Source of the DNA: Armatimonadota bacterium
GTDB taxonomy: Bacteria; Armatimonadota; Fimbriimonadia; Fimbriimonadales; Fimbriimonadaceae
Direction: 5' to 3'
Assembly: GCA_016223145.1 (NCBI GenBank)
Contig: JACRPN010000020.1
Location: 1 to 64,000, forward strand
Length of the DNA: 64,000 bases
Shown: positions 1 to 64,000 of the stretch, piece after piece
Position numbering within the stretch: position 1 is the stretch's first letter
Layout of the letters: the number at the start of each line of letters is the position of its first letter
Program-made: the position numbers and the translations under genes
The notes under the pieces: generated by a model
The model's input: the letters and a program-made list of their open reading frames with translations, nothing else
Databases searched by the model: none
What the model was told of the DNA's origin: nothing

Positions 1-397
1 AGACAGCGGAATTGACAACGTCGGAGTGGCCCTCTAGCTTCATCAGCTCTCTGCCCGTCTCTGCATCCCAGACTCGGGCGGTTTTGTCATAGGACGAAGT
101 CAGGATTCGCCTTCCGTCGGCCGAATACACAGCGGAATTGACAACGTGGGAGTGGCCCTCTAGCTTCATCAGCTCTCTGCCCGTCCCTGCATCCCAGACT
201 CGGGCGGTTTTGTCGTCGGACGATGTCAGGATTCGCCTTCCGTCAGCCGAATAAACAGCGGAACTTACCGAAAACGCATGACCTGTTTGTGGGACCAAGT
301 GGAGCTCCGCGCCGTATGGCGACTGAACCCCGAAGCTAAGGCCGTGGCCGGGATTGGGTGCGCCCAGAAACGAAACGAGAAGTGCTACAGCCAACAA
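1..397 (-). CDS. Exported WD40-repeat protein, N-terminal part (runs off window)
   Basis: Only the first ~132 codons are present. From a TTG at 397-395 the minus strand reads a short hydrophobic leader (LAVALLVSFLGA), then WD40 blades of the type YSADGRRILTSS..DKTARVWDA.TGRELMKLEGH spaced 42 residues apart. WD40 blades form beta-propellers used as interaction platforms; the leader suggests the propeller works outside the cytoplasm. I chose the TTG because a strong purine-rich ribosome site (GGGAGGAGATGAGGAG) lies just upstream, overlapping the stop of the preceding gene at 404, and because an in-frame TGA lies slightly further upstream. It is the last visible gene of the minus-strand run that begins at 5981. 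Two blades are almost identical at DNA level, a sign of recent duplication. Family call is secure; the exact start is probable. Confidence 0.8.
   Translation of the reverse strand, partial: MLAVALLVSFLGAPNPGHGLSFGVQSPYGAELHLVPQTGHAFSVSSAVYSADGRRILTSSDDKTARVWDAGTGRELMKLEGHSHVVNSAVYSADGRRILTSSYDKTARVWDAETGRELMKLEGHSDVVNSAV
5..256 (-). repeat. 126-bp tandem repeat encoding WD40 blades
   Basis: Two copies of a 126-base unit (about 5-130 and 131-256) differ at only a few positions, with a third diverged copy starting near 257. The period equals 42 codons, one WD40 blade. Near identity at synonymous sites shows recent duplication or gene conversion. Confidence 0.85.
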
Positions 398-403
398 TTC
401 TCC

Positions 404-2308
404 TCATCTCCTCCCGAACAGCTTCGTGATCGTGTACGGGTTGAAGCCCAGATAGAAGTAGTTTGCGCCGGCGTTCAGATTGCGGCCGTAGCCGATCCAG
501 ATCTGGTCGTTCAGCAGCGTCATGCTGGCCGCAATCCCGAGCTCAAACCGCTGATCGTCGTTGAAATCCAGCATCGAGAACGAAAGCCCGATCCCCGGGT
601 TGAACGAGCTATTCCAGAAGTCGTTGCCCTTCATCCCCACATGGTAGTGATAGCCTAGCCCCACCGTCGGCTCCCAATTCAAGCTCCTTTCTATCTTGGA
701 ACGCGGGTCCACCAAGAGCATCCCGCCGCTCGCCATCCAGTAGCCCCCATAGGCCTCCACAGCGAGCGTCTGTATGCCCGATTCGATCTCCTTGCCGGGT
801 TCTCCCGTCGGCTTGCCGTCCTTGATCTCCGGCTCGCTGAGCGTAGCCCTCAGCACCAGCTTGTCGCCGGGACGTCGTGACCCTGAGAGCTCTTGCATGT
901 CGAGTTCGGTGTCAATCGGCTCGTCTGCCTTCAGCGTCTTCGCAACCAGGTCCTTGCCTTCCAATGAGAACCGCTCTGAAAGCAGGAGTGCCGCGACCAG
1001 CTTGCCGATTGCGGCATCAAGGCCCTGGGCCGTGCTGTTCATCTGGGCAAACTGCTGCAGAAAATCCTGCGCCATTCTCCGGAAGAAGGCGATCGAGTCC
1101 TGCTGGACCGTACCGGGCGCGGCCTGCGAGAAGCTCCCGAGGTTCGCGGCAATGCGCCCCAGCAGGCTTGGCGACTCCTTGACAAAAGCCCAGAGGTTTT
1201 TGGTAAGCCCATTGAGTAGTCCTGCGAAAAGCTGGATCGCCTCGGCCTGGCTCGGCGCCTGACCAATTTCGGAGGCCCGCAGAGGCTGCAGCAGCGCCTG
1301 GAGCATGCGAACGTCCTTGAGCAGCGGCCCGACACCCTCTTCACCCGAGACCTTGAGTTGCTTCAGCAGCTTCTCGCACTCTTGGTCCAAGACACCGATG
1401 TTCAGCCTCCTGGAGACCCGTTCAAAGGCTGTCGCCACGGACTGGTGGGCTTGGCTGGCAGTCTTGGCCAAATCCGCCGCTTTGTAGGCGTTGAGCGAAT
1501 CGAAGATCTCTTGCGCCGCCAGGAGTTCCTGTACCGTGCGGGGATCCATCACCAGGCGATTACGGGCAAATGGCTTTCGCTCGCCCGCAACGAGCTTGTC
1601 ATAGCCCTCCAGGTGAACCTGTTGCGCCACTCCAAACGGTGTCACGAGGTGGGCGCTCATCGTCAGCATCACGTTTGGAGCGTTGGCCACCGCGCCTTCC
1701 AGCAATTCGCGAATCTCATGTGCCGTGTCCTTAGCGGCAACTTCGAATGCTCCCAGACCTTCGCTCGGATCGCCGTCCAAGCTCGCTGCGATGTCGGCCA
1801 GCATGGCGGCCGCCAGTCCCTTACCACCCTTGAGCCGGGAAACGGCCATGCGGCGAAACTCGGCCATGCTCTGCTTTGCAGCCATAGCCTTGGCTTGCTC
1901 GTCCTGAGTGTCCCCGCCCGCGCCGGCAAGGCCTACTGTTGACTCCTTCAACGGGTCAACCGTCGCGGCGTTGATCTCCGAGAGCCGGAGTTGAACCTCT
2001 TGCTTTTGCGCGCCGACCAAGATCTCCGCCGTCGTACGCAGCGCCTCCACTTCGTCCGCAAAGCTCCTGACCTGCCCTTTCGACGCGGGCTGAACCAGCT
2101 CGGCGATGTGTCCATAGAGGCCCTGCGCGTCCCACTTGAGCGCCACCCGGGAGTCAATCTCGACCGCTTTTGAGGGCACGCCCTGGCCCTTGGCTAGGCG
2201 GCTTGCGGTCGGGCCGGATTCCAGCACCTGCAGAAAGTCGGTCAGGCGGCGAGGGGCTCCCTGAGGTTGTGCTGCGATGGCGATGAGGCTGAGGATCGTG
2301 GTCGTCAT
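404..2308 (-). CDS. Large envelope protein, helical body with barrel-like C-terminus, unknown function
   Basis: 634 residues; family not recognised. The N-terminus (MTTTILSLIAIAAQ) is a weak signal-peptide candidate. Residues ~20-440 are Ala/Leu/Glu-rich and predicted helical. The last ~120 residues alternate aromatic and small residues (YGGYWMASGGMLLV, VGLGYHYHVGM, IWIGYGRNLNAGANYFYLGF) like amphipathic strands of a small outer-membrane beta-barrel, so I infer a periplasmic helical domain anchored by a C-terminal barrel. It lies between a FecR-like lipoprotein gene (30 bp upstream) and the WD40 gene (6 bp downstream), so it probably belongs to the same transcript and envelope-associated process. 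No enzymatic motif was seen. Confidence 0.7.
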   Translation of the reverse strand: MTTTILSLIAIAAQPQGAPRRLTDFLQVLESGPTASRLAKGQGVPSKAVEIDSRVALKWDAQGLYGHIAELVQPASKGQVRSFADEVEALRTTAEILVGAQKQEVQLRLSEINAATVDPLKESTVGLAGAGGDTQDEQAKAMAAKQSMAEFRRMAVSRLKGGKGLAAAMLADIAASLDGDPSEGLGAFEVAAKDTAHEIRELLEGAVANAPNVMLTMSAHLVTPFGVAQQVHLEGYDKLVAGERKPFARNRLVMDPRTVQELLAAQEIFDSLNAYKAADLAKTASQAHQSVATAFERVSRRLNIGVLDQECEKLLKQLKVSGEEGVGPLLKDVRMLQALLQPLRASEIGQAPSQAEAIQLFAGLLNGLTKNLWAFVKESPSLLGRIAANLGSFSQAAPGTVQQDSIAFFRRMAQDFLQQFAQMNSTAQGLDAAIGKLVAALLLSERFSLEGKDLVAKTLKADEPIDTELDMQELSGSRRPGDKLVLRATLSEPEIKDGKPTGEPGKEIESGIQTLAVEAYGGYWMASGGMLLVDPRSKIERSLNWEPTVGLGYHYHVGMKGNDFWNSSFNPGIGLSFSMLDFNDDQRFELGIAASMTLLNDQIWIGYGRNLNAGANYFYLGFNPYTITKLFGRR

Positions 2309-2338
2309 TGGCTTAGTCTCATGGGTGTCTCTGAAGTA

Positions 2339-3181
2339 TCAGCTACCGAAGACGCCCTTGAGCTCCTTCAACTTGTGGGCGGCCGTTTCCTTGAGCCCAT
2401 TCGATTCAAGCGAGCGAATTAGCTCCAACTCAGCAAGAAGATCGTTGCCTCGTGAGGTGCGGCGGCGGAAGTCGGCAAGCATGGCGTCCTCAGAGGACTT
2501 CGCCATCAAAGCAACCGGTCTGCTGATGGCGCGTTCTCCGTTCAGGAGCTTCGCTTCGAGAAGCAAGGCTATGTCAGGATAGGCAGCCCTCAAGCCTTCC
2601 AGGCGTTTTGAGAGGGCTGCGGACATGAAGGGGCCCTTGGCCGAGACTGTATCGGAAAAGACTGCTTCGCCGCTCTTTGCCGATCCATCGAAGACCGCAA
2701 GAATCCTCAAAGAATAAGTGCCCACGGCCCACTCGGGGGGCAGGATCGTGAAGTAGCCGCAGGAGGCTTGGGAGGCATCCAGCGCTTCCGGGGCTCGGCC
2801 GCCTTTCCTTTTGACCGCCGCCTTAACGGCTGCTTTTGCCGGATCATTGCCACCGGTCAACAGGACCCAAAGATCTTCTTCAGCCGAAGTGAGCAAGACA
2901 GGCACCTTCTGCCATATAGGTTGAGGCAGGAAGGTCTTCTTCTTGCCGGTTCGGCATGTCACGACCAGCTTTCCTCCCAAAGCACACCGCACAAGATCGC
3001 CTGAAAAGAGGAGCATGCCGCGGTTGCTCTGTTTGAGTCGGACAACCGCGCCCCCAGGCCGCTTCAGCTCAACTCCACCCTTGATTTCAGCAATCGTTCC
3101 CGCTTTGAAGCGAGCTCCCTGGCTAAGGCATCCAAGCGCCAACAGGAGAGCGGCTATGATGGCTCGATTGAGGTTCGGCAT
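2339..3181 (-). CDS. FecR-like domain lipoprotein
   Basis: 280 residues. The N-terminus has a lipoprotein signal with a lipobox-like LLALGC around residue 18, so it is probably membrane-anchored. Residues ~28-90 resemble the FecR domain: IAEIKGGVELKRPGG, then VRL..SNRGMLLFSGD followed by LGGKLVVTCRTG. FecR domains sense or transmit periplasmic signals and, in proteins like this, often sit beside CHASE2-type sensors. The remaining ~190 residues are not recognised and are helical near the C-terminus. The ATG at 3181 has a good ribosome site (GGGGAG, six bases before). It is 21 bp downstream of the cyclase-CHASE2 gene, so very likely co-transcribed. Confidence 0.72.
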   Translation of the reverse strand: MPNLNRAIIAALLLALGCLSQGARFKAGTIAEIKGGVELKRPGGAVVRLKQSNRGMLLFSGDLVRCALGGKLVVTCRTGKKKTFLPQPIWQKVPVLLTSAEEDLWVLLTGGNDPAKAAVKAAVKRKGGRAPEALDASQASCGYFTILPPEWAVGTYSLRILAVFDGSAKSGEAVFSDTVSAKGPFMSAALSKRLEGLRAAYPDIALLLEAKLLNGERAISRPVALMAKSSEDAMLADFRRRTSRGNDLLAELELIRSLESNGLKETAAHKLKELKGVFGS

Positions 3182-3202
3182 GGTTTGCTCCCCGATCAGG
3201 TA

Positions 3203-5233
3203 CTAAACGCGTGGCCCTCCAGGCGCGCTACGAAATGCCCAGCGCTCAATCAGGACCAGTACGCGTTGATGAAGTGTTGGATGGAACGCCAGCAAGAATG
3301 CGACAAGCAAGTACTCGGTCCACAGAATCTGCCACCTTGCCGCCAGCATCCCGCCTCCAACTAGTAGAATAGCGACGGCGCCGGCCGTTGCCAGGTTCGA
3401 AGCAAGGGAACCGGAAACCTGCCTTGAATGGGCGATCGTGCGCCTAAGGGAAACCTGTGACACCAGGAGAACGAAGGCGCCGGCCAATATGGCGAGCAAA
3501 CTGGCAAACCAAGGCCTAAACTCGTACAGGGGCGAGTTCGTCTCCGTCACCACAGCCATGGCATGGAAATACGGGCCGTACTCCCGCTCGCCTGTGACCG
3601 GCATGGTGAACTGGTCGAACTCGTCTTTGCTCGAACCGATCAAGACCGACTTTCCTTTGATCTTCTCACGCAGCCGGTCTCCCCTAAGCATCGGCGCGGT
3701 TGCCTGTGCCTCAATTCGGTCGGCTTTGATTCTGGACAGGCACGCCGTATTCAAGAGAAACTCACGGCCTTCCAGCACCTTCCCCTTCAATGCATCCGAC
3801 GGCCCGTCCTCAGTTCGAAGAGGGCGAATTGCATCCCCAAATTCGCTGTATCGTTCCAAGAATGGGCTTCCCACTGGCCGGGTCTCTCCGAATTGAGCCA
3901 GATAGGCGTTGGCCAATGCGTGGGACAGTGAGGGGATGCGCATTCCCGTTTCAGATTCAGACTTCGTTCCAATGGCACCACTTTCCGGGCCTGGGATGGT
4001 GATGTCCCCGATTGCCAAGACCTGGCCGTTTAGCGCGTCATCGGGCCTAAGCGGGTGAACGACCAGGTCAGAGTAGCCGGGCCCCAGGAAGTCATCCTTG
4101 TTCTGGAACTCAAGGTGCTCCCGCACCGCCAGGTAGACCGGGATGCCCGAGTCTGTAAGCTGTTTGGCTGTCTTGAGCACGATTTCGGCCTCGTCCAGGT
4201 AGCGCAGTTCGCGCGCGCCGTCTGAGCTTGCAGGCGCATTCTCTACGCTGTGGGCGCCAAAATCAATGTCTATGGCGACCGCGGCAGGCTCAAGGTCGGC
4301 AACCTCCAGGAGCAACGACTTTAGGTTGTTCAAATCTGTAGCCCCGTCCGGCTTGTCAAACCGCTTCTCGATGTCCACAAACGTCACCGGCAAGCTTCGA
4401 TTTCCGTCTGTGACGCTAGCCACGAGGCGTTCATAGCCGCTAAGCCTCATTTTTCTGCCGAAGTCCGTGTGCTCCATCAGGGCATGGAGCGCCAGCGCCA
4501 CGGGAATCAGCGCCAGGCCCGCCAAGGTCTCGTAACGCAGGTCCCTCAGCCGATGCGCGATGACTCGGACGGAGGCCACAGGGACTTTGGACAACGTGAG
4601 CGCCCGGGCGTGCAGCGCAACAGCACGCCTCTGATACCTGGCGAGGGGGTCGGTTTCGTTTGGCTTGTCGGAGTAGCGGTACAAATGGAGCACTTCGCCG
4701 TGCTTGACGGCCACTTCGCCAATCGAGCCAAACTTGGCCGAAAACTCGGGAGCCTCCCGAAGGAACTCAACCGCCCGTTGTGTGAGCACAATCTCACCCG
4801 GGGCGCATCCAGTCAAGGCGCGAGCAGCGTTATTGATGCCTTCCCCGGCCATGTTCCTACCTCCCGCAATGTCTGGATCAACCTCGTCGAGAGCCCCGAT
4901 ATGAACGGCCATTCGGACCTTGAAGCCGCCCTGCCTGCCGACCAAGGTCCTCAGTTCGAGCGCGCAGCGCAAGGGGCTCAGGGGATCCTTGGAAAAGGAG
5001 AACACGAAGCCGTCACCCGCAGGAACCGCCGTCACTTGTCCCGCAGATAGGGCGGACGCGTACGTGGGGCACTTGCCTGCGAGAGATGTCAGGCGGGCCA
5101 CGACATCTGCTTGCTCAATCGTTGGACGGAGACTGTATTCGACGATGTCAACGGCCAGCACAAAACCTACGGTCAGCGATGCGCGTTGTGGCGCCTGCTT
5201 CGCGGACGGCTGACTGCGCTTGGGCTTAGCCAT
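3203..5233 (-). CDS. Class III nucleotide cyclase-like domain fused to CHASE2, membrane protein
   Basis: 676 residues from the ATG at 5233 (a TTG nine bases further up is possible). Residues ~20-180 look like a class III adenylate/guanylate cyclase domain: FVLAVDIVEYS and PAGDGFVFSF carry the two metal-binding aspartates, VRMAVHIGAL is the usual core strand, and GEGINNAARAL keeps the Asn and Arg typical of active enzymes. A membrane segment follows (~235-255), then a CHASE2-like extracytoplasmic sensor (VTFVDIEKRFD through AVAIDIDFG onward), and three C-terminal membrane helices. Known CHASE2-cyclases normally have the sensor first and the cyclase last, so the order is reversed here. Product and signal are unknown. 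A TAAACT box at 5246-5251 supports the ATG start. Neighbours are a FecR-like lipoprotein and an SGNH hydrolase. Confidence 0.8.
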   Translation of the reverse strand: MAKPKRSQPSAKQAPQRASLTVGFVLAVDIVEYSLRPTIEQADVVARLTSLAGKCPTYASALSAGQVTAVPAGDGFVFSFSKDPLSPLRCALELRTLVGRQGGFKVRMAVHIGALDEVDPDIAGGRNMAGEGINNAARALTGCAPGEIVLTQRAVEFLREAPEFSAKFGSIGEVAVKHGEVLHLYRYSDKPNETDPLARYQRRAVALHARALTLSKVPVASVRVIAHRLRDLRYETLAGLALIPVALALHALMEHTDFGRKMRLSGYERLVASVTDGNRSLPVTFVDIEKRFDKPDGATDLNNLKSLLLEVADLEPAAVAIDIDFGAHSVENAPASSDGARELRYLDEAEIVLKTAKQLTDSGIPVYLAVREHLEFQNKDDFLGPGYSDLVVHPLRPDDALNGQVLAIGDITIPGPESGAIGTKSESETGMRIPSLSHALANAYLAQFGETRPVGSPFLERYSEFGDAIRPLRTEDGPSDALKGKVLEGREFLLNTACLSRIKADRIEAQATAPMLRGDRLREKIKGKSVLIGSSKDEFDQFTMPVTGEREYGPYFHAMAVVTETNSPLYEFRPWFASLLAILAGAFVLLVSQVSLRRTIAHSRQVSGSLASNLATAGAVAILLVGGGMLAARWQILWTEYLLVAFLLAFHPTLHQRVLVLIERWAFRSAPGGPRV

Positions 5234-5245
5234 GTCGGTCAAGAC

Positions 5246-5251
5246 AGTTTA
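5246..5251 (-). promoter_or_regulatory. TANNNT box (TAAACT) before the cyclase-CHASE2 gene
   Basis: On the minus strand TAAACT lies 12 bases before the ATG at 5233 and no Shine-Dalgarno is present, so the mRNA would have a leader of only ~5 bases. It argues against the TTG three bases after the box. Confidence 0.35.
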
Positions 5252-5279
5252 GGAGGAGTTTTGCTTTGGCGTCAACCTT

Positions 5280-5981
5280 CTACTCTGGATCATGAATGCC
5301 AAAGAACGGCATTAAGGCACTTAGGACGATTTTATGGCCTTCTCGGTTGGGATGGTTGGATTGCGACATCAGTGATTCCCATGAAGCGCCGCCGTCGTGC
5401 GCTCTTAGGAATCCGGCCAATGAATCCGCGACGCCCACGCGAAGCTGCGACGCCAGGTCCCGAATCTGGGATGCGTGCTGAAAGAGCGGGTCTTGGGAGT
5501 TTTGGGGGTCCACTCCGAGGTCCCAGGTTGGGGTCAAGAAGATAACCTTCGCGCCCGTTTTCAAGGCGGCCTCAGCCATGGAGGTCCAGGAGGCCTTGGC
5601 CCGATCAAGACCGATGCGGCGGTCGTTGAGCCCGTAGTCCATCGTGACCACATCCGGTCTGAGCGCCAAAACGTCCCTGTCGAATCGAGCCGCTCCCTGT
5701 TCGGAGTTCTCACCCCCGATCGCCGTCACGATCACGTTCACAACCGCCTTCGGAAACTTCTCTTTTATGGCGCGGTGCAGCAAATGCGGATAGGCGTCGA
5801 AGCTGCGTACCTCGGGGGTCTTGAAATAGCCCGCAGGCACGCTGTGGCCGTGACAGACTATTGTCACAGTCCGGTTTGCCGGCCATTCGGCTGAAAGGAG
5901 CTTGACGAGATCAGCGCTGAACGCCTTGGGGCTGGCGACCTGGAGCGGCAACAGCGAGGCGAACGCGAGAAGCGGCAGCAT
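5280..5981 (-). CDS. SGNH/GDSL-family hydrolase
   Basis: 233 residues with a short hydrophobic leader (MLPLLAFASLLPLQVAS). SGNH blocks are visible: TIVCHGHSVPAGY (block I with the nucleophile Ser, written GHS instead of the usual GDS), AIGGENSEQG (block II), MDYGLNDRR (block III with Asn), and SQSNHPNREGH near the C-terminus with the catalytic His. Such enzymes hydrolyse ester bonds of lipids or acetylated sugars; the substrate is unknown. It is the first gene of the minus run and ends 46 bp before the cyclase gene. It may share its regulation, although a separate promoter box precedes the cyclase. The ATG start at 5981 lacks a good ribosome site. Confidence 0.85.
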   Translation of the reverse strand: MLPLLAFASLLPLQVASPKAFSADLVKLLSAEWPANRTVTIVCHGHSVPAGYFKTPEVRSFDAYPHLLHRAIKEKFPKAVVNVIVTAIGGENSEQGAARFDRDVLALRPDVVTMDYGLNDRRIGLDRAKASWTSMAEAALKTGAKVIFLTPTWDLGVDPQNSQDPLFQHASQIRDLASQLRVGVADSLAGFLRAHDGGASWESLMSQSNHPNREGHKIVLSALMPFFGIHDPE

Positions 5982-6115
5982 CGTCCTAAGCTACCTCAAG
6001 GGTTCGAGGCCGCACGGATGCGGCCGAAAGGCTGTGGTTAGGCAACGCAGGCGTGACGATTGCGCCCCATCCGGTTGTTCGGTGCCTGGAAAGGTCGCAA
6101 TCAGCGCTGAGAGGA

Positions 6116-6132
6116 GCAGGCGAGACGCCTGC
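6116..6132. repeat. Short palindrome in a 232-bp gene-free gap
   Basis: GCAGGCG-AGA-CGCCTGC forms a perfect 7-bp stem with a 3-base loop. The gap 5982-6213 between two minus-strand genes holds nothing else recognised. No T-run follows on either strand, so it is not a classical terminator; it may be a dispersed palindromic repeat. Confidence 0.4.
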
Positions 6133-6213
6133 CCTACGACTGCTGTTGGGGTTCAATGAGAGGCCGCAGTCTGGAGATGAAAGCTGCAGCCTTGCTACGT
6201 TCGGCTCTGGGGT

Positions 6214-7098
6214 TCACGCCCTCGCGCTAAGACGCAGCATCCGGCATCGAGCTTCCAGGCGATCACGCCACCCTTGTGTGATGGCTCGGGCTTCATCCAG
6301 AGAGATCGCCGCAATAGCGACATGCTCCCCAACCCCCAGCTGCCCCACCCGGCCCATATCGGCTCCGCACAGGAACCCCAGGCGCCGGTAACCCCCGATG
6401 GTGGGGCCGTCCGGTCCCAGAATCAGCAGACCGCCGCCGGGGGTCCACTGTATCGTGCCAGGGACGACCGGCTCGCTGGCGCGTTCCTCAAGTTGGGGCG
6501 GCGGAAACCCCGCTAGCCGCACACCTCGCCGGTCGCTGTCGAGCTCAACACTGCCGACATGCGACTCTGCCTGGGCAACGACGCCAGAGGGAAGGTCGGG
6601 CTCAGGGACGTACCGGAGAGGAGCAGATTTCAGCGAAACAAGAGTCGTCGCGAGCACTGCAGGACTCAAATCCAGATTTGCCCGACGCGGAGACTGAAGC
6701 TCTGATCCATAAAAGACCGCCTCGCCGGCATGGCCCCCCCATCCACCCTGAACGCACAGATAGGCGCGAACCCCCGCCTCGAACGCCCCAACCTCCAGCC
6801 GCTCACCCGTCTCCAAGCCAAACCGGGACTGGGGCGCCAACCTGCGGCCACCGACGGAAACGAGCCCGACGGCGCCCACCAGACTTAGGGTCAGCGGCGC
6901 TTCGGCAAGAAACATACCGCCCATGAGCGTGAGTTCAAGGGCGAGGGCGTCGGGAGCGTTCCCCAACAGTGCGTTGCCCAGAGCCAGAGACTCCTGATCG
7001 AACGCGCCGCCGGTGGGAACGCCAAAGTGCCGCCTGCCCGGTTGGGGCGCTCCTTGCAGCGTCGCACTGCCGCCGATCTTGAGCACTTTCAGGCTCAA
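6214..7098 (-). CDS. pxpC: 5-oxoprolinase subunit C (biotin-dependent carboxyltransferase-like)
   Basis: 294 residues, matching the PxpC/KipA family: LKIGGSATLQGAPQPGRRHFGVPTGGAFD at the start corresponds to the family's conserved PG(R)..GVP.GGA.D region, and ADMGRVGQLGVGEHVAI near the C-terminus fits. With PxpA and PxpB it forms the prokaryotic ATP-dependent 5-oxoprolinase that opens 5-oxoproline to glutamate, repairing a spontaneous glutamine/glutamate damage product. Its start overlaps the pxpA stop by 4 bases (ATGA), so translation is probably coupled. Last gene of the B-A-C operon. Cytoplasmic. Confidence 0.9.
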   Translation of the reverse strand: MSLKVLKIGGSATLQGAPQPGRRHFGVPTGGAFDQESLALGNALLGNAPDALALELTLMGGMFLAEAPLTLSLVGAVGLVSVGGRRLAPQSRFGLETGERLEVGAFEAGVRAYLCVQGGWGGHAGEAVFYGSELQSPRRANLDLSPAVLATTLVSLKSAPLRYVPEPDLPSGVVAQAESHVGSVELDSDRRGVRLAGFPPPQLEERASEPVVPGTIQWTPGGGLLILGPDGPTIGGYRRLGFLCGADMGRVGQLGVGEHVAIAAISLDEARAITQGWRDRLEARCRMLRLSARA

Positions 7099-7799
7099 TA
7101 GCCGACCTCGTATCCGGAGTCCTCCAGAGTCCTGTGCACCATCTCGGCGAACTCAAGACACCCGGGCGTGTCGCCGTGAAGACAGATGGAGTCCACCTCC
7201 GGCGCCAGCCTCAACACCTGGGCCGCGATCTCCTTTGGATCATGGAGCACTGCTCCGGGCTCCGAACGCGGCATCAGGGTGCCGTTGGGCAAATAGGCGC
7301 GGTCGGCGAAGCCCTCTTCAATAACCTTCCGGCCAGTCATCCGAAGGGCCCCGACAAGTTCAGACGCTCCGAGAAGTACGAAGGGCAGACCGGAAACATC
7401 TGCCAGTACCACTGTTCGAGCGTGAACAGCTTGTTCTCTGCTTGCGGACAGTTCAGCTTCAGACATTGCCAAAAGGTTGTACCAAGCGCCATGCGGCTTG
7501 ACGTACTGAGCGGCGCCAGTAACCAGGAAGCGGGCGATCTGTCGAAGCAAACTGAGATTCCAGTTCTTTAACTCGTCTTCCTCCGGCATCCGCCGACCCA
7601 TGCTTTCCCGATCCGGGAACCCCGGGTGCATTCCTATTCGCACCCCCTTGCGCCTGCAAAGCTCGATCGTCTCAAGCGTCAGGTCCCACGAGCCCGCGTG
7701 CTCGCCGCAACAAACGTTGGCACTCGACGCAAATTCAAGCAGCGCCTCATCGTAAGGAAACCCCTCGCCGATGTCCACGTTGAGGTCCACCTTCCTCAA
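7095..7799 (-). CDS. pxpA: 5-oxoprolinase subunit A (LamB/YcsF family)
   Basis: 234 residues. Family signatures are all visible: VDLNVDIGEGFPYD at the N-terminus, CCGEHAGSW, GMHPGFPDRESMGRR, QYVKPHGAWYN, and EGFADRAYLPNGTLMPRSE. PxpA acts with PxpB/PxpC in ATP-driven hydrolysis of 5-oxoproline. It is slightly shorter than the usual ~250 residues. The gene overlaps pxpB upstream and pxpC downstream by 4 bases each, indicating one tightly coupled operon. Cytoplasmic. Confidence 0.93.
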   Translation of the reverse strand: MRKVDLNVDIGEGFPYDEALLEFASSANVCCGEHAGSWDLTLETIELCRRKGVRIGMHPGFPDRESMGRRMPEEDELKNWNLSLLRQIARFLVTGAAQYVKPHGAWYNLLAMSEAELSASREQAVHARTVVLADVSGLPFVLLGASELVGALRMTGRKVIEEGFADRAYLPNGTLMPRSEPGAVLHDPKEIAAQVLRLAPEVDSICLHGDTPGCLEFAEMVHRTLEDSGYEVGY

Positions 7800-8440
7800 A
7801 GGCGCTCCCCCTCTCGCTCTCCAAACTCCACACGGCTGATCCGCGAAAACCGGACCCGATCTCCTGCCTCAATCGGGAAGTAGTCCTCCTCGACGCAGAC
7901 AAGTTCGAGCGGCGTCTGCCCGATCAGCCACCAGCCGCCGGGGGTGGGCAAGGGATAGGCCGCCGTTTGGCTCCCCGTGATCCCAATCGACCCCGCTTCC
8001 ACCCGCTTTCGCGGGCTGGACAACCTGGGAAGGCCTTGAAGAGCGACGGGAAGGTCCCCCAGATAGGCAAAGCCGGGGCAGAATCCTACGGCAAAGCACT
8101 CGTAGGTCCCGCCCGAATGCAAGTCAGCGATTTCCTCGCTTGAGAGCCCCAAACGATCGGATACCTCTTTCAAATCTGGCCCTAGCTCGTAGCACACCGG
8201 AACCTTGTGCTCCCTCGGCACGCTCCGCGGAGCAGAAAGAGCCCTTTCGACCCCCTGCTGAATCACCTCGGCCGGCGGTGGCGGGGTGCCAAAGCTGAGC
8301 CCAACCGACTCATAGGAGGCCACTACGTCCTCCAGCGACTCGATCCCTGCCTGGCGAAGGCCCGCAGCGACCGCACCAGCCGCGCCTCTTGGCAGGTCCG
8401 TCACGCGCCAACCCCATTCTCCCATTGGGCTGATCCGCAC
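7796..8440 (-). CDS. pxpB: 5-oxoprolinase subunit B
   Basis: 214 residues from a GTG at 8440. The start region VRISPMGEWGWRV matches the family opening (R..P.GD.AL.V), which supports this GTG over the ATG at 8425 or the longer frame reaching into the divergent gene. Further family motifs: VCYELGPDLKEV, FAVGFCPGFAYLGDLP, PRKRVEAGSIGI and YPLPTPGGWWLIGQTPL. Partner of PxpA and PxpC in 5-oxoproline hydrolysis; first gene of the operon. A CATACT box seven bases before the GTG, with no Shine-Dalgarno, suggests a leaderless transcript. Only 30 bp separate it from the divergently transcribed reductase gene. Confidence 0.88.
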   Translation of the reverse strand: MRISPMGEWGWRVTDLPRGAAGAVAAGLRQAGIESLEDVVASYESVGLSFGTPPPPAEVIQQGVERALSAPRSVPREHKVPVCYELGPDLKEVSDRLGLSSEEIADLHSGGTYECFAVGFCPGFAYLGDLPVALQGLPRLSSPRKRVEAGSIGITGSQTAAYPLPTPGGWWLIGQTPLELVCVEEDYFPIEAGDRVRFSRISRVEFGEREGERL

Positions 8441-8447
8441 GAAAACC

Positions 8448-8453
8448 AGTATG
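8448..8453 (-). promoter_or_regulatory. -10-like CATACT box seven bases before pxpB
   Basis: Minus-strand CATACT followed by GGTTTTC and the GTG start. The spacing puts the transcription start at about the start codon (leaderless pattern). It lies in the 30-bp divergent gap with the aldo/keto reductase gene. Confidence 0.45.
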
Positions 8454-8470
8454 AAGTGATAGGATAGAGC

Positions 8471-9406
8471 ATGGCTGTTTCCAGGCGAGACGTTTTGCAG
8501 AAGGGAAGCGCGGCCGCTGCGGGCTTGGCGCTCACTGCCGTCATCCCCGCAAAGGAGCAATCCGCACCCTCACAGCGCTCCAAAATGCCGACCCGAAGTT
8601 TCGGCAAGACGGGCCGAAAGGTGTCTATTCTCGCTCTTGGGTCGGCAGAGCTCCCGAGCGGCGAGGCCACGGTCAAGGCCCTCAACGAGATGATCGACGC
8701 CGGTGTGAACTACTTCGACACCGCGCCGAGTTACCAGGGGGGCAACAGCGAGATCACCATAGGACAGGTGCTCAAGACCCGGCGAGAACAGGTCTTTCTG
8801 GCTACCAAGACCCTGGGCCGAAACGCCGACGCGGCCTATCGCGAGGTCCATGAGAGCCTCAAGCGGCTCCAGACCGGCCACATCGACCTTCTTCAGATCC
8901 ACTCGATCAACGACATGGGCACGCTCGACCAGGTCCTCAGCAAGGGCGGGGGTGTGGAGGGACTGGAACGCGCCAAGAAGGAGGGCCTCATCCGCCACAT
9001 CGGCATCACGGGCCACACGCGCCCCGAAGTCATCTCGAAGGCGCTGGACCGGTATCCGTTTGAGTCCATCCTTGTGGCCCTCAGTGCCCTGGACGCGAGC
9101 CTGAACGACTTTGCCGCCGAGGTCGTCCCCAAAGCCAAGAAGCTGGGAATCGGGGTTGTCGGGATGAAGGCGCTGAAGGGAATCGAGCGCGTGGATCGGT
9201 CCTTCGACTACGCCCGGTTCATGCGCTATGTCTGGTCGCTGGATGTCTCGACGCTGACGGTCGGGGTCCGTCAACTTCCGGAAGCCGCAAAGAACGTCGC
9301 TGCGGCGCTCGCCTTCAAGCCGATGTCCGCAGATGAAAAGGCGGCCTTCGCCAAGGAGATGGCGCCCCACGCCAACGCCAACAACCTCTGGTGGAAGCGG
9401 CAGTGA
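8471..9406 (+). CDS. Aldo/keto reductase with twin-arginine signal
   Basis: 311 residues. The N-terminus [20 protein letters not shown] is a twin-arginine export signal, so the folded enzyme with its cofactor is probably exported. The AKR barrel begins at ~residue 38 ([19 protein letters not shown]). The catalytic tetrad is visible: Asp and Tyr in [13 protein letters not shown], Lys in FLATKTLG and His in LLQIHSIND. Tat-exported aldo/keto reductases are common in this type of genome; the substrate is unknown. AGGA lies seven bases before the ATG. Its last 16 bases overlap the dut start, implying co-transcription. Confidence 0.88.
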
Positions 9407-9852
9407 TTGAGTCTCGTTCTCGCGTTCGCCTTGAGTTTTCCGTTGCTTCTGGAGCTTCGGCGCCCGAATACATGACCCCTGGCGCTGCGGGCATGGACCT
9501 TCGGTCGGTCGAAGAAGTGGTGCTCAAGCCGCTTGAGCGCCGGCTCGTCCCGACCGGTTTGCGCGTGGCGATTCCGGAAGGATATGAGGGGCAGGTGCGC
9601 CCACGCTCGGGGCTGGCGGTTCGGCACGGCATCTCGATGGTGAACACGCCGGGCACGATCGACTCCGACTATCGAGGCGAAATCAAGGTGCTCTTGATCA
9701 ATTTGGGCGATTCCATCGTCCAACTCGAAAAGGGCGAGCGAATCGCGCAGTTGGTGATCTGTCCCGTCGTCAGAGCGGAAATCGCCGTTGTTGAGTATTT
9801 GGATGAAACGGAACGAGGAGCAGGAGGTTTTGGGAGTACCGGAAAGCACTAG
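9391..9852 (+). CDS. dut: Deoxyuridine 5'-triphosphate nucleotidohydrolase (dUTPase)
   Basis: 153 residues. All five trimeric dUTPase motifs are present in order: [45 protein letters not shown] and the C-terminal [10 protein letters not shown] that closes over the active site. The enzyme converts dUTP to dUMP and pyrophosphate, keeping uracil out of DNA and supplying dTMP synthesis; cytoplasmic homotrimer. The GTG start at 9391 overlaps the reductase gene by 16 bp; the family alignment starts a few residues later. Confidence 0.95.
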
Positions 9853-10885
9853 GTCTGCGGTTTGCCCCAGGTGCTTTGCCGACCTGGCGTCTGGCGCGGA
9901 GTATTGCCCGGAATGCGGCGCTCCGATCGCCGATACCGGCTCGACGAACGCCAGCGACGCCCTCATCTACCCCGAGCTTGCCCGCGTGAACCTGCTTCGC
10001 ATGCGTGGCGACTACCCAAACGCAGAGCAGATATGCCTAAGCATCCTCCGGCGCTACCCCAACAATGCCACCGCGAACGGCCTCCTCGGCGACATTAACC
10101 TGGAACGGGGCGAACTCCAGAGCGCCATCGAATGGTACGAGTTGGCTCTTGACCTCACGCCGGAGGACGAGGGCGTCAGGCAGAAGCTCGCCCAAGCCCA
10201 GACCCGGCTGACGGACCAAGAGGCGCTCTCCACAGCCAAGCATCTCGGATTGCCGACGTCGCGCCCGAAGATCGGCCTGTACGTCGCGACCGTGCTTCTC
10301 GCCATCGTACTCATCAGCGCCTCGGCGTATGTCATCGGGACCAAGTCCGCCATGAATCCCCGGCGCGGGCCGGCAACGATCGACGCTCCCCTCGTAATCG
10401 AGCCGAAACCATCGAGCGGTGAGAACGGCAAAGGCGAGACCTCGGCGCCAGTCCCATCCGCTTCAAGCTTCGCTTCGACGATGACCGAAGAAGAGCATCA
10501 AGCCCTCCAGGAGGTCGTCCAGCGGCTGCCCGCCGAGGCGACCCAATTCCGCCTCATCGATATGCGCCTCGATCCGCGAAAGCCGAAAGATCGAGAGTCC
10601 GCGGTCCTCACCGCCGAACTTGTGTCGGATGGCGAGCCGGAGGCGTTGGCAAAGGTGTGCGCCGAGGCAGCGTTCGGCGCCATGCAAGATTTGGGCTCCA
10701 TCGGCGTCCGCCTAATCAGGGATGGAAAGCTTGCGGCGTACTTCGTCTTTAGGGGAGGCGAAGGAGGCACCACGCTCACGGAAACTTGGCCCACCGCCCC
10801 GCCCACAAATGGCAGCCCGGACGCAACCGGCTCTGATGCCGCGGCGCCGGACTCAACAGGCAAGCAACCGGGAACCGAGCCTTAG
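9803..10885 (+). CDS. Zinc-ribbon/TPR membrane protein of unknown function
   Basis: About 360 residues. An N-terminal zinc ribbon has paired cysteines (CPRCF..., CPECG), followed by TPR-like helices ([39 protein letters not shown]), a single membrane segment ([19 protein letters not shown], ~residues 150-170), a low-complexity Pro/Ser linker and a C-terminal domain ([17 protein letters not shown] through [10 protein letters not shown]). The topology suggests cytoplasmic zinc ribbon and TPRs with a domain outside. Start uncertain: TTG at 9788, ATG at 9803 (chosen) or TTG at 9830 just after AGGAGG; any of these overlaps the end of dut. No function can be assigned. Confidence 0.7.
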
Positions 10886-11050
10886 TCCGTAGCGGGACCA
10901 TTGAGAAAGGCCTGGGCCATGCCCCGCCCGGGTCGCTCACGCTCAAGAAATGGAGTCTCAGGCTCCCATCCGGCATAATGCAACGGCTCCTTTTTGGGAC
11001 CTTTGTCGCTGGCCTGAAACTTCTGGCACTGCGCCCTGCGAATTAACACT

Positions 11051-13039
11051 ATGCGTCGTTCCCTGTCCATTCTGGGGGCCTGTTTGGCCCTGCATGCCCT
11101 TGCGTCGGCCGACCACAACCGGATCCTGCCTGGCAAGCGGATCGCCGTTCCCCCCAGGGTCGATGGTGTGGTGGACGCCAAGGAATGGGAGAGTGCGGCC
11201 GCCTCAAGCGAGTTTGTGCATGTGCAGAGCGGGCAGAAGACGCCCTGGGATTGCACCATCTACGCCTGCTACGATTCGGAGAACCTCTATTTCGCGTTCA
11301 CCAACCCCGACCCTCAACCCAGCCAAATCCGCGCCACCGAATACCGGCGCAGCGCCAGCCTCGACGGAAACGACTACAACATCATCCTCATCAACCCGTT
11401 TGGGACGCACCAGGGGCGTGACGTTTCACAGTTCAACGTTGGCGCCGGAGGCGGCATGGCCGCTCAATTCGCTGGGGGCCGTGCTGCCAAGCGCGAGTGG
11501 GAAGGAGAATGGGACGCCAAATCGCGCATCACCGAGCGCGGATGGGAGTGCGAGGTCCGCATCCCGTGGAAGATCCTGAGGCTTCCGGCTGGCGGACGGC
11601 GCGACATCGAGATCAATTTCGCCCGAGTCATTCCGCGGGCGCAGCTTGGGATCTCGTGGTGCGATATCGGCGACAACGAGCGCATGGACTACAACGGCAG
11701 TTGGGCTGGGGTCGAGATTCCAGCCATCGCCGAGGCAAGGGAGGTCCTGATGCTCCCGTATGTGATTGGCGGATACGACAAAGACGGCCAATCGGAGATC
11801 ATCAATGCCGGCCTCGACCTGCGGCACCAGTTCAACTCCCAGATCACAGGGCTCGGCACGATCAACCCGGATTTCCGCAACGTCGAGGGGCAGGTGCTCG
11901 GACTCGCGTTTTCTCGCTTTGAACGCCTTGCCGATGAGAAGCGGCCGTTCTTTGTGGAAGGAAAGAACGAGTTCCAGCTCGGAGGCATGTCGGCTTCCCT
12001 GTTCTCGCCGCAGCGCATTCGATCCATCGATGTGGGCGCAAAGGCCTTCGGCAAGCTGAACGACAAGGACTCGTTCGGCACCCTCTTCACGGGGCGAATC
12101 GGGCACGAGTCGTCGGGTGTCGCCCGGTTTCACCGAGCCTGGGGAGACCAAGGCGGCGTGACGCTTGGCACCGTCTATTGGGACGACCCCGACGGCGGTG
12201 TCCGCAATCAGGCTTCCGAAGCGCTGGTGGTCCAACAGGGAAAGAATTGGGGTTGGGACTTCGTCTACGACGAAACGCAAGATCGAGACCGCGGAAAGGG
12301 CCGAAGGATGGACGTCGACCTGCTCTATCGGAACAACAACTCCTTCGCTAGCTTTGGCTATCAGGCGATCTCCGAGGACTTCCTTCCCCGCATCGGCTTT
12401 GCGCCTCGAACGGGCTACGAGGGCCTCAACGCGTTCTTCCAGTACCAGAAGGCGATGCAGAAGGGCGCTTGGAACGAGCTCCAGGTCCAGACCTTCTGGC
12501 AGGACTTCTCCAAGGAAAAGAGCAACGACGTGTACCTTCGCTCGTTGTGGACGTCTATCGAGGGCGTCACGCGGTCAGACCTCAACCTTCAGCTTGAGTT
12601 CAATTACGAGAACTACCTCGGAGAGGAAGCGCGCTTTGGAACCTTGGAGGCGAAGTATCCCGACAACGATCCCTACCACAGTTACCGGCTGAGCTACACT
12701 TCCGGCTCGGTTGGGACCACGCCCTACAGCCTGTGGACTGCTCGTGCGAACTACCGCACCAACTCCAAGATCACCTTCACCCCGGCCCTGCAGTTCGAGC
12801 GCTTCGGGTCGACGCTCCAGGAGCAGCACATCCTGGGCGTCTCTTACGAGATCGACCAGCACCAGTCGATCGGGGGCCGCGCGGTCATCCGCGACAAGCA
12901 TGTGAACTGGTACATGGCCTATCGCAAGTCGGGGAACCTGGGCGCGGAGTATTACTTGATCCTCGGGGACCCGAACGCCGAGAAATTCCAGCAGCGGATC
13001 ATCGTGAAGGCGGTGTTTCCCGTGAACTGGAAGCTCTGA
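11051..13039 (+). CDS. DUF5916 protein with N-terminal CBM9-like domain, outer-membrane barrel-like
   Basis: 662 residues with a signal peptide (LSILGACLALHALASA). Residues ~25-220 look like a family-9 carbohydrate-binding fold: PPRVDGVVDAKEWESA, a Trp-containing CTIYACYDSENLYFAF stretch and CEVRIPWKILRLPAGG, as in xylanase CBM9 modules. The rest matches the DUF5916 type (ITGLGTINPDFRNVEGQV, DEKRPFFVEGKNEFQLGG), followed by alternating aromatic strands to the C-terminus suggesting a beta-barrel. Such proteins are thought to be outer-membrane and carbohydrate-related, but no reaction is established. A glycosidase-like gene follows 40 bp downstream, consistent with a polysaccharide role. Confidence 0.82.
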   Translation: MRRSLSILGACLALHALASADHNRILPGKRIAVPPRVDGVVDAKEWESAAASSEFVHVQSGQKTPWDCTIYACYDSENLYFAFTNPDPQPSQIRATEYRRSASLDGNDYNIILINPFGTHQGRDVSQFNVGAGGGMAAQFAGGRAAKREWEGEWDAKSRITERGWECEVRIPWKILRLPAGGRRDIEINFARVIPRAQLGISWCDIGDNERMDYNGSWAGVEIPAIAEAREVLMLPYVIGGYDKDGQSEIINAGLDLRHQFNSQITGLGTINPDFRNVEGQVLGLAFSRFERLADEKRPFFVEGKNEFQLGGMSASLFSPQRIRSIDVGAKAFGKLNDKDSFGTLFTGRIGHESSGVARFHRAWGDQGGVTLGTVYWDDPDGGVRNQASEALVVQQGKNWGWDFVYDETQDRDRGKGRRMDVDLLYRNNNSFASFGYQAISEDFLPRIGFAPRTGYEGLNAFFQYQKAMQKGAWNELQVQTFWQDFSKEKSNDVYLRSLWTSIEGVTRSDLNLQLEFNYENYLGEEARFGTLEAKYPDNDPYHSYRLSYTSGSVGTTPYSLWTARANYRTNSKITFTPALQFERFGSTLQEQHILGVSYEIDQHQSIGGRAVIRDKHVNWYMAYRKSGNLGAEYYLILGDPNAEKFQQRIIVKAVFPVNWKL

Positions 13040-13079
13040 TCGGGAAGGGAGGGGGCTTCCCTGTCTCGAATTCAGAGCC

Positions 13080-14873
13080 ATGCTCTTGGTTTCACACTTG
13101 GCGCTCTTACTGCTCGCAGGTCCAGATCTGACGCCACAAGGGCCTTCCAACGCGCCGCGGTTTGATAGGGTCTATCCGCTGCCAGGGCTCAGCGGCGTGA
13201 TGGCCGACCAGGTGCTGTACCGCCAGGGCCTCGCAGCCTCCTTTGCCCGCTCGCAGGGGCGCCAGGCGCGGGTCCTTTGGGTGGACTGCACTGCAAACAT
13301 CGACCGCTACAACACCGAGGAGAAGGTGCGTACGCTAATCGCAAAGGTGAAGGACGCCGGGTTCAACACCCTGGTGCTCGACATCAAACCGATCAGCGGC
13401 GAGGTGATCTACAAGAGCAGCCTCGCTCCCAAACTCAGAGAATGGCGCAGCTTCAAGCTGGCCGAAGACTACGATGCGCTCGAAGTCATGTGCCGCGAGG
13501 CGAAAGCGGCGGGCCTTTCGTTTCTGGTGAGCCTGAACGCCTTCAGCGAGGGCCACCGGATTACCAAGACCGGACCTGGCTACGCCACTCCAGAACTGCA
13601 ATCCGTGCTCTATGAGCCTCTGCCAACGCTGTTGATCGGCGACGCTTCCTTTCCGGTCTGGCCAAGAGTCAATGAGCCGCCCGCCTCGGCCGAGATGCTC
13701 AACGCCTACACGACAAGTGTTCTGCTCCCGGCGCCGAAACCCGGCCGCTTCGCGATCGCTCTCACGAAGGAGGGGAGGATTGTCGACGGCTACGCGGGCG
13801 GTGGCGTTCCAGGCTCCACGATCACGATGCCGGCCGGCGGAAGCATCGTCATCGGCGAAGGAAGCGGAAGCGAGTTTCTCCGTCAGCATGCGACGCCCGG
13901 CGCCTATGCCGCAATCGAGGTCAAGCCGCTCTTCGTGCCCACTTCGGCGAGGCCCGAACAGCAGATTCCACTGATGATGAACCCCAACGACCCTCGCGTC
14001 CAGGAGCGCGCGCGCGCCATTCTGAAAGAGGTCGCAACGAACTACCCGATCGACGGGATCATCTACGACGACCGGCTCCGATATGCGGGCCTCAATGCCG
14101 ACTTCAGCGCTGCCTCAAGGGTGTCCTTCGAGAAGTTTGTCGGAAAGAAGCTGGCGTGGCCAGGCGACATCTATACCTATCACTATACCTTCAACTGGAC
14201 GCGCGGCATCACGCCTGGACCCTTCTTTCAGGCCTGGCTGGAGTGGCGCGCCTCGACGCTCCGCGACTACGTTCGCAGCGCTAGAGAAGCCGTCAAAGCG
14301 GCGCGCCCGAGCGCCCTGTTTGGCGTGTATGCCGGTTCCTGGTTCGGCGAGTACGCGAACTTGGGTTCGAATTACGGTTCTCCGGAGAATGAGGCGGGTT
14401 TCTGGTATCTGACCGACCGCTACCGCAAGTTTGGTTTCGCAGGGGAACTGGACTTCTTGATTACCGGCTGTTACTACGCAACGGCGACAATCTTCGAGGC
14501 AATGCAGCGCAGCACTTCGCTTGGCGCAACGGTGGAGTACGCCGGTTACCTCAGTTCCCAGGTCGCACGAGACCAAACCTGGACCTATGCCGGGCTCTCC
14601 CTAAGCGACTTCAAGGGCAACCCGGTGGGCCTTGCGCAAGCGCTCCAGGGCGCCTGCGTCAACACCACAGGGGTGATGGTCTTCGACCTCTCACACGACA
14701 TCGAGCCGATGTGGCCGTTGTTCAAGCAAGCGTTCAGACACCCGAGGCGGCCACCCCACGAGGACCCCAATTTGACTGCTGAATTGAGGCGCCGATCGGC
14801 CTCACTGGATCGCGCCGGCCTCCGCCGCCCTCCCGTCATTATCGCCGCAGGTCTGCCCGGAACGGGCCAATAA
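13080..14873 (+). CDS. Glycosyl hydrolase-like protein (GHL10/family-10-like)
   Basis: 597 residues with a short signal peptide (LLVSHLALLLLAG). A TIM-barrel of the GHL10 type is visible in two stretches: ~60-165 (LWVDCTANIDRY, GFNTLVLDIKPISGEVIY, LSFLVSLNAFSEGH) and ~300-520 (MMNPNDPRVQERARAIL, YPIDGIIYDDRLRY, FGVYAGSWFGEYANLG). The insert between them (~175-290) looks like a beta-sandwich. The YDDRLRY acidic pair is a candidate catalytic site. Exported, probably acting on a cell-wall or environmental polysaccharide; substrate unknown. It follows the DUF5916/CBM9 gene and precedes serS by 16 bp. Confidence 0.82.
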   Translation: MLLVSHLALLLLAGPDLTPQGPSNAPRFDRVYPLPGLSGVMADQVLYRQGLAASFARSQGRQARVLWVDCTANIDRYNTEEKVRTLIAKVKDAGFNTLVLDIKPISGEVIYKSSLAPKLREWRSFKLAEDYDALEVMCREAKAAGLSFLVSLNAFSEGHRITKTGPGYATPELQSVLYEPLPTLLIGDASFPVWPRVNEPPASAEMLNAYTTSVLLPAPKPGRFAIALTKEGRIVDGYAGGGVPGSTITMPAGGSIVIGEGSGSEFLRQHATPGAYAAIEVKPLFVPTSARPEQQIPLMMNPNDPRVQERARAILKEVATNYPIDGIIYDDRLRYAGLNADFSAASRVSFEKFVGKKLAWPGDIYTYHYTFNWTRGITPGPFFQAWLEWRASTLRDYVRSAREAVKAARPSALFGVYAGSWFGEYANLGSNYGSPENEAGFWYLTDRYRKFGFAGELDFLITGCYYATATIFEAMQRSTSLGATVEYAGYLSSQVARDQTWTYAGLSLSDFKGNPVGLAQALQGACVNTTGVMVFDLSHDIEPMWPLFKQAFRHPRRPPHEDPNLTAELRRRSASLDRAGLRRPPVIIAAGLPGTGQ

Positions 14874-14889
14874 AGGTACAAAAAGACCC

Positions 14890-16167
14890 ATGCTGGACCG
14901 TCAGTTCATCCGCAACAACCCCGACGCCGTCAAGGCCGGCGCACGAAAAAAGGGCATCGACGTCCCGATCGACGCCTTTTTGAAGGTTGACGCCGACTTT
15001 CGCGCCCTCCGGGCCCGCCTCGACCTGCAACGTTCGGAACTGAACACCGCCAGCAAGGCCATCGGGCAGCTCATGGGCCAGGGCAAGAAGGAGGCCGCGG
15101 AAGCTGAGAAGGCTCACGCTAAGGCGCTGAGCGACTCCATAAAAGAAGGGGAAGGCGAGGAGCGCGACCTTGAGCAGCGCCTGCGGGACCTTGAGCTCGA
15201 CTTTCCAAACATGCCCCACGAGTCCGTCCCCGAGGGCCTAACCGCAGACCGCAACGTGGTGGTGCGCGCCTGGGGCGAAAAGCCGTCCTTTGAATTCGAG
15301 CCAAAGGCCCACTGGGACCTCTGCACGGCGCTCGGCATGATCGACCTGGAACGCGGCGCAAAAATCTCAGGCAGCGGGTTCGTGGTTTATCGCGGCTGGG
15401 GAGCAAGGCTTCAGCGATCCCTCTTCAACTACATGGTGGATGAGCAGACCTTGAGGCAGGGGTACGAGGAGATCTACCCGCCCTACATGGTGAATTCCGC
15501 GAGCCTGATGGGAACGGGGCAGCTTCCCAAGTTCGGGTCGGAGCTCTATCGGGCCGACGACGACCTTTGGATGATCCCCACGGCGGAAGTGCCGGTGACG
15601 AACCTCTACCGAGATGAGATCTTGGAGCCGTGGCAGCTTCCGATGAAGTTTGCCGCCTTCTCCGGGTGCTTCCGCCGGGAGGCGGGCGCTGCAGGCAAGG
15701 ACACGCGGGGCATCCAGCGCGTGCACGAGTTCGATAAGGTGGAGCTGGTCAAATACACGACCCCCGAATCGAGCTATGACGAGCACGAGGCGCTGACAGC
15801 CGACGCCGAAGCCATCCTACAGGCGATGGGGCTCCACTACCGAGTGGTGCTCTGTTGCGGCGGCGAGATGAGCGCGACCAACGCCAAACAGTACGATCTC
15901 GAAGTCTGGGCGCCAGGGATTGGGACCTATCTGGAGGTCTCCTCCTGCAGCAATTTCGTGGATTATCAGGCACGGCGAGCCAACATCCGGTTTCGCCGGG
16001 GCGCCGGTGAGAAGCCGGAGTTTGTGCACACACTCAATGGCAGCGGTCTGGCGTGCCCCCGGCTGTTTATCGCGATCGCCGAAACCTATCAGAAGCCCGA
16101 CGGCGCTATCGAGATTCCAGAGCCTCTGCGCGGCTATATCGGAACGGACATGATCCTCAATCCCTGA
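14890..16167 (+). CDS. serS: Seryl-tRNA synthetase
   Basis: 425 residues, normal length. Residues ~1-100 form the long N-terminal coiled-coil arm ([20 protein letters not shown] to [12 protein letters not shown]) that grips the tRNA variable arm. The class II catalytic core shows motif 2 in [18 protein letters not shown] and motif 3 in [18 protein letters not shown], plus [15 protein letters not shown]. It charges tRNA-Ser (and tRNA-Sec) with serine using ATP; cytoplasmic homodimer. No clear Shine-Dalgarno precedes the ATG; a weak TACAAA lies seven bases before it. csaA starts 2 bp after the stop. Confidence 0.96.
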
Positions 16168-16169
16168 CC

Positions 16170-16505
16170 ATGGAGCCGATCTCCTGGGACCACTTCGAAC
16201 AGGTCGAATTGAGGGTCGGCACGATCATCCGCGCGGAGCCCTTCCCCGAGGCACGAAAGCCAGCCATTAAGCTGTGGGTCGACTTCGGCGAGTTCGGCAT
16301 TAAGCAATCGAGCGCCCAGATCACGGTGCACTACACGCCCGAAAGCCTCGTCGGCAGACAGGTTCTCGGCGTTCTGAATTTCGCCCCCAAACGCATTGCC
16401 GGATTTGAGTCTCAGGTGCTCGTCACCGGGTTCGCCGATGAAGGTGGCGCGGTGATTCTTGCGGGCCCCGAGCGCCCTGTCCCGAACGGGACCAAGTTGT
16501 TTTGA
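16170..16505 (+). CDS. csaA: tRNA-binding protein, CsaA-like (EMAP-II OB fold)
   Basis: 111 residues from the ATG two bases after the serS stop. The protein is almost all one EMAP-II/tRNA-binding OB domain: [64 protein letters not shown], then EVLV-like SQVLVTGF. Matches the CsaA family, described as a chaperone/secretion-related protein in Bacillus and a structural relative of the tRNA-binding domain of Met- and Tyr-tRNA synthetases. Co-transcription with serS fits a tRNA-related role. Longer open frames upstream lie inside serS and are not used. Confidence 0.9.
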
Positions 16506-16583
16506 CAGGTTTTTGCGGGCTTCCTAAAGAACCGTAGGAATACGCGCCGACTATTAACCTTGGATTCCAGGAGGGACACCAGG

Positions 16584-17033
16584 ATGAAACAGTTTCTATC
16601 GATCTGTGCGCTGAGCGCGCTTCTCGTCAACGCAGCCTTTGCGCAGAAGGCCACCACCAAAGCTGCCGCCCTCAAGAGCGAGCCAGGCACGGTCTGGCAG
16701 GGCAGCAACACCAAGAAGGCTGAAGCCAGCCACGCCAAGCCCGGCGCCCATGTCGACGGCGACAAGTCGATGACCAAGAAGGACGCCATGTGCTGCCAGC
16801 CGTGCGCCTGCAAGGACGGCGCGAAAGCCGCCAAATGGACGGCCGTGGACCCGTGGGGCAAAGCTCACATGAGCTTCAAGATCTTCGTACCCGGCAAGGG
16901 CTACGAGTTCTACGCTAACAAGAATGTGGCGATCGAGGCCTTCAACAACTATTCCGACCAGGGCATGAAGGTTGGCCAGATCCAGAAGATCTCCAACAAG
17001 ATCTGGACGCCGATCAAAGCCCAGAAGGCCTAG
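16584..17033 (+). CDS. Small secreted protein with CCQPCAC cysteine cluster, unknown
   Basis: 149 residues from the ATG at 16584, preceded by AGGAGGGA at good spacing; the longer frame upstream is not needed. Signal peptide MKQFLSICALSALLVNAAFA, then a Lys/Ala-rich linker, a short cysteine cluster MCCQPCACKDGAK at about residue 72, and a C-terminal basic domain (AHMSFKIFVPGKGYEFYANK, QIQKISNKIWTPIKAQ). The four clustered cysteines could bind metal or form disulfides after export. No family recognised. It ends 35 bp before a strong bidirectional hairpin. Confidence 0.75.
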   Translation: MKQFLSICALSALLVNAAFAQKATTKAAALKSEPGTVWQGSNTKKAEASHAKPGAHVDGDKSMTKKDAMCCQPCACKDGAKAAKWTAVDPWGKAHMSFKIFVPGKGYEFYANKNVAIEAFNNYSDQGMKVGQIQKISNKIWTPIKAQKA

Positions 17034-17068
17034 ACCTTCCAGTCAGGCAAATCGCCCCGAATCCAAAT

Positions 17069-17102
17069 GCACGAGGGCTGCGGCTATCCGCAGCCCTCGT
17101 GC
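17069..17102. terminator. Bidirectional hairpin between convergent genes
   Basis: GCACGAGGGCTGCGG, loop CTAT, then its exact complement: a perfect 15-bp stem between the convergent secreted-protein and hydrolase genes. No long T-run follows on either side, so termination may depend on the strong stem. Confidence 0.75.
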
Positions 17103-17130
17103 TTGCGTCTTGGGCCCCGAGCTTCAAAAC

Positions 17131-17922
17131 TCAAGGAGCGACTGCCGCCAGCCACTCATCCACGTTCTTCCAATAGAAGGCCGACTGTTTGCACTTTTCC
17201 GGAATCAGCGCTGAGGCGCCGTGGACTCCCCCTTCGATCCACACGATCTTGGCTTTGCCGTCCCCATGTTCCTCGGTCGCGAAAAACAGCTTTTTCAGCG
17301 ACTCTTCGGCTTCTTCCGCAGTACCGGCGTAAAGGTGCGGCACGTCGATGCGCTGAGTCCAGATATAAGGCGTGCGTTTGTCCTCGAAGTACTCCCCCGG
17401 AGAGAAAGCCAGGATGCCGGCCAAGTCGTTTCCGTGATCCAGCGCTAATCTGATCACCAGACTCGCCGAATAGCTGCTGCCGCAGGCGAGGATGGTCTCA
17501 TACTTCTTTTGCTTTGCCCAGGCCAAGGCGGCCTCCAGATCGGGATAGGCGTCCATGTATCCCTTTCCACCCTTTGCTCCAGCAGCAGTCCTGTTCTGAT
17601 AGCCAAAGAGGTCGCCGCCCGAACGCTGGTCGATCGCCAGAACGTCGAAGCCCTTCTCGACGAACTTGGGAGCGATCTTGGCGTATTCCCACGAACTCGA
17701 GCCAGCCTGGTGGAAACACAGGACCACTTTCTTGTGCCCGCCCGACTTGGCCTCGAAAAATTGGCCAAAGACCTTGACGCCGTCGGCGGCCTCGAGGGTC
17801 GTCTCGGTGGCCCCGGCCGAGGGCTTGTCCGCAGGTTTGGCGGCGTTGGCGGTACCGTCGCTTCCGCAGCCCGCCAGCACACAAGCCGACGCCAACAACA
17901 TCAGAGCGAGGCATGATCTCAT
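17131..17922 (-). CDS. Alpha/beta-hydrolase lipoprotein
   Basis: 263 residues. Lipoprotein signal LMLLASACVLAGC with the lipid-acceptor Cys at about residue 19, then a Thr/Ala linker. The hydrolase domain shows VVLCFHQAGSSSWEYAK (oxyanion region), VLAIDQRSGGDLFG, the nucleophile elbow ILACGSSYSASLV (Ser in G-S-S-Y-S) and a C-terminal GVHGASAL with the likely catalytic His. It resembles membrane-anchored dienelactone-hydrolase/esterase proteins; substrate unknown. Start codon is six bases after a CATAAT box without Shine-Dalgarno, indicating a leaderless mRNA. Confidence 0.85.
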   Translation of the reverse strand: MRSCLALMLLASACVLAGCGSDGTANAAKPADKPSAGATETTLEAADGVKVFGQFFEAKSGGHKKVVLCFHQAGSSSWEYAKIAPKFVEKGFDVLAIDQRSGGDLFGYQNRTAAGAKGGKGYMDAYPDLEAALAWAKQKKYETILACGSSYSASLVIRLALDHGNDLAGILAFSPGEYFEDKRTPYIWTQRIDVPHLYAGTAEEAEESLKKLFFATEEHGDGKAKIVWIEGGVHGASALIPEKCKQSAFYWKNVDEWLAAVAP

Positions 17923-17928
17923 GCGGCT

Positions 17929-17934
17929 ATTATG
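17929..17934 (-). promoter_or_regulatory. -10 box CATAAT six bases before the hydrolase ATG
   Basis: Minus-strand CATAAT, six-base spacer AGCCGC, then ATG at 17922; no Shine-Dalgarno. Spacing predicts transcription starting at the ATG. Confidence 0.5.
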
Positions 17935-17995
17935 CGCCGCCCACCGTACTGTTTAGGCCACAAATGTGCCCCGTCATCTCGACAAGCATTGAGAG

Positions 17996-19477
17996 TCAGG
18001 CGCTTCGAGGCGCGGTTCGCCCGGGGCGTCCGAGCGCCCGCACGGCTACATTTCTCGACGCGACGGCGCGCTCGTAGAGGGTTTCGTATTTCCTGGCACT
18101 CTCTCCCCAACCGTAGTCCGCTCCAAAGGCTGCACGCTGCATCTCGTTCCATCGAGCCTTTTTGCGGTAAGCGGCACCAGCTCTGGCGAGGGCTTGCGCC
18201 AGCGCTGCAGGGCTGGAATCCTCGAACACAAAGCCGTTCACACCGTCGGTGACCGAGTCTGCAAGTCCCCCAGTCTTGCGCACCACCGGCAGCGTGCCGT
18301 AGCGCATGGCGATCATCTGCCCCAGCCCGCAAGGCTCAAAAGCGCTGGGCATCAAAAACAGATCGCACCCGGCATAGGCTCGCTGGCCCAGGACAATGTC
18401 GAAGCGTTCGGCAAAGCGAACATGGTTGGGGTACCGCCTCGCGGCCTGATCGAATTGGTCCGCAAGCCAAGGATCTCCCACTCCCTGAACGAAAAGCTGC
18501 ATGGGCAGGGCGACCACCTCATCCAGCGCCGCCAAAAGCAGGTCCATGCCCTTCTGGTTGCTGAGCCGGCTCACAATCCCCGCGAGCGGCACACCGGGGA
18601 TCGGTTCCATGCCGATCTCCCGCAGCAGCTCTGCACGGCAGATGGCCTTGCCTTCACGGTTGGCAGCGCTGTAGTTGGCCGGCAAAGCGGGATCGGAAGC
18701 GGGGTTGAACTCGTGACGGTCGATGCCGTTAAGGATGCCGGAAAGCCGCCCCCTCTCCTTGAGATGCCGCATGAGGCCCCAGAGCCCGCAGCCGTATTCC
18801 GGCGTCAGAATCTCCTCAGCGTAGGTCGGGGAAACCGTGTTGACCTGGTCGGAATACACCACGCCTGCCTTGAGAAAATTGAACGCCCCAAAGGTTTCGA
18901 GCTTGTCCCAAGTGAATAGCGACTGCGGCAGGCCCACGAAATCCAGAACGTCGTGCCCATAGATCCCCTGGTAGGCGAGGTTGTGAATCGTGTAGATGCT
19001 GGCGACCGAATCCCAGGAAGCATCGGCGCCCTCGCGCATGAGCACTGGCACCAGGGATGTGTGCCAGTCGTTGCAATGGACCACATCGGGCATCCAGCCC
19101 GTGCGCTTGCACGCCGCGAGGACCGCCATCGAGAAGAAGGCGTATTGCTCAAAGCCGCTCTGATAAACCTCTTGGCTCGATGCGGCAGAAGCAAACCGCT
19201 CGTGCCCACCGACCAGCCAGATCGGGACCGTGCCCAAGTTCAGCTCGCTGAGGTGGACGGTCCGCTCCCAGTGCCAGCCCGTCCCGACGGTAAAGGTCCC
19301 GTTGAGGGGATCAAGCTTCAGCGCGTGCTGCGCCTCGATCATGCCGTAGCAGGGCATAATCACGCGGACGTCGTGGCCAAGCTCCGCCAGAGCCTTGGGC
19401 AAGGAACCCGCCACGTCGGCCAGCCCGCCGACTTTGGCAAGCGGAGACACCTCTGCAGAAACGAACAGAATCTTCAT
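17996..19477 (-). CDS. glgA: Glycogen synthase (ADP-glucose type)
   Basis: 493 residues, usual length. N-terminal ADP-glucose-binding signature MKILFVSAEVSPLAKVGGLA (K-x-G-G-L), CNDWHTSLVPVL, and the C-terminal GT-B motif SAFEPCGLGQMIAMRYGTLP followed by VRKTGGLADSV. GT5 family enzyme adding glucose from ADP-glucose to the glycogen chain; cytoplasmic. No other glycogen gene is adjacent. AAGGAGAGG lies 12 bases before the ATG. The 117-bp upstream gap to the RidA gene holds nothing else recognised. Confidence 0.95.
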   Translation of the reverse strand: MKILFVSAEVSPLAKVGGLADVAGSLPKALAELGHDVRVIMPCYGMIEAQHALKLDPLNGTFTVGTGWHWERTVHLSELNLGTVPIWLVGGHERFASAASSQEVYQSGFEQYAFFSMAVLAACKRTGWMPDVVHCNDWHTSLVPVLMREGADASWDSVASIYTIHNLAYQGIYGHDVLDFVGLPQSLFTWDKLETFGAFNFLKAGVVYSDQVNTVSPTYAEEILTPEYGCGLWGLMRHLKERGRLSGILNGIDRHEFNPASDPALPANYSAANREGKAICRAELLREIGMEPIPGVPLAGIVSRLSNQKGMDLLLAALDEVVALPMQLFVQGVGDPWLADQFDQAARRYPNHVRFAERFDIVLGQRAYAGCDLFLMPSAFEPCGLGQMIAMRYGTLPVVRKTGGLADSVTDGVNGFVFEDSSPAALAQALARAGAAYRKKARWNEMQRAAFGADYGWGESARKYETLYERAVASRNVAVRALGRPGRTAPRSA

Positions 19478-19594
19478 TGACTCGCCAACCTCTCCTTAAA
19501 TCCAGCCCGGCGCCTTCCGGGCCTCCGTTCAAGCTATTCCGTACCTGGCCGCGCAACAATCCGGTAGCGCTAACGGCTTGTACCCCAAAACTCC

Positions 19595-19978
19595 CTACGG
19601 CGCCATGGCGTCCGCTTCGATCTCCACAAGCCAATTGGGGTCGATGAATCCTGCCACCGCCACAAAGGTGCTCGCCGGGCGGATCTCCCCAAACACCTCG
19701 CCGTGAACCTGCGCCACAGCGATCCAGTCGCAGGCGTTGCGCAAGTACACCCGCGTTCGCACGACGTCGGTCTTCGAAAGCCCTGCCTCCGACAAAGCGC
19801 CCTCGATGATCTCAAGGCAGCGGCGGGCCTGGGGTCCCGCGCCGCCAGGAGGCGCACTCCCATCCGGCAAGATTGGGGCGGTGCCGGAAACGGACACCCA
19901 GTTGCCGACACGGACAGCGCGCGAAAAGCCGATCTGGGGTTCGAACGGGCTGCCGGAGGAAATGAGCACTCGGGACAT
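19595..19978 (-). CDS. RidA/YjgF family protein (enamine/imine deaminase-like)
   Basis: 127 residues from the ATG at 19978. Family features: PFEPQIGFSRAVRVGNWVSV, SGTAPILPDG, QARRCLEIIEGALSEAG, DVVRTRVYLRN and a closing PNWLVEIEADAMAP. RidA enzymes hydrolyse reactive enamine/imine intermediates from PLP enzymes. This is a divergent subgroup with an Arg near VRTRVYL as in typical members. Cytoplasmic. The start is supported by a CATACT box six bases before and by divergence from bcp 54 bp away; a longer open frame into bcp is artefactual. Confidence 0.9.
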   Translation of the reverse strand: MSRVLISSGSPFEPQIGFSRAVRVGNWVSVSGTAPILPDGSAPPGGAGPQARRCLEIIEGALSEAGLSKTDVVRTRVYLRNACDWIAVAQVHGEVFGEIRPASTFVAVAGFIDPNWLVEIEADAMAP

Positions 19979-19984
19979 GGCCCA

Positions 19985-19990
19985 AGTATG
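19985..19990 (-). promoter_or_regulatory. -10 box CATACT six bases before the RidA-family gene
   Basis: Minus-strand CATACT, spacer TGGGCC, then ATG; no Shine-Dalgarno. Located in the divergent gap with bcp. Confidence 0.5.
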
Positions 19991-20032
19991 GCCCCGAGCG
20001 ATTCCTGCCCAAATTGGGGTGCAATCTCGCCG

Positions 20033-20479
20033 ATGATCGACGCTGGCCAACACTTCCCGGATTTTGAGCTCGAGGACCAAAACGGCAGGGTGGTCCGACT
20101 CGACGACCTGAAAGGATCGAAGGCCGTCATCTATTTCTATCCCAAGGACGATACGCCAGGCTGCACGACGGAGGCTTGCGAGTTCCGAGATCGAGCCGCG
20201 AACCTCAAGGGCGCCCAGGTTTTCGGCGTCAGCCCCGACCCCGCCAAGAAACACAAGAAGTTTGCCGACAAGTTTGGGCTGGGCTTTCCCCTCTTGGCCG
20301 ACCCCGAAAAGAAGCTGATCGAGGCCTGTGGGCTGTGGGTGGAGAAAACGCTCTACGGGCGCAAGTACATGGGCGTCGACCGAACGACCTTCCTCCTGGA
20401 CGAGAAAGGGGTGGTGGCGCGGGTCTGGCGAAAGGTGAAACCCGAAGGCCACGCGGAAGAGGTGCTTAGGGCGCTCTAG
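20033..20479 (+). CDS. bcp: Thioredoxin-dependent peroxiredoxin, BCP/PrxQ type
   Basis: 148 residues from the ATG at 20033. Catalytic motif KDDTPGCTTEACEFRD carries the peroxidatic Cys and, five residues later, the resolving Cys typical of PrxQ/BCP. Also VIYFYP, VFGVSPDPAKKHKKFADKFG, and RTTFLLDEKG. Reduces hydrogen peroxide and organic peroxides with thioredoxin; cytoplasmic. Divergent from the RidA gene; no Shine-Dalgarno seen. The longer open frame upstream runs into the RidA gene and is rejected. Confidence 0.94.
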   Translation: MIDAGQHFPDFELEDQNGRVVRLDDLKGSKAVIYFYPKDDTPGCTTEACEFRDRAANLKGAQVFGVSPDPAKKHKKFADKFGLGFPLLADPEKKLIEACGLWVEKTLYGRKYMGVDRTTFLLDEKGVVARVWRKVKPEGHAEEVLRAL

Positions 20480-20711
20480 CTCGAGCATTGAGTCCCGCAG
20501 AGTTGCTCCGGGCGCTTTTTGCCCGATCATCACGCCTTTCAAGATTGCCGCGTGGCTACCCGATTGGGGGCCGCTGGGAAACGACCTCGGAGAGGTCAAA
20601 GAACGCTAGCCGGTGGTCGAGCGTAGCGAGACCCCGGGGTTGCGCCCACCCAATCATCCGCACCCTGGAGGGGTGTCAGAAGCTGAGCCGCGGATTTCCA
20701 AACACTCCCCA

Positions 20712-21854
20712 TCAAGGGCCAGGCTGGCGTTTCGCCCTCGCTCTTCTGCGCCACCTTCGAATCAGGATCACCCCCACGACGGACACGACCACAACACCCA
20801 CAGCCAGAAACTGAAGGCCATATTCCTGCAAGAGCCGCTGTGTCCTGGGGAGATCGAGTATGTGTCCCCTCGGCACTTCCTGATAGCCATTCCAAAACGA
20901 CAAGTCCGTGTCCGGATGCCTTCCCGCCTTGAGGCGCTCAAGCATGAACTCGGTCCGGTGGGCGTGATATTCGTCTGATGCCCGACGGAGGCTGCGAAAC
21001 GACTTCTCAAGATAAGGCAGCTCAGCGTCGTACGGCTGCCAGGACCACACCATCAGCCTCCCAGACTCCCATTCAGCAGCAAGCTCTTTTGAAAGCGACA
21101 CTGCTCCTCCCTTCAAGAGCTCCTCGGCCCTCAGCTTCGCGAGGGTGGCAAGGTGAGAGTCCTTCTTCATGGACAGCGCTATTGCCAAGGCGTGAAAGAG
21201 GTCCGGGCTGCCCCATGCGTTGCCCAGCACCACCAATCCGGCGAGCCCTTTGATCGTGTCGCCTGGCTTCTCGCCTGGCGTCCGCGCCTTGTCAAGGTAA
21301 CTCGCAAGCATGCTGCCGGGTGGCCGGAGCTTTACGTCGATCACCCACTCCATGGTCCGAAGCTGTGCCCTCTCCCGGCCGAAGTGGGCGTTGGGGTTGA
21401 TCTCCAGAGCCTTGGCGATGAGGTCCCTTGCCTCCTGCGCCTCTCCGATGGCCTCCACCTTTGCGCCGCTGCGGAACCAGTGATGAATCTTGAAGGTGCC
21501 GAGGTTCGCGTAGTACCGGTACCAGGCTTCTTTGTTCAGGCTCTTGGGGAGGGTGTCGAGGACCTGACGCTTCTGTGCCATCCAAGCGATGGCTTCGAGG
21601 CTCTTTTCGAGGCGCTCGCAGGCGACTGCAGCGTCGTCGTAAGCATCAAGGTCATTCGGGTTCTTGGCCAATTCCGCCGTGACCCTCGCCAACCTCATCT
21701 GATAGTAGAGCGGCGGGTTCCTAGGGAAACGCCCCGTGATCGCGTCGACGAGGTCAAGTTTTCCCTGGGTTTCGGCCTCCAGCGTGTCGGTGTCCCAAAG
21801 GCAGGCTTGTGCTGCTGAGGGGAGAAGAAGGCCGAGGAAGGCCAGGAGCTTCAT
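20712..21854 (-). CDS. Exported TPR-like protein with C-terminal membrane anchor, unknown
   Basis: 380 residues. Signal peptide MKLLAFLGLLLPSAAQACLW, then the conserved-looking WDTDTLEAE, helical TPR-like repeats (YYQMRLARVTAELAKNPNDL, YDDAAVACERLEKSLEAIAW, AQEARDLIAKALEINPNAHF), and a single C-terminal membrane helix (QFLAVGVVVVSVVGVILIRR) with a basic tail. Topology: mostly periplasmic, anchored at the C-terminus. I recognise the general architecture but no function. GGAGG precedes the ATG at good spacing. The 232-bp gap before it (20480-20711) holds no gene. Confidence 0.75.
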   Translation of the reverse strand: MKLLAFLGLLLPSAAQACLWDTDTLEAETQGKLDLVDAITGRFPRNPPLYYQMRLARVTAELAKNPNDLDAYDDAAVACERLEKSLEAIAWMAQKRQVLDTLPKSLNKEAWYRYYANLGTFKIHHWFRSGAKVEAIGEAQEARDLIAKALEINPNAHFGRERAQLRTMEWVIDVKLRPPGSMLASYLDKARTPGEKPGDTIKGLAGLVVLGNAWGSPDLFHALAIALSMKKDSHLATLAKLRAEELLKGGAVSLSKELAAEWESGRLMVWSWQPYDAELPYLEKSFRSLRRASDEYHAHRTEFMLERLKAGRHPDTDLSFWNGYQEVPRGHILDLPRTQRLLQEYGLQFLAVGVVVVSVVGVILIRRWRRRARAKRQPGP

Positions 21855-21898
21855 GGGTTTGCCTCCGTTTTGAGGACGGCGTTACGGCCATCAGATGT

Positions 21899-22408
21899 TC
21901 AGAAGTGGGTCCTTGGGTCTGGAGGAGGGCCGGTTGGTTGAGGCCTGCGAAGGGGCGGGCTGCCCGGCTTGCGGCCGATCTTGCCGCTCTGCCGAAGCAA
22001 TAGATAGACCAGAGCGCCAAGCGCAATCGTGACGCGTAACTCCGACACAAAAGCAATGTGCGTGAACTCGTTCGCGGCAAGCGCAAGGCTGGCGATGATC
22101 CCTAGCCAATGCGCCCAGACCTTTCCATAGGCGATGCCGATCCCCGCCGCGATGTTCAGCGCCGAGGTTCCGCAAGCCGCCGCCGCATAGATCAGAAGCA
22201 TCTGGCGCACCTTCTCGATCTCCTCAGGCTTGACCAGGTCGGTGACGAACGGTTGGTGGGCCAGCAGCGCAAAAAGCACCACCGGCAAGAGATTGACGAA
22301 CAGGCTGGCAAATGTCAGGATTGCGATCGTGACGCCGACCGCGCGATCATAGTAGGCGCCGTCGTCGAGGTCGTCGTAGGGGTTTGCGCCGTCCCGCTTG
22401 ATGATCAT
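21899..22408 (-). CDS. Small integral membrane protein, unknown
   Basis: 169 residues with four predicted membrane helices (VTIAILTFASLFVNLLPVVL, MLLIYAAAACGTSALNIAAG, WAHWLGIIASLALAANEFTH, VTIALGALVYLLL) and a Pro-rich cytoplasmic tail. The N-terminal ~25 residues are acidic (NPYDDLDDGAYYDRA). It starts 4 bp after the stop of the zinc-ribbon membrane gene and shares its fold style, suggesting a pair of co-transcribed membrane proteins. Function unknown. Confidence 0.7.
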   Translation of the reverse strand: MIIKRDGANPYDDLDDGAYYDRAVGVTIAILTFASLFVNLLPVVLFALLAHQPFVTDLVKPEEIEKVRQMLLIYAAAACGTSALNIAAGIGIAYGKVWAHWLGIIASLALAANEFTHIAFVSELRVTIALGALVYLLLRQSGKIGRKPGSPPLRRPQPTGPPPDPRTHF

Positions 22409-22412
22409 GGCA

Positions 22413-22904
22413 TCACATGAAATCGTCCGTTTCGCCGATGAGGAAGATCATGAGGGCGTTCGCGCAGATGTCGATGATGTAAAGGATCATGAAAAGGAAC
22501 GCGATCGGCCCTATGAAGGGAGCCGCCAGGACGGTAGTCAGAAGTCCAAGCCCCGAGAACACGATCTGGATCCAGCAGAGGATGTTCATGATGCCCCGGA
22601 CGAGCTCGACCTTGAAGATGAGGCCAAGACCAACCGCGACCTTGAAGAGTGCATAGGCGAGTTCGGGGCCGAAGTCCTTCAAAACGGCGGACTGCACCAC
22701 AGTGACCAGCGCCCCAACGATGTACCAGACAGCGACGCCGTAATAGGCAATGGGAACCCAGCGCGCCGGAGCAACAAGGGCCCGCCGCTTCTGGGTCGGC
22801 GCCGGCACCGGGCGCGGTACCTTTGAGACGTCGGCGCCGCAAAACTGGCAATGCGTGAATTGTGCAGGCAACGTTTGCCCGCAAGATGGACACTGGATCG
22901 TCAT
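22413..22904 (-). CDS. Zinc-ribbon membrane protein, unknown
   Basis: 163 residues from the ATG at 22904, preceded by GGGGGA; a longer frame lacks such a site. N-terminal zinc ribbon (IQCPSCGQTLPAQFTHCQFC), a Pro-rich linker and four membrane helices (PIAYYGVAVWYIVGALVTVV, LAYALFKVAVGLGLIF, LCWIQIVFSGLGLLTTVLAA, AFLFMILYIIDICANALMIF). Genes with an N-terminal double-CxxC ribbon and a four-helix membrane part are common but uncharacterised. Co-transcribed with the following small membrane protein. Confidence 0.75.
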   Translation of the reverse strand: MTIQCPSCGQTLPAQFTHCQFCGADVSKVPRPVPAPTQKRRALVAPARWVPIAYYGVAVWYIVGALVTVVQSAVLKDFGPELAYALFKVAVGLGLIFKVELVRGIMNILCWIQIVFSGLGLLTTVLAAPFIGPIAFLFMILYIIDICANALMIFLIGETDDFM

Positions 22905-23004
22905 GCTTCGTTCCCCCGACTCAATCATACAGGATGATGCCCAACCTTGCATCTATGCCTAAACATAAAGATCCCCAGGCTGCGGCCGAAGTGGGAGATC
23001 AGGC

Positions 23005-24735
23005 TTACTTTCCACCAAGCCCGCTCAGGGTCACACCCTCGATAAAGTAGCGCTGCGCGAAGAAAAACAGAAGCAAAACGGGGGTCATCGCCATCGTAGC
23101 GAACGCCATCATGTAGCCCGGCTCGGCGGTCCGCTCCGACTGGAAGAGCTGGACGGCGTAGCTTACGGGCAGATTCTCCGGCGAGGTGACGTAGACCAGC
23201 GGCCCCATGAAGTTGTTCCAAGCGCCCACGAACGTCCAAATCGCGACCACGGCGAGCGCGGGCTTCACCTGGGGCAGCATGACCTGCCAAAAGGTCCTTA
23301 GGTAGCCGCAGCCGTCCATCTTCGCCGCGTCCTCGAGCTCCATTGGGATGGTCATGAAGAACTGGCGCAGCAGGAAGATGTTGAACGCCGAGCCGAAGAA
23401 AGCCGGCACCCAGATCGGCTTCAGCGTGTCGATCCACCCGAGCGAGCGAAAGATCAGAAACGTAGGAAGGAGCGTGACCGCCGCGGGCAGCATCATCGTG
23501 CTGAGGAGCACCAGAAACAGCGTGTTCTTGCCCGGAAAGCGCAGACGCGAAAACCCGTAGGCCACCACCGACGAGCTCAGGAGCGTCCCAAGCACGCTCA
23601 GGATCACGATCATGAGCGTGTTCTTCAGGTAGGTCAGACCCTTGTTGGCCTCCCTGGGCAGGTACTCCAGCGCTTCGGGATAGTTGGTCCACTTGAGCCC
23701 GACATTTCGGATCGGCTGGACCTCCGAGGGCAGCGCCACATAGGACCTGCCTTTCAGGGCGGCAGGCTCCATCACCTCCACCCGTCTCCGGCCGTCCTCA
23801 AGCTCCTTCAGGACCCTGCCATTGATGGCTTGGCCCTCGAGTCTGCCCGTCACCAATGGGATGTCCTTGGGGACTTCCTTGAGCGGAGGCTTGGCGACAA
23901 ACGTCATGCCGCGCATGGACATCGGGCGCAGAATGTCGAGTTTGGCGGAGCCGTCAGGGTAACGCTCGACGATCGTGCCCTGAACGCCGGTCCCCCGATA
24001 CTCGCTCTCGATCAGGGGGTCATCGGGGTCTTGATAGGGGACGGTCTGCTGGACCCTAGGAATCCATACAAGCCCAGTGGGTGAGGACATGTCTCGGTCC
24101 TCTTTGAAGCTGGTGATCAGGAGCCACGCAAAAGGAAGGCCGAAAACGCACGACCCGACGATCAGCGCGATCTGCGCCGCGGCGGCCTTGAAAGCCATGT
24201 GAAGCCTCACCGCCCGCTGCGACAGCACCATCCCCAGCACGGCGCCGACTGCCAGCAGAGCGAGCGCCCCCGCAGACACCGGCTGCAGGCCAATGCTCCC
24301 CCTGAGCAGAGTCACCGGGTCGCCAGTGCGCTTGAAAAGCACCCATGCCAGACCGGCGAGTCCCGCCTCGATCGCCGCCGAGCTCAGCGCCTTTTTGCGT
24401 GCGTCCGGATGGATCGAGAGCAAACCCTTGATCAAGGACAGGAGCGCGGCGGCCAAAAGCACTACGGCCATCCAGCCCAGAAACGGCATCACCAGCCAGG
24501 CGGCGGGCAGGTGGAACTGGGCGCCCCGAACCGGCGGAGGAGCCAGGCGATAGCCGACGAGAAGGAGCGCCCCAGAGGCCGCGGCCGAGAAGCCGGCAAC
24601 GCGCGCTGCACGGCCCGAATCAAGACCGGCGGGCCTGAAAACGAACAGGAGCGCGGCATACAGGGTCCGGACCGCAAAGAGCCATCCGGCCCAGGCGGCC
24701 AAGGTCCCAAAAACGAATGAAGCTTCGGCGCTCAC
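23005..24735 (-). CDS. Carbohydrate ABC transporter permease (MalG type) with long extra domains
   Basis: 576 residues, about twice normal MalG length. The last ~230 residues are a typical permease: NTLMIVILSVLGTLLSSSVV, AYGFSRLRFPGKNTLFLVLL, the EAA loop ELEDAAKMDGCGYLRTFWQV that contacts the ATPase, and VAIWTFVGAWNNFMGPLVYV. In front are ~5 additional membrane helices and, between the first core helix (GLPFAWLLITSFKEDRD) and the rest, a ~130-residue soluble insert (WIPRVQQTVPYQD to RREANKG-like). Role: sugar import with an unlinked ATPase and binding protein. GTG start with GAGG upstream. Gene lies 52 bp after nrfA on the same strand. Confidence 0.88.
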   Translation of the reverse strand: MSAEASFVFGTLAAWAGWLFAVRTLYAALLFVFRPAGLDSGRAARVAGFSAAASGALLLVGYRLAPPPVRGAQFHLPAAWLVMPFLGWMAVVLLAAALLSLIKGLLSIHPDARKKALSSAAIEAGLAGLAWVLFKRTGDPVTLLRGSIGLQPVSAGALALLAVGAVLGMVLSQRAVRLHMAFKAAAAQIALIVGSCVFGLPFAWLLITSFKEDRDMSSPTGLVWIPRVQQTVPYQDPDDPLIESEYRGTGVQGTIVERYPDGSAKLDILRPMSMRGMTFVAKPPLKEVPKDIPLVTGRLEGQAINGRVLKELEDGRRRVEVMEPAALKGRSYVALPSEVQPIRNVGLKWTNYPEALEYLPREANKGLTYLKNTLMIVILSVLGTLLSSSVVAYGFSRLRFPGKNTLFLVLLSTMMLPAAVTLLPTFLIFRSLGWIDTLKPIWVPAFFGSAFNIFLLRQFFMTIPMELEDAAKMDGCGYLRTFWQVMLPQVKPALAVVAIWTFVGAWNNFMGPLVYVTSPENLPVSYAVQLFQSERTAEPGYMMAFATMAMTPVLLLFFFAQRYFIEGVTLSGLGGK

Positions 24736-24787
24736 GCTATGCCTCTATCTTGCACCAGTCGCGAGCGCCGAAGCGAGCCGCAAGCGC

Positions 24788-26218
24788 CTATCTTGGCGGC
24801 TTTGCGGCAGCTGCAGCCGCTTCTTTGGCCTTCTGTGCCTCGACAAACGGCTTGATGTAGGCCTGAGCCGTCGTCTTGGCGGAGAACTCCGTTGGCCAGG
24901 CCAGAGGCGTATTCGCACCATATCGGCTCCGGATTCTCGACGCCTGAAGCCGGGACTCTTGGGCCAGGTCGACGGCCTTGGCCAGGATTCGCGCCGCCTC
25001 CTGAGGAGCGTGGAAACCCATCCCGTTGCTCGCCGCGATGTAGTCCCAATACATCTGCGCCTTTGAGACGGTCTTGCGCGCCTCATCGAGCTCGGAGTCC
25101 TTCGCTCCCAGCTTAATCGCGTCGCCGATCTCTAGATGAGCCGACACCAGCGCGGTCTCGGCGCGGTCCAGCAATTCCCGGTTCTTGTCCTGAATCGCGT
25201 AGACCCGGTCCTTGATCTGCTTCTCCGTCCACCCGTGGCAGTTCGCGCAGACCTTGTCGATGTTGTAGAGCGGGCTGCGGACCTGGTGCGTCGTGTACTC
25301 CGCCTTGCCGTTCGAGACCCTCGGCATGTGGCAGTCGGCGCAGCTCACCCCCGCATAGGCGTGGACGCTCTCTTGATAGAGCTCATAGTCCGGGTGCTGC
25401 ATCTTGACCATCTTCGCACCGCTGATCGGGTGGGTCCAGTCCGAGTGCCCGTTGCCCGCGTAGTACTTCTCGAAGCTGTCCGGCTTGACCCCGTCGTCCC
25501 AGGGGAAGGTGAGGTATTTGCCGGTTCCCTTGAAGTAGTACTCGACATGGCACTGGGCACAGACGAGGGTCTTCATCTCGGCTTTGGTGGCCTTGGCGAT
25601 GTCCTTGCCCTGCCGCTCGAAGGCTTCGATCAGCGCGGGCCGCGAGATCTGCAGCGCGAACGTCTTCGGGTTGTGGCAGTCGGCGCATCCGATCGAGTTC
25701 TTGACCTCGGAATCGTAGTGGTCGAACTTGCCCGCGTAGAACGCCGACACGGTGTCGCGCACCATCAAGCGCGGAACATCGGGGCTCTTGCAGGACCAGC
25801 ACGTGGCCGGGGTCTTGTCGTTTCGGCGCTTGGTGCCTTTCACGTCTTCCACGGCGTTGGCGTGCCCGCGAGCTTGATTGAACTCAAGCGAAAACGGGTA
25901 TCCGGCGAAGAGGATCACAAGTTTGGGGTCAGACTCCAGGTAGTCGCGAAACCCGGAGCCCCCATAGCGGGTGTTGATGGCCGAACCCTTGGTGGCGAGC
26001 CAAGACTGGTATTGGTTCGTCTTGTACGACCACTTGGTGTTGTCGGATGAGCCTAGGGTGGATCGAAATCTGGCGGATGCGTCCGGTGTTTGGCCGATGG
26101 CATAGGCGGGTCTTTCGCCCGAGAGCGAGCCGATCACAAGCGCTCCAAGCATCAGCGCGAAGGCCCCGGGCCAAGAGTGTGCCGCCAGTCCGGCAAACCC
26201 ACGAATCTTTGTTTGCAT
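24788..26218 (-). CDS. nrfA: Ammonia-forming cytochrome c nitrite reductase
   Basis: 476 residues from the ATG at 26218 (AGGACA upstream); a longer frame is unsupported. Sec signal/anchor at ~14-40. Five heme sites: the NrfA-specific CWSCK (residues ~140-144, Lys-ligated catalytic heme), CADCH (~178), CAQCH (~220), CADCH (~293) and CANCH (~324). Conserved HPDYELYQESVHAYAG and TTHQVRSP fit the active-site His and Ca region. Periplasmic pentaheme enzyme reducing nitrite to ammonium with six electrons (DNRA or detoxification). No nrfH quinol dehydrogenase is next to it; the electron donor is not in the window. Confidence 0.96.
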   Translation of the reverse strand: MQTKIRGFAGLAAHSWPGAFALMLGALVIGSLSGERPAYAIGQTPDASARFRSTLGSSDNTKWSYKTNQYQSWLATKGSAINTRYGGSGFRDYLESDPKLVILFAGYPFSLEFNQARGHANAVEDVKGTKRRNDKTPATCWSCKSPDVPRLMVRDTVSAFYAGKFDHYDSEVKNSIGCADCHNPKTFALQISRPALIEAFERQGKDIAKATKAEMKTLVCAQCHVEYYFKGTGKYLTFPWDDGVKPDSFEKYYAGNGHSDWTHPISGAKMVKMQHPDYELYQESVHAYAGVSCADCHMPRVSNGKAEYTTHQVRSPLYNIDKVCANCHGWTEKQIKDRVYAIQDKNRELLDRAETALVSAHLEIGDAIKLGAKDSELDEARKTVSKAQMYWDYIAASNGMGFHAPQEAARILAKAVDLAQESRLQASRIRSRYGANTPLAWPTEFSAKTTAQAYIKPFVEAQKAKEAAAAAAKPPR

Positions 26219-26396
26219 GACTGTTGTCCTCGAACGAGCAAGCCGACAACGAATGGGGGCTGTGCCGTTCCTCTTCCAAGTGTTCCTGACCGGGCCGCGA
26301 AGTGGACTATGACGGCGGTCATGCGACAACGATGTATAGATTCGTGATGCAGAGCGTTGCTCGCAAGTTTGCAGGGGCGACGGCTGCGGATGCCGC

Positions 26397-26402
26397 TATA
26401 AT
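26397..26402 (+). promoter_or_regulatory. Consensus -10 TATAAT in the nrfA/M48 divergent region
   Basis: Perfect TATAAT in the 304-bp gap 26219-26522. It would start a ~110-base leader for the M48 gene. No good -35 is visible. A short imperfect hairpin (TCCTGG-TTCGAA-CCGGGA) lies in the leader; nothing else is recognised in the gap. Confidence 0.4.
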
Positions 26403-26522
26403 GGACTCCAATTCAGGAAGCATCCTGGTTCGAACCGGGACCTGGTATGGGACCGTTTGAAACACGGCTTCTGGCCAGTCGTCGGTATGCAACGTGACGG
26501 ATCGACTCCGGAGGGCATAACC

Positions 26523-28328
26523 TTGAGGATCAAAAACCAAACGAAGCGACTTTTCCTAAACCTTGCGCTTTTCGCCGCCTCGGTGGCAGCAATGGGCGCC
26601 GACTTTACCAACGAGGACCTGCAAAAGATGGTCCGCGAGCTGGAGGCCGTCGCCGGCCATCCAGGCGACTACAACTGGCCGATCGAATGCAGGGTCGAGA
26701 AGAACGACCAGGTCAACGCCTATGCCACGGCGATCGACAAGAAGGACGGCAAGAAGCCGCAGGCCACGATGGTGGTGTTTACCGGGCTGGTGGACCTCGC
26801 CAAGGGCGACCTGAACCTGATTCGGGCGGTCGTGGCCCATGAGGTCGCTCACTTGGAGCTCGGACACTGCCGGTCTTTGTCTCCAGCGGCCAGGGACCTC
26901 TCCAATCTATGGACGCGCCAGCAGGAGCACGCGGCCGACATCCAAGGCGCCATCCTGCTTCAAAAGGCCGGCTACAAGAAGCAGCACATGGTCGACATGC
27001 TCATGATGCTGGACAAGATGCGGGCCCGCAAGGGCGATTGGCTGGGAAGGCTCACCGCAGACCACGCGGATCCCAAAGCCCGAGCCGCCGAGATCGCCGA
27101 CAACAAGGACGTCATGCGCTCGCTGCTGATGTTCGACGTCGGCTTGGCCTACATGGATTGCCGACGCTACAAGCTGGCCGCCGACTTTTTCGCCAAAGCC
27201 TCGGAGCTCGAACCCAAGCTTACCGAGGCCTATGTCAACGAGGCTTATTGCCGACTCTACAACTACTACGACTACGTGCCCAGGGACGTGAGGACCACCT
27301 GGTTCACGCCCGACTTTGGGCCGGTGCTAACGGAAATCACTTCAGGCGTTCGCGGCGTCGAGATCGGTGTGGAAGATCTTGCCCGCTACAAGCTTGCCGT
27401 TTTGACGATCGGCATCGCCAAGATCAAGGCGCCCTCGCATCCGATGGTGGCCGAGCTCGAAGCGCTCGCCAAGGTCTTGGACCCCGAAGCGGGGCACTCT
27501 GCCCAAATGCTCGAGGGTGCGCGGGCCTTTGAGGACATGGCCAACAAGACGTCGGACAAGGCCGCGAAGCTCCGCTATGCCGCCAATGCAGGTGTCGGAT
27601 TCCAAAGGGGGGGCGACCTGCAAAAAGCCTACGACGTAATGATCGTCGCTCAGAAGCAAAGTGACTTCTACAATGCCGCGCTTGCCGAGAGCATCGGGCG
27701 CATCAAGGTGACCAACCGTGCCAAAGAGACCGCATCGCTGGCGGTGGACGTGATGGCGACCTGGCTTGCTCGGACGCCTCAGGCCAGCCCCTATTGGCAG
27801 TCCGTAAAGAAGAACCTCGACGAGGTCTGCAAGGAACTGAGCATCGACGTTCCGAAGCTGGAAACGACGCCGATCTATCTGTGCAAGGTCGTTTCGATCT
27901 TCCACAGCGGCAAAGAAGTCGGCATGTTCATGCCGCAAGATGATCTCTTCACCCTGTTCGGCAAGGCGGACTTGGCGCTTTCCTTCGACGAGCGTTACCC
28001 CGACCTCATGGAGATCCGCTGGTCGAGCGGCGACTTTGCGGTGTTCACCGAGCGGGGCAAAGCGCTGAGGCTCACTTCCTACACGGACGGAGACTACCTG
28101 TATCTCCGCCCGAAAGAGCGGACCATCCAGGGGGTCTTCCAGATCAAGGTTGGGATGACCGAAGAGGAGTTCGGGAAGATTCTGAACGTCAAAGGTGGGG
28201 CTTCGCTCGACCTGGCCAAGGGTGGCAAGATCGAAAAGTGGCTCTACTACCCCGGAATGAACATGGGCGTTTACCTTGATGGCGGCAAGATCAAAGGGAT
28301 CACGGTGACGGCGGTCGAGGACGAGTAA
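26523..28328 (+). CDS. M48 family metallopeptidase with TPR region (exported)
   Basis: 601 residues from a TTG at 26523, chosen because GGAGGG lies seven bases upstream and it gives a good signal peptide (RLFLNLALFAASVAAMGA). Zinc motif VVAHEVAHLELGH (HExxH, residues ~106-110) and EHAADIQGA with the third ligand Glu. A TPR-like helical middle (~150-330: LAYMDCRRYKLAADFFAKAS, RGGDLQKAYDVMIVA) follows, as in BepA/YfgC-like periplasmic chaperone-proteases; the C-terminal ~150 residues are unrecognised. Probably periplasmic protein quality control. A strong bidirectional hairpin follows the stop. Confidence 0.87.
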   Translation: MRIKNQTKRLFLNLALFAASVAAMGADFTNEDLQKMVRELEAVAGHPGDYNWPIECRVEKNDQVNAYATAIDKKDGKKPQATMVVFTGLVDLAKGDLNLIRAVVAHEVAHLELGHCRSLSPAARDLSNLWTRQQEHAADIQGAILLQKAGYKKQHMVDMLMMLDKMRARKGDWLGRLTADHADPKARAAEIADNKDVMRSLLMFDVGLAYMDCRRYKLAADFFAKASELEPKLTEAYVNEAYCRLYNYYDYVPRDVRTTWFTPDFGPVLTEITSGVRGVEIGVEDLARYKLAVLTIGIAKIKAPSHPMVAELEALAKVLDPEAGHSAQMLEGARAFEDMANKTSDKAAKLRYAANAGVGFQRGGDLQKAYDVMIVAQKQSDFYNAALAESIGRIKVTNRAKETASLAVDVMATWLARTPQASPYWQSVKKNLDEVCKELSIDVPKLETTPIYLCKVVSIFHSGKEVGMFMPQDDLFTLFGKADLALSFDERYPDLMEIRWSSGDFAVFTERGKALRLTSYTDGDYLYLRPKERTIQGVFQIKVGMTEEEFGKILNVKGGASLDLAKGGKIEKWLYYPGMNMGVYLDGGKIKGITVTAVEDE

Positions 28329-28350
28329 CGTCGCTCGATGAGCACGAGCA

Positions 28351-28384
28351 GATCGGGCGGCTGCCGAACGGCAGCCGCCCGATC
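28351..28384. terminator. Bidirectional hairpin between convergent genes
   Basis: GATCGGGCGGCTGCCG, two-base centre AA, and its exact complement: a perfect 16-base inverted repeat between the convergent M48 and small exported-protein genes. Confidence 0.8.
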
Positions 28385-28400
28385 GCCATTGGTGGGATCC

Positions 28401-28835
28401 CTACAGCTTGATGTCGACGATTCCGCTCACGCCGACGTTTTCGACGGCCTTGAGGCTGGACTTGTCGGGATTCTTGGTGGAGACTGGGATGAGGGCTCGG
28501 AGCCTCAGCTCGCCGAGGAACTTCACTTCAGGTGAGGCCACTGCGGCGACCCGATCGACGGCATCTGGCGGACCCATCACCTGGGCAGCGCCGACGGCTG
28601 AAGGGGTACCGACGCCAACCGTGAGAATCGGCACGACTTTGGTCTTGAGGCGCGGCGTATCTTCGCGATCCCAAAGCTTGTTGATGCCCTTGTTGATGTC
28701 TTTGCCAAAGGTGTTCACGACGACGAGCGCGCCGCCGGCTTTGATAAGCTGCTTCAGCTGAGGCGCTCCGACAGCGGCAAGGGCGAGGGTCGCGGCGGCG
28801 ATCAGGGCTACTTTCTTGGTGGCAAATCGTTTCAT
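28401..28835 (-). CDS. Small exported protein, unknown
   Basis: 144 residues from the ATG at 28835, preceded by GGAGAG; the longer frame runs into repeat DNA and is not used. N-terminal signal/anchor KKVALIAAATLALAAVGA, then LKQLIKAGGALVVVNTFGKD and INKGINKLWDRED, followed by a beta-rich region (VPILTVGVGTPSAVGAAQVM, ASPEVKFLGELRLRALIPVS). No family recognised. The region upstream to 29182 is gene-free repeat DNA. Confidence 0.7.
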   Translation of the reverse strand: MKRFATKKVALIAAATLALAAVGAPQLKQLIKAGGALVVVNTFGKDINKGINKLWDREDTPRLKTKVVPILTVGVGTPSAVGAAQVMGPPDAVDRVAAVASPEVKFLGELRLRALIPVSTKNPDKSSLKAVENVGVSGIVDIKL

Positions 28836-28916
28836 GGGTTCTCTCCGGTACTTAGTTTGACGGCTGGGGGACCAGTGGAGTTGCGTGGTCCCTGGCTTCA
28901 GGCGCTTCCCGCCCAC

Positions 28917-28956
28917 CCTCACGCATCCTCACTCACCCTCATTCATCCTCACGCGT
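28917..28956. repeat. Tandem array, four 10-base units
   Basis: Exact period 10 with constant CCTC at the head of each unit (CCTCACGCAT, CCTCACTCAC, CCTCATTCAT, CCTCACGCGT). Lies in the 347-bp gene-free gap 28836-29182. Confidence 0.85.
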
Positions 28957-29069
28957 CTTGAGCCCCCTCACCCCCGTTCACTGCGTTCCCCGATGGAACC
29001 GGGGCAAGCACGGACCCACTCCCACAAGGGGCGAGCAAGTTCCCCGACTCACCCGCCCACCGTCTCACC

Positions 29070-29119
29070 CTCTCTCATCCTCACTCATCCTCACACACCC
29101 TCATTCACCCTCAAGCAAA
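29070..29119. repeat. Tandem array, five 10-base units
   Basis: Same CCTC-headed decamer as at 28917, five units with exact period 10. Between the two arrays lies a C-rich block (28961-29047) related to repeats at 44919 and 63436. Confidence 0.85.
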
Positions 29120-29123
29120 AAGA

Positions 29124-29154
29124 GAATCGCCCTCCCGTTATGGGAGGGCGATTC
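29124..29154 (-). terminator. Rho-independent terminator of the SLH porin gene
   Basis: Perfect 13-bp stem (GAATCGCCCTCCC and complement) with a five-base loop; on the minus strand it is followed by TCTTTTTG. It lies 29 bp after the stop of the porin gene. Confidence 0.85.
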
Positions 29155-29182
29155 GTGTTCAGCGATCATTCGCCGATCAAGC

Positions 29183-31195
29183 TTAGTACTTGATCGAGGC
29201 CTGAGAGGTGAGGAACCCACCCTTGGCCTTCGTGGCGCTCGAGAAGAACGGGTTGAAGCCCGAGGTTCCCTTGCTGTCGTAGTCGCTGATCTGCCACAGG
29301 AAGCTCAACCAGGCGTTCTCGCCCATGTTGTACTTGAGGCCGATGTTGTACCATCGCTCCTCAGGCTTGCCACCATCGAACGAGCCGCGAGCCGCGAGGT
29401 CCCAATTGACGAACTCGCCGCCAATCATGAGGTTCCAAGCGTCGTTGACCTTATAGTTCAGGTGAGCTTTGTAGTGGTTGATGGTGTCGTCGCCGGTGAG
29501 ACCCGTCACGCCGTTGATCGTCGTTTCGGATCCCTCATACATGGCGCCGTAGACACCCAGGCTGAGCTTCTCGCTCAGGTCGAACATCACCGAGCCATAG
29601 AAGCCCTTGATGTCGGTGGGGTTCCACCAGATGCCGATGCGTCCCCAAGAGCCCGGCGCATAGAACTGCGGGTCGATGCTCTTGTAACCGGCCTTGACCG
29701 AGAACTTGTTGCCCTTGTAGCCGAGGTTGGCCCAGTAGGCAGCGTTGTCGCCGTCGATGACGTTCGTGCTGTCGCTATTGAGATTGCTCTGCGAATAGCC
29801 GCCGTCGATGCTCAGGTTCTCACCGAACATGTAGTTGAAGTCACCGCCGAACACGATGGCTCGGTTGACCGTGGTAGACGAGCCGATGAACGTCGTACCA
29901 TTCTGATCGAAGATCATGTAGTTGAAGTTCGCCTTGCCCTTCTCGCCCAGCGGGATGCTGAAGCGAGCGCCGAGGTGCTCGTCGACCATGATGCCGTTGT
30001 GGTTGCCGTATCCGCGAGGTCGCTCATCGAGACCCGTGGTCGTCGGATCGAAGATGTGCCCGGCGCTGCCGGCCATCATCGTGTTGATCGGAACGCCATT
30101 GGACGTCTGGAGGTTGTCCCAGTCTCCGCCATCGCGGCCGCCGAACAGCGTGAAGGTCGAGCTTCCGAAGTGGAAGTCGAAGATCGCGCCGTCGAAGATC
30201 CACTGGCCGTTGTCCCAACGCTCGTTGGAGAAGTACGGCGTGTTGTCCGGCCTCTGGAAGAAGTACGGACCGGCCTTGAAGCCAACGCGGCCGACGGTCG
30301 CATTGAAGTCCTGGCCGAACAGGCTGGTATTGAACTGAATCCCGGCGTTCTGAACGTAGAAGTCCGTCTTGGGCTCGCTCCAACCCTCGCCATCGAGCAC
30401 GTGCGACTGGTTCCCGAAGATGGCGCTGCCATCGAACTCCGTGAGGTTGCCCGTCACGAAGGTGGCCCACCACTTGGGTCCGTTGTCGTTGTTGCCCGAG
30501 ATGGTCATAGAGGCTTCGTGGCCCATGCGAAGGTTCTTCGCAAAGCCGTTCTCGGCGCCAGTCGTCGGGCGGCCATCAAAGGTGATGCCCGTCTCGTCGT
30601 CGGTGCCGTAGCCGCTGCCCATCCAGAAGTTGAGGTCGCCATGAATGTCGACCGGCATCTTTCTCTCTTCAAGAGCCTTCACGCGCTTGCTGAGATCTTC
30701 GATACCCTTCTTGGTGGCTTCGACGTCCACACCCTGGGAAGCGAGTTCCTTCTCAAAGGTGGAGGTCATCTTCTTCAGGGCGTCGATGTCGGCGGTAAAG
30801 TCCTTACCTTGTCCGGGCATCTGCCGCTTGAGAGCGTCCAGAGCGTCCATCACCGCTTTGACTTCAGCCTTGGTGGCCAAGCCTTCGGTGGAACCTCCGC
30901 CCATCTTGCCGATTTTTTCGTTGAGAGCGTTGTACTGAGCGGCAAGACCGTCGGAGACGCCCTTGAGGTTCATGTACAGCGCATAGAGAGCCGCAGCCAT
31001 CTCATAGCGGCTTGCGGGTCGGGGACCTCGGAACATACCGTCCGGGTAACCCACCAGGAATCCGGCAGCTTTCGCGCCGAGAACGGCCTGGTAGGCCCAG
31101 TGGTTTTCCGGAGTGTCCGGGAAAGCCTGCCCGAGGGCAGGTGTCACCGACGCAACCATGGCTGCGCCGAGTGAGAGCGTAAGCATTCGCTTCAT
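29183..31195 (-). CDS. SLH-domain outer-membrane porin
   Basis: 670 residues. Signal peptide TLSLGAAMVASVTPALGQ, one S-layer-homology domain (FPDTPENHWAYQAVLGAKAA, YPDGMFRGPRPASRYEMAAA; ~24-80), a coiled-coil spacer (~85-195, e.g. KGIEDLSKRVKALEERK) and a long beta-barrel (~200-670) of alternating aromatic strands ending in Tyr (LTSQASIKY). Same architecture as cyanobacterial SomA/Slr porins and Thermotogota/Deinococcus Omp proteins: the SLH domain binds a peptidoglycan-linked polymer and tethers the outer membrane. Strong evidence for a diderm envelope. AAGGAG lies 13 bases before the ATG; a clear terminator follows. Confidence 0.9.
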   Translation of the reverse strand: MKRMLTLSLGAAMVASVTPALGQAFPDTPENHWAYQAVLGAKAAGFLVGYPDGMFRGPRPASRYEMAAALYALYMNLKGVSDGLAAQYNALNEKIGKMGGGSTEGLATKAEVKAVMDALDALKRQMPGQGKDFTADIDALKKMTSTFEKELASQGVDVEATKKGIEDLSKRVKALEERKMPVDIHGDLNFWMGSGYGTDDETGITFDGRPTTGAENGFAKNLRMGHEASMTISGNNDNGPKWWATFVTGNLTEFDGSAIFGNQSHVLDGEGWSEPKTDFYVQNAGIQFNTSLFGQDFNATVGRVGFKAGPYFFQRPDNTPYFSNERWDNGQWIFDGAIFDFHFGSSTFTLFGGRDGGDWDNLQTSNGVPINTMMAGSAGHIFDPTTTGLDERPRGYGNHNGIMVDEHLGARFSIPLGEKGKANFNYMIFDQNGTTFIGSSTTVNRAIVFGGDFNYMFGENLSIDGGYSQSNLNSDSTNVIDGDNAAYWANLGYKGNKFSVKAGYKSIDPQFYAPGSWGRIGIWWNPTDIKGFYGSVMFDLSEKLSLGVYGAMYEGSETTINGVTGLTGDDTINHYKAHLNYKVNDAWNLMIGGEFVNWDLAARGSFDGGKPEERWYNIGLKYNMGENAWLSFLWQISDYDSKGTSGFNPFFSSATKAKGGFLTSQASIKY

Positions 31196-31548
31196 TTATC
31201 CGTCACTGCTCCTTGTGTTTTTTTTGGGCTTGGGGAGCTTGCCGGAGCTTGTTCGCTCGGACGGGCCATCGAAGCTTTCCTCGTTTCCTTTCGAGACCTG
31301 CCTTTGCGCCTTCGCTTGGGCCGCGCTTCCCGCGCCTTTCCTTAGGACAGGCATAACCTGCCCTCTGGAGATTATGGACCGCCTTTAGGGGCATTTGCAA
31401 GCAAATCTGCGATTCCCCGTTGGGAAAACAGCGCAAATCGCAGGCAAACCCAGACTGGCGTACCACACTTTCGATTATCAGTAGATTTGCTTGGAACCTG
31501 AAGGGGCGCTCCTTTCACTTCACTTGTGGCTCCTCGACAGGCGCGATG
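31196..31548. other. Gene-free divergent region
   Basis: About 350 bases between the porin and metallophosphoesterase genes. It should hold the porin promoter. A T-run near 31220 and an imperfect inverted repeat (GGACAGG..CCTGCCC, ~31344-31362) are the only structure seen. Confidence 0.4.
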
Positions 31549-31554
31549 TAAGAT
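31549..31554 (+). promoter_or_regulatory. TANNNT box (TAAGAT) seven bases before the metallophosphoesterase ATG
   Basis: TAAGAT, spacer GATGGGC, ATG at 31562; no Shine-Dalgarno. Supports this ATG over the two slightly upstream ones. Confidence 0.35.
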
Positions 31555-31561
31555 GATGGGC

Positions 31562-32791
31562 ATGGAGCACTACGTGCCCACGCGGCGGTCCATTCTGCTG
31601 GGCAGTTTGGCTTTGGGGGGTCGGGTGCTGAGTTCCGGCCGACGCCACAACGCCCCCATCCTCGAGGGTTCAAGGGTTCGTTTTGGCGTTATCACCGACG
31701 TCCACCATGGCCTGGCCAACCGGACCGAGGCGCGTCTGGAGGAGTTCCTGATCGCCTGTGAAAAGCGAGAGCTCGATTTCATCATCCAGATGGGCGACTT
31801 CAACCACCCGGTCCCCGAGGCACAGGGCTTTCTCAAGCTCTGGCACTCGCACAAGGGTCAGCGATGGGGAGTGCTCGGCAACCACGATATGGACATGGGC
31901 TCCAAGAAGCAAGCCCTGGATAACTGGCAGCTCAAGAGCCGCTATTACAGCTTCGATTCAGGTTTTTTGCACTTCGTCGTGCTGGACGCGAATTTCTTCC
32001 GAGTGGAGCAAGGGAACGCGAGACTCCAGTCTCGCTCATGGAGTGCGAGTCTCCAGACTCGCGAAAGCCATCCCCGGCCTTGCGGCGTGGAATCGGATGG
32101 CGACTCAGAGAGTCGCGGACCCTATGCGAGTCTGGAGACTCGCGTTCCTTCCGGGCTTGTCCCTTACGAAAACGGCAATTGGTACCGCGGCGGCATCACG
32201 GCAAGCTGGATCGACCCCGAGCAGATCGAATGGCTGGCCTCCGATCTGAAGGCGACCCGCAAGCCCACCGTCGTTTTCGTCCACCAACCGCTCGACGACA
32301 TCTGGGAAGGCGGGTCGGTGCCCAACCGCGTCGAGGTCCGCAAGGTGCTGGAAGAGAGCGGCAAGGTCGTCGCCGTCCTGCAAGGGCACAACCACCAGGA
32401 CGCCAGCGAAACGCGCAACGGCATCCTCTATTGGCGGGTGAACAGCGCCAGCTACGCCTGGGTCGGGGAGAAATACGGCCGCATGGCGGACTACGACCGG
32501 AGCCTGTTTGCGTTTGTGGAGATTGGGGACATGGGGACGAAGGGACAAAGGGACCAGGGGACGGCGCCCTGGGAGGCGAAGGGCGAAGGACGAAGGGCGA
32601 AGGGGGTGGGTCCGGGGTCCGAGGTCCGAGGTCCGGGATCTCATCATCCCATCACTTCCTCATCCCATCATCTCCACTTCTCAGTCGAGGGCCGACGCGG
32701 CATCTTCGAGGGCGATTCACCGTTCACGCGAGGCGTGCCGAACTTCCACCGGTTTTCACCGAGCATCACAAGTGTTCGCGTTGAGATCTGA
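31562..32791 (+). CDS. Tat-exported metallophosphoesterase carrying in-frame repeat insertions
   Basis: 409 residues. Twin-arginine signal PTRRSILLGSLALGG. Calcineurin-like metal motifs: GVITDVHHG, MGDFNHP, GNHDMD, VFVHQPLDD and GHNHQDAS. Hydrolyses phosphoester bonds; substrate unknown. Two stretches look foreign to the fold: ~residues 151-200 (from EQGNARLQSRS to SLETRVPSG), encoded by four palindromes at 32018-32143, and ~320-372 (GTKGQRDQGT to HHPITSSSHH), encoded by tandem repeats at 32526-32672. Both keep the reading frame. Core motifs are intact, so the enzyme may still work. Confidence 0.85.
   Translation: MEHYVPTRRSILLGSLALGGRVLSSGRRHNAPILEGSRVRFGVITDVHHGLANRTEARLEEFLIACEKRELDFIIQMGDFNHPVPEAQGFLKLWHSHKGQRWGVLGNHDMDMGSKKQALDNWQLKSRYYSFDSGFLHFVVLDANFFRVEQGNARLQSRSWSASLQTRESHPRPCGVESDGDSESRGPYASLETRVPSGLVPYENGNWYRGGITASWIDPEQIEWLASDLKATRKPTVVFVHQPLDDIWEGGSVPNRVEVRKVLEESGKVVAVLQGHNHQDASETRNGILYWRVNSASYAWVGEKYGRMADYDRSLFAFVEIGDMGTKGQRDQGTAPWEAKGEGRRAKGVGPGSEVRGPGSHHPITSSSHHLHFSVEGRRGIFEGDSPFTRGVPNFHRFSPSITSVRVEI
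32018..32143. repeat. Cluster of four palindromes inside the metallophosphoesterase gene
   Basis: Perfect or near-perfect palindromes GCGAGACTCCAGTCTCGC (32018-32035), GCGAGTCTCCAGACTCGC (32045-32062), GCGACTCAGAGAGTCGC (32100-32116) and GCGAGTCTGGAGACTCGC (32126-32143). The second is preceded by GGAGT, the same flank as the palindromes in mtaB. Confidence 0.9.
32526..32672. repeat. Compound tandem-repeat block in the metallophosphoesterase gene
   Basis: Successive arrays: 8-base units around GGGGAC/AGGGAC (32526-32563), 7-base GGCGAAG units (32574-32601), 7-base GGTCCGA/GGTCCGG units (~32610-32637), then CATCATCC/CATCCCATC units. All in frame. Confidence 0.85.
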
Positions 32792-32799
32792 GTCGCGCC

Positions 32800-33438
32800 C
32801 TATTCGTTGCGACAAGAGACGGCATCTATGTAAGTCCTGTGCCAGAGCTCCGCGATGGCCGTTGCGCCAGCCAAGTTAGGTTCGATGTAGCTGACAAGCC
32901 ACGGGTCTTCAGACCAGAATCCGTGGCCGCTGAACAGGACTTCGAGGTTGGCAATGTGCACGTTTTGGATCCGTGAGAGAGACCGTATCTCATCGTTGAG
33001 CGCTCGGAAGACGTCGAAAGCCTCCACCGGCAGACCAAGTTCGGAAGCAAGGTCAAGCCTGCCATCCGTTGGATCGTAGATGGTGCTAACGAGAATCGGA
33101 CACCGATAGTGGCCCAGCTTGAGCAGAACCGCTCGAAGCAATCCACTAACGCGCTTATCGAGTCCGGCCAGGGCTGGAGGGTCTCCAGGCTTTTCCAGTA
33201 CCCGCCACCAGCAGGCTTCAAGAAGATCGTTTCCACCTGCCGTAAGGGTGATTAGGTCGGGATTGCCATCGACCCTTTCCGCAGCCTCAAGCACGCCGGT
33301 CGTTGTACAGCCGTCATAGGCCAGCATTTGGAAGCTTTCGGCGCCGACGAGCTTGGCGAGCTGGCTCGCCGCCCCACCACTTGGAGCGCCCGTGTAATCG
33401 TCGATGCTGATGGAATCGCCGAGTGCGAGGTAGCGCAC
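32800..33438 (-). CDS. SGNH/GDSL-like hydrolase with altered catalytic His block
   Basis: 212 residues from a GTG at 33438, two bases after the ubiD stop; a longer frame begins inside ubiD. Block I YLALGDSISIDDYTG has the nucleophile Ser, and TLTAGGNDLLEA is block III. The C-terminal block, normally D..HPN, reads SYIEPNLAGATAIAELW, with Glu where His is expected, so activity is doubtful or the triad differs. No signal peptide; cytoplasmic. Transcribed after ubiD, convergent with the metallophosphoesterase gene (8-bp gap). Confidence 0.8.
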   Translation of the reverse strand: MRYLALGDSISIDDYTGAPSGGAASQLAKLVGAESFQMLAYDGCTTTGVLEAAERVDGNPDLITLTAGGNDLLEACWWRVLEKPGDPPALAGLDKRVSGLLRAVLLKLGHYRCPILVSTIYDPTDGRLDLASELGLPVEAFDVFRALNDEIRSLSRIQNVHIANLEVLFSGHGFWSEDPWLVSYIEPNLAGATAIAELWHRTYIDAVSCRNE

Positions 33439-33440
33439 CG

Positions 33441-35180
33441 TTACAACCCCAACCTCCCCCACATCTCATCCACCCGCTTCTTGACATCCTCGCTCATCTT
33501 GATCAGCTTCGGGAAGTCGCGGGTGAATCCGTTTTCGCCGGGCCACTTGTGGGTGCAGTCGAACCCCAGCTTGCCGCCGAAGCCCTCGGCGAGCGATGCG
33601 TGGTCGAGCTGATCCACGGGACCCCGGCTGAACAGCGCGTCCCGCGCGGGGTCGGTGTTCGCCCCGAAGCGGAACAGCACCTCGTCCAGGTTCTGCACGT
33701 CGCAGTCCTCGTCGAACACGAAAACGTACTTCGTGAACGCCAGTCCGCCGAGGCCCCAGATGGCGTTCATCACCTTGAACGCGTGCCCCGGGTACTTCTT
33801 CTTGATCGAAACGAACGCCACGTTGTGGAAGCACGCCTCGACCGGCAGGTTCATGTCCACGATTTCGGGCACCGAAAGGCGGATCATCGGCAGGAAGATG
33901 CGCTCGACCGCCTTGCCCATCCAGCCGTCCTCCATCGGCGGCACGCCCACGATGGTTGCCGGATACACCGGGCTCGTGCGATGCGTGACGCACGTGACGT
34001 GCAGCACCGGGAAGTCCTCGGCCAGCGAGTAGTAGCCGGTGTGGTCGCCGAACGGCCCCTCCAGCCGTCGCTCGCTGGGGTCCACATAGCCCTCGATGAC
34101 GAACTCGGCGTCGGCGGGAACATGGATGTCGACGGTCTTGCATTTGACGAGCTGGGCGTTCTCCTTGCGAAGGAACCCGGCGAACATCATTTCGTCGATG
34201 CCCGGCGGCAGCGGCGCGATGGCCGAGAACGTGTAGGCCGGATCGCCTCCCAGCGCCACCGCGACCTCGATCTTCTTGCCCTGCGCGGCGGCGGCTTCCA
34301 TGTGGCGCATGCCGGTCTTGTGCATCTGCCAGTGCATGCCGCAGGTGTTCTTGTCGTAAAGCTGAATCCGGTACATGCCGACGTTGCGCTTGCCCGCAGC
34401 AGAAATGGTCTGAGGTCTGAGGTCTGAGGTCTGAGGGCCCGGACCTCGCACCTCGGACCTCGCACCTCGGACCTCCGGATCATAGGTGAACACCATCGGC
34501 AGCGTGATGAACGGACCGCCGTCCTCGGGCCAGCAGGTGAGGATCGGCAGCTTGGTGAGGTCGACGTCGTCGCCCTGCATGACGACCTCTTGGCAGATGC
34601 CGCTCCCGACGGTCTTGGGTGGGACGTTCTTGAGCTCGCCGAAGAGCTTGGGAAGCATCTTTAGGGCGTCGAGAGGACCTTTGGGAAGCTCGGGTTTGAG
34701 GAGGTGCTCGATCCGCTCGGCGTGTTCCTCGAAGTCCTCGGCCCCCAGCGCCAGCGACATGCGGCGGCGGGAGCCGAAAGCGTTGATGGCGACGGGAATG
34801 CGATAGGCGAGAGGCGAGAGGCGATTCGGTTCCTCCTCGCTTTCGCTTTTCGCTTCTCGCTTCTCGCCATGAATTGATGGCTGCCCCATCACCGCGCTTT
34901 TCGGGTTCGGTGTGCCCAGTCGGTGAGGGGGTCCGACGACGTTTTCGAAGAGGAGGGCGGGAGAATGGTTTTCAGGTTTTCGGGTTATCTGGTTGTCGGG
35001 TTTTGGGTCAGAGACCTGGCCACCTGACAACCTGAAAACCTGGCTACCCGCCTTCCCCTTCATCACCCGATCCGCGATCTCGGTGATCTCCAGATACGGG
35101 CTCACGGGCTCTTTGATGCGCTTGAGCTCGCCCTTCTCTTCGAGCGTCTTCAGGAACTGCTGATAGTCGCGGTACGCCAT
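33441..35180 (-). CDS. UbiD-family decarboxylase with three repeat-encoded insertions
   Basis: 579 residues; family members are usually ~450-520. UbiD enzymes use prenylated FMN (made by UbiX) for reversible decarboxylation of unsaturated or aromatic acids. Motifs: IPVAINAFGSRRRMSLALG, GMHWQMHKTG, SERRLEGPFGDHTGYYS (acidic catalytic residues) and PEIVDMNLPVEA. Three low-complexity insertions coincide with tandem-repeat DNA: ~residues 46-72 (35046-34968), ~105-126 (34867-34805) and ~236-258 (34475-34407). The last splits the conserved DPE..GKRNVGMYR. No ubiX is nearby; the substrate is unknown. A TACACT box lies ten bases before the ATG. Confidence 0.9.
   Translation of the reverse strand: MAYRDYQQFLKTLEEKGELKRIKEPVSPYLEITEIADRVMKGKAGSQVFRLSGGQVSDPKPDNQITRKPENHSPALLFENVVGPPHRLGTPNPKSAVMGQPSIHGEKREAKSESEEEPNRLSPLAYRIPVAINAFGSRRRMSLALGAEDFEEHAERIEHLLKPELPKGPLDALKMLPKLFGELKNVPPKTVGSGICQEVVMQGDDVDLTKLPILTCWPEDGGPFITLPMVFTYDPEVRGARSEVRGPGPQTSDLRPQTISAAGKRNVGMYRIQLYDKNTCGMHWQMHKTGMRHMEAAAAQGKKIEVAVALGGDPAYTFSAIAPLPPGIDEMMFAGFLRKENAQLVKCKTVDIHVPADAEFVIEGYVDPSERRLEGPFGDHTGYYSLAEDFPVLHVTCVTHRTSPVYPATIVGVPPMEDGWMGKAVERIFLPMIRLSVPEIVDMNLPVEACFHNVAFVSIKKKYPGHAFKVMNAIWGLGGLAFTKYVFVFDEDCDVQNLDEVLFRFGANTDPARDALFSRGPVDQLDHASLAEGFGGKLGFDCTHKWPGENGFTRDFPKLIKMSEDVKKRVDEMWGRLGL
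34407..34475. repeat. Inverted pair of heptamer arrays in ubiD
   Basis: Four perfect GGTCTGA units (34407-34434), a GGGCCC centre, then five units alternating GGACCTC and GCACCTC (34441-34475). The second array is close to the reverse complement of the first, so the block can fold into a hairpin. Confidence 0.92.
34805..34867. repeat. Inverted pair of heptamer arrays in ubiD
   Basis: AGGCGAG, AGGCGAG, AGGCGAT (34805-34825), a short spacer, then TCGCTTT/TCGCTTC-type heptamers to 34867, roughly complementary to the first arm. In frame. Confidence 0.85.
34968..35046. repeat. Inverted pair of octamer arrays in ubiD
   Basis: Five GGTTTTCA-like octamers (34968-35007), an 8-base-scale spacer, then four CCTGAAAA-like octamers (35015-35046), which are the reverse complement type. 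In frame. Confidence 0.9.
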
Positions 35181-35307
35181 GTGTGGGGGAGAGTGTACGC
35201 AATCTTCTGGGATTGCCTACAAAGGCCCGTCAACCCGGGATAGATTCGTCAAGATTCCACATCAAATATGCATAGGAATCGGGCGTGGCCGCATCGAACC
35301 CGAAGCC

Positions 35308-38300
35308 ATGCTTCTCTGCGCCCTGCTCGTCGCCGGAGTGCTCGCGGCTCCCGCGAACCCCCAAGTGCTCTCGATCTACGCCCGGAAAGGTTCGGCGCCT
35401 ATCGCATTTGCCGCCCGAGAAGTTGTAAGCGCCCTGGCGGCGCGAGGGAAGAAAGCCGTCGTCATCAACGACTCCAAGGCGCCCGCGTGGTGCAGCATCC
35501 GGCTTGATGATGGGCCCAATGAGGGCTTTCACATCGATCGAGTCGCGGACGAATGGCTGATTGCCGGCTCGGACGAGCGAGGCGCCATGTACGGCGGCTT
35601 GGACTTAGCAGAGCAAATCCGGCTCAACGGGCCAGACAAGGTCAAGCCCAAAGGGGGTTCCCCCTCCATGCCCCTTCGAATGATCAAGTTCAACATCCCC
35701 CTGCCGGGTGTGGGCTACGCCAGCGAGGAGTCGCTGAGGAAGAACGGCTGGTTCTATGACCTGAACTACTGGCGCAAGTATCTCGAGATGATGGCGCGGA
35801 ACCGCTACAACGCCCTATCGCTCTGGTCGGCGCACCCCTACGACCGCATGCTCCGCCTCTCCAAGTACCCCGAAGCCTGCGCCCTGACCGACGAAGAGCT
35901 CGCCAAGAACCAGAAGTTCTTCCACACGCTGTTCCAGATGGCCAAGGATCACGGCGTCGATGTGTACCTGATGACCTGGAACACCCACGTCTCGCCGGCG
36001 TTCGCGGCCGCGCACAAGGTCGCCGTCAATGGGGCGGATTCTCCTCTCGTGCGGGATTACACCAAGGAGTGCGTGCGCGAGCTGCTGACGCAGTATCCCG
36101 AGATTACGGGATTCGGCACCTGCCCTGGCGAGGCGATGGGAAATCTGAACGCGGACCAGCGCATGGCGTTTATCCGCGAGACCTATTTCGAGGGGATCAG
36201 GGAGGCTGTGGAGGGAGGAAAGGGTGTTCAGGTGCTCAGGTATTCAGGTGTTCGGGAGGGAGATCAAAGAGACCTGACTCCTGACCAACTGAGCACCTCC
36301 CACCTGGCCTCCCATCCCCTTCCTGAACACCGAACACCTGATCACCCAACACCTGAAAACCCGAACACCCCGCCCCGCCCATACCCTCCCTTCATCTTGC
36401 GCTATTGGGGCGGCACTCCCGAATCCACCGACAAGATGCTCGCCGAAGCCAAGTACCCGGGGCCCGTGTACCTCGACATCAAGTTCAACGGCGAGCACAT
36501 GTACTCGTCGACGCGGCCCCACGTGCAGAACAAAAAGTGGGAGCAGATGGCGGGCAAGCGCTACAAGCTCCTCTGGCACCTGCGCAACGACGACCTTTTC
36601 ACCTTGCGCTGGGGCGACCCGGACTTCGCGCGCGAGATGCTGGGGAATGTGGTTGGCTCACCGATCCAGGGTCGAGACGCCCCTGGGACGCATGACCGGG
36701 ACGGTCATGCCACGTCCGCCGGCTTCGTCATGGGCTCCGAGATCGAGATCCCCGGCGAGGACTACATCCACACGCCCAAGGCGGCGAAGCACAAAGACTG
36801 GAAGTACGAGTTCGAGAAGCAATGGTTCAAGTGGGCGCTTTGGGGCCGTCTCGGCTACAACCTGAAGGAACCCGAGAGCACCTGGATCAGGACCTACCAA
36901 GAGCGCTTTGGCGACGAGGCCGGGCCCAAGGTCTTCGCGGTGATGAAGTCCGCCAGCAAGATCCTGCCCACCGTGACCGCCTTTCACTGGAACTACATGA
37001 ACGGCGACTGGTATCCGGAAGGCAACGTCGGCCCCTGGAACACCAGCTATGAGGTCCCGCGCCAGAACTTCCGCGACAACAGGATCTTCCACTCGGTGGA
37101 GGAGTGGGTCTGGAACAACGCGATCGACGGGAGCTATGAGGATATTCCGACATATGTGATGCGGGGTCTCTCCGGAACTCCCTCCCTTTTGAAGGGGAGG
37201 GTCGGGGTGGGGATGTCACGGAGCCGGAGACTTGGAGCAGTAGCTGCCCCCGCGCAGTCGCTGTCAGCGAATAACAGCAGGCGCATGGCGCTCACCCACC
37301 CCCCGACCCCCTCCCTCAAGAGAGGGGGCGCCCTCAGCCCCATCGAAGTGGCAAACAAACTGGAATCTTGGGCCAGCGCCTTCGACAAACTTCGCCCCAA
37401 TAACTTCTTCGATGCCGGCCATGCGAACGACAAAGAATGGGTCTGTACGATGCAAGACCTTCGGGCGGTGTCCGAGCTTGGGCACTACTACTCAGCCAAG
37501 ATCCTTGGGGCGACGTCGTACTGCCGGTTCCTGCTGACCGGCGACGAGGCGTCCCGAACCAACGCGCTCAGGCACATCACCCGGGCGCTGGCGCACTGGA
37601 AGAAGCTCGCCGCCATCGCCGACGCGCACTACATCGAGCACGAGATCTGGCTGCAGGGGCAGTTCTCGTGGGGCAAGTACACGGCTGACGCCGAGCGGGA
37701 CGTGGAGATCGTGAAGAACGCGATGCCGATACCCTCGACGGAGACAACGTGGCTTGGGTCGGAAGGAAGGAAGCGGCTTCCCACCGTCGCGATGCGACGC
37801 TTCGACAGCTCTTCGCGAAAAGAAATCGCCCCCTGGCTCCAATATCTGAGCTCCCTGCCCGTAGCGAACGTCCTTCACTTCCCTGGTTCGCCCTCCTCCG
37901 TAATGACACTAGGCAACTACAGCACAGGGCTGCTTGCTGGAACCGACTCGACATGGCGGATTACGATACGCACGCCTGGCGTACCCAATCCAGGACGCCT
38001 ACTATTCCTTACGGTGACTGGAAAGCAGGTCCACCGCATTTCACGCGGCGACTCTGAACTCTTGACATACGAATGTCAACTGAAGAGTGGCCGGAACGAT
38101 TTGACGATCACGAGATTCCCCTACTCAAGTCCGCTGTCGTTGACTTTCGCAGCAGAACCGATGCCCTGGCGTACCCCAGTCGCCGACCTCTCCGCCAAGG
38201 ACGCTTCCAAAGTCACCGCGCCGATGGTCCTTACCAAAGGCACAGCGGTCGACACTTACCTCCACATCCCCAAAGGCTCCGGGCGGGGCCTCGACCTCGC

Positions 38301-40551
38301 CACCAACAAGCTGAAGGACAACGGGCGCGCCGAGTTCCCCGTCGAGATTAAGGACGCCGGCAAGTACGTCGTCCACGCCTACGTCAACTGGCCCGACACC
38401 GCCGGCAACTCGTTCTTCATCGAGTTCGACCAACCCTACCGCCCGACGCCGCTCCCGCCCGTGCTCGGCAACGACGACAGCTTCGGGAACTGGCACTGGG
38501 TGGTCTCGCCTGCCTTCGACCTGAAAGCCGGAAAGCACACGCTCATCCTCCGCAACAGAGAGGAGGGCGCGAAGGTCGCGCGGCTGGTCGTGGCGAAACA
38601 GGAGGGAAACGTGAACACGAACAACGATGATGGCGGCGACCTGCTCACCGCCAAGGAGCGCAACGACTTCTTTCACGCCATCTACGAGCGCATGACCGCC
38701 GTCAAGCCGCTCGATCGCTTCAAGACCAAGGCGGAATGGGAGGCTCATGCCAGGGCCCTGCGCCCCAAGATCCTGAACGCATTGGGGCTATGGCCGCTGC
38801 CAAAGAAGGTCGCGCTCGATCCGCACAACTCCAAGAAGCTCGTTAGGGACGGCTACACGGTCGAGCGGGTCTGGTACCAGGTGTTCCCGAAGGTGTATGC
38901 GAGCGCCTACCTCTACATCCCCGATGCGGCCAAACAGCCCGGCGCGAAGCTCCCCGCGATCCTGCACCCGCACGGCCACTGGCCCGAGGGCGCGGCCGAC
39001 CCCGTGGTGCAGGCGCGCTGCATCGCGATGGCCAAGATGGGCTACGTGTCGCTGTGCCCGGACTCCACGCACGTGTTCGATTTCCCCACGGGGCTGAACC
39101 CGGTCGGGCAGATGACCTGGGACAACATCCGCGGGCTGGACTACCTGGAGTCGCTGCCCTACGTGGACAGGAACAAGCTCGGTTGCACGGGCGCCTCGGG
39201 CGGAGGGCAGCAGACGATGTATCTGGGCGCGGTGGACGACCGCGTGAAGGTGCTCGTGCCGGCGGTGATGGTGTGCTACTTCAAGCGCATCCTCTTCGAG
39301 ACCGAAGACGCGCACCATTTCTGCAACCACGTGCCCGGCATCGCGGCGCTGGCCGACCAGACCGAGATGGCGGCGATGTTCGCGCCACGGCCCACCCTGT
39401 TCATCTGTGCGACCGGCGACTGGACGCTCACCGTGCCGAAGGAGGAGTTCCCCGATATGAAGCACATCTGGGACCTCACCGGCGGCGACACGAAAGTCGT
39501 TCAGTTCGACAAGCCGCACAACTTCGATCAGGACAGCCGCGAGCAGATGTACGCCTGGTTCAACAAGTACCTGAAGGGCGACGACGATTCGGCTCACGCG
39601 AAAGAGCCGAAGCTGAAGACCGAGGACCCGAACACGTTAAGGGCTCTCGGCGGTCCGCCTTCAGGAGCCTCAGGGCATGAGGGGGCTGTGGTGTATTACC
39701 GGAAGACGACCAGGTTCAAAGAGCCGGTGCTAAAGAGCGCCGTCGAGCTTGAATCCTGGCGCCAGGACGTCTTTTTCGGTGTCAGGGATCGACAACAAAG
39801 CCTCTCCTGGGTCTTTGGCCTTCACATGGGCTACCAGGGAAAATCCAGAAGAGTCGGCGAGTTTGAGATTGCGGGTCTCAAGGCTGAAAAGTGGCTCATG
39901 TGGACCCACTCGGACGACCACATTCCCTGTTGGTACTTCCCGCCAAAGGGCCGCAAGAGAAACGGGCCTGGCGTCGTCATCGCCCACCCGCAGGGAAAAC
40001 GCGCCCTTCTCGTCGAGCGGCCTTGGCTAGTCAGGAGTCTGCTGGAAAAGGGGATCGGCGTCATGGCGATTGACGTCCATTACCGAGGAGAGATCAAGCG
40101 AGACTGGCGCTGGAACAGCATGATTTGGGGATCCTCGGAAGCTGGCACGGCCGCCGAGGACATGCAAATTGTGCGCTTCGACATGACCGCCCTGCCGGAA
40201 CTCGGCCACGGCAAGGTCTACATCATCGGTTTGGGGGATCTTGGGGTCGCGGCCCTCTTTGCCAATGCGATTGACTCGTATGGAGTGGGCGCAGCCGTGG
40301 ACGACATTGGCCTCACCTACACCGCCGGACGCGAGACTCCGGACCTCCCTGGCCTTCTCCGCTATGCCGACCTGCCCCAGATCGCGGCGCTCGCCGCTCC
40401 GAGGAAGCTCTGGATCAACGGCGCTCGCGAGCCATTCTGGTTCACGCGCTCGGCCTATGGTCTGCTGAAGGCTGAGAAAAACCTCTGGATCACGACCAAA
40501 CACACCGACGAGTTCGACTACTCGCTGGCGGGGTGGGTGTTGGGGAAGTAG
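35308..40551 (+). CDS. Giant alpha-glucuronidase-like / CBM-like / esterase-like fusion protein
   Basis: 1747 residues from the ATG at 35308 (signal peptide LLCALLVAGVLAA). Residues ~15-620 resemble GH67-type alpha-glucuronidases: an N-terminal domain (AFAAREVVSALAARGKKAVV), then a barrel (NRYNALSLWSAHPYDRMLRL, GVDVYLMTWNTHVSPAF, EITGFGTCPGEAMGNL). Residues ~1000-1105 look like a carbohydrate-binding module (GKYVVHAYVNWPD, GKHTLILRNREE). Residues ~1125-1430 form an alpha/beta hydrolase like acetylxylan or glucuronoyl esterases (HPHGHWPEGAADP, nucleophile GCTGASGGGQQ at Ser ~1297, KPHNFDQDSRE). A second, degenerate hydrolase-like half follows (~1470-1747). Together this suggests exported debranching of plant-type polysaccharide. 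Repeat insertions lie at ~306-355 and ~624-675. Confidence 0.8.
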   Translation: MLLCALLVAGVLAAPANPQVLSIYARKGSAPIAFAAREVVSALAARGKKAVVINDSKAPAWCSIRLDDGPNEGFHIDRVADEWLIAGSDERGAMYGGLDLAEQIRLNGPDKVKPKGGSPSMPLRMIKFNIPLPGVGYASEESLRKNGWFYDLNYWRKYLEMMARNRYNALSLWSAHPYDRMLRLSKYPEACALTDEELAKNQKFFHTLFQMAKDHGVDVYLMTWNTHVSPAFAAAHKVAVNGADSPLVRDYTKECVRELLTQYPEITGFGTCPGEAMGNLNADQRMAFIRETYFEGIREAVEGGKGVQVLRYSGVREGDQRDLTPDQLSTSHLASHPLPEHRTPDHPTPENPNTPPRPYPPFILRYWGGTPESTDKMLAEAKYPGPVYLDIKFNGEHMYSSTRPHVQNKKWEQMAGKRYKLLWHLRNDDLFTLRWGDPDFAREMLGNVVGSPIQGRDAPGTHDRDGHATSAGFVMGSEIEIPGEDYIHTPKAAKHKDWKYEFEKQWFKWALWGRLGYNLKEPESTWIRTYQERFGDEAGPKVFAVMKSASKILPTVTAFHWNYMNGDWYPEGNVGPWNTSYEVPRQNFRDNRIFHSVEEWVWNNAIDGSYEDIPTYVMRGLSGTPSLLKGRVGVGMSRSRRLGAVAAPAQSLSANNSRRMALTHPPTPSLKRGGALSPIEVANKLESWASAFDKLRPNNFFDAGHANDKEWVCTMQDLRAVSELGHYYSAKILGATSYCRFLLTGDEASRTNALRHITRALAHWKKLAAIADAHYIEHEIWLQGQFSWGKYTADAERDVEIVKNAMPIPSTETTWLGSEGRKRLPTVAMRRFDSSSRKEIAPWLQYLSSLPVANVLHFPGSPSSVMTLGNYSTGLLAGTDSTWRITIRTPGVPNPGRLLFLTVTGKQVHRISRGDSELLTYECQLKSGRNDLTITRFPYSSPLSLTFAAEPMPWRTPVADLSAKDASKVTAPMVLTKGTAVDTYLHIPKGSGRGLDLATNKLKDNGRAEFPVEIKDAGKYVVHAYVNWPDTAGNSFFIEFDQPYRPTPLPPVLGNDDSFGNWHWVVSPAFDLKAGKHTLILRNREEGAKVARLVVAKQEGNVNTNNDDGGDLLTAKERNDFFHAIYERMTAVKPLDRFKTKAEWEAHARALRPKILNALGLWPLPKKVALDPHNSKKLVRDGYTVERVWYQVFPKVYASAYLYIPDAAKQPGAKLPAILHPHGHWPEGAADPVVQARCIAMAKMGYVSLCPDSTHVFDFPTGLNPVGQMTWDNIRGLDYLESLPYVDRNKLGCTGASGGGQQTMYLGAVDDRVKVLVPAVMVCYFKRILFETEDAHHFCNHVPGIAALADQTEMAAMFAPRPTLFICATGDWTLTVPKEEFPDMKHIWDLTGGDTKVVQFDKPHNFDQDSREQMYAWFNKYLKGDDDSAHAKEPKLKTEDPNTLRALGGPPSGASGHEGAVVYYRKTTRFKEPVLKSAVELESWRQDVFFGVRDRQQSLSWVFGLHMGYQGKSRRVGEFEIAGLKAEKWLMWTHSDDHIPCWYFPPKGRKRNGPGVVIAHPQGKRALLVERPWLVRSLLEKGIGVMAIDVHYRGEIKRDWRWNSMIWGSSEAGTAAEDMQIVRFDMTALPELGHGKVYIIGLGDLGVAALFANAIDSYGVGAAVDDIGLTYTAGRETPDLPGLLRYADLPQIAALAAPRKLWINGAREPFWFTRSAYGLLKAEKNLWITTKHTDEFDYSLAGWVLGK
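36223..36369. repeat. Inverted pair of octamer arrays inside the fusion gene
   Basis: GGTGTTCA, GGTGCTCA, GGTATTCA, GGTGTTCG (36223-36254), a spacer of looser CCTGACTC-type units, then CCTGAACA, CCGAACA, CCTGATCA, CCCAACA, CCTGAAAA, CCCGAACA (36322-36367). Second arm is reverse-complementary in type. In frame. Confidence 0.88.
37179..37332. repeat. Inverted pair of GC-rich palindromic repeats inside the fusion gene
   Basis: A 34-base block beginning CTCCCTCCCTTTTGAAGGGG (37179-37212) and a block at 37293-37332 ending CAAGAGAGGGGGCGCC are in inverted orientation around ~80 bases. Each also contains its own small palindrome. The frame stays open through all of it. Confidence 0.85.
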
Positions 40552-40554
40552 GGG

Positions 40555-40586
40555 GGAGGGACGAAAGGACAGAGGGACGTGAAGGC
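40555..40586. repeat. Octamer array after the fusion gene
   Basis: GGAGGGAC, GAAAGGAC, AGAGGGAC, GTGAAGGC: period 8, starting directly after the stop at 40551. Confidence 0.7.
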
Positions 40587-40667
40587 TTGTGGACGTTGAT
40601 CTACAGGAGGAGGTCCTTTTCCGCATCCAGAATCCTCGACATCAACCTACATATCAACCGGTTTCTT

Positions 40668-40702
40668 GATTTGAGATTTGAGATTTCAGATTTGAGATTC
40701 CG
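40668..40702. repeat. Heptamer array before the four-helix-bundle gene
   Basis: GATTTGA, GATTTGA, GATTTCA, GATTTGA, GATTCCG: period 7. The complementary type occurs at 41015-41049 inside the gene. Confidence 0.85.
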
Positions 40703-40732
40703 GGTGATGCGGCAGAGTGGAGGAGAGCACTC

Positions 40733-41256
40733 ATGACCTACAAACGCTTCGAAGACCTTCCGGTCTGGAACCAAGCAGTGGACCTGGCACTCGCCTTATT
40801 CGACTTCATCGACGCAAATGAGGCTGGCTTTCGAAAGCGTTCCTCCCTCAAGTCCCAACTCGAGCGAGCGGCCTCTCCGTGTCCAACAACATCGCCGAGG
40901 GGTTTGAGCGAGGCACGACGAACGAGCGGCTCTCCTTCCTCTACATCGCCCGTGGCTCTGCTGGGGAAGTCCGTTCCATGCTATGCCTGATGGAACGCCT
41001 GCCCTCCTTCCGGAATTTCAAATCTGACATTTCAAATCTCAAATCAATGGCGGAGGGAATATCGAGGCAGATTCGGGGATGGGCCGACAGCCTTCAGAAC
41101 TCCGAGATCAGGGGCCAACGGCACTTGAACGAGAAGAGCAGGGAAGCCGACCGGATGAGGGTTGAGCAAGCTGAAAGGGAGCGGGAGCAGGCGGACTTCA
41201 TGGAGTACGTGGCGAAGGTAGCTCGCGGCGAAAAGGTGGAACCTCCGAGTCCCTGA
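40733..41256 (+). pseudogene. Four-helix-bundle protein (23S rRNA intervening-sequence protein-like), frameshifted
   Basis: The first frame reads MTYKRFEDLPVWNQAVDLAL to SLKSQLERAA and then loses the family; from about 40879 the +2-shifted frame resumes with VSNNIAEGFERGTTNERLSF, the conserved centre of this family. Loss of one base near 40868-40878 would explain it; a sequencing error is possible. Normal members are ~120 residues of four helices with unknown cellular role. Here the second part runs on to 41256 through a heptamer array (41015-41049) and a charged helical tail (EKSREADRMRVEQAERERE), so the C-terminus is also abnormal. AGGAG lies before the ATG. Confidence 0.8.
41015..41049. 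repeat. Heptamer array inside the four-helix-bundle pseudogene
   Basis: ATTTCAA, ATCTGAC, ATTTCAA, ATCTCAA, ATCAATG: period 7 and complementary in type to the GATTTGA array at 40668, so the two form an inverted pair ~340 bases apart. Confidence 0.8.
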
Positions 41257-41288
41257 ACGAGGCAGGTTTGGCTTCGTGTTGCCTCGAA

Positions 41289-42881
41289 CTACCGCTGCAA
41301 TTCGTACAGCTTCAACTCGCCCAGCGCCTTCCGCCCCTCCTGATCTCCCAGACTCCAAGAACGCCAGTCGGCAGGCTCTAGCTCCGACCAGCGCTCGGTG
41401 AGACGGTCCCGCAAATCAGTCTGAACGTGCAGAGGCAGTCCTTCCATTGCGGCGGCGACCTCCGGCAGGGAATCCAAACTGAGGCGAGAAAGGTAGGCCG
41501 AATCCATGCGGCCCTTCTGTACCGCCGACAGAAGCATCGAGCGCGCGATCATGGCGTCCGGGTTGATCAGGTTGAGGCCAAAGATGGCAAGAAAGCCCAG
41601 AGTGACTGCGCCAATGACGAAGTGGTTCGATTTTCGCGCCACCACCGTCGCGAGCAGCCAAACCAGGCACCCGGCGATCCAGACCATCGCCGCCCCGCCA
41701 TAGAGCCGAAGCTCGCTCCAGTTGTACTGCTCGACGCAAAGGTCCAGCCGCCGCATCGCCGAAGCGACCACGATCCCGAGCAGGCCCACGGTGATGCCGA
41801 CCAGAGTCGGATAGGTGGGGCCGTTCGCGCCTCGGAGCTTCAGGCCATGGTGGACCAGCCGGAGCACCGGCACCGCCAGCATCAGCACCGCGAGCAACTG
41901 AAAGAAGCCGCCTCGGGCGTATTGGGACCAGTTCATGCCCTCGGGCAGCGCCGCGGCGCCGCCGAAGAGGAAGCGAATCTGCACTGCGGAAAAGGCGCCG
42001 AGAAGAAGGATGAGCGAACCCAGGGCGATGCCCGCCTCGGCGTTGCCTATGCCGGGTTGCGCCTTGGGTTTCGGCGGCCCCGCGGGCTCGCCGATTTGGA
42101 AGGCGGGTGGCTGCCCCACGAGCAGCGGAACCTGGCCATTGGGTGGAGCGCCAAGCGCGGAGTGCCAGATTCTGGGGTCGGCGACGGCCTCGGGAGCAAG
42201 AAAGAGACGCCGGAACAGCGACGCCACCGCCCAAGTGCCCAGGAAAATGCCGAACGTGTGCCCGACAGCTGCCTCCAGGTTCCAATCGGTGAGATTGGCA
42301 AGGTAGCTCGAAAACACGGGGTCGGCGGAGGTCAGAAGCGCGCCAAACACGATCAAGATGGGCACGGCGATGAGCATTCCCCGGCCCACAACTGCCATGC
42401 GCTCTCGGCCGTGGGCCGTGCCGAAGCCCCTCCAGGAGATGTCGGCGAAGACGAGGTTCCAAGCGTCCGCCAGCATGAGCGCCCAATGGGCCAGCCAACC
42501 GCCCACCAGGTCCCCGACGCTGATTTTGCCGACGCCTCCGATTCGAATCCGGCTGGAAAGGATCGCCAGCGCCATGAAGAAAGCGAACAGGTTCATCGCC
42601 CGCATGGCCCCGGAATCGCGCAGCGCGAGGCAGGCCGAAAACACGAGCAAAGGTACCGCCAGCCAGGCCACCGAGCTCTCTTGCGCCTGGACGGGTTTTC
42701 GCCAGAGCCGCCAGCCGGCAAGCAGGCATAGGCCGACCCAAACCGGAAACCCGAGACCCCAAGTGACGCCGCGAAGCAATAGATCGGCGGCGATCCCAAG
42801 GCCGATGGAAGCCCCCAGGATGCTTAAGGCGCGGATGTTGGCGATGGGCTTTGCGGGAAGTTCGAGGGCGGGCGCGGACAT
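41289..42881 (-). CDS. DUF4153/DUF4173-type integral membrane protein
   Basis: 530 residues from the ATG at 42881, just after GGAGGT. About 12 hydrophobic helices (SILGASIGLGIAADLLLRGV, LAVPLLVFSACLALRD, FFQLLAVLMLAVPVLRLVHH). The C-terminal part has the pattern of this family: VEQYNWSELRLYGGAAMVWI and NLINPDAMIARSMLLSA. A Pro-rich loop (~255-285) is cytoplasmic or external. Such proteins are widespread, sometimes next to two-component genes, but uncharacterised. Divergent from the DNA glycosylase gene with 120 bp between. Confidence 0.82.
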   Translation of the reverse strand: MSAPALELPAKPIANIRALSILGASIGLGIAADLLLRGVTWGLGFPVWVGLCLLAGWRLWRKPVQAQESSVAWLAVPLLVFSACLALRDSGAMRAMNLFAFFMALAILSSRIRIGGVGKISVGDLVGGWLAHWALMLADAWNLVFADISWRGFGTAHGRERMAVVGRGMLIAVPILIVFGALLTSADPVFSSYLANLTDWNLEAAVGHTFGIFLGTWAVASLFRRLFLAPEAVADPRIWHSALGAPPNGQVPLLVGQPPAFQIGEPAGPPKPKAQPGIGNAEAGIALGSLILLLGAFSAVQIRFLFGGAAALPEGMNWSQYARGGFFQLLAVLMLAVPVLRLVHHGLKLRGANGPTYPTLVGITVGLLGIVVASAMRRLDLCVEQYNWSELRLYGGAAMVWIAGCLVWLLATVVARKSNHFVIGAVTLGFLAIFGLNLINPDAMIARSMLLSAVQKGRMDSAYLSRLSLDSLPEVAAAMEGLPLHVQTDLRDRLTERWSELEPADWRSWSLGDQEGRKALGELKLYELQR

Positions 42882-43001
42882 GGTCACCTCCGGCGGCGCG
42901 AAATGCGGTACACCTGTTCGCTACAACCGGTCGGCGCTCGCCACGGGTTCCGTTCCGACTTCATTTTCTGAATTCCAAAAATCTCAGGAAGATCCGAATC
43001 C

Positions 43002-43661
43002 ATGCCTTATGCCAAAGCCACCGACCACCTTTGCCAGGCCGATCCGAAGTTGGCTGAGGTCATTGCTCGGCTTGGGCCCTGTGATCTGAAGCCGGAGGAA
43101 AGGCCCGAGGACACCTTTCAGTACCTGACTCGGGTCATCGTGTTTCAGCAGCTTTCGGGAAGGGTGGCCTCCGCCATCCACAGACGGTTCCTGCTTCTTT
43201 ACAACCCCGGCGCCGAGCCTGATCCTCAGAAGCACGGGTGGGGACTTCGCCATCCGGAGCCCAATGAAGTGGCAGGAACGGACCTCGATACGCTGCGCTC
43301 GGCGGGGCTCTCGCGCCAAAAGGCGAGTTATATCCAGGGCCTCGCGGAACTCTGCGTCGAAGGCCTCGCATCGATCGAAGAGCTGAGCGCAATGGACGAT
43401 GAATCCGTCGTCGCCGAGCTCACGAAGGTCAAAGGCATCGGGCGGTGGACCGTCGAAATGCTCCTGATGTTCCGACTGGGGAGGATGGATGTGTGGCCGA
43501 TCGACGATCTCGGCGTGCGTGCAGGGCTACGGCGACTCCACGGCCTCGAGAAGAACCCCAAGCCCAAGGAAGCGCTGGCGATGGGCGAGGTTTGGCGGCC
43601 GTACCGGTCGGTGGCCGCCTTCTACATGTGGCGTCTTATGGATACCGAAGTGCCGGAATGA
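43002..43661 (+). CDS. DNA-3-methyladenine glycosylase, AlkA-like (HhH-GPD)
   Basis: 219 residues. HhH-GPD base-excision glycosylase: substrate-pocket helices (TFQYLTRVIVFQQLSGRVAS), the hairpin LTKVKGIGRWTVEMLLMF and the catalytic Asp in VWPIDDLGVRAGL. No iron-sulfur cysteines, so AlkA/MagIII-like rather than Nth or MutY. Removes alkylated bases from DNA. AGGAAG lies before the ATG. A 9-base tandem array begins immediately after the stop. Confidence 0.92.
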   Translation: MPYAKATDHLCQADPKLAEVIARLGPCDLKPEERPEDTFQYLTRVIVFQQLSGRVASAIHRRFLLLYNPGAEPDPQKHGWGLRHPEPNEVAGTDLDTLRSAGLSRQKASYIQGLAELCVEGLASIEELSAMDDESVVAELTKVKGIGRWTVEMLLMFRLGRMDVWPIDDLGVRAGLRRLHGLEKNPKPKEALAMGEVWRPYRSVAAFYMWRLMDTEVPE

Positions 43662-43662
43662 G

Positions 43663-43716
43663 GGGGCCTATGGGGCCGCTAGGACCTATAAGACAAATAC
43701 GACCTATAGGTCCGAT
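43663..43716. repeat. Nonamer array after the glycosylase gene
   Basis: GGGGCCTAT, GGGGCCGCT, AGGACCTAT, AAGACAAAT, ACGACCTAT, AGGTCCGAT: period 9, filling most of the gap between the convergent glycosylase and serC genes. Confidence 0.75.
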
Positions 43717-43728
43717 GCTTGATTGGAG

Positions 43729-44820
43729 CTACCCGTTCTTCGCCGCGAACTCCTTCATGAACGCGGCCAGAACCTTGCAGCCTTCCTCAGGAAAGGCGTT
43801 GTAGATACTGGCGCGGATCCCGCCCACCGACCGGTGTCCTTTGAGGCCGTCCAGCTTCAAGGCCTTGGCTTCCTTCACGAAGGCGTCAGTGAGTTCGTCG
43901 CTCGGGAGGCGGAACGTCACGTTCATTTGGGAGCGCGCCTCGGGCTGGGCGTGGGCCTGATAGAAGCCCGAGTTCGCGTCGACGGCATCATAAATCGCCT
44001 TGGCTTTTCGTTCATTGATGGCCTGGATCGCCGAGAGCCCTCCCAGGTCCTGGATCCACTTGTAGACCAGGCCGCACACATAGATTGAGAAGCACGGCGG
44101 CGTGTTGTAGAGCGAGCCGTTCTCCGCCTGAAGCCGGTAATCCAGCATCGGGTGGAACTTCTCCGGCGTGCGGGCAAGCAAGTCTTCGTGGATGATCACC
44201 ACCGTCGCGCCGGCGGGCCCCATGTTTTTCTGTGCGCCGGCATAGATCATCGCGTATCTGGACACATCCACCGGCCGAGACACGATGTCCGACGACATGT
44301 CACAGACCACAGTCGCCCTGAGTTTAGGGTCGCCGTGGAATTGGACGCCGTGGATGGTCTCGTTGGTCGTGAAGTGGACGTACGCCGCTCCTGCTGAATA
44401 CTCAAGGCTGCCAAGGTCCGGCAGGCTTGAGTAGTTGTTTGCCTTGCCGTCCCACACGCACTTCGCCCCGCCGACCAGGCTCCCCATCTCGAAGCTCTTC
44501 TTGCTCCATGCGCCCGTCACAACGTAGTCGGCGCTGCCGCCCGCCAATAGGTTCATCGGCGCCATCGTGTTCTGGAGGCTCGCGCCGCCCTGCAAAAACA
44601 GCACCTTGTAGGCGTTCGGGATGCCCATCAGCGCGCGCAGACGCGCTTCGGCAGCGGCGACAATTCCCTCGAAGTGCTTTCCGCGATGGCTCATCTCCAT
44701 GACGCTCATGCCCGAACCCTTCCAGTTCAGAAGGTCGTCTCGGACCTCTTCGAGAACGGAAACGGGCAGCGTGCAGGGGCCCGCGGAGAAGTTGAAGACG
44801 CGATCGTACGGCTGGCTCAT
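43729..44820 (-). CDS. serC: Phosphoserine aminotransferase
   Basis: 363 residues from the ATG at 44820; longer frames upstream are repeat DNA. N-terminal RVFNFSAGPCTLPVSVLEEV, NWKGSGMSVMEMSHRGKHF, VLFLQGGASLQ, and the PLP-lysine region IYAGAQKNMGPAGATVV; C-terminal GHRSVGGIRASIYNAFP. Class V PLP enzyme converting 3-phosphohydroxypyruvate and glutamate to phosphoserine and 2-oxoglutarate in serine synthesis (and a step of PLP synthesis). Cytoplasmic. No Shine-Dalgarno. Confidence 0.96.
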   Translation of the reverse strand: MSQPYDRVFNFSAGPCTLPVSVLEEVRDDLLNWKGSGMSVMEMSHRGKHFEGIVAAAEARLRALMGIPNAYKVLFLQGGASLQNTMAPMNLLAGGSADYVVTGAWSKKSFEMGSLVGGAKCVWDGKANNYSSLPDLGSLEYSAGAAYVHFTTNETIHGVQFHGDPKLRATVVCDMSSDIVSRPVDVSRYAMIYAGAQKNMGPAGATVVIIHEDLLARTPEKFHPMLDYRLQAENGSLYNTPPCFSIYVCGLVYKWIQDLGGLSAIQAINERKAKAIYDAVDANSGFYQAHAQPEARSQMNVTFRLPSDELTDAFVKEAKALKLDGLKGHRSVGGIRASIYNAFPEEGCKVLAAFMKEFAAKNG

Positions 44821-44876
44821 GGAGCAGAGTTGTACCCGGGGAATGGGGCAGCGAACCCCGCCGGCCCTTGGTGAAC

Positions 44877-45059
44877 CTCCATCCCCAACCCGTTCGCCAT
44901 ACCTGGTTAGCGTCCCAAGCCCCCTCACCCGGTTCGCCGGAGCTCACCGGCCTCTCCCCCAAAGGGGGCGAGGTGGGGAAATCTCCATCCCCAACCCGTT
45001 CCCCCTCTCGCCCCGTAAGGCGCGGGGTCTTCGACTTCGCTCCAAGGGGATGGGGCTTC
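44877..45059. repeat. C-rich repeat block between serC and the HIT gene
   Basis: A 19-base direct repeat CTCCATCCCCAACCCGTTC at 44877-44895 and 44983-45001 encloses a block (44919-44978, GCCCCCTCACCCGGTTCGCC...) that recurs in diverged form at 28961-29047 and, inverted, at 63436-63481. The gap 44821-45059 holds no gene. Confidence 0.75.
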
Positions 45060-45392
45060 CTATCCCGGAGGCCAATCGAACGGCCGCCCAGCCAGCAAGT
45101 GGATGTGAAGGTGGTCCACCGTCTGGCCGGCCTCGGGGCCCTGGTTGATCACAAGCCGATAGCTCGCGCTACAGCCCAGTTTCTCGGCGACCTTCCGGGC
45201 GGCATTCAAGAGCCGGCAATGGTCGCCTTCCTCCGGTACCTCGGCAACACCCGAGATCTCTTGTCGCGGGACGATGAGGACGTGGACCGGGGCCTGCGGG
45301 TTGATGTCGCGGAAGGCGACGCAGTGCTCGTCCTCATAGACGATGTCTGCCGGGATGTCCCGCTCGATGATTCGGGTGAAGAGAGTCGCCAT
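45060..45392 (-). CDS. HIT-family (histidine triad) nucleotide-binding protein
   Basis: 110 residues from the ATG at 45392, matching the usual HinT length. N-terminal LFTRIIERDIPADIVYEDEH, AFRDINPQAPVHVLIVPR, and the triad VDHLHIHLLAGRPFDWPPG (H-x-H-x-H). HinT proteins hydrolyse adenosine phosphoramidates and aminoacyl-adenylates in the cytoplasm. Starts 78 bp after mtaB on the same strand. Confidence 0.94.
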   Translation of the reverse strand: MATLFTRIIERDIPADIVYEDEHCVAFRDINPQAPVHVLIVPRQEISGVAEVPEEGDHCRLLNAARKVAEKLGCSASYRLVINQGPEAGQTVDHLHIHLLAGRPFDWPPG

Positions 45393-45470
45393 GGCTGCAG
45401 TGCCCCTTGAAGCGTGCTCTATCACCCTTCGACGTTGCCCTTGGCTTTCCCTTTTCGGCGGATGTCACCG

Positions 45471-46898
45471 CTACTGCCTTAGGACAAGGCGTCCGTTGGC
45501 TTGGGTTGGCTCCGGCGCGAGTTCGCCGTAAAGGGTCCCGTTTCGCGCTTCGTCGAGCCGAACCCAGACGCACGTTCGGGCGATCGATGGCGGCGCTGCG
45601 AAAGCGACCTCGAGGTAGTTGTCCGTCAAACCGTGCATCAGGCCGTCGCGGTTCTCCTTGCCCTCGGCGAGCACGCGCATGGTCCGTCCCAGGAACCGCC
45701 TCGCATGCGCTTCGCCGGTGCGCTGGGTCGCTTGCTGCACGAGCACGCTCCGGCGCTGCTTCTCCTCGGGCGATACGGGATCGCCCCATTGGTCGGCGGG
45801 CGTGCCCCACCTCGGGCTAAACCGAAACACATGTCCCTTGAGGTAGCGAACCTCCTCGCAAACATGCAGGGTCGAGGCGAACCGCTCCTCGTCTTCGGTC
45901 GGGAAGCCGACCATGATGTCGGTGGTGATCGACAGGTCCGGCACTGCCTCGTAGAGCTTGTGGCAGAGCCGAATATAGTCGTCCTGCGCGTAGCGGCGGT
46001 TCATGTCCTTCAGGACTCCCGTGTCGCCGCTTTGCAGGGGGATGTGCAGGTGCGGGACGGCCAGGCCGCCCTGCATCAAGGCGACGAGCCGATCGGAAAC
46101 CTGGGGCGCCTCGATGCTGCTGATTCGAACGCGACTCATCCCCTCGATCCTGGCGATCTTCTCGACGAGGTCCTCGAAAGCGGGTCCGTCACTGCCCGAT
46201 TCCGGTCCGTAGGAACCGATCAGCACGCCCGTCAGGACCACCTCCCGATAGCCCAATTCCGCCAGGCGAGCGACTTCATCGAGGACTTCCATAGCGGGCC
46301 TTGAGCGCATGCCCGGGCGGGTGAACGGGATCGAGCAGTAGCTGCAGAACACGCTGCAACCGTCCTGAATCTTGACGGTCGCCCGGCTGCGCCCCTGAGG
46401 CGCGGCATGAACGCTTTGGGAGGCCTTTTGGGAGTGCGCGGGCTTGCCCGCGCTTTCCGTGTGCTCCGAAATGGGAGCTCCGCTGGCCATCGAGTCGAGA
46501 GGGGCCAAAGCGCGGGCTTGCCCGCGCACTCCAAGAGCCAATTCGCGCTCCAGCTCCGGAAACGCTCGGAACAGCCAGCTCAGAGTCTCCAGCTTTTCGG
46601 GGTTGGGAACCAGCACGTCGGCGCCTGCGAATGCCTCGCCCTTGTTCACCGACATCTGTGCCGCGCAACCCGTAACCACCACTTTTGCCGCCGGGTTGTA
46701 CCGTGTCGCCCTGCGCACCGTGTAGCGGCTCTTGGATTCCGCGACCGAGGTCACGCTGCACGAGTTGATGACGTACACGTCGGCCTGCCCTTCAAAGGGA
46801 ACAACCTGAAATCCGGCCCCTTCAAAGCTCTCCAGGATGCGTTGGGTCTCATACTGGTTAACCTTGCATCCAAGCGTGGTGAACGCTGCTCTCAGCAT
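45471..46898 (-). CDS. mtaB: tRNA t6A37 methylthiotransferase, with palindrome insertion
   Basis: 475 residues. N-terminal UPF0004 domain with three cluster cysteines (TLGCKVNQYE, INSCSVTSV, VVTGCAAQM), the radical-SAM motif CSVFCSYCSIPFTRPGMRSR and a C-terminal TRAM-like part (RVLAEGKENRDGLMHGLTDNY). Converts t6A37 to ms2t6A37 in ANN-decoding tRNAs using SAM and two 4Fe-4S clusters. MtaB rather than MiaB by the TLGCKVNQYET start. About 34 residues (~122-155, GVRGQARALAP to GKPAHSQ) between the two domains are encoded by a palindromic repeat at 46431-46532. A TACACT box lies 12 bases before the ATG. Confidence 0.93.
   Translation of the reverse strand: MLRAAFTTLGCKVNQYETQRILESFEGAGFQVVPFEGQADVYVINSCSVTSVAESKSRYTVRRATRYNPAAKVVVTGCAAQMSVNKGEAFAGADVLVPNPEKLETLSWLFRAFPELERELALGVRGQARALAPLDSMASGAPISEHTESAGKPAHSQKASQSVHAAPQGRSRATVKIQDGCSVFCSYCSIPFTRPGMRSRPAMEVLDEVARLAELGYREVVLTGVLIGSYGPESGSDGPAFEDLVEKIARIEGMSRVRISSIEAPQVSDRLVALMQGGLAVPHLHIPLQSGDTGVLKDMNRRYAQDDYIRLCHKLYEAVPDLSITTDIMVGFPTEDEERFASTLHVCEEVRYLKGHVFRFSPRWGTPADQWGDPVSPEEKQRRSVLVQQATQRTGEAHARRFLGRTMRVLAEGKENRDGLMHGLTDNYLEVAFAAPPSIARTCVWVRLDEARNGTLYGELAPEPTQANGRLVLRQ
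46431..46532. repeat. 102-base inverted-repeat element inside mtaB
   Basis: Starts GGAGT plus the palindrome GCGCGGGCTTGCCCGCGC (46436-46453) and ends with the same palindrome (46510-46527) plus ACTCC: 23-base terminal inverted repeats. Length 102 is exactly 34 codons, so the frame is kept. Confidence 0.92.
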
Positions 46899-46979
46899 AA
46901 GCGAGGGCGAAGTGTACCGGCTGCCGGGCCATGGGCAAGGTGTTTTGGCCCGAGCAGCCAGGTCGAGGGCTGGTTGGGC

Positions 46980-47633
46980 TCAGCCCGAGACGCGCCGACG
47001 AAGCAGCGCCGCAAGCCCAAGGCCAATCACCGCGAGCGTAGCGGGTTCGGGCACCACCTCGATGGTGGCGGCCAGGGGCGTGGAGTCGTAGTGGAAGCCG
47101 TTGTTTGGGCCGACGACGAAGTCGATGGTGTCGCCTGCTGCAACCGCAAAGCTGAGGGCGAAGCTCTCTTGAGAGTAGGTGCCATAGGCTGACATCAAGC
47201 TCGCGCCGTTGTGCATTACATGGACGTCCACCGCTCCGATGTCGCCCGCGCCAAAGGCGCCATTGACGGTCGCGGTACCTGCGTTTGCCACCGTCAGGCG
47301 GGCAACGCCAAGCTCACCGTTGAGGCCGCTATGGAGTGCCGCCTCCCCGCTCAGAATGCCATTGATGGTCGAACCAGAGTGGTTCAGGAACGCGGCCGGC
47401 GTGTCGGCGCCCATGCCGGGCGTGTACCAAACGAGATGCGCGCCGGTGTCGGCACTGGTTGTGAAGTTGGTCAGTGCGCCGCCGAGCGAACCCTGCCACC
47501 CGTAGGTCCAGGCCCCGTTCGGGTTTCCGCCGGCGATCGAAAAGTCGGCTTGATAGTCGTAAAGTGACGCATAGGCGCTCAACGCACAGCCAATGCCGGC
47601 CAGCACGGCTGCCAAACGAATCATAGGTTTCAT
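46980..47633 (-). CDS. PEP-CTERM sorting-domain secreted protein
   Basis: 217 residues. Signal peptide (IRLAAVLAGIGCALSAYA), a beta-rich body with Gly/Ala/Thr strands and a C-terminal PEP-CTERM signal: VPEPATLAVIGLGLAALLRR (motif, hydrophobic helix, Arg tail). Such proteins are processed by an exosortase and linked to extracellular polysaccharide or the surface. No exosortase is in the window. AAGGAGA precedes the ATG at good spacing. The 187-bp upstream gap holds two perfect palindromes. Confidence 0.9.
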   Translation of the reverse strand: MKPMIRLAAVLAGIGCALSAYASLYDYQADFSIAGGNPNGAWTYGWQGSLGGALTNFTTSADTGAHLVWYTPGMGADTPAAFLNHSGSTINGILSGEAALHSGLNGELGVARLTVANAGTATVNGAFGAGDIGAVDVHVMHNGASLMSAYGTYSQESFALSFAVAAGDTIDFVVGPNNGFHYDSTPLAATIEVVPEPATLAVIGLGLAALLRRRVSG

Positions 47634-47690
47634 AGTGGTCTCCTTGGCTCTCCCTTCGGAGGCTTACGGCGACACACGATATCAGAGGCG

Positions 47691-47756
47691 GCGCTAGCAA
47701 ACAGCTAGCGCTAGCCCGAAATGCACGTCACGGGGGCAAAAGGCAGGAATTCCTGC
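47691..47756. promoter_or_regulatory. Two palindromes upstream of the PEP-CTERM gene
   Basis: GCGCTAGC-AAACA-GCTAGCGC (47691-47711) and the perfect 14-base palindrome GCAGGAATTCCTGC (47743-47756). They lie between the regulator stop (47821) and the PEP-CTERM start (47633). Candidate operators; termination is less likely because no T-run follows. Confidence 0.4.
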
Positions 47757-47820
47757 TAGAGGACAAAGAGCCGCGGCGGAAGCAGGAGTTCTGGCGTCTT
47801 GTCTGCGCCGGCCAGGTTCA

Positions 47821-49698
47821 TCATTGGTTCCGGGATCGCCCCGAGGACCCCGTTTTCAGCAGACCCTCCAGGTCTCGCGCGAGCGTCCGAATACCGTTGA
47901 GCGTGTAGATGGGGTTCTCCGTTCCTGGAATTGGCGCCATCTCGGGCTTGGCCGCCAGTGTCGCGAGGGCCCGATTTGCGTACGCCGCCGCCTCAGGGAT
48001 TCGGCCTTGTGCCCGCCGAAGGTGTGCCATGACCGCTTCGTTCATGACGATGCCGAACTCGTCGGCGCACGCGGCAGCCAATGCGAGGCTTTGTTGCAGC
48101 CTTCGCTCTGCATCGGGGTACCGGCCCAGGGCAATGTGGCACCGCGCCAGGCAGCGCGCGGAGGTCGCGATCCCGCGCGAGTCGCCGCACAGTCTTCGCT
48201 CAGCCAGGGCCTGAGAGTGCGCAAGCAGGGCCGCTTGTGCGTTCCCTGCCCCGAACCGAAGATCTCCCAGATAGGTCAGCACGATCGGTTTCATCGCCCG
48301 TGCTTCTCGGCCCTCAAAGAACGTCTGTGCGTCCAGATAGCATCGCTCTGCTTCCCGCGCATTGCCTGTGGCCTCGTGGGCTCTGCCGAGGTTTGCCAGC
48401 GCAAGCCCAGTGCGAACACCGATGCCGTGTTTCTTTCCCAAGTCACAAGCTCTCTCGAAACACGATTGGGCGCGCTCGAACTTCCCAGCTTTGAACAATA
48501 TGCTTCCCTGCAGAGACACGGCAAGCAGCTCTTGGAAGGGCAGGCAGGCATGGACGCTGATACGAAGGGCCAGTTTGGCCTCCCGGCCCGCATCTTCGAG
48601 CGCGTTCTCAAAGTAGAGGGCAGACCCCAGCAAGGCGTGCGCTTCGGCGACGAACTCAGGTTCGAGAAGCCGGCCCATTGCAAACACAGCGAGGCAGTGC
48701 GCCCGAATCTCGCCGAACGGCACTCCGCCGAACAAGGCGCGAGCCATTGCGAGTCGGCTCAGAGCAACATGACGCCGGTTGCGGGCAGCCTTGGTGAGCG
48801 CCTGGGCATGCTCAAGGGCATCGGAAAGGTCGCCGGCTTCCGAAGCGAGCCTGCTGAGCCAGTACAGCAGTTCGGACCTGAGGAATGGGGTCAGGTGCGG
48901 CTGATCGAGGGTCAGCCTCAGCCTCGTGCGTCCCACTTGGGACTGAGACCTCGAGAGCCACCCCGGCGCTTCGGCCAGCACAAGTTTGGCGCGCTGGACA
49001 GGGCTCAGCGCCCCGTAATCGTAATCGGATTCATCGGACTTCGTATCGGAAGTCCACCCACACAGCTCGAGGAGCTCGCACGCGACATCGAGGTTCAGTT
49101 CCTTCTTGATGAAGTCCGCATATTGGACGATGGCTGCCCTCGCTCGGACGGGCGAACACTGGGCCTTCCAGGCTTCAGCCTTTAGCAATGGAATCCGCTC
49201 CAGATACGGATCCAGGCGCCCCAGTGCTTCGAGAAACGTAAGCGCCTGCCCAGGGGATTCCTTAACCAGACGAACCGCCAACTGAATTCCACGCTCCATC
49301 AGCTTCTGTTCCCATTGCTGTCGGAGCGCTCTGGCCCACGGATAGTCCAGCCCAGCCAGAAAGCCATGGTCGATGGCCTCCGGCATCTTTGCAGGCTCGA
49401 TTTGATCCCATCCGCCGCTTATACGCGCGCCGACGACGGACAAGCGGCCACCTGCTTCCGTGATCGCCGTCTTCAGGCTCTTGCGGGCATAGACAAGCTC
49501 CTGCCGGACCCGCTTACGCTGTGTCTCAGGCGCAAGGTCTGTCCAGAATTCCTGCCCAATGGCCGCGCGTGATACTGGCCCCTCAAGAGCGATGTAAAGC
49601 ACGATGTCCCGAGCTCTCTGCGTGCGAAACTGCAGCTCCGTGCCGTGCCTGAGAATGCGTGGCCGGCCCAGCATTTCGATTGAAATGGCTCGATCCAC
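47821..49698 (-). CDS. SARP/BTAD-like transcriptional regulator with TPR domain
   Basis: 625 residues from a GTG at 49698 (TTG at 49734 also possible). N-terminal winged-helix region AISIEMLGRPRILRHGTELQ, FRTQRARDIVLYIALEGPVS, RAAIGQEFWTDLAPETQRKR is typical of SARP/OmpR-type DNA binding; ~120-240 looks like the bacterial transcriptional activator (BTAD) domain; the rest is ~8 TPR-like repeats (FERAQSCFERACDLGKKHGI, GNAREAERCYLDAQTFFEG). No ATPase or kinase motif. Likely activator of unknown targets, sensing a protein or ligand through the TPRs. A GATAAT box seven bases before the GTG suggests its own leaderless transcript; it follows the sugar transporter gene by 55 bp. Confidence 0.85.
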   Translation of the reverse strand: MDRAISIEMLGRPRILRHGTELQFRTQRARDIVLYIALEGPVSRAAIGQEFWTDLAPETQRKRVRQELVYARKSLKTAITEAGGRLSVVGARISGGWDQIEPAKMPEAIDHGFLAGLDYPWARALRQQWEQKLMERGIQLAVRLVKESPGQALTFLEALGRLDPYLERIPLLKAEAWKAQCSPVRARAAIVQYADFIKKELNLDVACELLELCGWTSDTKSDESDYDYGALSPVQRAKLVLAEAPGWLSRSQSQVGRTRLRLTLDQPHLTPFLRSELLYWLSRLASEAGDLSDALEHAQALTKAARNRRHVALSRLAMARALFGGVPFGEIRAHCLAVFAMGRLLEPEFVAEAHALLGSALYFENALEDAGREAKLALRISVHACLPFQELLAVSLQGSILFKAGKFERAQSCFERACDLGKKHGIGVRTGLALANLGRAHEATGNAREAERCYLDAQTFFEGREARAMKPIVLTYLGDLRFGAGNAQAALLAHSQALAERRLCGDSRGIATSARCLARCHIALGRYPDAERRLQQSLALAAACADEFGIVMNEAVMAHLRRAQGRIPEAAAYANRALATLAAKPEMAPIPGTENPIYTLNGIRTLARDLEGLLKTGSSGRSRNQ

Positions 49699-49705
49699 TG
49701 CCGTG

Positions 49706-49711
49706 ATTATC
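49706..49711 (-). promoter_or_regulatory. -10 box GATAAT seven bases before the regulator GTG
   Basis: Minus-strand GATAAT, spacer CACGGCA, GTG at 49698; no Shine-Dalgarno. Supports this start. Confidence 0.45.
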
Positions 49712-49753
49712 GGTCTTGAGAACTGACAACCCAACAGCGAGCGTTACCGCAGC

Positions 49754-52195
49754 TCAGTTGTCGTAATGAACCCACTTGGGACTGAGCTTGAGCTGAGCCA
49801 AAGTGAGCGCCAGGATGATCGCGAAAATCAGCCAGGCCAGGGCGCTGGCGTAGCCCATCTTGAAGTAGTTGAAGCCGTTGCGGAAAAGGTGATAGACCGG
49901 CATCAGGAGCGAATCCGCCGGGCCGGGGTTGCCCTCGGGCGTGCGCATCATGTAGACGCGATCGAACTCCTGGATCGCCCCGATGAACCCCATGACCGAG
50001 TTGAAGAAGAGGATCGGCGTGAGCTGAGGGAAGGTGATCGACCAGAACTGGCGTGTCGGCGTCGCACCGTCGATCGAGGCCGCCTCGTAGAGCGTCGTCG
50101 GAACACCCTTGAGCCCTGCGAGCCACAGGATCATGCCGCTGCCGGCGCCCCACACCCCCATCAGGACGAGCCCGGGCTTGGACCAAGCTTCTGCCGCGAG
50201 CCATCCAGGGGGCGCGACGGAGACCCACTGCGTGATCGTGGCGTTCCATCCGGCGTTGATTAGGCCCTTGTTGGGGTCGCCGGAGAGCAGCCACGCCCAG
50301 AGCACCGCCGAAGCCGTCGTCGGCACAATCGCCGGCATATAGAAGAAGGTGCGGTAGTAGCGCATCCCCCGCACCGCTGCGTTGAGCAGCAACGCCACCG
50401 CCAAGCCCGTGAAGAGTGACAAGGGAACGCCGATTCCGGCAAGATAGGCGGCGTTGGCGAGCGCTTTGGTGACGTTCGTCGAGTCGGCGCCGGCGAGGTC
50501 CTGATAGTTTCGCAACCCCACCCACCGCGCCGGACTCAACACGTTGTACTGCGTGAAGCTGAAGAAGATCGAGGCCAGCATCGGGCCGAGGGTGAACACC
50601 AGGAACCCCGCCACCCAAGGGGAGACCAAGAAGAACCCCCACCGCGCCTCGTGTCTCCCCAGCGCCCCTAACCTGAGGCGGCGGTACCGAACCCACAGGT
50701 ACACCGCCAGCCCGCCCAACCCCGCCAAGCCGATGGCGGCCGGATAGCGAAGGTCGACGATGGGGTACTGGTCCGTCCGGAAGTAGTTGTCCAGCTCGAC
50801 CTGAACGACCCGCTGGCTGGAGAGCAGCGACTCCTTTGGGGTCATCGTTTTCAGGCAGGCGCGCTCCAAGGCCCTTACATGCTCATCCCAGAGGGGCTGC
50901 CCGATGAAGGTGACCGGCCGAAAACGTCCGACGGGCATCAGGTCGACGTGCTGGCGCAGAGCCTTGGCAAACTTGGGGTCGGCGGGCTTGAAGGCACGGT
51001 AGATCTCCTCGAGCGCAACCTTATGCGCCGAGAGCCTGGGGATGAATTCGCGGCCCCGCTTTCGCTCCCAGTCGGCCTGGGCGCGGACTTCGGTGAGGCG
51101 GCCCTCGACGCTGGTCGCCCACTTGATGAACTTCCAGGCTGCCTCGGGGTGCTTCGCGCCGCGCGGGATCGCGTACGAGAAGCCTCCGGTCCAAGTGATG
51201 AAAGTGTCCTTTTCCTTCGCGTAGCGGCCGGTCTTCGCCAGGCGCGCGTCGGGGATCGGGGCCGGGGCGGTGTCGAATTCCAGGTCGGGGCCGTAGCGTG
51301 AGAGGGCGTTCAGGATCCAGTCGCCGTCGATCTTCATGGCGACCTTGCCCACGATGAACGGGTCGTTCAGGTTTTGCAGGAAGCCTGATTGGAAGGCCAT
51401 CGCCTTCTCGTAGCCGCCGACGATCTCGTAGCCGTCGACCATGAATTGCAGCGCTTCTTCGGCCTCGGGGGTGTCGAGCGTGCAGGTGCGTCCGTCGGCG
51501 CTCAGGAAGCTCGCACCGGTCATGAACGCGTACATATAGAGCCATGAGTTGCCGAAGTTCGGCAGGAAGCCCGCGACCTTGAGGTTGCCGGCCTTGTCCC
51601 GCTCCGTCAACACCTTCGAGTAGGCCAGGAGTTCGGTCCAATTACGCGGGGCACGTTCCGGGTCGAGCCCCGCTTTGCGCAGTCCCTCGGCATGGCGCCT
51701 GAAGATGGCCCGGTTCCAGTAGAGCACGCGGTCGTCCGCGCCGGTCGGGATCGCATAGAGCTTCCCATCGAACATCGCCTCCTGCCAGGTGGCAGGGTAG
51801 TACTGCTCTTTGACCGGGCAGAGAGGGTCTTTGGCTTTGTCCCTCGTGATGAAGTCGTCGAGCGGCAGAAAGGCGCCGCGCGAGGCCCAATCGCCGATCG
51901 TGAAGCGGTCCTGGTTGATGACGTCCGGCGCAACGTTGCCGACGATGCTCGTCATGAGCTTCTGGGGATCCATGGCGCCCGCGCCCATGCTGAAGACCCG
52001 GACGCGGATGTCGGGGTTTCGCCGCTCGAACTCGCGAACCACCGCCTCGATCCCTTTGGAGTCGGGGCCATAGGATATGCCCCAGACGGTGAGCTCCAAG
52101 GGTTGGGAGGTCTTGGTTTGGGCGAAGGCGCAGGGGACCACGTTCAAGCAGAGGCCTGCGAGCAGGAAGCGAAGCGCTTTGGACATCGCCGTCAT
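49754..52195 (-). CDS. Fused ABC sugar-binding protein and MalF-type permease
   Basis: 813 residues from the ATG at 52195. Signal peptide KALRFLLAGLCLNVVPCAFA; residues ~28-430 are an extracellular solute-binding domain (LELTVWGISYGPDSKGIEAV, NPDIRVRVFSMGAG, APDVINQDRF, WTGGFSYAIPRGAKHPEAAW, KFIKWATS). A membrane anchor (~490-510) leads into a MalF-type permease (~530-813): FFLVSPWVAGFLVFTLGPML, RTFFYMPAIVPTTASAVLWA and the EAA loop TLYEAASIDGATPTRQFWSI. Normally these are two proteins; fusion tethers the receptor to its channel. MalG partner and ATPase are not adjacent. A TAGAAT box lies ten bases before the ATG. Confidence 0.92.
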   Translation of the reverse strand: MTAMSKALRFLLAGLCLNVVPCAFAQTKTSQPLELTVWGISYGPDSKGIEAVVREFERRNPDIRVRVFSMGAGAMDPQKLMTSIVGNVAPDVINQDRFTIGDWASRGAFLPLDDFITRDKAKDPLCPVKEQYYPATWQEAMFDGKLYAIPTGADDRVLYWNRAIFRRHAEGLRKAGLDPERAPRNWTELLAYSKVLTERDKAGNLKVAGFLPNFGNSWLYMYAFMTGASFLSADGRTCTLDTPEAEEALQFMVDGYEIVGGYEKAMAFQSGFLQNLNDPFIVGKVAMKIDGDWILNALSRYGPDLEFDTAPAPIPDARLAKTGRYAKEKDTFITWTGGFSYAIPRGAKHPEAAWKFIKWATSVEGRLTEVRAQADWERKRGREFIPRLSAHKVALEEIYRAFKPADPKFAKALRQHVDLMPVGRFRPVTFIGQPLWDEHVRALERACLKTMTPKESLLSSQRVVQVELDNYFRTDQYPIVDLRYPAAIGLAGLGGLAVYLWVRYRRLRLGALGRHEARWGFFLVSPWVAGFLVFTLGPMLASIFFSFTQYNVLSPARWVGLRNYQDLAGADSTNVTKALANAAYLAGIGVPLSLFTGLAVALLLNAAVRGMRYYRTFFYMPAIVPTTASAVLWAWLLSGDPNKGLINAGWNATITQWVSVAPPGWLAAEAWSKPGLVLMGVWGAGSGMILWLAGLKGVPTTLYEAASIDGATPTRQFWSITFPQLTPILFFNSVMGFIGAIQEFDRVYMMRTPEGNPGPADSLLMPVYHLFRNGFNYFKMGYASALAWLIFAIILALTLAQLKLSPKWVHYDN

Positions 52196-52205
52196 CGGTG
52201 TTTGG

Positions 52206-52211
52206 ATTCTA
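52206..52211 (-). promoter_or_regulatory. -10 box TAGAAT before the fused transporter gene
   Basis: Minus-strand TAGAAT ten bases before the ATG at 52195, predicting a leader of only a few bases. Confidence 0.4.
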
Positions 52212-52583
52212 TCCGAGCGCAAGTCATACGCGATGGTAGGCAGCAAGCAGCACTTTCGATTTCAGACCGCAATCGCTTGGGACAGTATTTTTACTTGTTC
52301 TTTGACGAGACTTGACAAAGGACGAGGCAATGTGGGTACGAATCGCGCTATCGTGCTCCTGTAGTGTAGTTTCAATGAGAAACATGGCCGTTGCAAGCAT
52401 AATCTGGAAGGGCACATCCTCTCGAATGGGTGTCACCGTGCTCGCCTGGCTAGCTCTCATCTGCTGGACTAGAGCCATTCTCTCGGATCCCGTCATACAA
52501 GAAGACGTGTCCTACCGCACTTGGATGCTTTTTCACCCATCACGCTCTGCCGCGAGCCAGCGCTCCGCTCCTGGAGGTGCGCC
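52212..52583. other. Divergent AT-richer region before the pseudopilin gene
   Basis: About 370 bases. Contains TTGACA at ~52313 with only a poor -10 after it, and an open frame from 52378 with a hydrophobic stretch (VTVLAWLALICWTRAILS) that overlaps the pseudopilin gene in another frame; I do not call it a gene. Otherwise empty. Confidence 0.35.
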
Positions 52584-53195
52584 TTGTTGCACAAAACCCG
52601 AGGATTCAGTCTACTCGAGACAATAGTCGTCATACTAATCATCGCAATCGTCGCTGCATTGGTCTTTCCCACCTTTGTTCGCTCGAAGGAAGGAGGGAGG
52701 CAGGTAGCTTGCATGTCGAACCTTAGGCAGCTATACGCTGCGATCTCACAATACGCGACCGATAGCGACGAAACCGACATTGCGAGGGTACGAGCAACGC
52801 CTGGATCGTTGGTGCCCTATTGCAAAGGTGCCGACATCTTCTTTTGCCCAGATTTTCCGGTTGCCCTTAGGTCGATGGTGGCTTCCAACTATCAGTGGCG
52901 GTTCGTTTGGACAACGAAGCCAAACCCAGAATATAAGGAACTTGACAGGTTCATTGAGAGGCAGGACGCTGCTCGCGAGGCGGAATACGCACGCCTCGCA
53001 GGCAGCTACGCACTTCTCATCTGTCATACGCATGACGAGCTCTTTTTCATGCCTAGCCAACCTGCCGTCGACCCTGAATTGGCAAATCCACTTGTTATCG
53101 AATTGCGAGCTAATGGTTCAGTTTACAAGGGACGGATGCCCTATAGGAGATTGGAGTTGATTAGTGTATTGAGGAGAAAGGCCGCAAATCGCTAA
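52584..53195 (+). CDS. Type II/IV pseudopilin-like protein (prepilin N-terminal motif)
   Basis: 203 residues from a TTG at 52584, directly after a strong GGAGGT; the longer frame lacks such a site. Prepilin leader LLHKTRG, cleavage at G|FSLLE with Glu+5, and the hydrophobic helix TIVVILIIAIVAALVFPTFV. Then MSNLRQLYAAISQYATDSDE, a pattern common in pseudopilins of this bacterial group, and a C-terminal globular domain. Processed by prepilin peptidase and assembled by a type II secretion/type IV pilus-like machine that is not in the window. Sits in a locally lower-GC patch. Confidence 0.88.
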   Translation: MLHKTRGFSLLETIVVILIIAIVAALVFPTFVRSKEGGRQVACMSNLRQLYAAISQYATDSDETDIARVRATPGSLVPYCKGADIFFCPDFPVALRSMVASNYQWRFVWTTKPNPEYKELDRFIERQDAAREAEYARLAGSYALLICHTHDELFFMPSQPAVDPELANPLVIELRANGSVYKGRMPYRRLELISVLRRKAANR

Positions 53196-53279
53196 GTACG
53201 CAGAACACAGGAGACAACTACTATGAAGCTAACAAGACTTATCACTCCGTTTCGTCTGCTGAATCTAGCAGCACTTTGA

Positions 53280-53546
53280 GTGTGCTTAGTGCTATTCTCG
53301 CAAGTGTTTGCAGCATGCCCGGGCAATGAAGAAAACGACTGCCCTGGCGGTTGCCTTCCCATCATCGACGTGGACTTTTACGCCTGCTCCATTCATAGCG
53401 GCAAATGCTGCCAATACCACTATTACAAGTGGCTGTGTTCAGGTGGAGGCTGTCCAGATTATGTCCTTGATAGATACTTTATCTACGAGTACAACACATC
53501 CACTTGCCAGGCGAACGGCTATTGTCTAGGCTTTTCTCCCCCATAA
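53280..53546 (+). CDS. Small cysteine-rich secreted protein; upstream in-frame TGA
   Basis: 88 residues if translated from the GTG at 53280. The mature part has ten cysteines (ACPGNEENDCPGGC, CSIHSGKCCQYHYYKWLC, GGGCPDY, STCQANGYC), probably disulfide-bonded. However, the best start is the ATG at 53223 (AGGAGA eight bases upstream), which reads MKLTRLITPFRLLNLAAL, then TGA at 53277-53279, then continues in the same frame VCLVLFSQVFA, together a good signal peptide. So this is a nonsense mutation, a sequencing error, readthrough, or true GTG initiation. No family recognised. Confidence 0.55.
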   Translation: MCLVLFSQVFAACPGNEENDCPGGCLPIIDVDFYACSIHSGKCCQYHYYKWLCSGGGCPDYVLDRYFIYEYNTSTCQANGYCLGFSPP

Positions 53547-53584
53547 GCGAAGCACGGTCATCAGGATGGCTTCGGGTAGCCAAT

Positions 53585-54202
53585 ATGAAATTTCAGTATT
53601 GGGTAGCAGTGTCGGTTACTTTCACCTGCGGAGCGGGATGGCTGCTCTTTGGTGGAGGCTTGCCGCCGCCTGACGACCGCGCACTCGAATTGCAGTCTTT
53701 CGCCCGACAAGGAGAGTGGGTGCGCGTTTTCCGTATGGCTTCATTAACTCAACAGCGCCGCTCATGCATGTCGGAAAGGGAGTTTTGCCAGTTGATGGCG
53801 GCGTTGGCTGCGAGGATTGGGCCGGACGCTCGCAGGATTGAAATTGTCTGCTGCTCGCCTGGTTCCGAGCAAGAAAGCCGCGTTGCATTTCGGATAGAAA
53901 TGCACGACTCGAAGGCAGTTTCGTCGCCAGAAGTCAAGCGGACTTACCCGTTCCTTTTTGCTAGGCGAGAAGAAGGTAAGTGGCGCTTTGACCTTGGAAG
54001 TTGGCCGGTCGCGCTGGCATGGATGACACCGGGAGAACCTTCTGAACAGTTGAGGTTTTTGTCTTCAACCATGAGAGCGACTGGAGTCAGCAGGATCGGA
54101 GATATCAGTACACGGACAGTGCTGACTGCTTCCAGAATTGATGACGTTGCGAACGGCAAGGTGGCGGTTCAAGAGATGTGGGCAGATGATTTTGGCCCTT
54201 AG
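53585..54202 (+). CDS. Membrane-anchored protein, unknown
   Basis: 205 residues from the ATG at 53585; ribosome site weak. N-terminal helix YWVAVSVTFTCGAGWLLFGG, then a soluble domain outside: helical ELQSFARQGEWVRVFRMASL, SEREFCQLMAALAARIG and strand-rich RIEIVCCSPGSEQESRVAFR, FARREEGKWRFDLGSWPVAL. The fold recalls small NTF2-like export proteins but I cannot confirm that. Third gene of the lower-GC patch. Its end overlaps the convergent GyrI-like gene. Confidence 0.65.
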   Translation: MKFQYWVAVSVTFTCGAGWLLFGGGLPPPDDRALELQSFARQGEWVRVFRMASLTQQRRSCMSEREFCQLMAALAARIGPDARRIEIVCCSPGSEQESRVAFRIEMHDSKAVSSPEVKRTYPFLFARREEGKWRFDLGSWPVALAWMTPGEPSEQLRFLSSTMRATGVSRIGDISTRTVLTASRIDDVANGKVAVQEMWADDFGP

Positions 54203-54617
54203 CTATCAAGTGGGTCCTGAATATGTAGGAGTTCGGGGATAGTGCTTGGGCGAGGACGTTTCCCTGCGTCTCCAGATATTCGTTCGTTTGCAAAGAGGGT
54301 TCGTGGAGCCGGTCATAGGACCCAACGTGCACGCCCTTGAGCCCGCGAAATCCGCCAAACGTGCCGGACTCGATCTCGCCTTCGCCGTCAAGAGGAGTCT
54401 CGGTCATGACGCCGATCTCAACCGTTAGCTCGTCCGGGCTGCATGCGGTGTACCTCCCGAGGGGGCCGTTGACGTGCTTCCCGTGTTTGCCGACATAGTC
54501 GAACACCTTCGGCAGGCCCTCCATGTAGGCTTCGCCGGTTCCGCTTCTCTTTACCGTTCGCCGAATGAACACGCAAGGCCGCTCCGGCACCTCGACGATC
54601 TCGAACTCTGTACCCAT
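54105..54617 (-). CDS. GyrI-like/effector-binding domain protein with frameshifted C-terminus
   Basis: 170 residues from the ATG at 54617. Typical opening FEIVEVPERPCVFIRRTVKR, YMEGLPKVFDYVGKHG, GPLGRYTACSPDELTVEIGV and FRGLKGVHVGSYDRLHE match GyrI-like small-molecule-binding domains. After TNEYLETQG the sequence no longer fits; the +1 frame instead gives PELLHIQDPLDS and a stop at 54199-54201, like the normal ending (WE.Y..DP), and would end just at the convergent gene. I infer a one-base frameshift near 54255, or a sequencing error. As written it overlaps the plus-strand gene by 98 bp. A CATAAT box lies six bases before the ATG. Confidence 0.65.
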   Translation of the reverse strand: MGTEFEIVEVPERPCVFIRRTVKRSGTGEAYMEGLPKVFDYVGKHGKHVNGPLGRYTACSPDELTVEIGVMTETPLDGEGEIESGTFGGFRGLKGVHVGSYDRLHEPSLQTNEYLETQGNVLAQALSPNSYIFRTHLIAKGQNHLPTSLEPPPCRSQRHQFWKQSALSVY

Positions 54618-54623
54618 CCCGCG

Positions 54624-54629
54624 ATTATG
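54624..54629 (-). promoter_or_regulatory. -10 box CATAAT six bases before the GyrI-like gene
   Basis: Minus-strand CATAAT, spacer CGCGGG, ATG at 54617; no Shine-Dalgarno at normal spacing. Confidence 0.5.
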
Positions 54630-54660
54630 CCCCTCTCCTTGAGGCCGCGATGCGTGATTC

Positions 54661-54702
54661 GCCTCTCGCCTCTCGCCCTTCGCCCTTCGCCCTTCGCCCC
54701 CA
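54661..54702. repeat. Heptamer array in the divergent gyrI-like/aroF promoter region
   Basis: GCCTCTC twice, GCCCTTC three times, then a partial unit: period 7. It sits in the 109-bp gap where both promoters must lie; a TATCCT box for aroF follows at 54708. Confidence 0.88.
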
Positions 54703-54726
54703 AAAGGTATCCTCTCACCCGAACTC

Positions 54727-55764
54727 ATGATCATCTTGATGCAGCAGGGAGCGACGGAGGAGCAGATTCGCGCGGTGTGCGAGGCCATCGAAGCCCACCC
54801 CGAGCTGAAATCCCTCGTCATGCCCGGCGCTCTCACCGCCATTGGAATCCCCAGCGCCATCCCGCCGGAACTTAGGGACACGCTCCACGGCGAGCTTGGC
54901 GGCCTCGTCGGAGTCAGCAAGGTCGCCGACGTCAGCCGCCCATTCAAGAGGGCCAGCCGCGAGTGGCAGAAAGAGTCGACGGTCGTCAAGGTGGGCTCCG
55001 CAACGTTTGGACCCGGCCGGTTTGCGGTCATCGGCGGGCCATGCTCCATCGAATCGTACGAGCAGCTCCTGGAATCCGCGAAGATCGTGAAGGACGCGGG
55101 AGCCGAGATGCTGCGCGGGGGCGCGTTCAAGCCCAGGACCTCGCCTTATGCGTTCCAGGGCCTCGCAGTCGAAGGCCTGAAGATCATGAAGCAGGTGGGC
55201 CAGGAAACGGGCCTTCCCACGATCACCGAAGTGATGTCCGCCGACATGGTGGGCGTCGTCGCCGAGCATGTCGACATGCTCCAGATCGGCGCGCGCTCGA
55301 TGCAGAACTTTCCCCTGCTCATCGAAGCGGGAAAAAGCGGCAAACCGGTTTTCTTGAAGCGGGGTCCCTCCGCTACCATTGACGAGTTTCTGCTCGCCGC
55401 CGAATACGTTTTGAACCAGGACAACCCGAATGTGGTGCTGTGCGAGCGGGGAATCGTTCCTTTGGATCGCTCTTACACTCGAAACACGCTCGACCTCGCA
55501 GCGGTGATGGTGCTCAAAGAGCATAGCCACCTGCCGGTGGTCGTGGACCCCTCGCATGGCACGGGCGTGGCGCGCTATGTGCCGATGATGTCGCGTGCGG
55601 CGTTGGCCATCGGGGCCGAAGGCATCATGGTGGAAATGCACCCGAACCCCAAAAAGGCGCTGAGCGATGGTTCGCAAGCTCTGACGCCGGATCGGTTCGG
55701 TGAAATGATGAGCGATTTGCGCAAAGTTGCGAACTCCCTTGGCATCAAAATGGGCAGAGCTTGA
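54727..55764 (+). CDS. aroF: 3-deoxy-7-phosphoheptulonate synthase (DAHP synthase, AroA I-beta type)
   Basis: 345 residues. N-terminal ferredoxin-like regulatory domain (IILMQQGATEEQIRAVCEAI) then the barrel: FAVIGGPCSIESYEQLLESA, MLRGGAFKPRTSPYAFQG, ITEVMSADMVGVVAEHVDML, QIGARSMQNFPLLIEAG, FLKRGPSATIDEFLLAAEY, PVVVDPSHGTG. Joins phosphoenolpyruvate and erythrose 4-phosphate in the first step of aromatic amino-acid synthesis; the N-terminal domain suggests feedback control. Cytoplasmic. The methyltransferase gene starts in its stop (TGATG). Confidence 0.95.
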   Translation: MIILMQQGATEEQIRAVCEAIEAHPELKSLVMPGALTAIGIPSAIPPELRDTLHGELGGLVGVSKVADVSRPFKRASREWQKESTVVKVGSATFGPGRFAVIGGPCSIESYEQLLESAKIVKDAGAEMLRGGAFKPRTSPYAFQGLAVEGLKIMKQVGQETGLPTITEVMSADMVGVVAEHVDMLQIGARSMQNFPLLIEAGKSGKPVFLKRGPSATIDEFLLAAEYVLNQDNPNVVLCERGIVPLDRSYTRNTLDLAAVMVLKEHSHLPVVVDPSHGTGVARYVPMMSRAALAIGAEGIMVEMHPNPKKALSDGSQALTPDRFGEMMSDLRKVANSLGIKMGRA

Positions 55765-56579
55765 TGCAGAGGCAAAAGGGCGTCAAAGAAAGCACAGCAG
55801 ACCGATTCGGCGAAAACGCAGCCAAGTATGCCGTCAGCAGGGGCCACTCCGACGCCCGGTCTCTGGAAGAACTGGTCCACTGGGTTGGCCCCTCTCCTTC
55901 CGACCGCTTGCTCGACGTCGCCACAGGCGCCGGCCACACGGCGCTGGCGTTTGCTCCCCACGTCCGCGAGGTGATCGCCTTCGACTTGAGCCAGGGGATG
56001 CTGGATCAGACGCTGAAGACGGCATCGAAGCGAGGGCTGACGAACGTTTCAGCCCAGTTGGGCGATGCCGAGGCGCTTCCTTTCGAGGACGGGTCCTTCG
56101 AAGTCGTCACCTGCCGGATCGCGGCACACCACTTCCCCGACCAGCCCCGGTTTTTTCGGGAGGCGGCGAGGGTGCTCAAGCTGGGAGGAAAGCTGGCGTT
56201 CGTGGACAACTACGGCCCTGAGCCCGCTGAAACCGCACGCCAGATTGAGGAGATCGAAAGGCTGAGGGATTGGACGCACCACCGAACCTGGACGCTTGCG
56301 GAGCTTCGAAGCCAGTTCAGCAAAGCCGGCCTCAAACTCCTGTGGGAAGAGGTTCAGAACCCCAAGCACGCCGTTGAGATCGAACTCGAAGACTGGTGCA
56401 AGAGGATCGGGACACCGGAAAAAGAGGCAGATGAGTTGCGAGAGCGGTTCGAGGGCGCCGATGAAGCGCTCAAAACGGCGCTGGCTATCCGGATCAAAGG
56501 GAACACGATCACGTTCAAGCTACCCAAGGTGACCTTGATCGCCGTCAAGGCTCAGCAACTGCGCCCGGAGGCTCCTTAG
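55764..56579 (+). CDS. Class I SAM-dependent methyltransferase (Methyltransf_11-like)
   Basis: 271 residues from the ATG overlapping the aroF stop. Motif I LLDVATGAGHTALAFAPHV, IAFDLSQGMLDQ (acidic loop), QLGDAEALPFEDGSFEVVTC and VLKLGGKLAFVDNYG. Resembles the UbiE/demethylmenaquinone-type group. The substrate is unknown. The C-terminus (EDWCKRIGTPEKEADELRER) is helical. Overlap by the TGATG junction indicates coupling with aroF. A strong hairpin follows 108 bp after the stop. Confidence 0.9.
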   Translation: MQRQKGVKESTADRFGENAAKYAVSRGHSDARSLEELVHWVGPSPSDRLLDVATGAGHTALAFAPHVREVIAFDLSQGMLDQTLKTASKRGLTNVSAQLGDAEALPFEDGSFEVVTCRIAAHHFPDQPRFFREAARVLKLGGKLAFVDNYGPEPAETARQIEEIERLRDWTHHRTWTLAELRSQFSKAGLKLLWEEVQNPKHAVEIELEDWCKRIGTPEKEADELRERFEGADEALKTALAIRIKGNTITFKLPKVTLIAVKAQQLRPEAP

Positions 56580-56687
56580 GACTCCCCGCAAAGACGCCAA
56601 CGGATGGCAACTGGGAATCTGTAGCCCTTATAGATTGACGTCGTTGCCTGGACACTTTTCGGCAAGCCCACAAGACCCTGAACCAAA

Positions 56688-56732
56688 GCCCAGCCTCCCT
56701 GCGCCGCAACATGGGGTGCAGGGAGGCTGGGC
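56688..56732. terminator. Hairpin between convergent methyltransferase and flotillin genes
   Basis: Perfect 15-bp stem (GCCCAGCCTCCCTGC and complement) with a 15-base loop. No T-run; strength and position suggest bidirectional termination. The 180-bp gap holds nothing else. Confidence 0.65.
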
Positions 56733-56759
56733 ACTCTCCGGGCCAAGCCTGAATGCCGG

Positions 56760-58328
56760 CTACTCTTTGGCGCTTGTCACTGCCTTGGCCGGTTTCGCGG
56801 CGGCGCCGTTCTTGGCCGTCTTGCCCGAAAGCGCGGGCACCTTGGCGAGCATCTCCGGAAGGTTGAGGCCGCTCATGGTCTCCACGACGCCCGGAAGCTG
56901 CATCAGCACTTCCGAAACGCCCTTGGTCACTTTCTCGATCCCCGTACCATCGCTGGAGCCGCCGTTCTGGACCATCGTAATCCGGTCGATCTTCGACAGC
57001 GGCTGGGCCACCGCGCCGGCGATCTCCGGGAGCTTCTCGATGAGGAGCTGGGAGAGCGCCGCCTCGTTGTACTCCTGCCAGGCTTTGGCTTTCTGCTGCA
57101 TGCCTTCGGCTTCGGCGAGGAACTTGGCGCGCTGGCCCTCGGCCTCGGCGAGCGCCTTCTGGCGGATAGCTTCCGCTTCGGCTTCGCCCTTGGCCCGGAT
57201 CACCTCCGCGTCGGCAAGACCCATCTTGCGCGTGGCCTGCGCCTCGGCTTCCGCCATGGCCATTCTTCGCTCCCGCTCGGCATCGGCGAGCATCTGAATC
57301 TTCTTGGCTTCGGCCTCCGCCGGCTTGCGCACGGTGTGCATCAGCTCCAGCTCTCGGCGCTCGATTTCCGATTGCTCAAGCTCGATCAGCTTGCGCTTCT
57401 CGATGAGGCTCACCCCCATCGCCTCTTCGGTCAGGGCCTGCTGGGTCTTGGCCTTCTGAAGGTCATAGGCCAGGTCCTTTTGCGCCTGCTCCAGGGCAAC
57501 CTCGGCGTTGAACCGTTCGAGCTGAATGCTCTTGTCCTTCTCCGCCTTGGCGACGGCGACGTCCGCATTGATCTGTGCCAATCGAGCGTCTTCGACAGCC
57601 TTGGAAGAGGTGATCGTCGCTTCCCTTTCGGCAAGCGACTTGCCCATGGTGGAATCGCGGGTGGCCGTGGCTTCGCCAAGCACCGCGTTCTTCTGAACCT
57701 CGGCCATCTTCGGGCGTCCGATCGCCTGAAGGTAGCCCTTGGGGTCCTGGATCTCGCGGATGGTGAAGCTCACGACCTGGATGCCCATATTCGCGAGGTC
57801 CTCGGCGGTCAGACGCTGGACCGTCTGCGCGAACATCTCGGGCGAGCAGTGGATCTCTTCGAACGGGAGGGTACTGATGACCGAGCGCAGGTGGCCGGAC
57901 ATCATTTGCAGGGCAATCTCGTTCATCTCCGTGCGAGACTTGGAGAGGAACATCTCGGCGGCAGTGATCAGCGCGACCGGGTCGTCGCTGCGCACCTTGA
58001 TCTGGGCGATGCCGTCCACGATGATCGGGACACCGAACTTCGTGTAGAACTCGGGGGTCTTGATCTCAAGCGTCATGAGTTCAAGGCTCAGTCGGTCGAC
58101 GCGCTCGCGCACGGGCCAAACGAACGTTCCGCCTCCGTGGAAGATGCGGAAGTTCTTGTTGACGCGGACGCCGTCGGCGCCTTGATAGCTGGACGGGCGG
58201 CCGCTGACGATCAGGACTTCATTAGGTCCGACCTTTTCATAGCGGCCGGCAAAGTAACCGAGGATGGCGAACATCGCGAGGACGACGGCGCCAACCCAAG
58301 TCAGCGGCGAGTGCAGAAGGGTTTCCAT
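56760..58328 (-). CDS. floT: Flotillin-like SPFH protein
   Basis: 522 residues. N-terminal membrane segment (LTWVGAVVLAMFAILGYFAG), SPFH domain (YEKVGPNEVLIVSGRPSSYQ, FVWPVRERVDRLSLELMTLE, MFLSKSRTEMNEIALQMMSG), a long Ala/Glu-rich coiled coil with the flotillin repeats (AEAEAIRQKALAEAEGQ) and a flotillin C-terminus. Flotillins build membrane scaffolds that organise lipid domains and protein complexes. The preceding NfeD-like gene 12 bp upstream is the usual partner, as in Bacillus yuaF-floT. Very good family match. Confidence 0.93.
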   Translation of the reverse strand: METLLHSPLTWVGAVVLAMFAILGYFAGRYEKVGPNEVLIVSGRPSSYQGADGVRVNKNFRIFHGGGTFVWPVRERVDRLSLELMTLEIKTPEFYTKFGVPIIVDGIAQIKVRSDDPVALITAAEMFLSKSRTEMNEIALQMMSGHLRSVISTLPFEEIHCSPEMFAQTVQRLTAEDLANMGIQVVSFTIREIQDPKGYLQAIGRPKMAEVQKNAVLGEATATRDSTMGKSLAEREATITSSKAVEDARLAQINADVAVAKAEKDKSIQLERFNAEVALEQAQKDLAYDLQKAKTQQALTEEAMGVSLIEKRKLIELEQSEIERRELELMHTVRKPAEAEAKKIQMLADAERERRMAMAEAEAQATRKMGLADAEVIRAKGEAEAEAIRQKALAEAEGQRAKFLAEAEGMQQKAKAWQEYNEAALSQLLIEKLPEIAGAVAQPLSKIDRITMVQNGGSSDGTGIEKVTKGVSEVLMQLPGVVETMSGLNLPEMLAKVPALSGKTAKNGAAAKPAKAVTSAKE

Positions 58329-58340
58329 TGTTGTCTCCGA

Positions 58341-58964
58341 TTACAGCTCCTCGACTCTGGCAATGCCCTTCTCCAGACCCACCACAAACACCCGGGTCCC
58401 AGGCACTAGGGCCTGCTCACCCAGAGCGCTCTCGCACCGCGCCGGCATGGTGTGGCGCTTGCCGTCGGATTCATAGGCGATGCGGCCAACCCCGCCTGAA
58501 GGGATCTCCAGGCTGACAGCTGCAACCTTGCCGACCAGCGCCTCACCGCTGAGCGCAGTGGCGGTGTGCCCGAAAAGGCGCGCCAAAGCTGTGAGGAACA
58601 GCGTTGTGAGACCGAGGCTGAGGACGAGGGCTCCGAGCACCGACGCCCCGGAAGGCCAGTGCGCCTGATCCCTGAGCAACAGGCCGAAGAGCCCGAACCC
58701 CGTAACACTGAGTCCGAGCGACATCGGCACCGCGCCAGGAAGCGCTTCCAGCCGGTTGACATTGCCGCTCGCTTTGAACCGCACCCTAAGGAACGGCTTC
58801 GCGAGAAACCTAGGCAACCTGAGGCGGAGGAACCGGAACCTGCCGGCGCCAAGGAGGAGCAGATACGAAAGGATCAACCCGCCGAAAAGAGCGGAGACAA
58901 AGAGGGTTTCGACCGTCAGGAAGGCGGCTGAAACGATTGTCGACGTTATCAGGAGGCTGAGCAT
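58341..58964 (-). CDS. NfeD-like membrane protein, flotillin partner
   Basis: 207 residues. N-terminal and central membrane helices (LLITSTIVSAAFLTVETLFV, LGALVLSLGLTTLFLTALAR) and a C-terminal OB-fold: LVGKVAAVSLEIPSGGVGRI, ALGEQALVPGTRVFVVGLEK. Short NfeD (YuaF-type) proteins occur next to flotillin genes and help organise membrane microdomains. GGAGG precedes the ATG. First gene of a two-gene operon; a 553-bp gap lies upstream. Confidence 0.85.
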   Translation of the reverse strand: MLSLLITSTIVSAAFLTVETLFVSALFGGLILSYLLLLGAGRFRFLRLRLPRFLAKPFLRVRFKASGNVNRLEALPGAVPMSLGLSVTGFGLFGLLLRDQAHWPSGASVLGALVLSLGLTTLFLTALARLFGHTATALSGEALVGKVAAVSLEIPSGGVGRIAYESDGKRHTMPARCESALGEQALVPGTRVFVVGLEKGIARVEEL

Positions 58965-59517
58965 CGCCCTTGCACCTCCTGCGCCGTCGCACGCTTGCCG
59001 GCCCTCTGCGACTCTTGTTTTCGTGAGACACCTTCGTCGCGCGGCAGGGGCCCAAAGTGAATGCGGCTTCGCAGTTCGTGTCTCGGCCCTATTGTGTCGA
59101 AGGTGGGATCAGGAGGGGAGGGCCTTTGGTCCCTCCGGCACTTGAGGTGCGGGTCGCAGGGTGCGGGGCACTGGGTGCAGAGGGCGTGGTGTGAAGGTGG
59201 GTCTCATGCCCCATCGCTGCATTGCGTGTTCCCAAATCGCCCCGGTGGAGCGAGGTGGAACGCAACAGACCTGCCAGAGGGCGCCCCTCACGACGCGGCC
59301 TCTTCTCCCAAAGTCTCGCCCGCAACCGCAGTCGAGCCCCCGCGGAGATCGTCGGGCACTCTCTGCAGTGGCCCAAGACCGGCAGCCTGAAGGCGTCGGC
59401 GGCCGGCAGAGTGGCGGCTGATGTCAGCCGCTAAGGGGCGGGGCTTCCAGCCGGCCAGGGGTCGCGTCTGCTCGCCAGGTGAGCTCTCTGAAGTCTTCGG
59501 CTCCAGCGACGAGCCTG
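58965..59517. other. Long gene-free region upstream of the nfeD-floT operon
   Basis: 553 bases with no supported gene; open frames lack ribosome sites and family features. Contains a hairpin at 59412-59433 (TGGCGGCTGA/TCAGCCGCTA) 84 bases after the stop of the ArsR-like gene and a GGAGGG..CCCTCC inverted repeat near 59114-59140. May be a long 5' leader or decayed DNA. Confidence 0.4.
59412..59433 (-). terminator. Hairpin downstream of the ArsR-like gene
   Basis: TGGCGGCTGA-TG-TCAGCCGCTA, ten-base arms with one G-T pair and a two-base centre, 84 bases after the stop. No T-run, so only tentative. Confidence 0.35.
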
Positions 59518-60108
59518 CTATTCCCGAGGAAGCGGGTGGGCGATGAGGAGAAAGCGGTAGGTGTCGGGATCGGTAGAGCTGGCGAAATGATAGCGGTCGA
59601 TGAGCTTCTTCACCGCACCCGAGAGCTCGCTCGCAAAGGCCGCACGATCCTGGGCCGAGCGGAACTTGACCGCCGCCTCCAGCGACATGCTCGGTACCCG
59701 CCCGCCAACTGTCGTTGGTTGCTCCTCGACCTGAGCCACCTCTGAGAGCATCCGCGCTGCGAGCGATTCCAAGTACTCGATCGAGAACCGGTCGGCGACC
59801 AGATCGGGGTTCGCCTGGACAGGTCCGGCAACTTCAGGTGAGGGAGCATAGGCCAGCGCCTTGGCCCGCAGGATCCTCTCCGTCACGTTTCCGCGCTTGC
59901 GCTCCTGGATTGCTTCGACAAGACCTGCGGCTTCGAGTTCCTTGAGGTGGTAATTCGCGATCTGACGTGTGATGCCGGCGGTCTGCGCCACGGCTGCGGC
60001 AGATGCCGGCTCGGCCAGGAGCGAAAGTAGCTGCTGGCGGATCGGGTGCATCAAGACCTCCGCCGCCTTGGCGTTTCGGATCACATGGAGGGCTTTCTGA
60101 CCGCTCAT
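59518..60108 (-). CDS. ArsR-type winged-helix transcriptional regulator
   Basis: 196 residues from the ATG at 60108. Winged helix-turn-helix: LMHPIRQQLLSLLAEPASAA, AVAQTAGITRQIANYHLKEL, EAAGLVEAIQERKRGNVTER, the layout of ArsR-like/HTH_20 regulators. The C-terminal ~110 residues (FSIEYLESLAARMLSEVAQV, KLIDRYHFASSTDP) may bind an effector. No metal-binding cysteines are visible, so a metal sensor is unlikely. It may regulate divergent deoC (70 bp away) or itself. A TATGCT box six bases before the ATG suggests a leaderless mRNA. Confidence 0.85.
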   Translation of the reverse strand: MSGQKALHVIRNAKAAEVLMHPIRQQLLSLLAEPASAAAVAQTAGITRQIANYHLKELEAAGLVEAIQERKRGNVTERILRAKALAYAPSPEVAGPVQANPDLVADRFSIEYLESLAARMLSEVAQVEEQPTTVGGRVPSMSLEAAVKFRSAQDRAAFASELSGAVKKLIDRYHFASSTDPDTYRFLLIAHPLPRE

Positions 60109-60114
60109 GGATCG

Positions 60115-60120
60115 AGCATA
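60115..60120 (-). promoter_or_regulatory. -10 box TATGCT six bases before the ArsR-like gene
   Basis: Minus-strand TATGCT, spacer CGATCC, ATG at 60108; no Shine-Dalgarno at normal spacing. In the divergent gap with deoC. Confidence 0.45.
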
Positions 60121-60158
60121 CTCCAACCGACAAAGTTTCCTTTCGGTTTACGGCGCTC

Positions 60159-60164
60159 TATACT
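60159..60164 (+). promoter_or_regulatory. -10 box TATACT before deoC
   Basis: TATACT 13 bases before the ATG, with a weak TTTCCT 17 bases further up. Predicted leader only ~7 bases. Confidence 0.45.
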
Positions 60165-60177
60165 TGAGAGACCACCC

Positions 60178-61155
60178 ATGGCTGCCCTAAACGCAAGGAC
60201 CCCGAACCTGGGGCGGAACTCCGGCTGCACCCTCGACCTGGACTGGGTCGAATCCATGCGGGCCAACCGCAGCGCCATCGAGCGACGCGCGACGACTCTT
60301 CCCGGCAGGCGCACAGTCAAAAAGCAATGGCAAGCCGCATGGCTTCTGAAGGCAATCACGCTCATCGACCTGACGACTCTGAGCGGCGACGACACCCCCG
60401 GAACGGTTTCGCGGCTCTGCGCCAAGGCCAGGCAGCCGGTCCGGCAGGATTTGCTGGAGGTCCTCGGCGCCACGGCCCTGCCGATTCGCGCGGGGGCCGT
60501 TTGCGTTTATCACCATCAGGTCGCCATTGCCTGCGAAGCGCTAGCAGGGTCGGGAATCCCCGTTGCGGCGGTCAGCGCGGGGTTTCCTCACGGCCAGAGC
60601 CCCTTGAAGCAGCGGATTGATGAGATTCACGCTTCGGTCGATGCGGGAGCGGCCGAAATAGACATCGTGCTCAATCGTTCGCACGTGCTCACGGGCCAGT
60701 GGAAGGCGGTCTACGACGAGGTGGCGGCGTTCCGAGAGGCTTGCGGCGAAGCGCACCTCAAGGCGATCTTGGGGACCGGCGATCTTGGGACCCTGCGCCA
60801 CGTGGCCAAGGCGTCCATCGTCGCGATGATGGCCGGTGCGGACTTCATCAAGACCTCGACGGGCAAAGAACCCGTCAATGCGACGATCCCAGTAGGGCTG
60901 GCCATGGTCCGCGCGATCCGGGACTACGCCGAGCGCACCGGGTTCCGGGTCGGTTTCAAGCCCGCCGGCGGCATCCGCACGGCCAAGCAAGCGCTCGATT
61001 GGATGATCCTGATGAAGGAGGAGCTTGGCGACGCTTGGCTTCAGCCAGAGCTCTTCAGGGTGGGCGCAAGCACCTTGCTCGCCGACATCGAGCGCCAACT
61101 CGAACACTACGCGACGGGGCGCTATTCCGCGCTGAACCGGCACCCGATGGGCTGA
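60178..61155 (+). CDS. deoC: Deoxyribose-phosphate aldolase
   Basis: 325 residues, longer than bacterial DeoC (~220-260) and closer to the long form. Class I aldolase barrel: ITLIDLTTLSGDDTPGTVSR, AVCVYHHQVAIACEALAG, VAAVSAGFPHGQSPLKQRID, AEIDIVLNRS, LKAILGTGDLG, and the Schiff-base region ADFIKTSTGKEPVNAT (Lys in KTSTGK) with VGFKPAGGIRTAKQAL. Cleaves 2-deoxyribose 5-phosphate to glyceraldehyde 3-phosphate and acetaldehyde in deoxynucleoside catabolism. Followed seven bases later by the YlxP-like gene. Confidence 0.95.
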   Translation: MAALNARTPNLGRNSGCTLDLDWVESMRANRSAIERRATTLPGRRTVKKQWQAAWLLKAITLIDLTTLSGDDTPGTVSRLCAKARQPVRQDLLEVLGATALPIRAGAVCVYHHQVAIACEALAGSGIPVAAVSAGFPHGQSPLKQRIDEIHASVDAGAAEIDIVLNRSHVLTGQWKAVYDEVAAFREACGEAHLKAILGTGDLGTLRHVAKASIVAMMAGADFIKTSTGKEPVNATIPVGLAMVRAIRDYAERTGFRVGFKPAGGIRTAKQALDWMILMKEELGDAWLQPELFRVGASTLLADIERQLEHYATGRYSALNRHPMG

Positions 61156-61162
61156 TCGCGCC

Positions 61163-61450
61163 ATGGTCGTTGGGGTTCTCAAAGTCACGCTGTCGCTTGA
61201 GGGGTGCGATTCCCTGAAGGACAAGCGCCGCATCGTGCGCAGCCTGGTGGACCGCATTCGGCGTGAGTATCACGTGGCGATTGCGGAAGTAGGCGACCTA
61301 GACAAGCACCGCCGCACGACTTTGGGAGTGGCCTGTGTGAGCAATGAGCCCTCGCACGCCAACGCGCTGCTGGACAAGGTGCTGGACTTCGTCGAGACCC
61401 GCGGCGAGGCCGCGGTCATCGCTTCGGAGTTGGAGTTGGAGAGGTATTAG
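61163..61450 (+). CDS. DUF503/YlxP-like protein
   Basis: 95 residues, normal length. VGVLKVTLSLEGCDSLKDKR, RIVRSLVDRIRREYHVAIAE, and GVACVSNEPSHANALLDKVL match the YlxP family, small ferredoxin-like proteins often found by the ribosome-maturation genes nusA-infB-rbfA and possibly linked to ribosome function. Here it follows deoC by seven bases, so it is probably co-transcribed with it. Cytoplasmic. Confidence 0.9.
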   Translation: MVVGVLKVTLSLEGCDSLKDKRRIVRSLVDRIRREYHVAIAEVGDLDKHRRTTLGVACVSNEPSHANALLDKVLDFVETRGEAAVIASELELERY

Positions 61451-61501
61451 GGCGCATCTCAGAATTCTTTCGGGGTGGACCGAAGGGCCTCATTTGGGCG
61501 G

Positions 61502-61604
61502 GCGCCTTTCACTTGCAGATGCGCAAAAAGGCGCTGAATTGCGCACAGGTTTCTCAACCTGGCCCGAAGATTAGGGTCCCCGGCGCGATCGACGCACGGG
61601 GACC
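61502..61604. repeat. Inverted repeats in a gene-free region
   Basis: The 382-bp gap 61451-61832 has no supported gene. It holds GCGCCTTT (61502-61509) with AAAGGCGC (61527-61534), and GGTCCCCG..CGGGGACC (61575-61604) followed by six A. An AAAAAGGCGCT stretch occurs twice (~61525 and 61606). They may help separate the convergent YlxP and GNAT genes. Confidence 0.45.
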
Positions 61605-61832
61605 AAAAAAGGCGCTTCATTCTGCGAAGCTCTCCTTCACTTCATGGGGCGGTAGAGGTCGTTGCCGCCCAAAGTGCCAGCAAACCCTGGCGGGGCCTGT
61701 CATCGCGGCGCACGTGTCGGCTTTGACCCATGACGCCGCCTGATGATGTTTCACGCGCCCTAAGGCGCAATCGTTACCCTATCACGCATCTGCGCGATTG
61801 CCAAGGATTCCGGGTCGAATCCAGCGCTTCTA

Positions 61833-62453
61833 TCAGGAGGTCTCGGCCGTTTGGCCGCTCATCAGACCCTGGAGCCTCACCTTCACTTCGGGCCATTCCT
61901 CGCGTGTGATCGAGAAGATCGCCGTGTCGCGCACGTAGCCATCGAAGCGCTTCTGGAACCGCCGCAGCACGCCTTCTGGCTTCGCTCCAATCCGCTCGAT
62001 CGCGTTGCGCGACCGGGTGTTTCTCGCATCGGTCTTGAGTTGGACGCGCCCGCACCCCAGCTCCTCAAAGGCGTGCCGCAGGAGCAAGAACTTGCACTCG
62101 GTGTTGATCGGGGTTCGCCAGACGTTCGGGCTGAGCCAGGTGTAGCCGATCTCGAGCTTTTCGTCAAAGGCGCTGATGTCGAAGTAGCTGGTGGTCCCAA
62201 GGACGACACCGTCAACGCGGCGAACGATCACGAAAGCGATCCGGCTGCCGCTGCTCAAGAGGCTGACCATGTCGGCGACGTAATCGGCCATTTCGGCATG
62301 CGTCGAGGGCTGCCTTTGTGTCAGGTAAGTCCAAACGGCGGGGTCGCGGCACGACTCGAAGAGGCCCTGAACGTGCGCCATGGTAACGGGCTCAAGGCGG
62401 ACGTGCACACCCTCCAAGACCACCGGCTGAACCCATCGATCATTGAGGCTCAT
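61833..62453 (-). CDS. GNAT-family N-acetyltransferase (RimJ/RimL-like)
   Basis: 206 residues. EGVHVRLEPVTMAHVQGLFE, VDGVVLGTTSYFDISAFDEK, IGYTWLSPNVWRTPINTECK and KTDARNTRSRNAIERIGAKP follow the GNAT acetyl-CoA fold of the RimJ/RimL (Acetyltransf_3) group. Such enzymes acetylate protein N-termini, amines or small molecules; the target is unknown. Follows the TauE gene by 77 bp with its own CATACT box eight bases before the ATG. Confidence 0.92.
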   Translation of the reverse strand: MSLNDRWVQPVVLEGVHVRLEPVTMAHVQGLFESCRDPAVWTYLTQRQPSTHAEMADYVADMVSLLSSGSRIAFVIVRRVDGVVLGTTSYFDISAFDEKLEIGYTWLSPNVWRTPINTECKFLLLRHAFEELGCGRVQLKTDARNTRSRNAIERIGAKPEGVLRRFQKRFDGYVRDTAIFSITREEWPEVKVRLQGLMSGQTAETS

Positions 62454-62461
62454 TGGGTTTC

Positions 62462-62467
62462 AGTATG
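62462..62467 (-). promoter_or_regulatory. -10 box CATACT eight bases before the GNAT gene
   Basis: Minus-strand CATACT, eight-base spacer, ATG at 62453. Suggests a separate near-leaderless transcript. Confidence 0.4.
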
Positions 62468-62530
62468 GTCGCTCGCGACGCTTGGCATGAGCCGAAAGGG
62501 CCCAAAAGCCCCTATGGGCGTACACGCACA

Positions 62531-63307
62531 TCAGCCAAGCACCCGCCAAGCGAAGTAGGCCGCTGTGGCGAACCCATAAGCCGCCACCCAGCCGCGCATC
62601 TTCGAGGCGTTCAGGCGCTGGGCGTATCGCGCCGCCAAGTAGCCTCCAACAATCGCTCCGAGCGAGAGAAAGGCCCCGGAGGTGAACAGGACCTGCCCCT
62701 TCACCACGAAGAGAACGCTCGCGGCCAGGTTGATGAGCAGCCCGAGCCAGACCTTCATTGCGTTCAGCTCATGGAGATTCCCCTCGATATAGAGCGCGTA
62801 GGAGGCGAGCATCAAGAAGCCCATTCCCGCGCCGAAATAGCCGCCATAGACCGAGATGAGGAACTGCAGGAGCATGCCCAACTGAACCGAGACCTCGCCG
62901 TGATGCTGGTTCACGGCCGCCTTGATGCGGTCCTGAAACGTCAGCACGATGGCCGCCCCAAAGATCAGGAACGGTACAGCGATGTCGAAGACGCGTTGGC
63001 CTAGGGCGAGTAGCAGGTAAGCGCCGATGACCGTGCCGAAGAGCGTCGGCCAGAACAGCGACCTCAGGTGGTGGCCCGTCTTGGGCAATAGGTTCAGGTA
63101 GCCGTAAGCGCTGCCCAGCGAGCCGGGCCAAAGCGCAGCGGCGTTGGTGGCGTTGGCCATGACGCTGGGGATGCCGAAAGCCGTGAGGACAGGAAAGGAG
63201 ATAAAGGAGCCGCCACCGGCAACGGCGTTGATGCCTGAAGCGATCGCCCCGATCAAGAACAAGACCGCCAACTGGGGAAGGTCCTTTGCGAGGCTGAGAT
63301 CGTGCAC
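62531..63307 (-). CDS. TauE/SafE-family anion transporter (TSUP)
   Basis: 258 residues from a GTG at 63307. About eight membrane helices in two halves, each opening with the family pattern: IGAIASGINAVAGGGSFISF PVL (first) and ISVYGGYFGAGMGFLMLASY (second). NATNAAALWPGSLGSAYGY is also typical. TSUP proteins move sulfite, sulfoacetate or other organic anions across the inner membrane, coupled to the proton gradient; the substrate is unknown. A TAAACT box six bases before the GTG supports this start and a leaderless mRNA. Confidence 0.92.
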   Translation of the reverse strand: MHDLSLAKDLPQLAVLFLIGAIASGINAVAGGGSFISFPVLTAFGIPSVMANATNAAALWPGSLGSAYGYLNLLPKTGHHLRSLFWPTLFGTVIGAYLLLALGQRVFDIAVPFLIFGAAIVLTFQDRIKAAVNQHHGEVSVQLGMLLQFLISVYGGYFGAGMGFLMLASYALYIEGNLHELNAMKVWLGLLINLAASVLFVVKGQVLFTSGAFLSLGAIVGGYLAARYAQRLNASKMRGWVAAYGFATAAYFAWRVLG

Positions 63308-63313
63308 GCGGGC

Positions 63314-63319
63314 AGTTTA
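63314..63319 (-). promoter_or_regulatory. -10 box TAAACT six bases before the TauE-family gene
   Basis: Minus-strand TAAACT, spacer GCCCGC, GTG at 63307; no Shine-Dalgarno. Confidence 0.5.
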
Positions 63320-63335
63320 CAGGGAGTGGGGTGGG

Positions 63336-63375
63336 GGATGAGTCGATGAGATGGTGAGTCGGTGAGGGTTGTGAG
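63336..63375. repeat. Octamer array, five units
   Basis: GGATGAGT, CGATGAGA, TGGTGAGT, CGGTGAGG, GTTGTGAG: period 8. First of several repeats in the 472-bp gene-free gap 63308-63779. Confidence 0.75.
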
Positions 63376-63435
63376 CGGGCCTGGGACGCGGAGGGCGATA
63401 CGCGATGCGCGATGGGGAGTCTGAACCACCTTGCT

Positions 63436-63481
63436 CGAGGGGGGAGAGGTCGGTGAGCGAAGCGAACCGCATGAGGGGGCC
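63436..63481. repeat. Inverted copy of the C-rich repeat family
   Basis: Its reverse complement starts GGCCCCCTCATGCGGTTCGC and continues CTCACCGACCTCTCCCCC, matching the block at 44919-44978. Third member at 28961-29047 is more diverged. Confidence 0.7.
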
Positions 63482-63625
63482 AGTGCGCTCGCAACCCGCA
63501 GGCTTCCCGGAACCTCCACCCCTAACCCCCTGTGCCTTTTGCCCTATAGCCCTGCCCTCCGCGCCCCAAGCCTCGCGGACTCCCGGTGGTGCGCCACCCC
63601 ATTGCCACGCAAACCTCTAGCCCCC

Positions 63626-63689
63626 AATGCCCCAATGCCTCTATGCCCCAATGCCTCTATGCCCCAATGCCCCGGTGCCGCAATGCCAC
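63626..63689. repeat. Octamer array, eight units
   Basis: Period 8 with AATGCCCC, AATGCCTC and TATGCCCC alternating; the last two units are diverged. Lies ~90 bases before the permease ATG. Confidence 0.9.
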
Positions 63690-63767
63690 CTACCCGGACC
63701 TCGCCTAATCTGGGAACCAACGCACCGACTCACCCCTATTATCGACTCAACTCCCTTGCTGTCCCTG

Positions 63768-63773
63768 TAAAAT
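63768..63773 (+). promoter_or_regulatory. -10 box TAAAAT six bases before the permease ATG
   Basis: TGTAAAAT, spacer GCCCCC, ATG at 63780; no Shine-Dalgarno. Leaderless pattern. Confidence 0.5.
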
Positions 63774-63779
63774 GCCCCC

Positions 63780-64000
63780 ATGAGCCTTGTGGGCAGAGTC
63801 GGGCGCAGGAGGCCGCGTGCGCGGATCGCGCTGGGCATCATCTACCTGGCCCTCTGCGCTGGAGCGATCACCACGCTCTACCCGTTCGCGATCATGGTTT
63901 CCACAGGTTTCAAAGGCCCGACAGACCAGAACGACAACGCCCTCGTCCCCGACTTTTGGCGCGACGTCCGCGAGCGTGACGAGGGTGGCAAGCTCAACCA
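63780..64000 (+). CDS. Carbohydrate ABC transporter permease (MalG type), N-terminal part
   Basis: The first 73 codons are inside the window. A basic cytoplasmic start (GRVGRRRPRARIALG) leads into membrane helix 1 (IIYLALCAGAITTLYPFAIM), then VSTGFKGPTDQNDNALVPDF, the usual MalG pattern (YPF...S.K...). After that a charged stretch (RDVRERDEGGKLN) begins, suggesting the long soluble insert seen in the permease at 23005. It could partner the fused binding-protein/MalF gene at 49754. Start supported by the TAAAAT box six bases upstream. Confidence 0.8.
   Translation, partial: MSLVGRVGRRRPRARIALGIIYLALCAGAITTLYPFAIMVSTGFKGPTDQNDNALVPDFWRDVRERDEGGKLN

Follow-up and report, generated by a model that had tools for sequence, protein, structure and literature searches.

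Repeats of the REP class are usually described as extragenic. REPINs and RAYTs are already known (PMC3116915, PMC2817692), and in Pseudomonas fluorescens and Stenotrophomonas (PMC3116915, PMC2817692, PMC8266576) the REP hairpins carry a conserved tetranucleotide at the 5' foot, occur as inverted pairs as well as singles, and accompany a RAYT gene that lies between inverted REPs. The heads given in the RAYT and REP papers cited here are GTAG/GTGG or CGTC (PMC3733652, PMC2817692). Di Nocera et al. (2013) described REPs and REP dimers that lie wholly within ORFs and add tens of codons; in O. terrae and Thioalkalivibrio the affected genes included uvrA, and different REPs were found at about the same recB site in two Xanthomonas species (PMC3733652). 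Rickettsia palindromic elements (RPE) are likewise palindromic repeats translated in frame as an extra protein segment.

We analysed a window of 64,000 nucleotides from an uncultured Armatimonadota bacterium, in which the gene mtaB contains a palindromic element. This element is very probably a REPIN, composed of two GGAG(T)-headed REP hairpins placed head to head, moved by a RAYT and tolerated in a linker of the protein. Features of the locus and related sites elsewhere are listed in the table.

Features of the mtaB locus, further copies of the element, and CCCC-type repeats in the same loops of other genera (positions without a contig prefix are those of the window)
Feature	Location	Strand	Remarks
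mtaB, tRNA t6A37 methylthiotransferase	45471..46898	-	Intact ORF, 475 aa
Putative whole insertion	46428..46535	-	108 bases / 36 codons, mtaB residues 122-157, LGVRGQARALAPLDSMASGAPISEHTESAGKPAHSQ; exact ends putative
REP unit 1	46431..46453	+	GGAGT head, then 8-bp stem hairpin GCGCGGGC-TT-GCCCGCGC
Spacer between REP units	46454..46509	.	56 bases, open in mtaB frame
REP unit 2, inverted	46510..46532	-	Plus-strand end is ACTCC
TTTGGGAG, target-like motif	46415..46422	+	12 bases before the TTTGGGAG that starts the element; like motif at one end of other copies
REPIN in mtaB	46431-46532		In frame; 102 bases between GGAGT ends
REPIN in uvrA	C5:173086-173205		In frame; 120 bases between GGAGT ends
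REPIN in rhamnosidase-like ORF	C9:14813-14893		In frame; 81 bases between GGAGT ends
REPIN in esterase-like ORF	C14:146407-146487		In frame; 81 bases between GGAGT ends
REPIN in ORF without Pfam match	C20:71605-71703		In frame; 99 bases between GGAGT ends
Clearly intergenic pair	C5:83314-83405		92 bases
Seventh pair, apparently intergenic	C9:241590-241658		69 bases
CCCC-type repeat, G013	mtaB loop
CCCC-type repeat, G013	rhamnosidase loop		Few codons from the site used by the REPIN here
CCCC-type repeat, G006	uvrA loop

Read directly from the sequence, window positions 46431-46532 hold two facing 23-base units, each made of GGAGT and an 18-base hairpin, so that the plus strand runs GGAGTGCGCGGGCTTGCCCGCGC, the spacer, GCGCGGGCTTGCCCGCGCACTCC. 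In both copies the two middle bases of the 18-mer are TT on the plus strand. The 23-base inverted repeats described in an earlier note on this DNA thus have the composition that was claimed, but the arms differ at these central two bases because both copies have the TT on the same strand. A repeat search found the slightly longer arms 46431-46456 and 46507-46532 to be 92% complementary. Paired, inverted and separated by a short spacer, the hairpins are able to fold into one larger hairpin, and the predicted fold of a 109-base stretch is strong (z = -6.5 on the plus strand and -7.3 on the minus strand, with none of the shuffles as stable). The exact 18-mer pattern occurs at 5 places (10 strand hits) in the 3.87 Mb genome, and a reversed control gave 0 hits.

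The host gene was identified as MtaB by TIGR01579 (389 bits against a cut-off of 357), and its ORF runs without interruption despite the REPIN. The insert lies between the UPF0004 (residues 4-86) and Radical_SAM (176-345) domains. Repeat search, open ORF and domain matches together bear out the earlier proposal of a palindrome-ended element placed in frame in this inter-domain linker. Its proposed size of 102 bases is indeed a multiple of three and in frame, but the inserted DNA is probably about 108 bases, as judged from relatives and from other genomic copies, with which the ends of the 108-base unit agree. The linker spans 27-34 aa in 27 of 29 aligned relatives, which do not have the extra residues, compared to 66 aa with the insert; subtracting codons 122-157 leaves 30 aa, within the relatives' range. 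Only G013 and G033 depart from this, their linkers being long but of a sequence different from the REPIN; in G013 it is another palindromic repeat, CCCCACCCCCCGGCCCCCTCCCCGCAAGCGGAGAGGGGGAG, with a related copy after it. The description of the insert as a coding palindromic element is correct in that it is palindromic and supplies codons to a permissive linker, but more specifically it is a REPIN, and its hairpins flank a RAYT.

The genome-wide search for GGAGT-palindrome pairs suggested in the earlier note was carried out as a census of copies by pattern searches of the source genome, a draft assembly in 23 contigs. The pattern TTTGGGAGTGCGCG(A/G)GCTTGC(T/C)CGCGC gave seven head-to-head pairs, genic and intergenic, and nearly all exact units were paired. 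Five of the seven lie in frame within long ORFs, and their GGAGT-to-GGAGT lengths are each divisible by three. All five coding copies are read in one phase, starting LGVR(E/G)(L/Q)ARA and ending SA(S/G)K(L/P)AHSQ. In the four hosts other than mtaB, relatives align on either side of the insert and have shorter loops: 15-23 aa in 21 of 25 relatives for uvrA (66 here), 19-22 aa in all 11 for the esterase-like gene (50 here), 27-39 aa in all 8 for the uncharacterised gene (80 here), and 29-31 aa in 10 of 11 for the rhamnosidase-like gene (63 here). In these five cases the element lies wholly within ORFs, in frame, and is missing from most homologues.

With about 17 REP units, the source genome has a low copy number for a REP family. 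A MAG of the same family, Armatimonadetes bacterium GL140_5 (G015, JANYLD01), contains 52 exact copies of the REP, most of which form pairs between genes, so that a dominance of coding pairs does not extend to this genome. The uvrA gene of GL140_5 (L148) has a 72-residue linker at the same loop as the REPIN-bearing one. An old shared insertion was rejected as its origin, since 64 of 500 shuffles reach its score against the REPIN, which makes the resemblance non-significant.

If each of the three phases has the same likelihood, five genes would share one by chance in about 1 of 81 cases. Together with the strong fold and with the unrelated palindromic repeats that hit the same loops in other genera (see below), the shared phase could mean that the insert is more than tolerated and was retained because it serves a purpose, whether as an extra stretch of protein or through a hairpin in the mRNA that controls mtaB. 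We consider this rather unlikely. The host proteins have no function in common, and the insert is missing from most relatives. Furthermore, the other two phases of the REP unit encode Cys and one of them is also hydrophobic (WECASLLAL), and selection against bad insertions accounts equally well for the shared phase. The REP unit has no stop codons in any of its six frames, and survival of a REPIN in mtaB would follow from this, from its frame-keeping length and from the flexibility of the inter-domain linker; the 36-residue insert may thus be tolerated with little function of its own.

The hairpins of the mtaB element also occur beside a transposase gene. The source genome contains 14 Y1_Tnp matches. 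The flanks of 13 of them were scanned, and GGAGTGCGCG hairpins stand next to one alone, C8:238043-238582. The G-type hairpin lies to one side of this gene, and the opposite side has two of the A-type. These flanking REPs are inverted; the G-type is the hairpin of the mtaB element and the A-type a variant of it. Read through, the gene scores 81.8 bits against NCBIfam REP_Tyr_transpos (NF047646; cut-off 80) and 21.8 bits against Pfam Y1_Tnp, slightly below the cut-off of 23, and has the NHYH motif. On these matches, it is classed as a RAYT, a Y1 HuH transposase of the REP-associated class. The source-genome gene (L177 1501-2040) is not intact: its frame is broken by one TGA, at a codon for Trp in most relatives, in most of which the frame is open, and so it may now be inactive.

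Relatives of this RAYT were found in 18 of 101 searched genomes, the source genome included. GGAGTGC hairpins lie on both sides of 12 of the 19 RAYT match loci in these 18 genomes, with stems that vary between genera; four relatives' loci lack an exact GGAGTGC hairpin in their vicinity, and one more is at a contig end. In total, 43 such hairpins were counted in 64 kb of RAYT loci, compared to 0 in 202 kb of control loci (mtaB, uvrA).

These findings bear on whether the repeat could instead be a coding palindromic element of the Rickettsia type, independent in origin and spread by some unknown route other than RAYT. Such an element would also be short, would form hairpins and would be read in frame, in a single phase, by genes unrelated to one another. 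This origin is improbable, however, since the same hairpins flank a RAYT, other genera show this pairing too, with stems that differ, and intergenic pairs exist in the source genome and dominate in GL140_5. That the element is a chance palindrome or an assembly artefact, for which only the draft state of the genome speaks, can be dismissed, as a chance palindrome is ruled out by the 18-mer copies against the reversed control and by the fold against shuffles, while other contigs also have copies, the five in-frame ones stand where relatives' loops are shorter, and another assembly has 52 copies.

The REPIN reading suggests how the element could have reached mtaB. Two REP hairpins, head to head around a spacer, would be mobilised as one unit, probably in single-stranded form, and the mover would be the RAYT acting as a Y1 HuH single-strand transposase. 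The surroundings of the copies are consistent with such a route. In the source genome and GL140_5 combined, 15 of 53 element ends have GGAG at a distance of 4-13 bases on the outside, whereas 2000 shuffles gave 2.5 on average and never more than 8. This outside GGAG is generally present at just one end of an element, and in nine ends it has a single fixed offset. Insertions favour sites 3' of GGGAG, and entry into mtaB would have occurred just 3' of a GGGAG-containing site. A guide and cleavage model has been described for RAYT single-strand transposition (PMC8266576). The signature fits insertion 3' of a motif resembling the element's own head, as expected for transposition of the IS200/RAYT type, in which single-strand cleavage would take place beside the hairpin. 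Base counts gave no clear sign that cleavage occurs at a CT dinucleotide right at the junction.

The most unexpected part of the results concerns the loops themselves. Three of the five REPIN-bearing loops hold unrelated CCCC-type palindromic repeats in other genera. The CCCC-type repeat is rare within a 240 kb stretch of G013, which makes coincidence unlikely unless insertion-tolerant loops are few; the observation comprises three cases, found after looking. Tentatively, it is possible that the GGAG-headed RAYT/REPIN system of Armatimonadota and unrelated palindromic repeats repeatedly enter the same few protein loops in frame, these loops being shared landing sites that lengthen proteins in one preferred phase.

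Other palindromic repeats are present in the same window. At 37180-37328 lies an inverted repeat, CCCTCCCTTTTGAAGGGGAGGG ... CCCCCTCCCTCAAGAGAGGGGG, akin to the repeat in mtaB and the rhamnosidase gene of G013 and in uvrA of G006, and repeats resembling CAGGTNTTCNGGT are clustered at 34954-35053 and at 36230-36369, where they make inverted repeats. Positions 32013-32148 hold four palindromes from a further REP-like family (GCGAGACTCCAGTCTCGC, GCGAGTCTCCAGACTCGC and related forms), placed in frame within a metallophosphoesterase-like ORF (31526-32791, plus strand). The GGAGT flank had been taken to join these palindromes with the mtaB element, but a common family was rejected: theirs are hairpins of GCGAGTCTCCAGACTCGC and its variants, copies of which lie on either side of a second Y1_Tnp gene, C13:96151. 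The two are linked only in kind, and GGAGT alone does not join families.

Compared to the REPINs of Pseudomonas fluorescens and Stenotrophomonas, the present family differs in several features. First, its head is GGAG (+T) rather than GTAG or GTGG, and its host belongs to Armatimonadota. Canonical REPs have GTAG or GTGG 0-2 nt 5' of the stem; here GGAG stands 1 nt from the stem, both in the source genome and at the relatives' RAYT genes. The element is a REPIN by its architecture and RAYT linkage, and not a canonical GTAG REP. Second, copies are few and most pairs are intragenic. Compared to the intragenic GTAG/CGTC REPs (PMC3733652), which also lie entirely inside ORFs with uvrA among the hosts, it has another head and a target-site signature, its five coding copies share one phase, and an unrelated repeat class of other genera uses some of the same loops. 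Compared to RPEs, it is linked to a RAYT and has intergenic REPINs.

As in-frame intragenic REPs, including those in uvrA, were reported in 2013 (PMC3733652), the kind is already known, and what is new is a GGAG-headed Armatimonadota variant that is mostly coding in the source genome. A text search of PMC3733652, PMC6006769 and PMC2817692 gave no occurrence of the GGAG head. The range of REP/RAYT systems thereby comes to include a GGAG head in Armatimonadota, which we did not find in the RAYT papers searched. With five of seven pairs genic, in frame and in one phase, and with hosts that include uvrA, which acts in DNA repair, and a gene for tRNA modification, the family offers a small natural collection of cases for studying how conserved proteins gain segments from non-autonomous mobile DNA.
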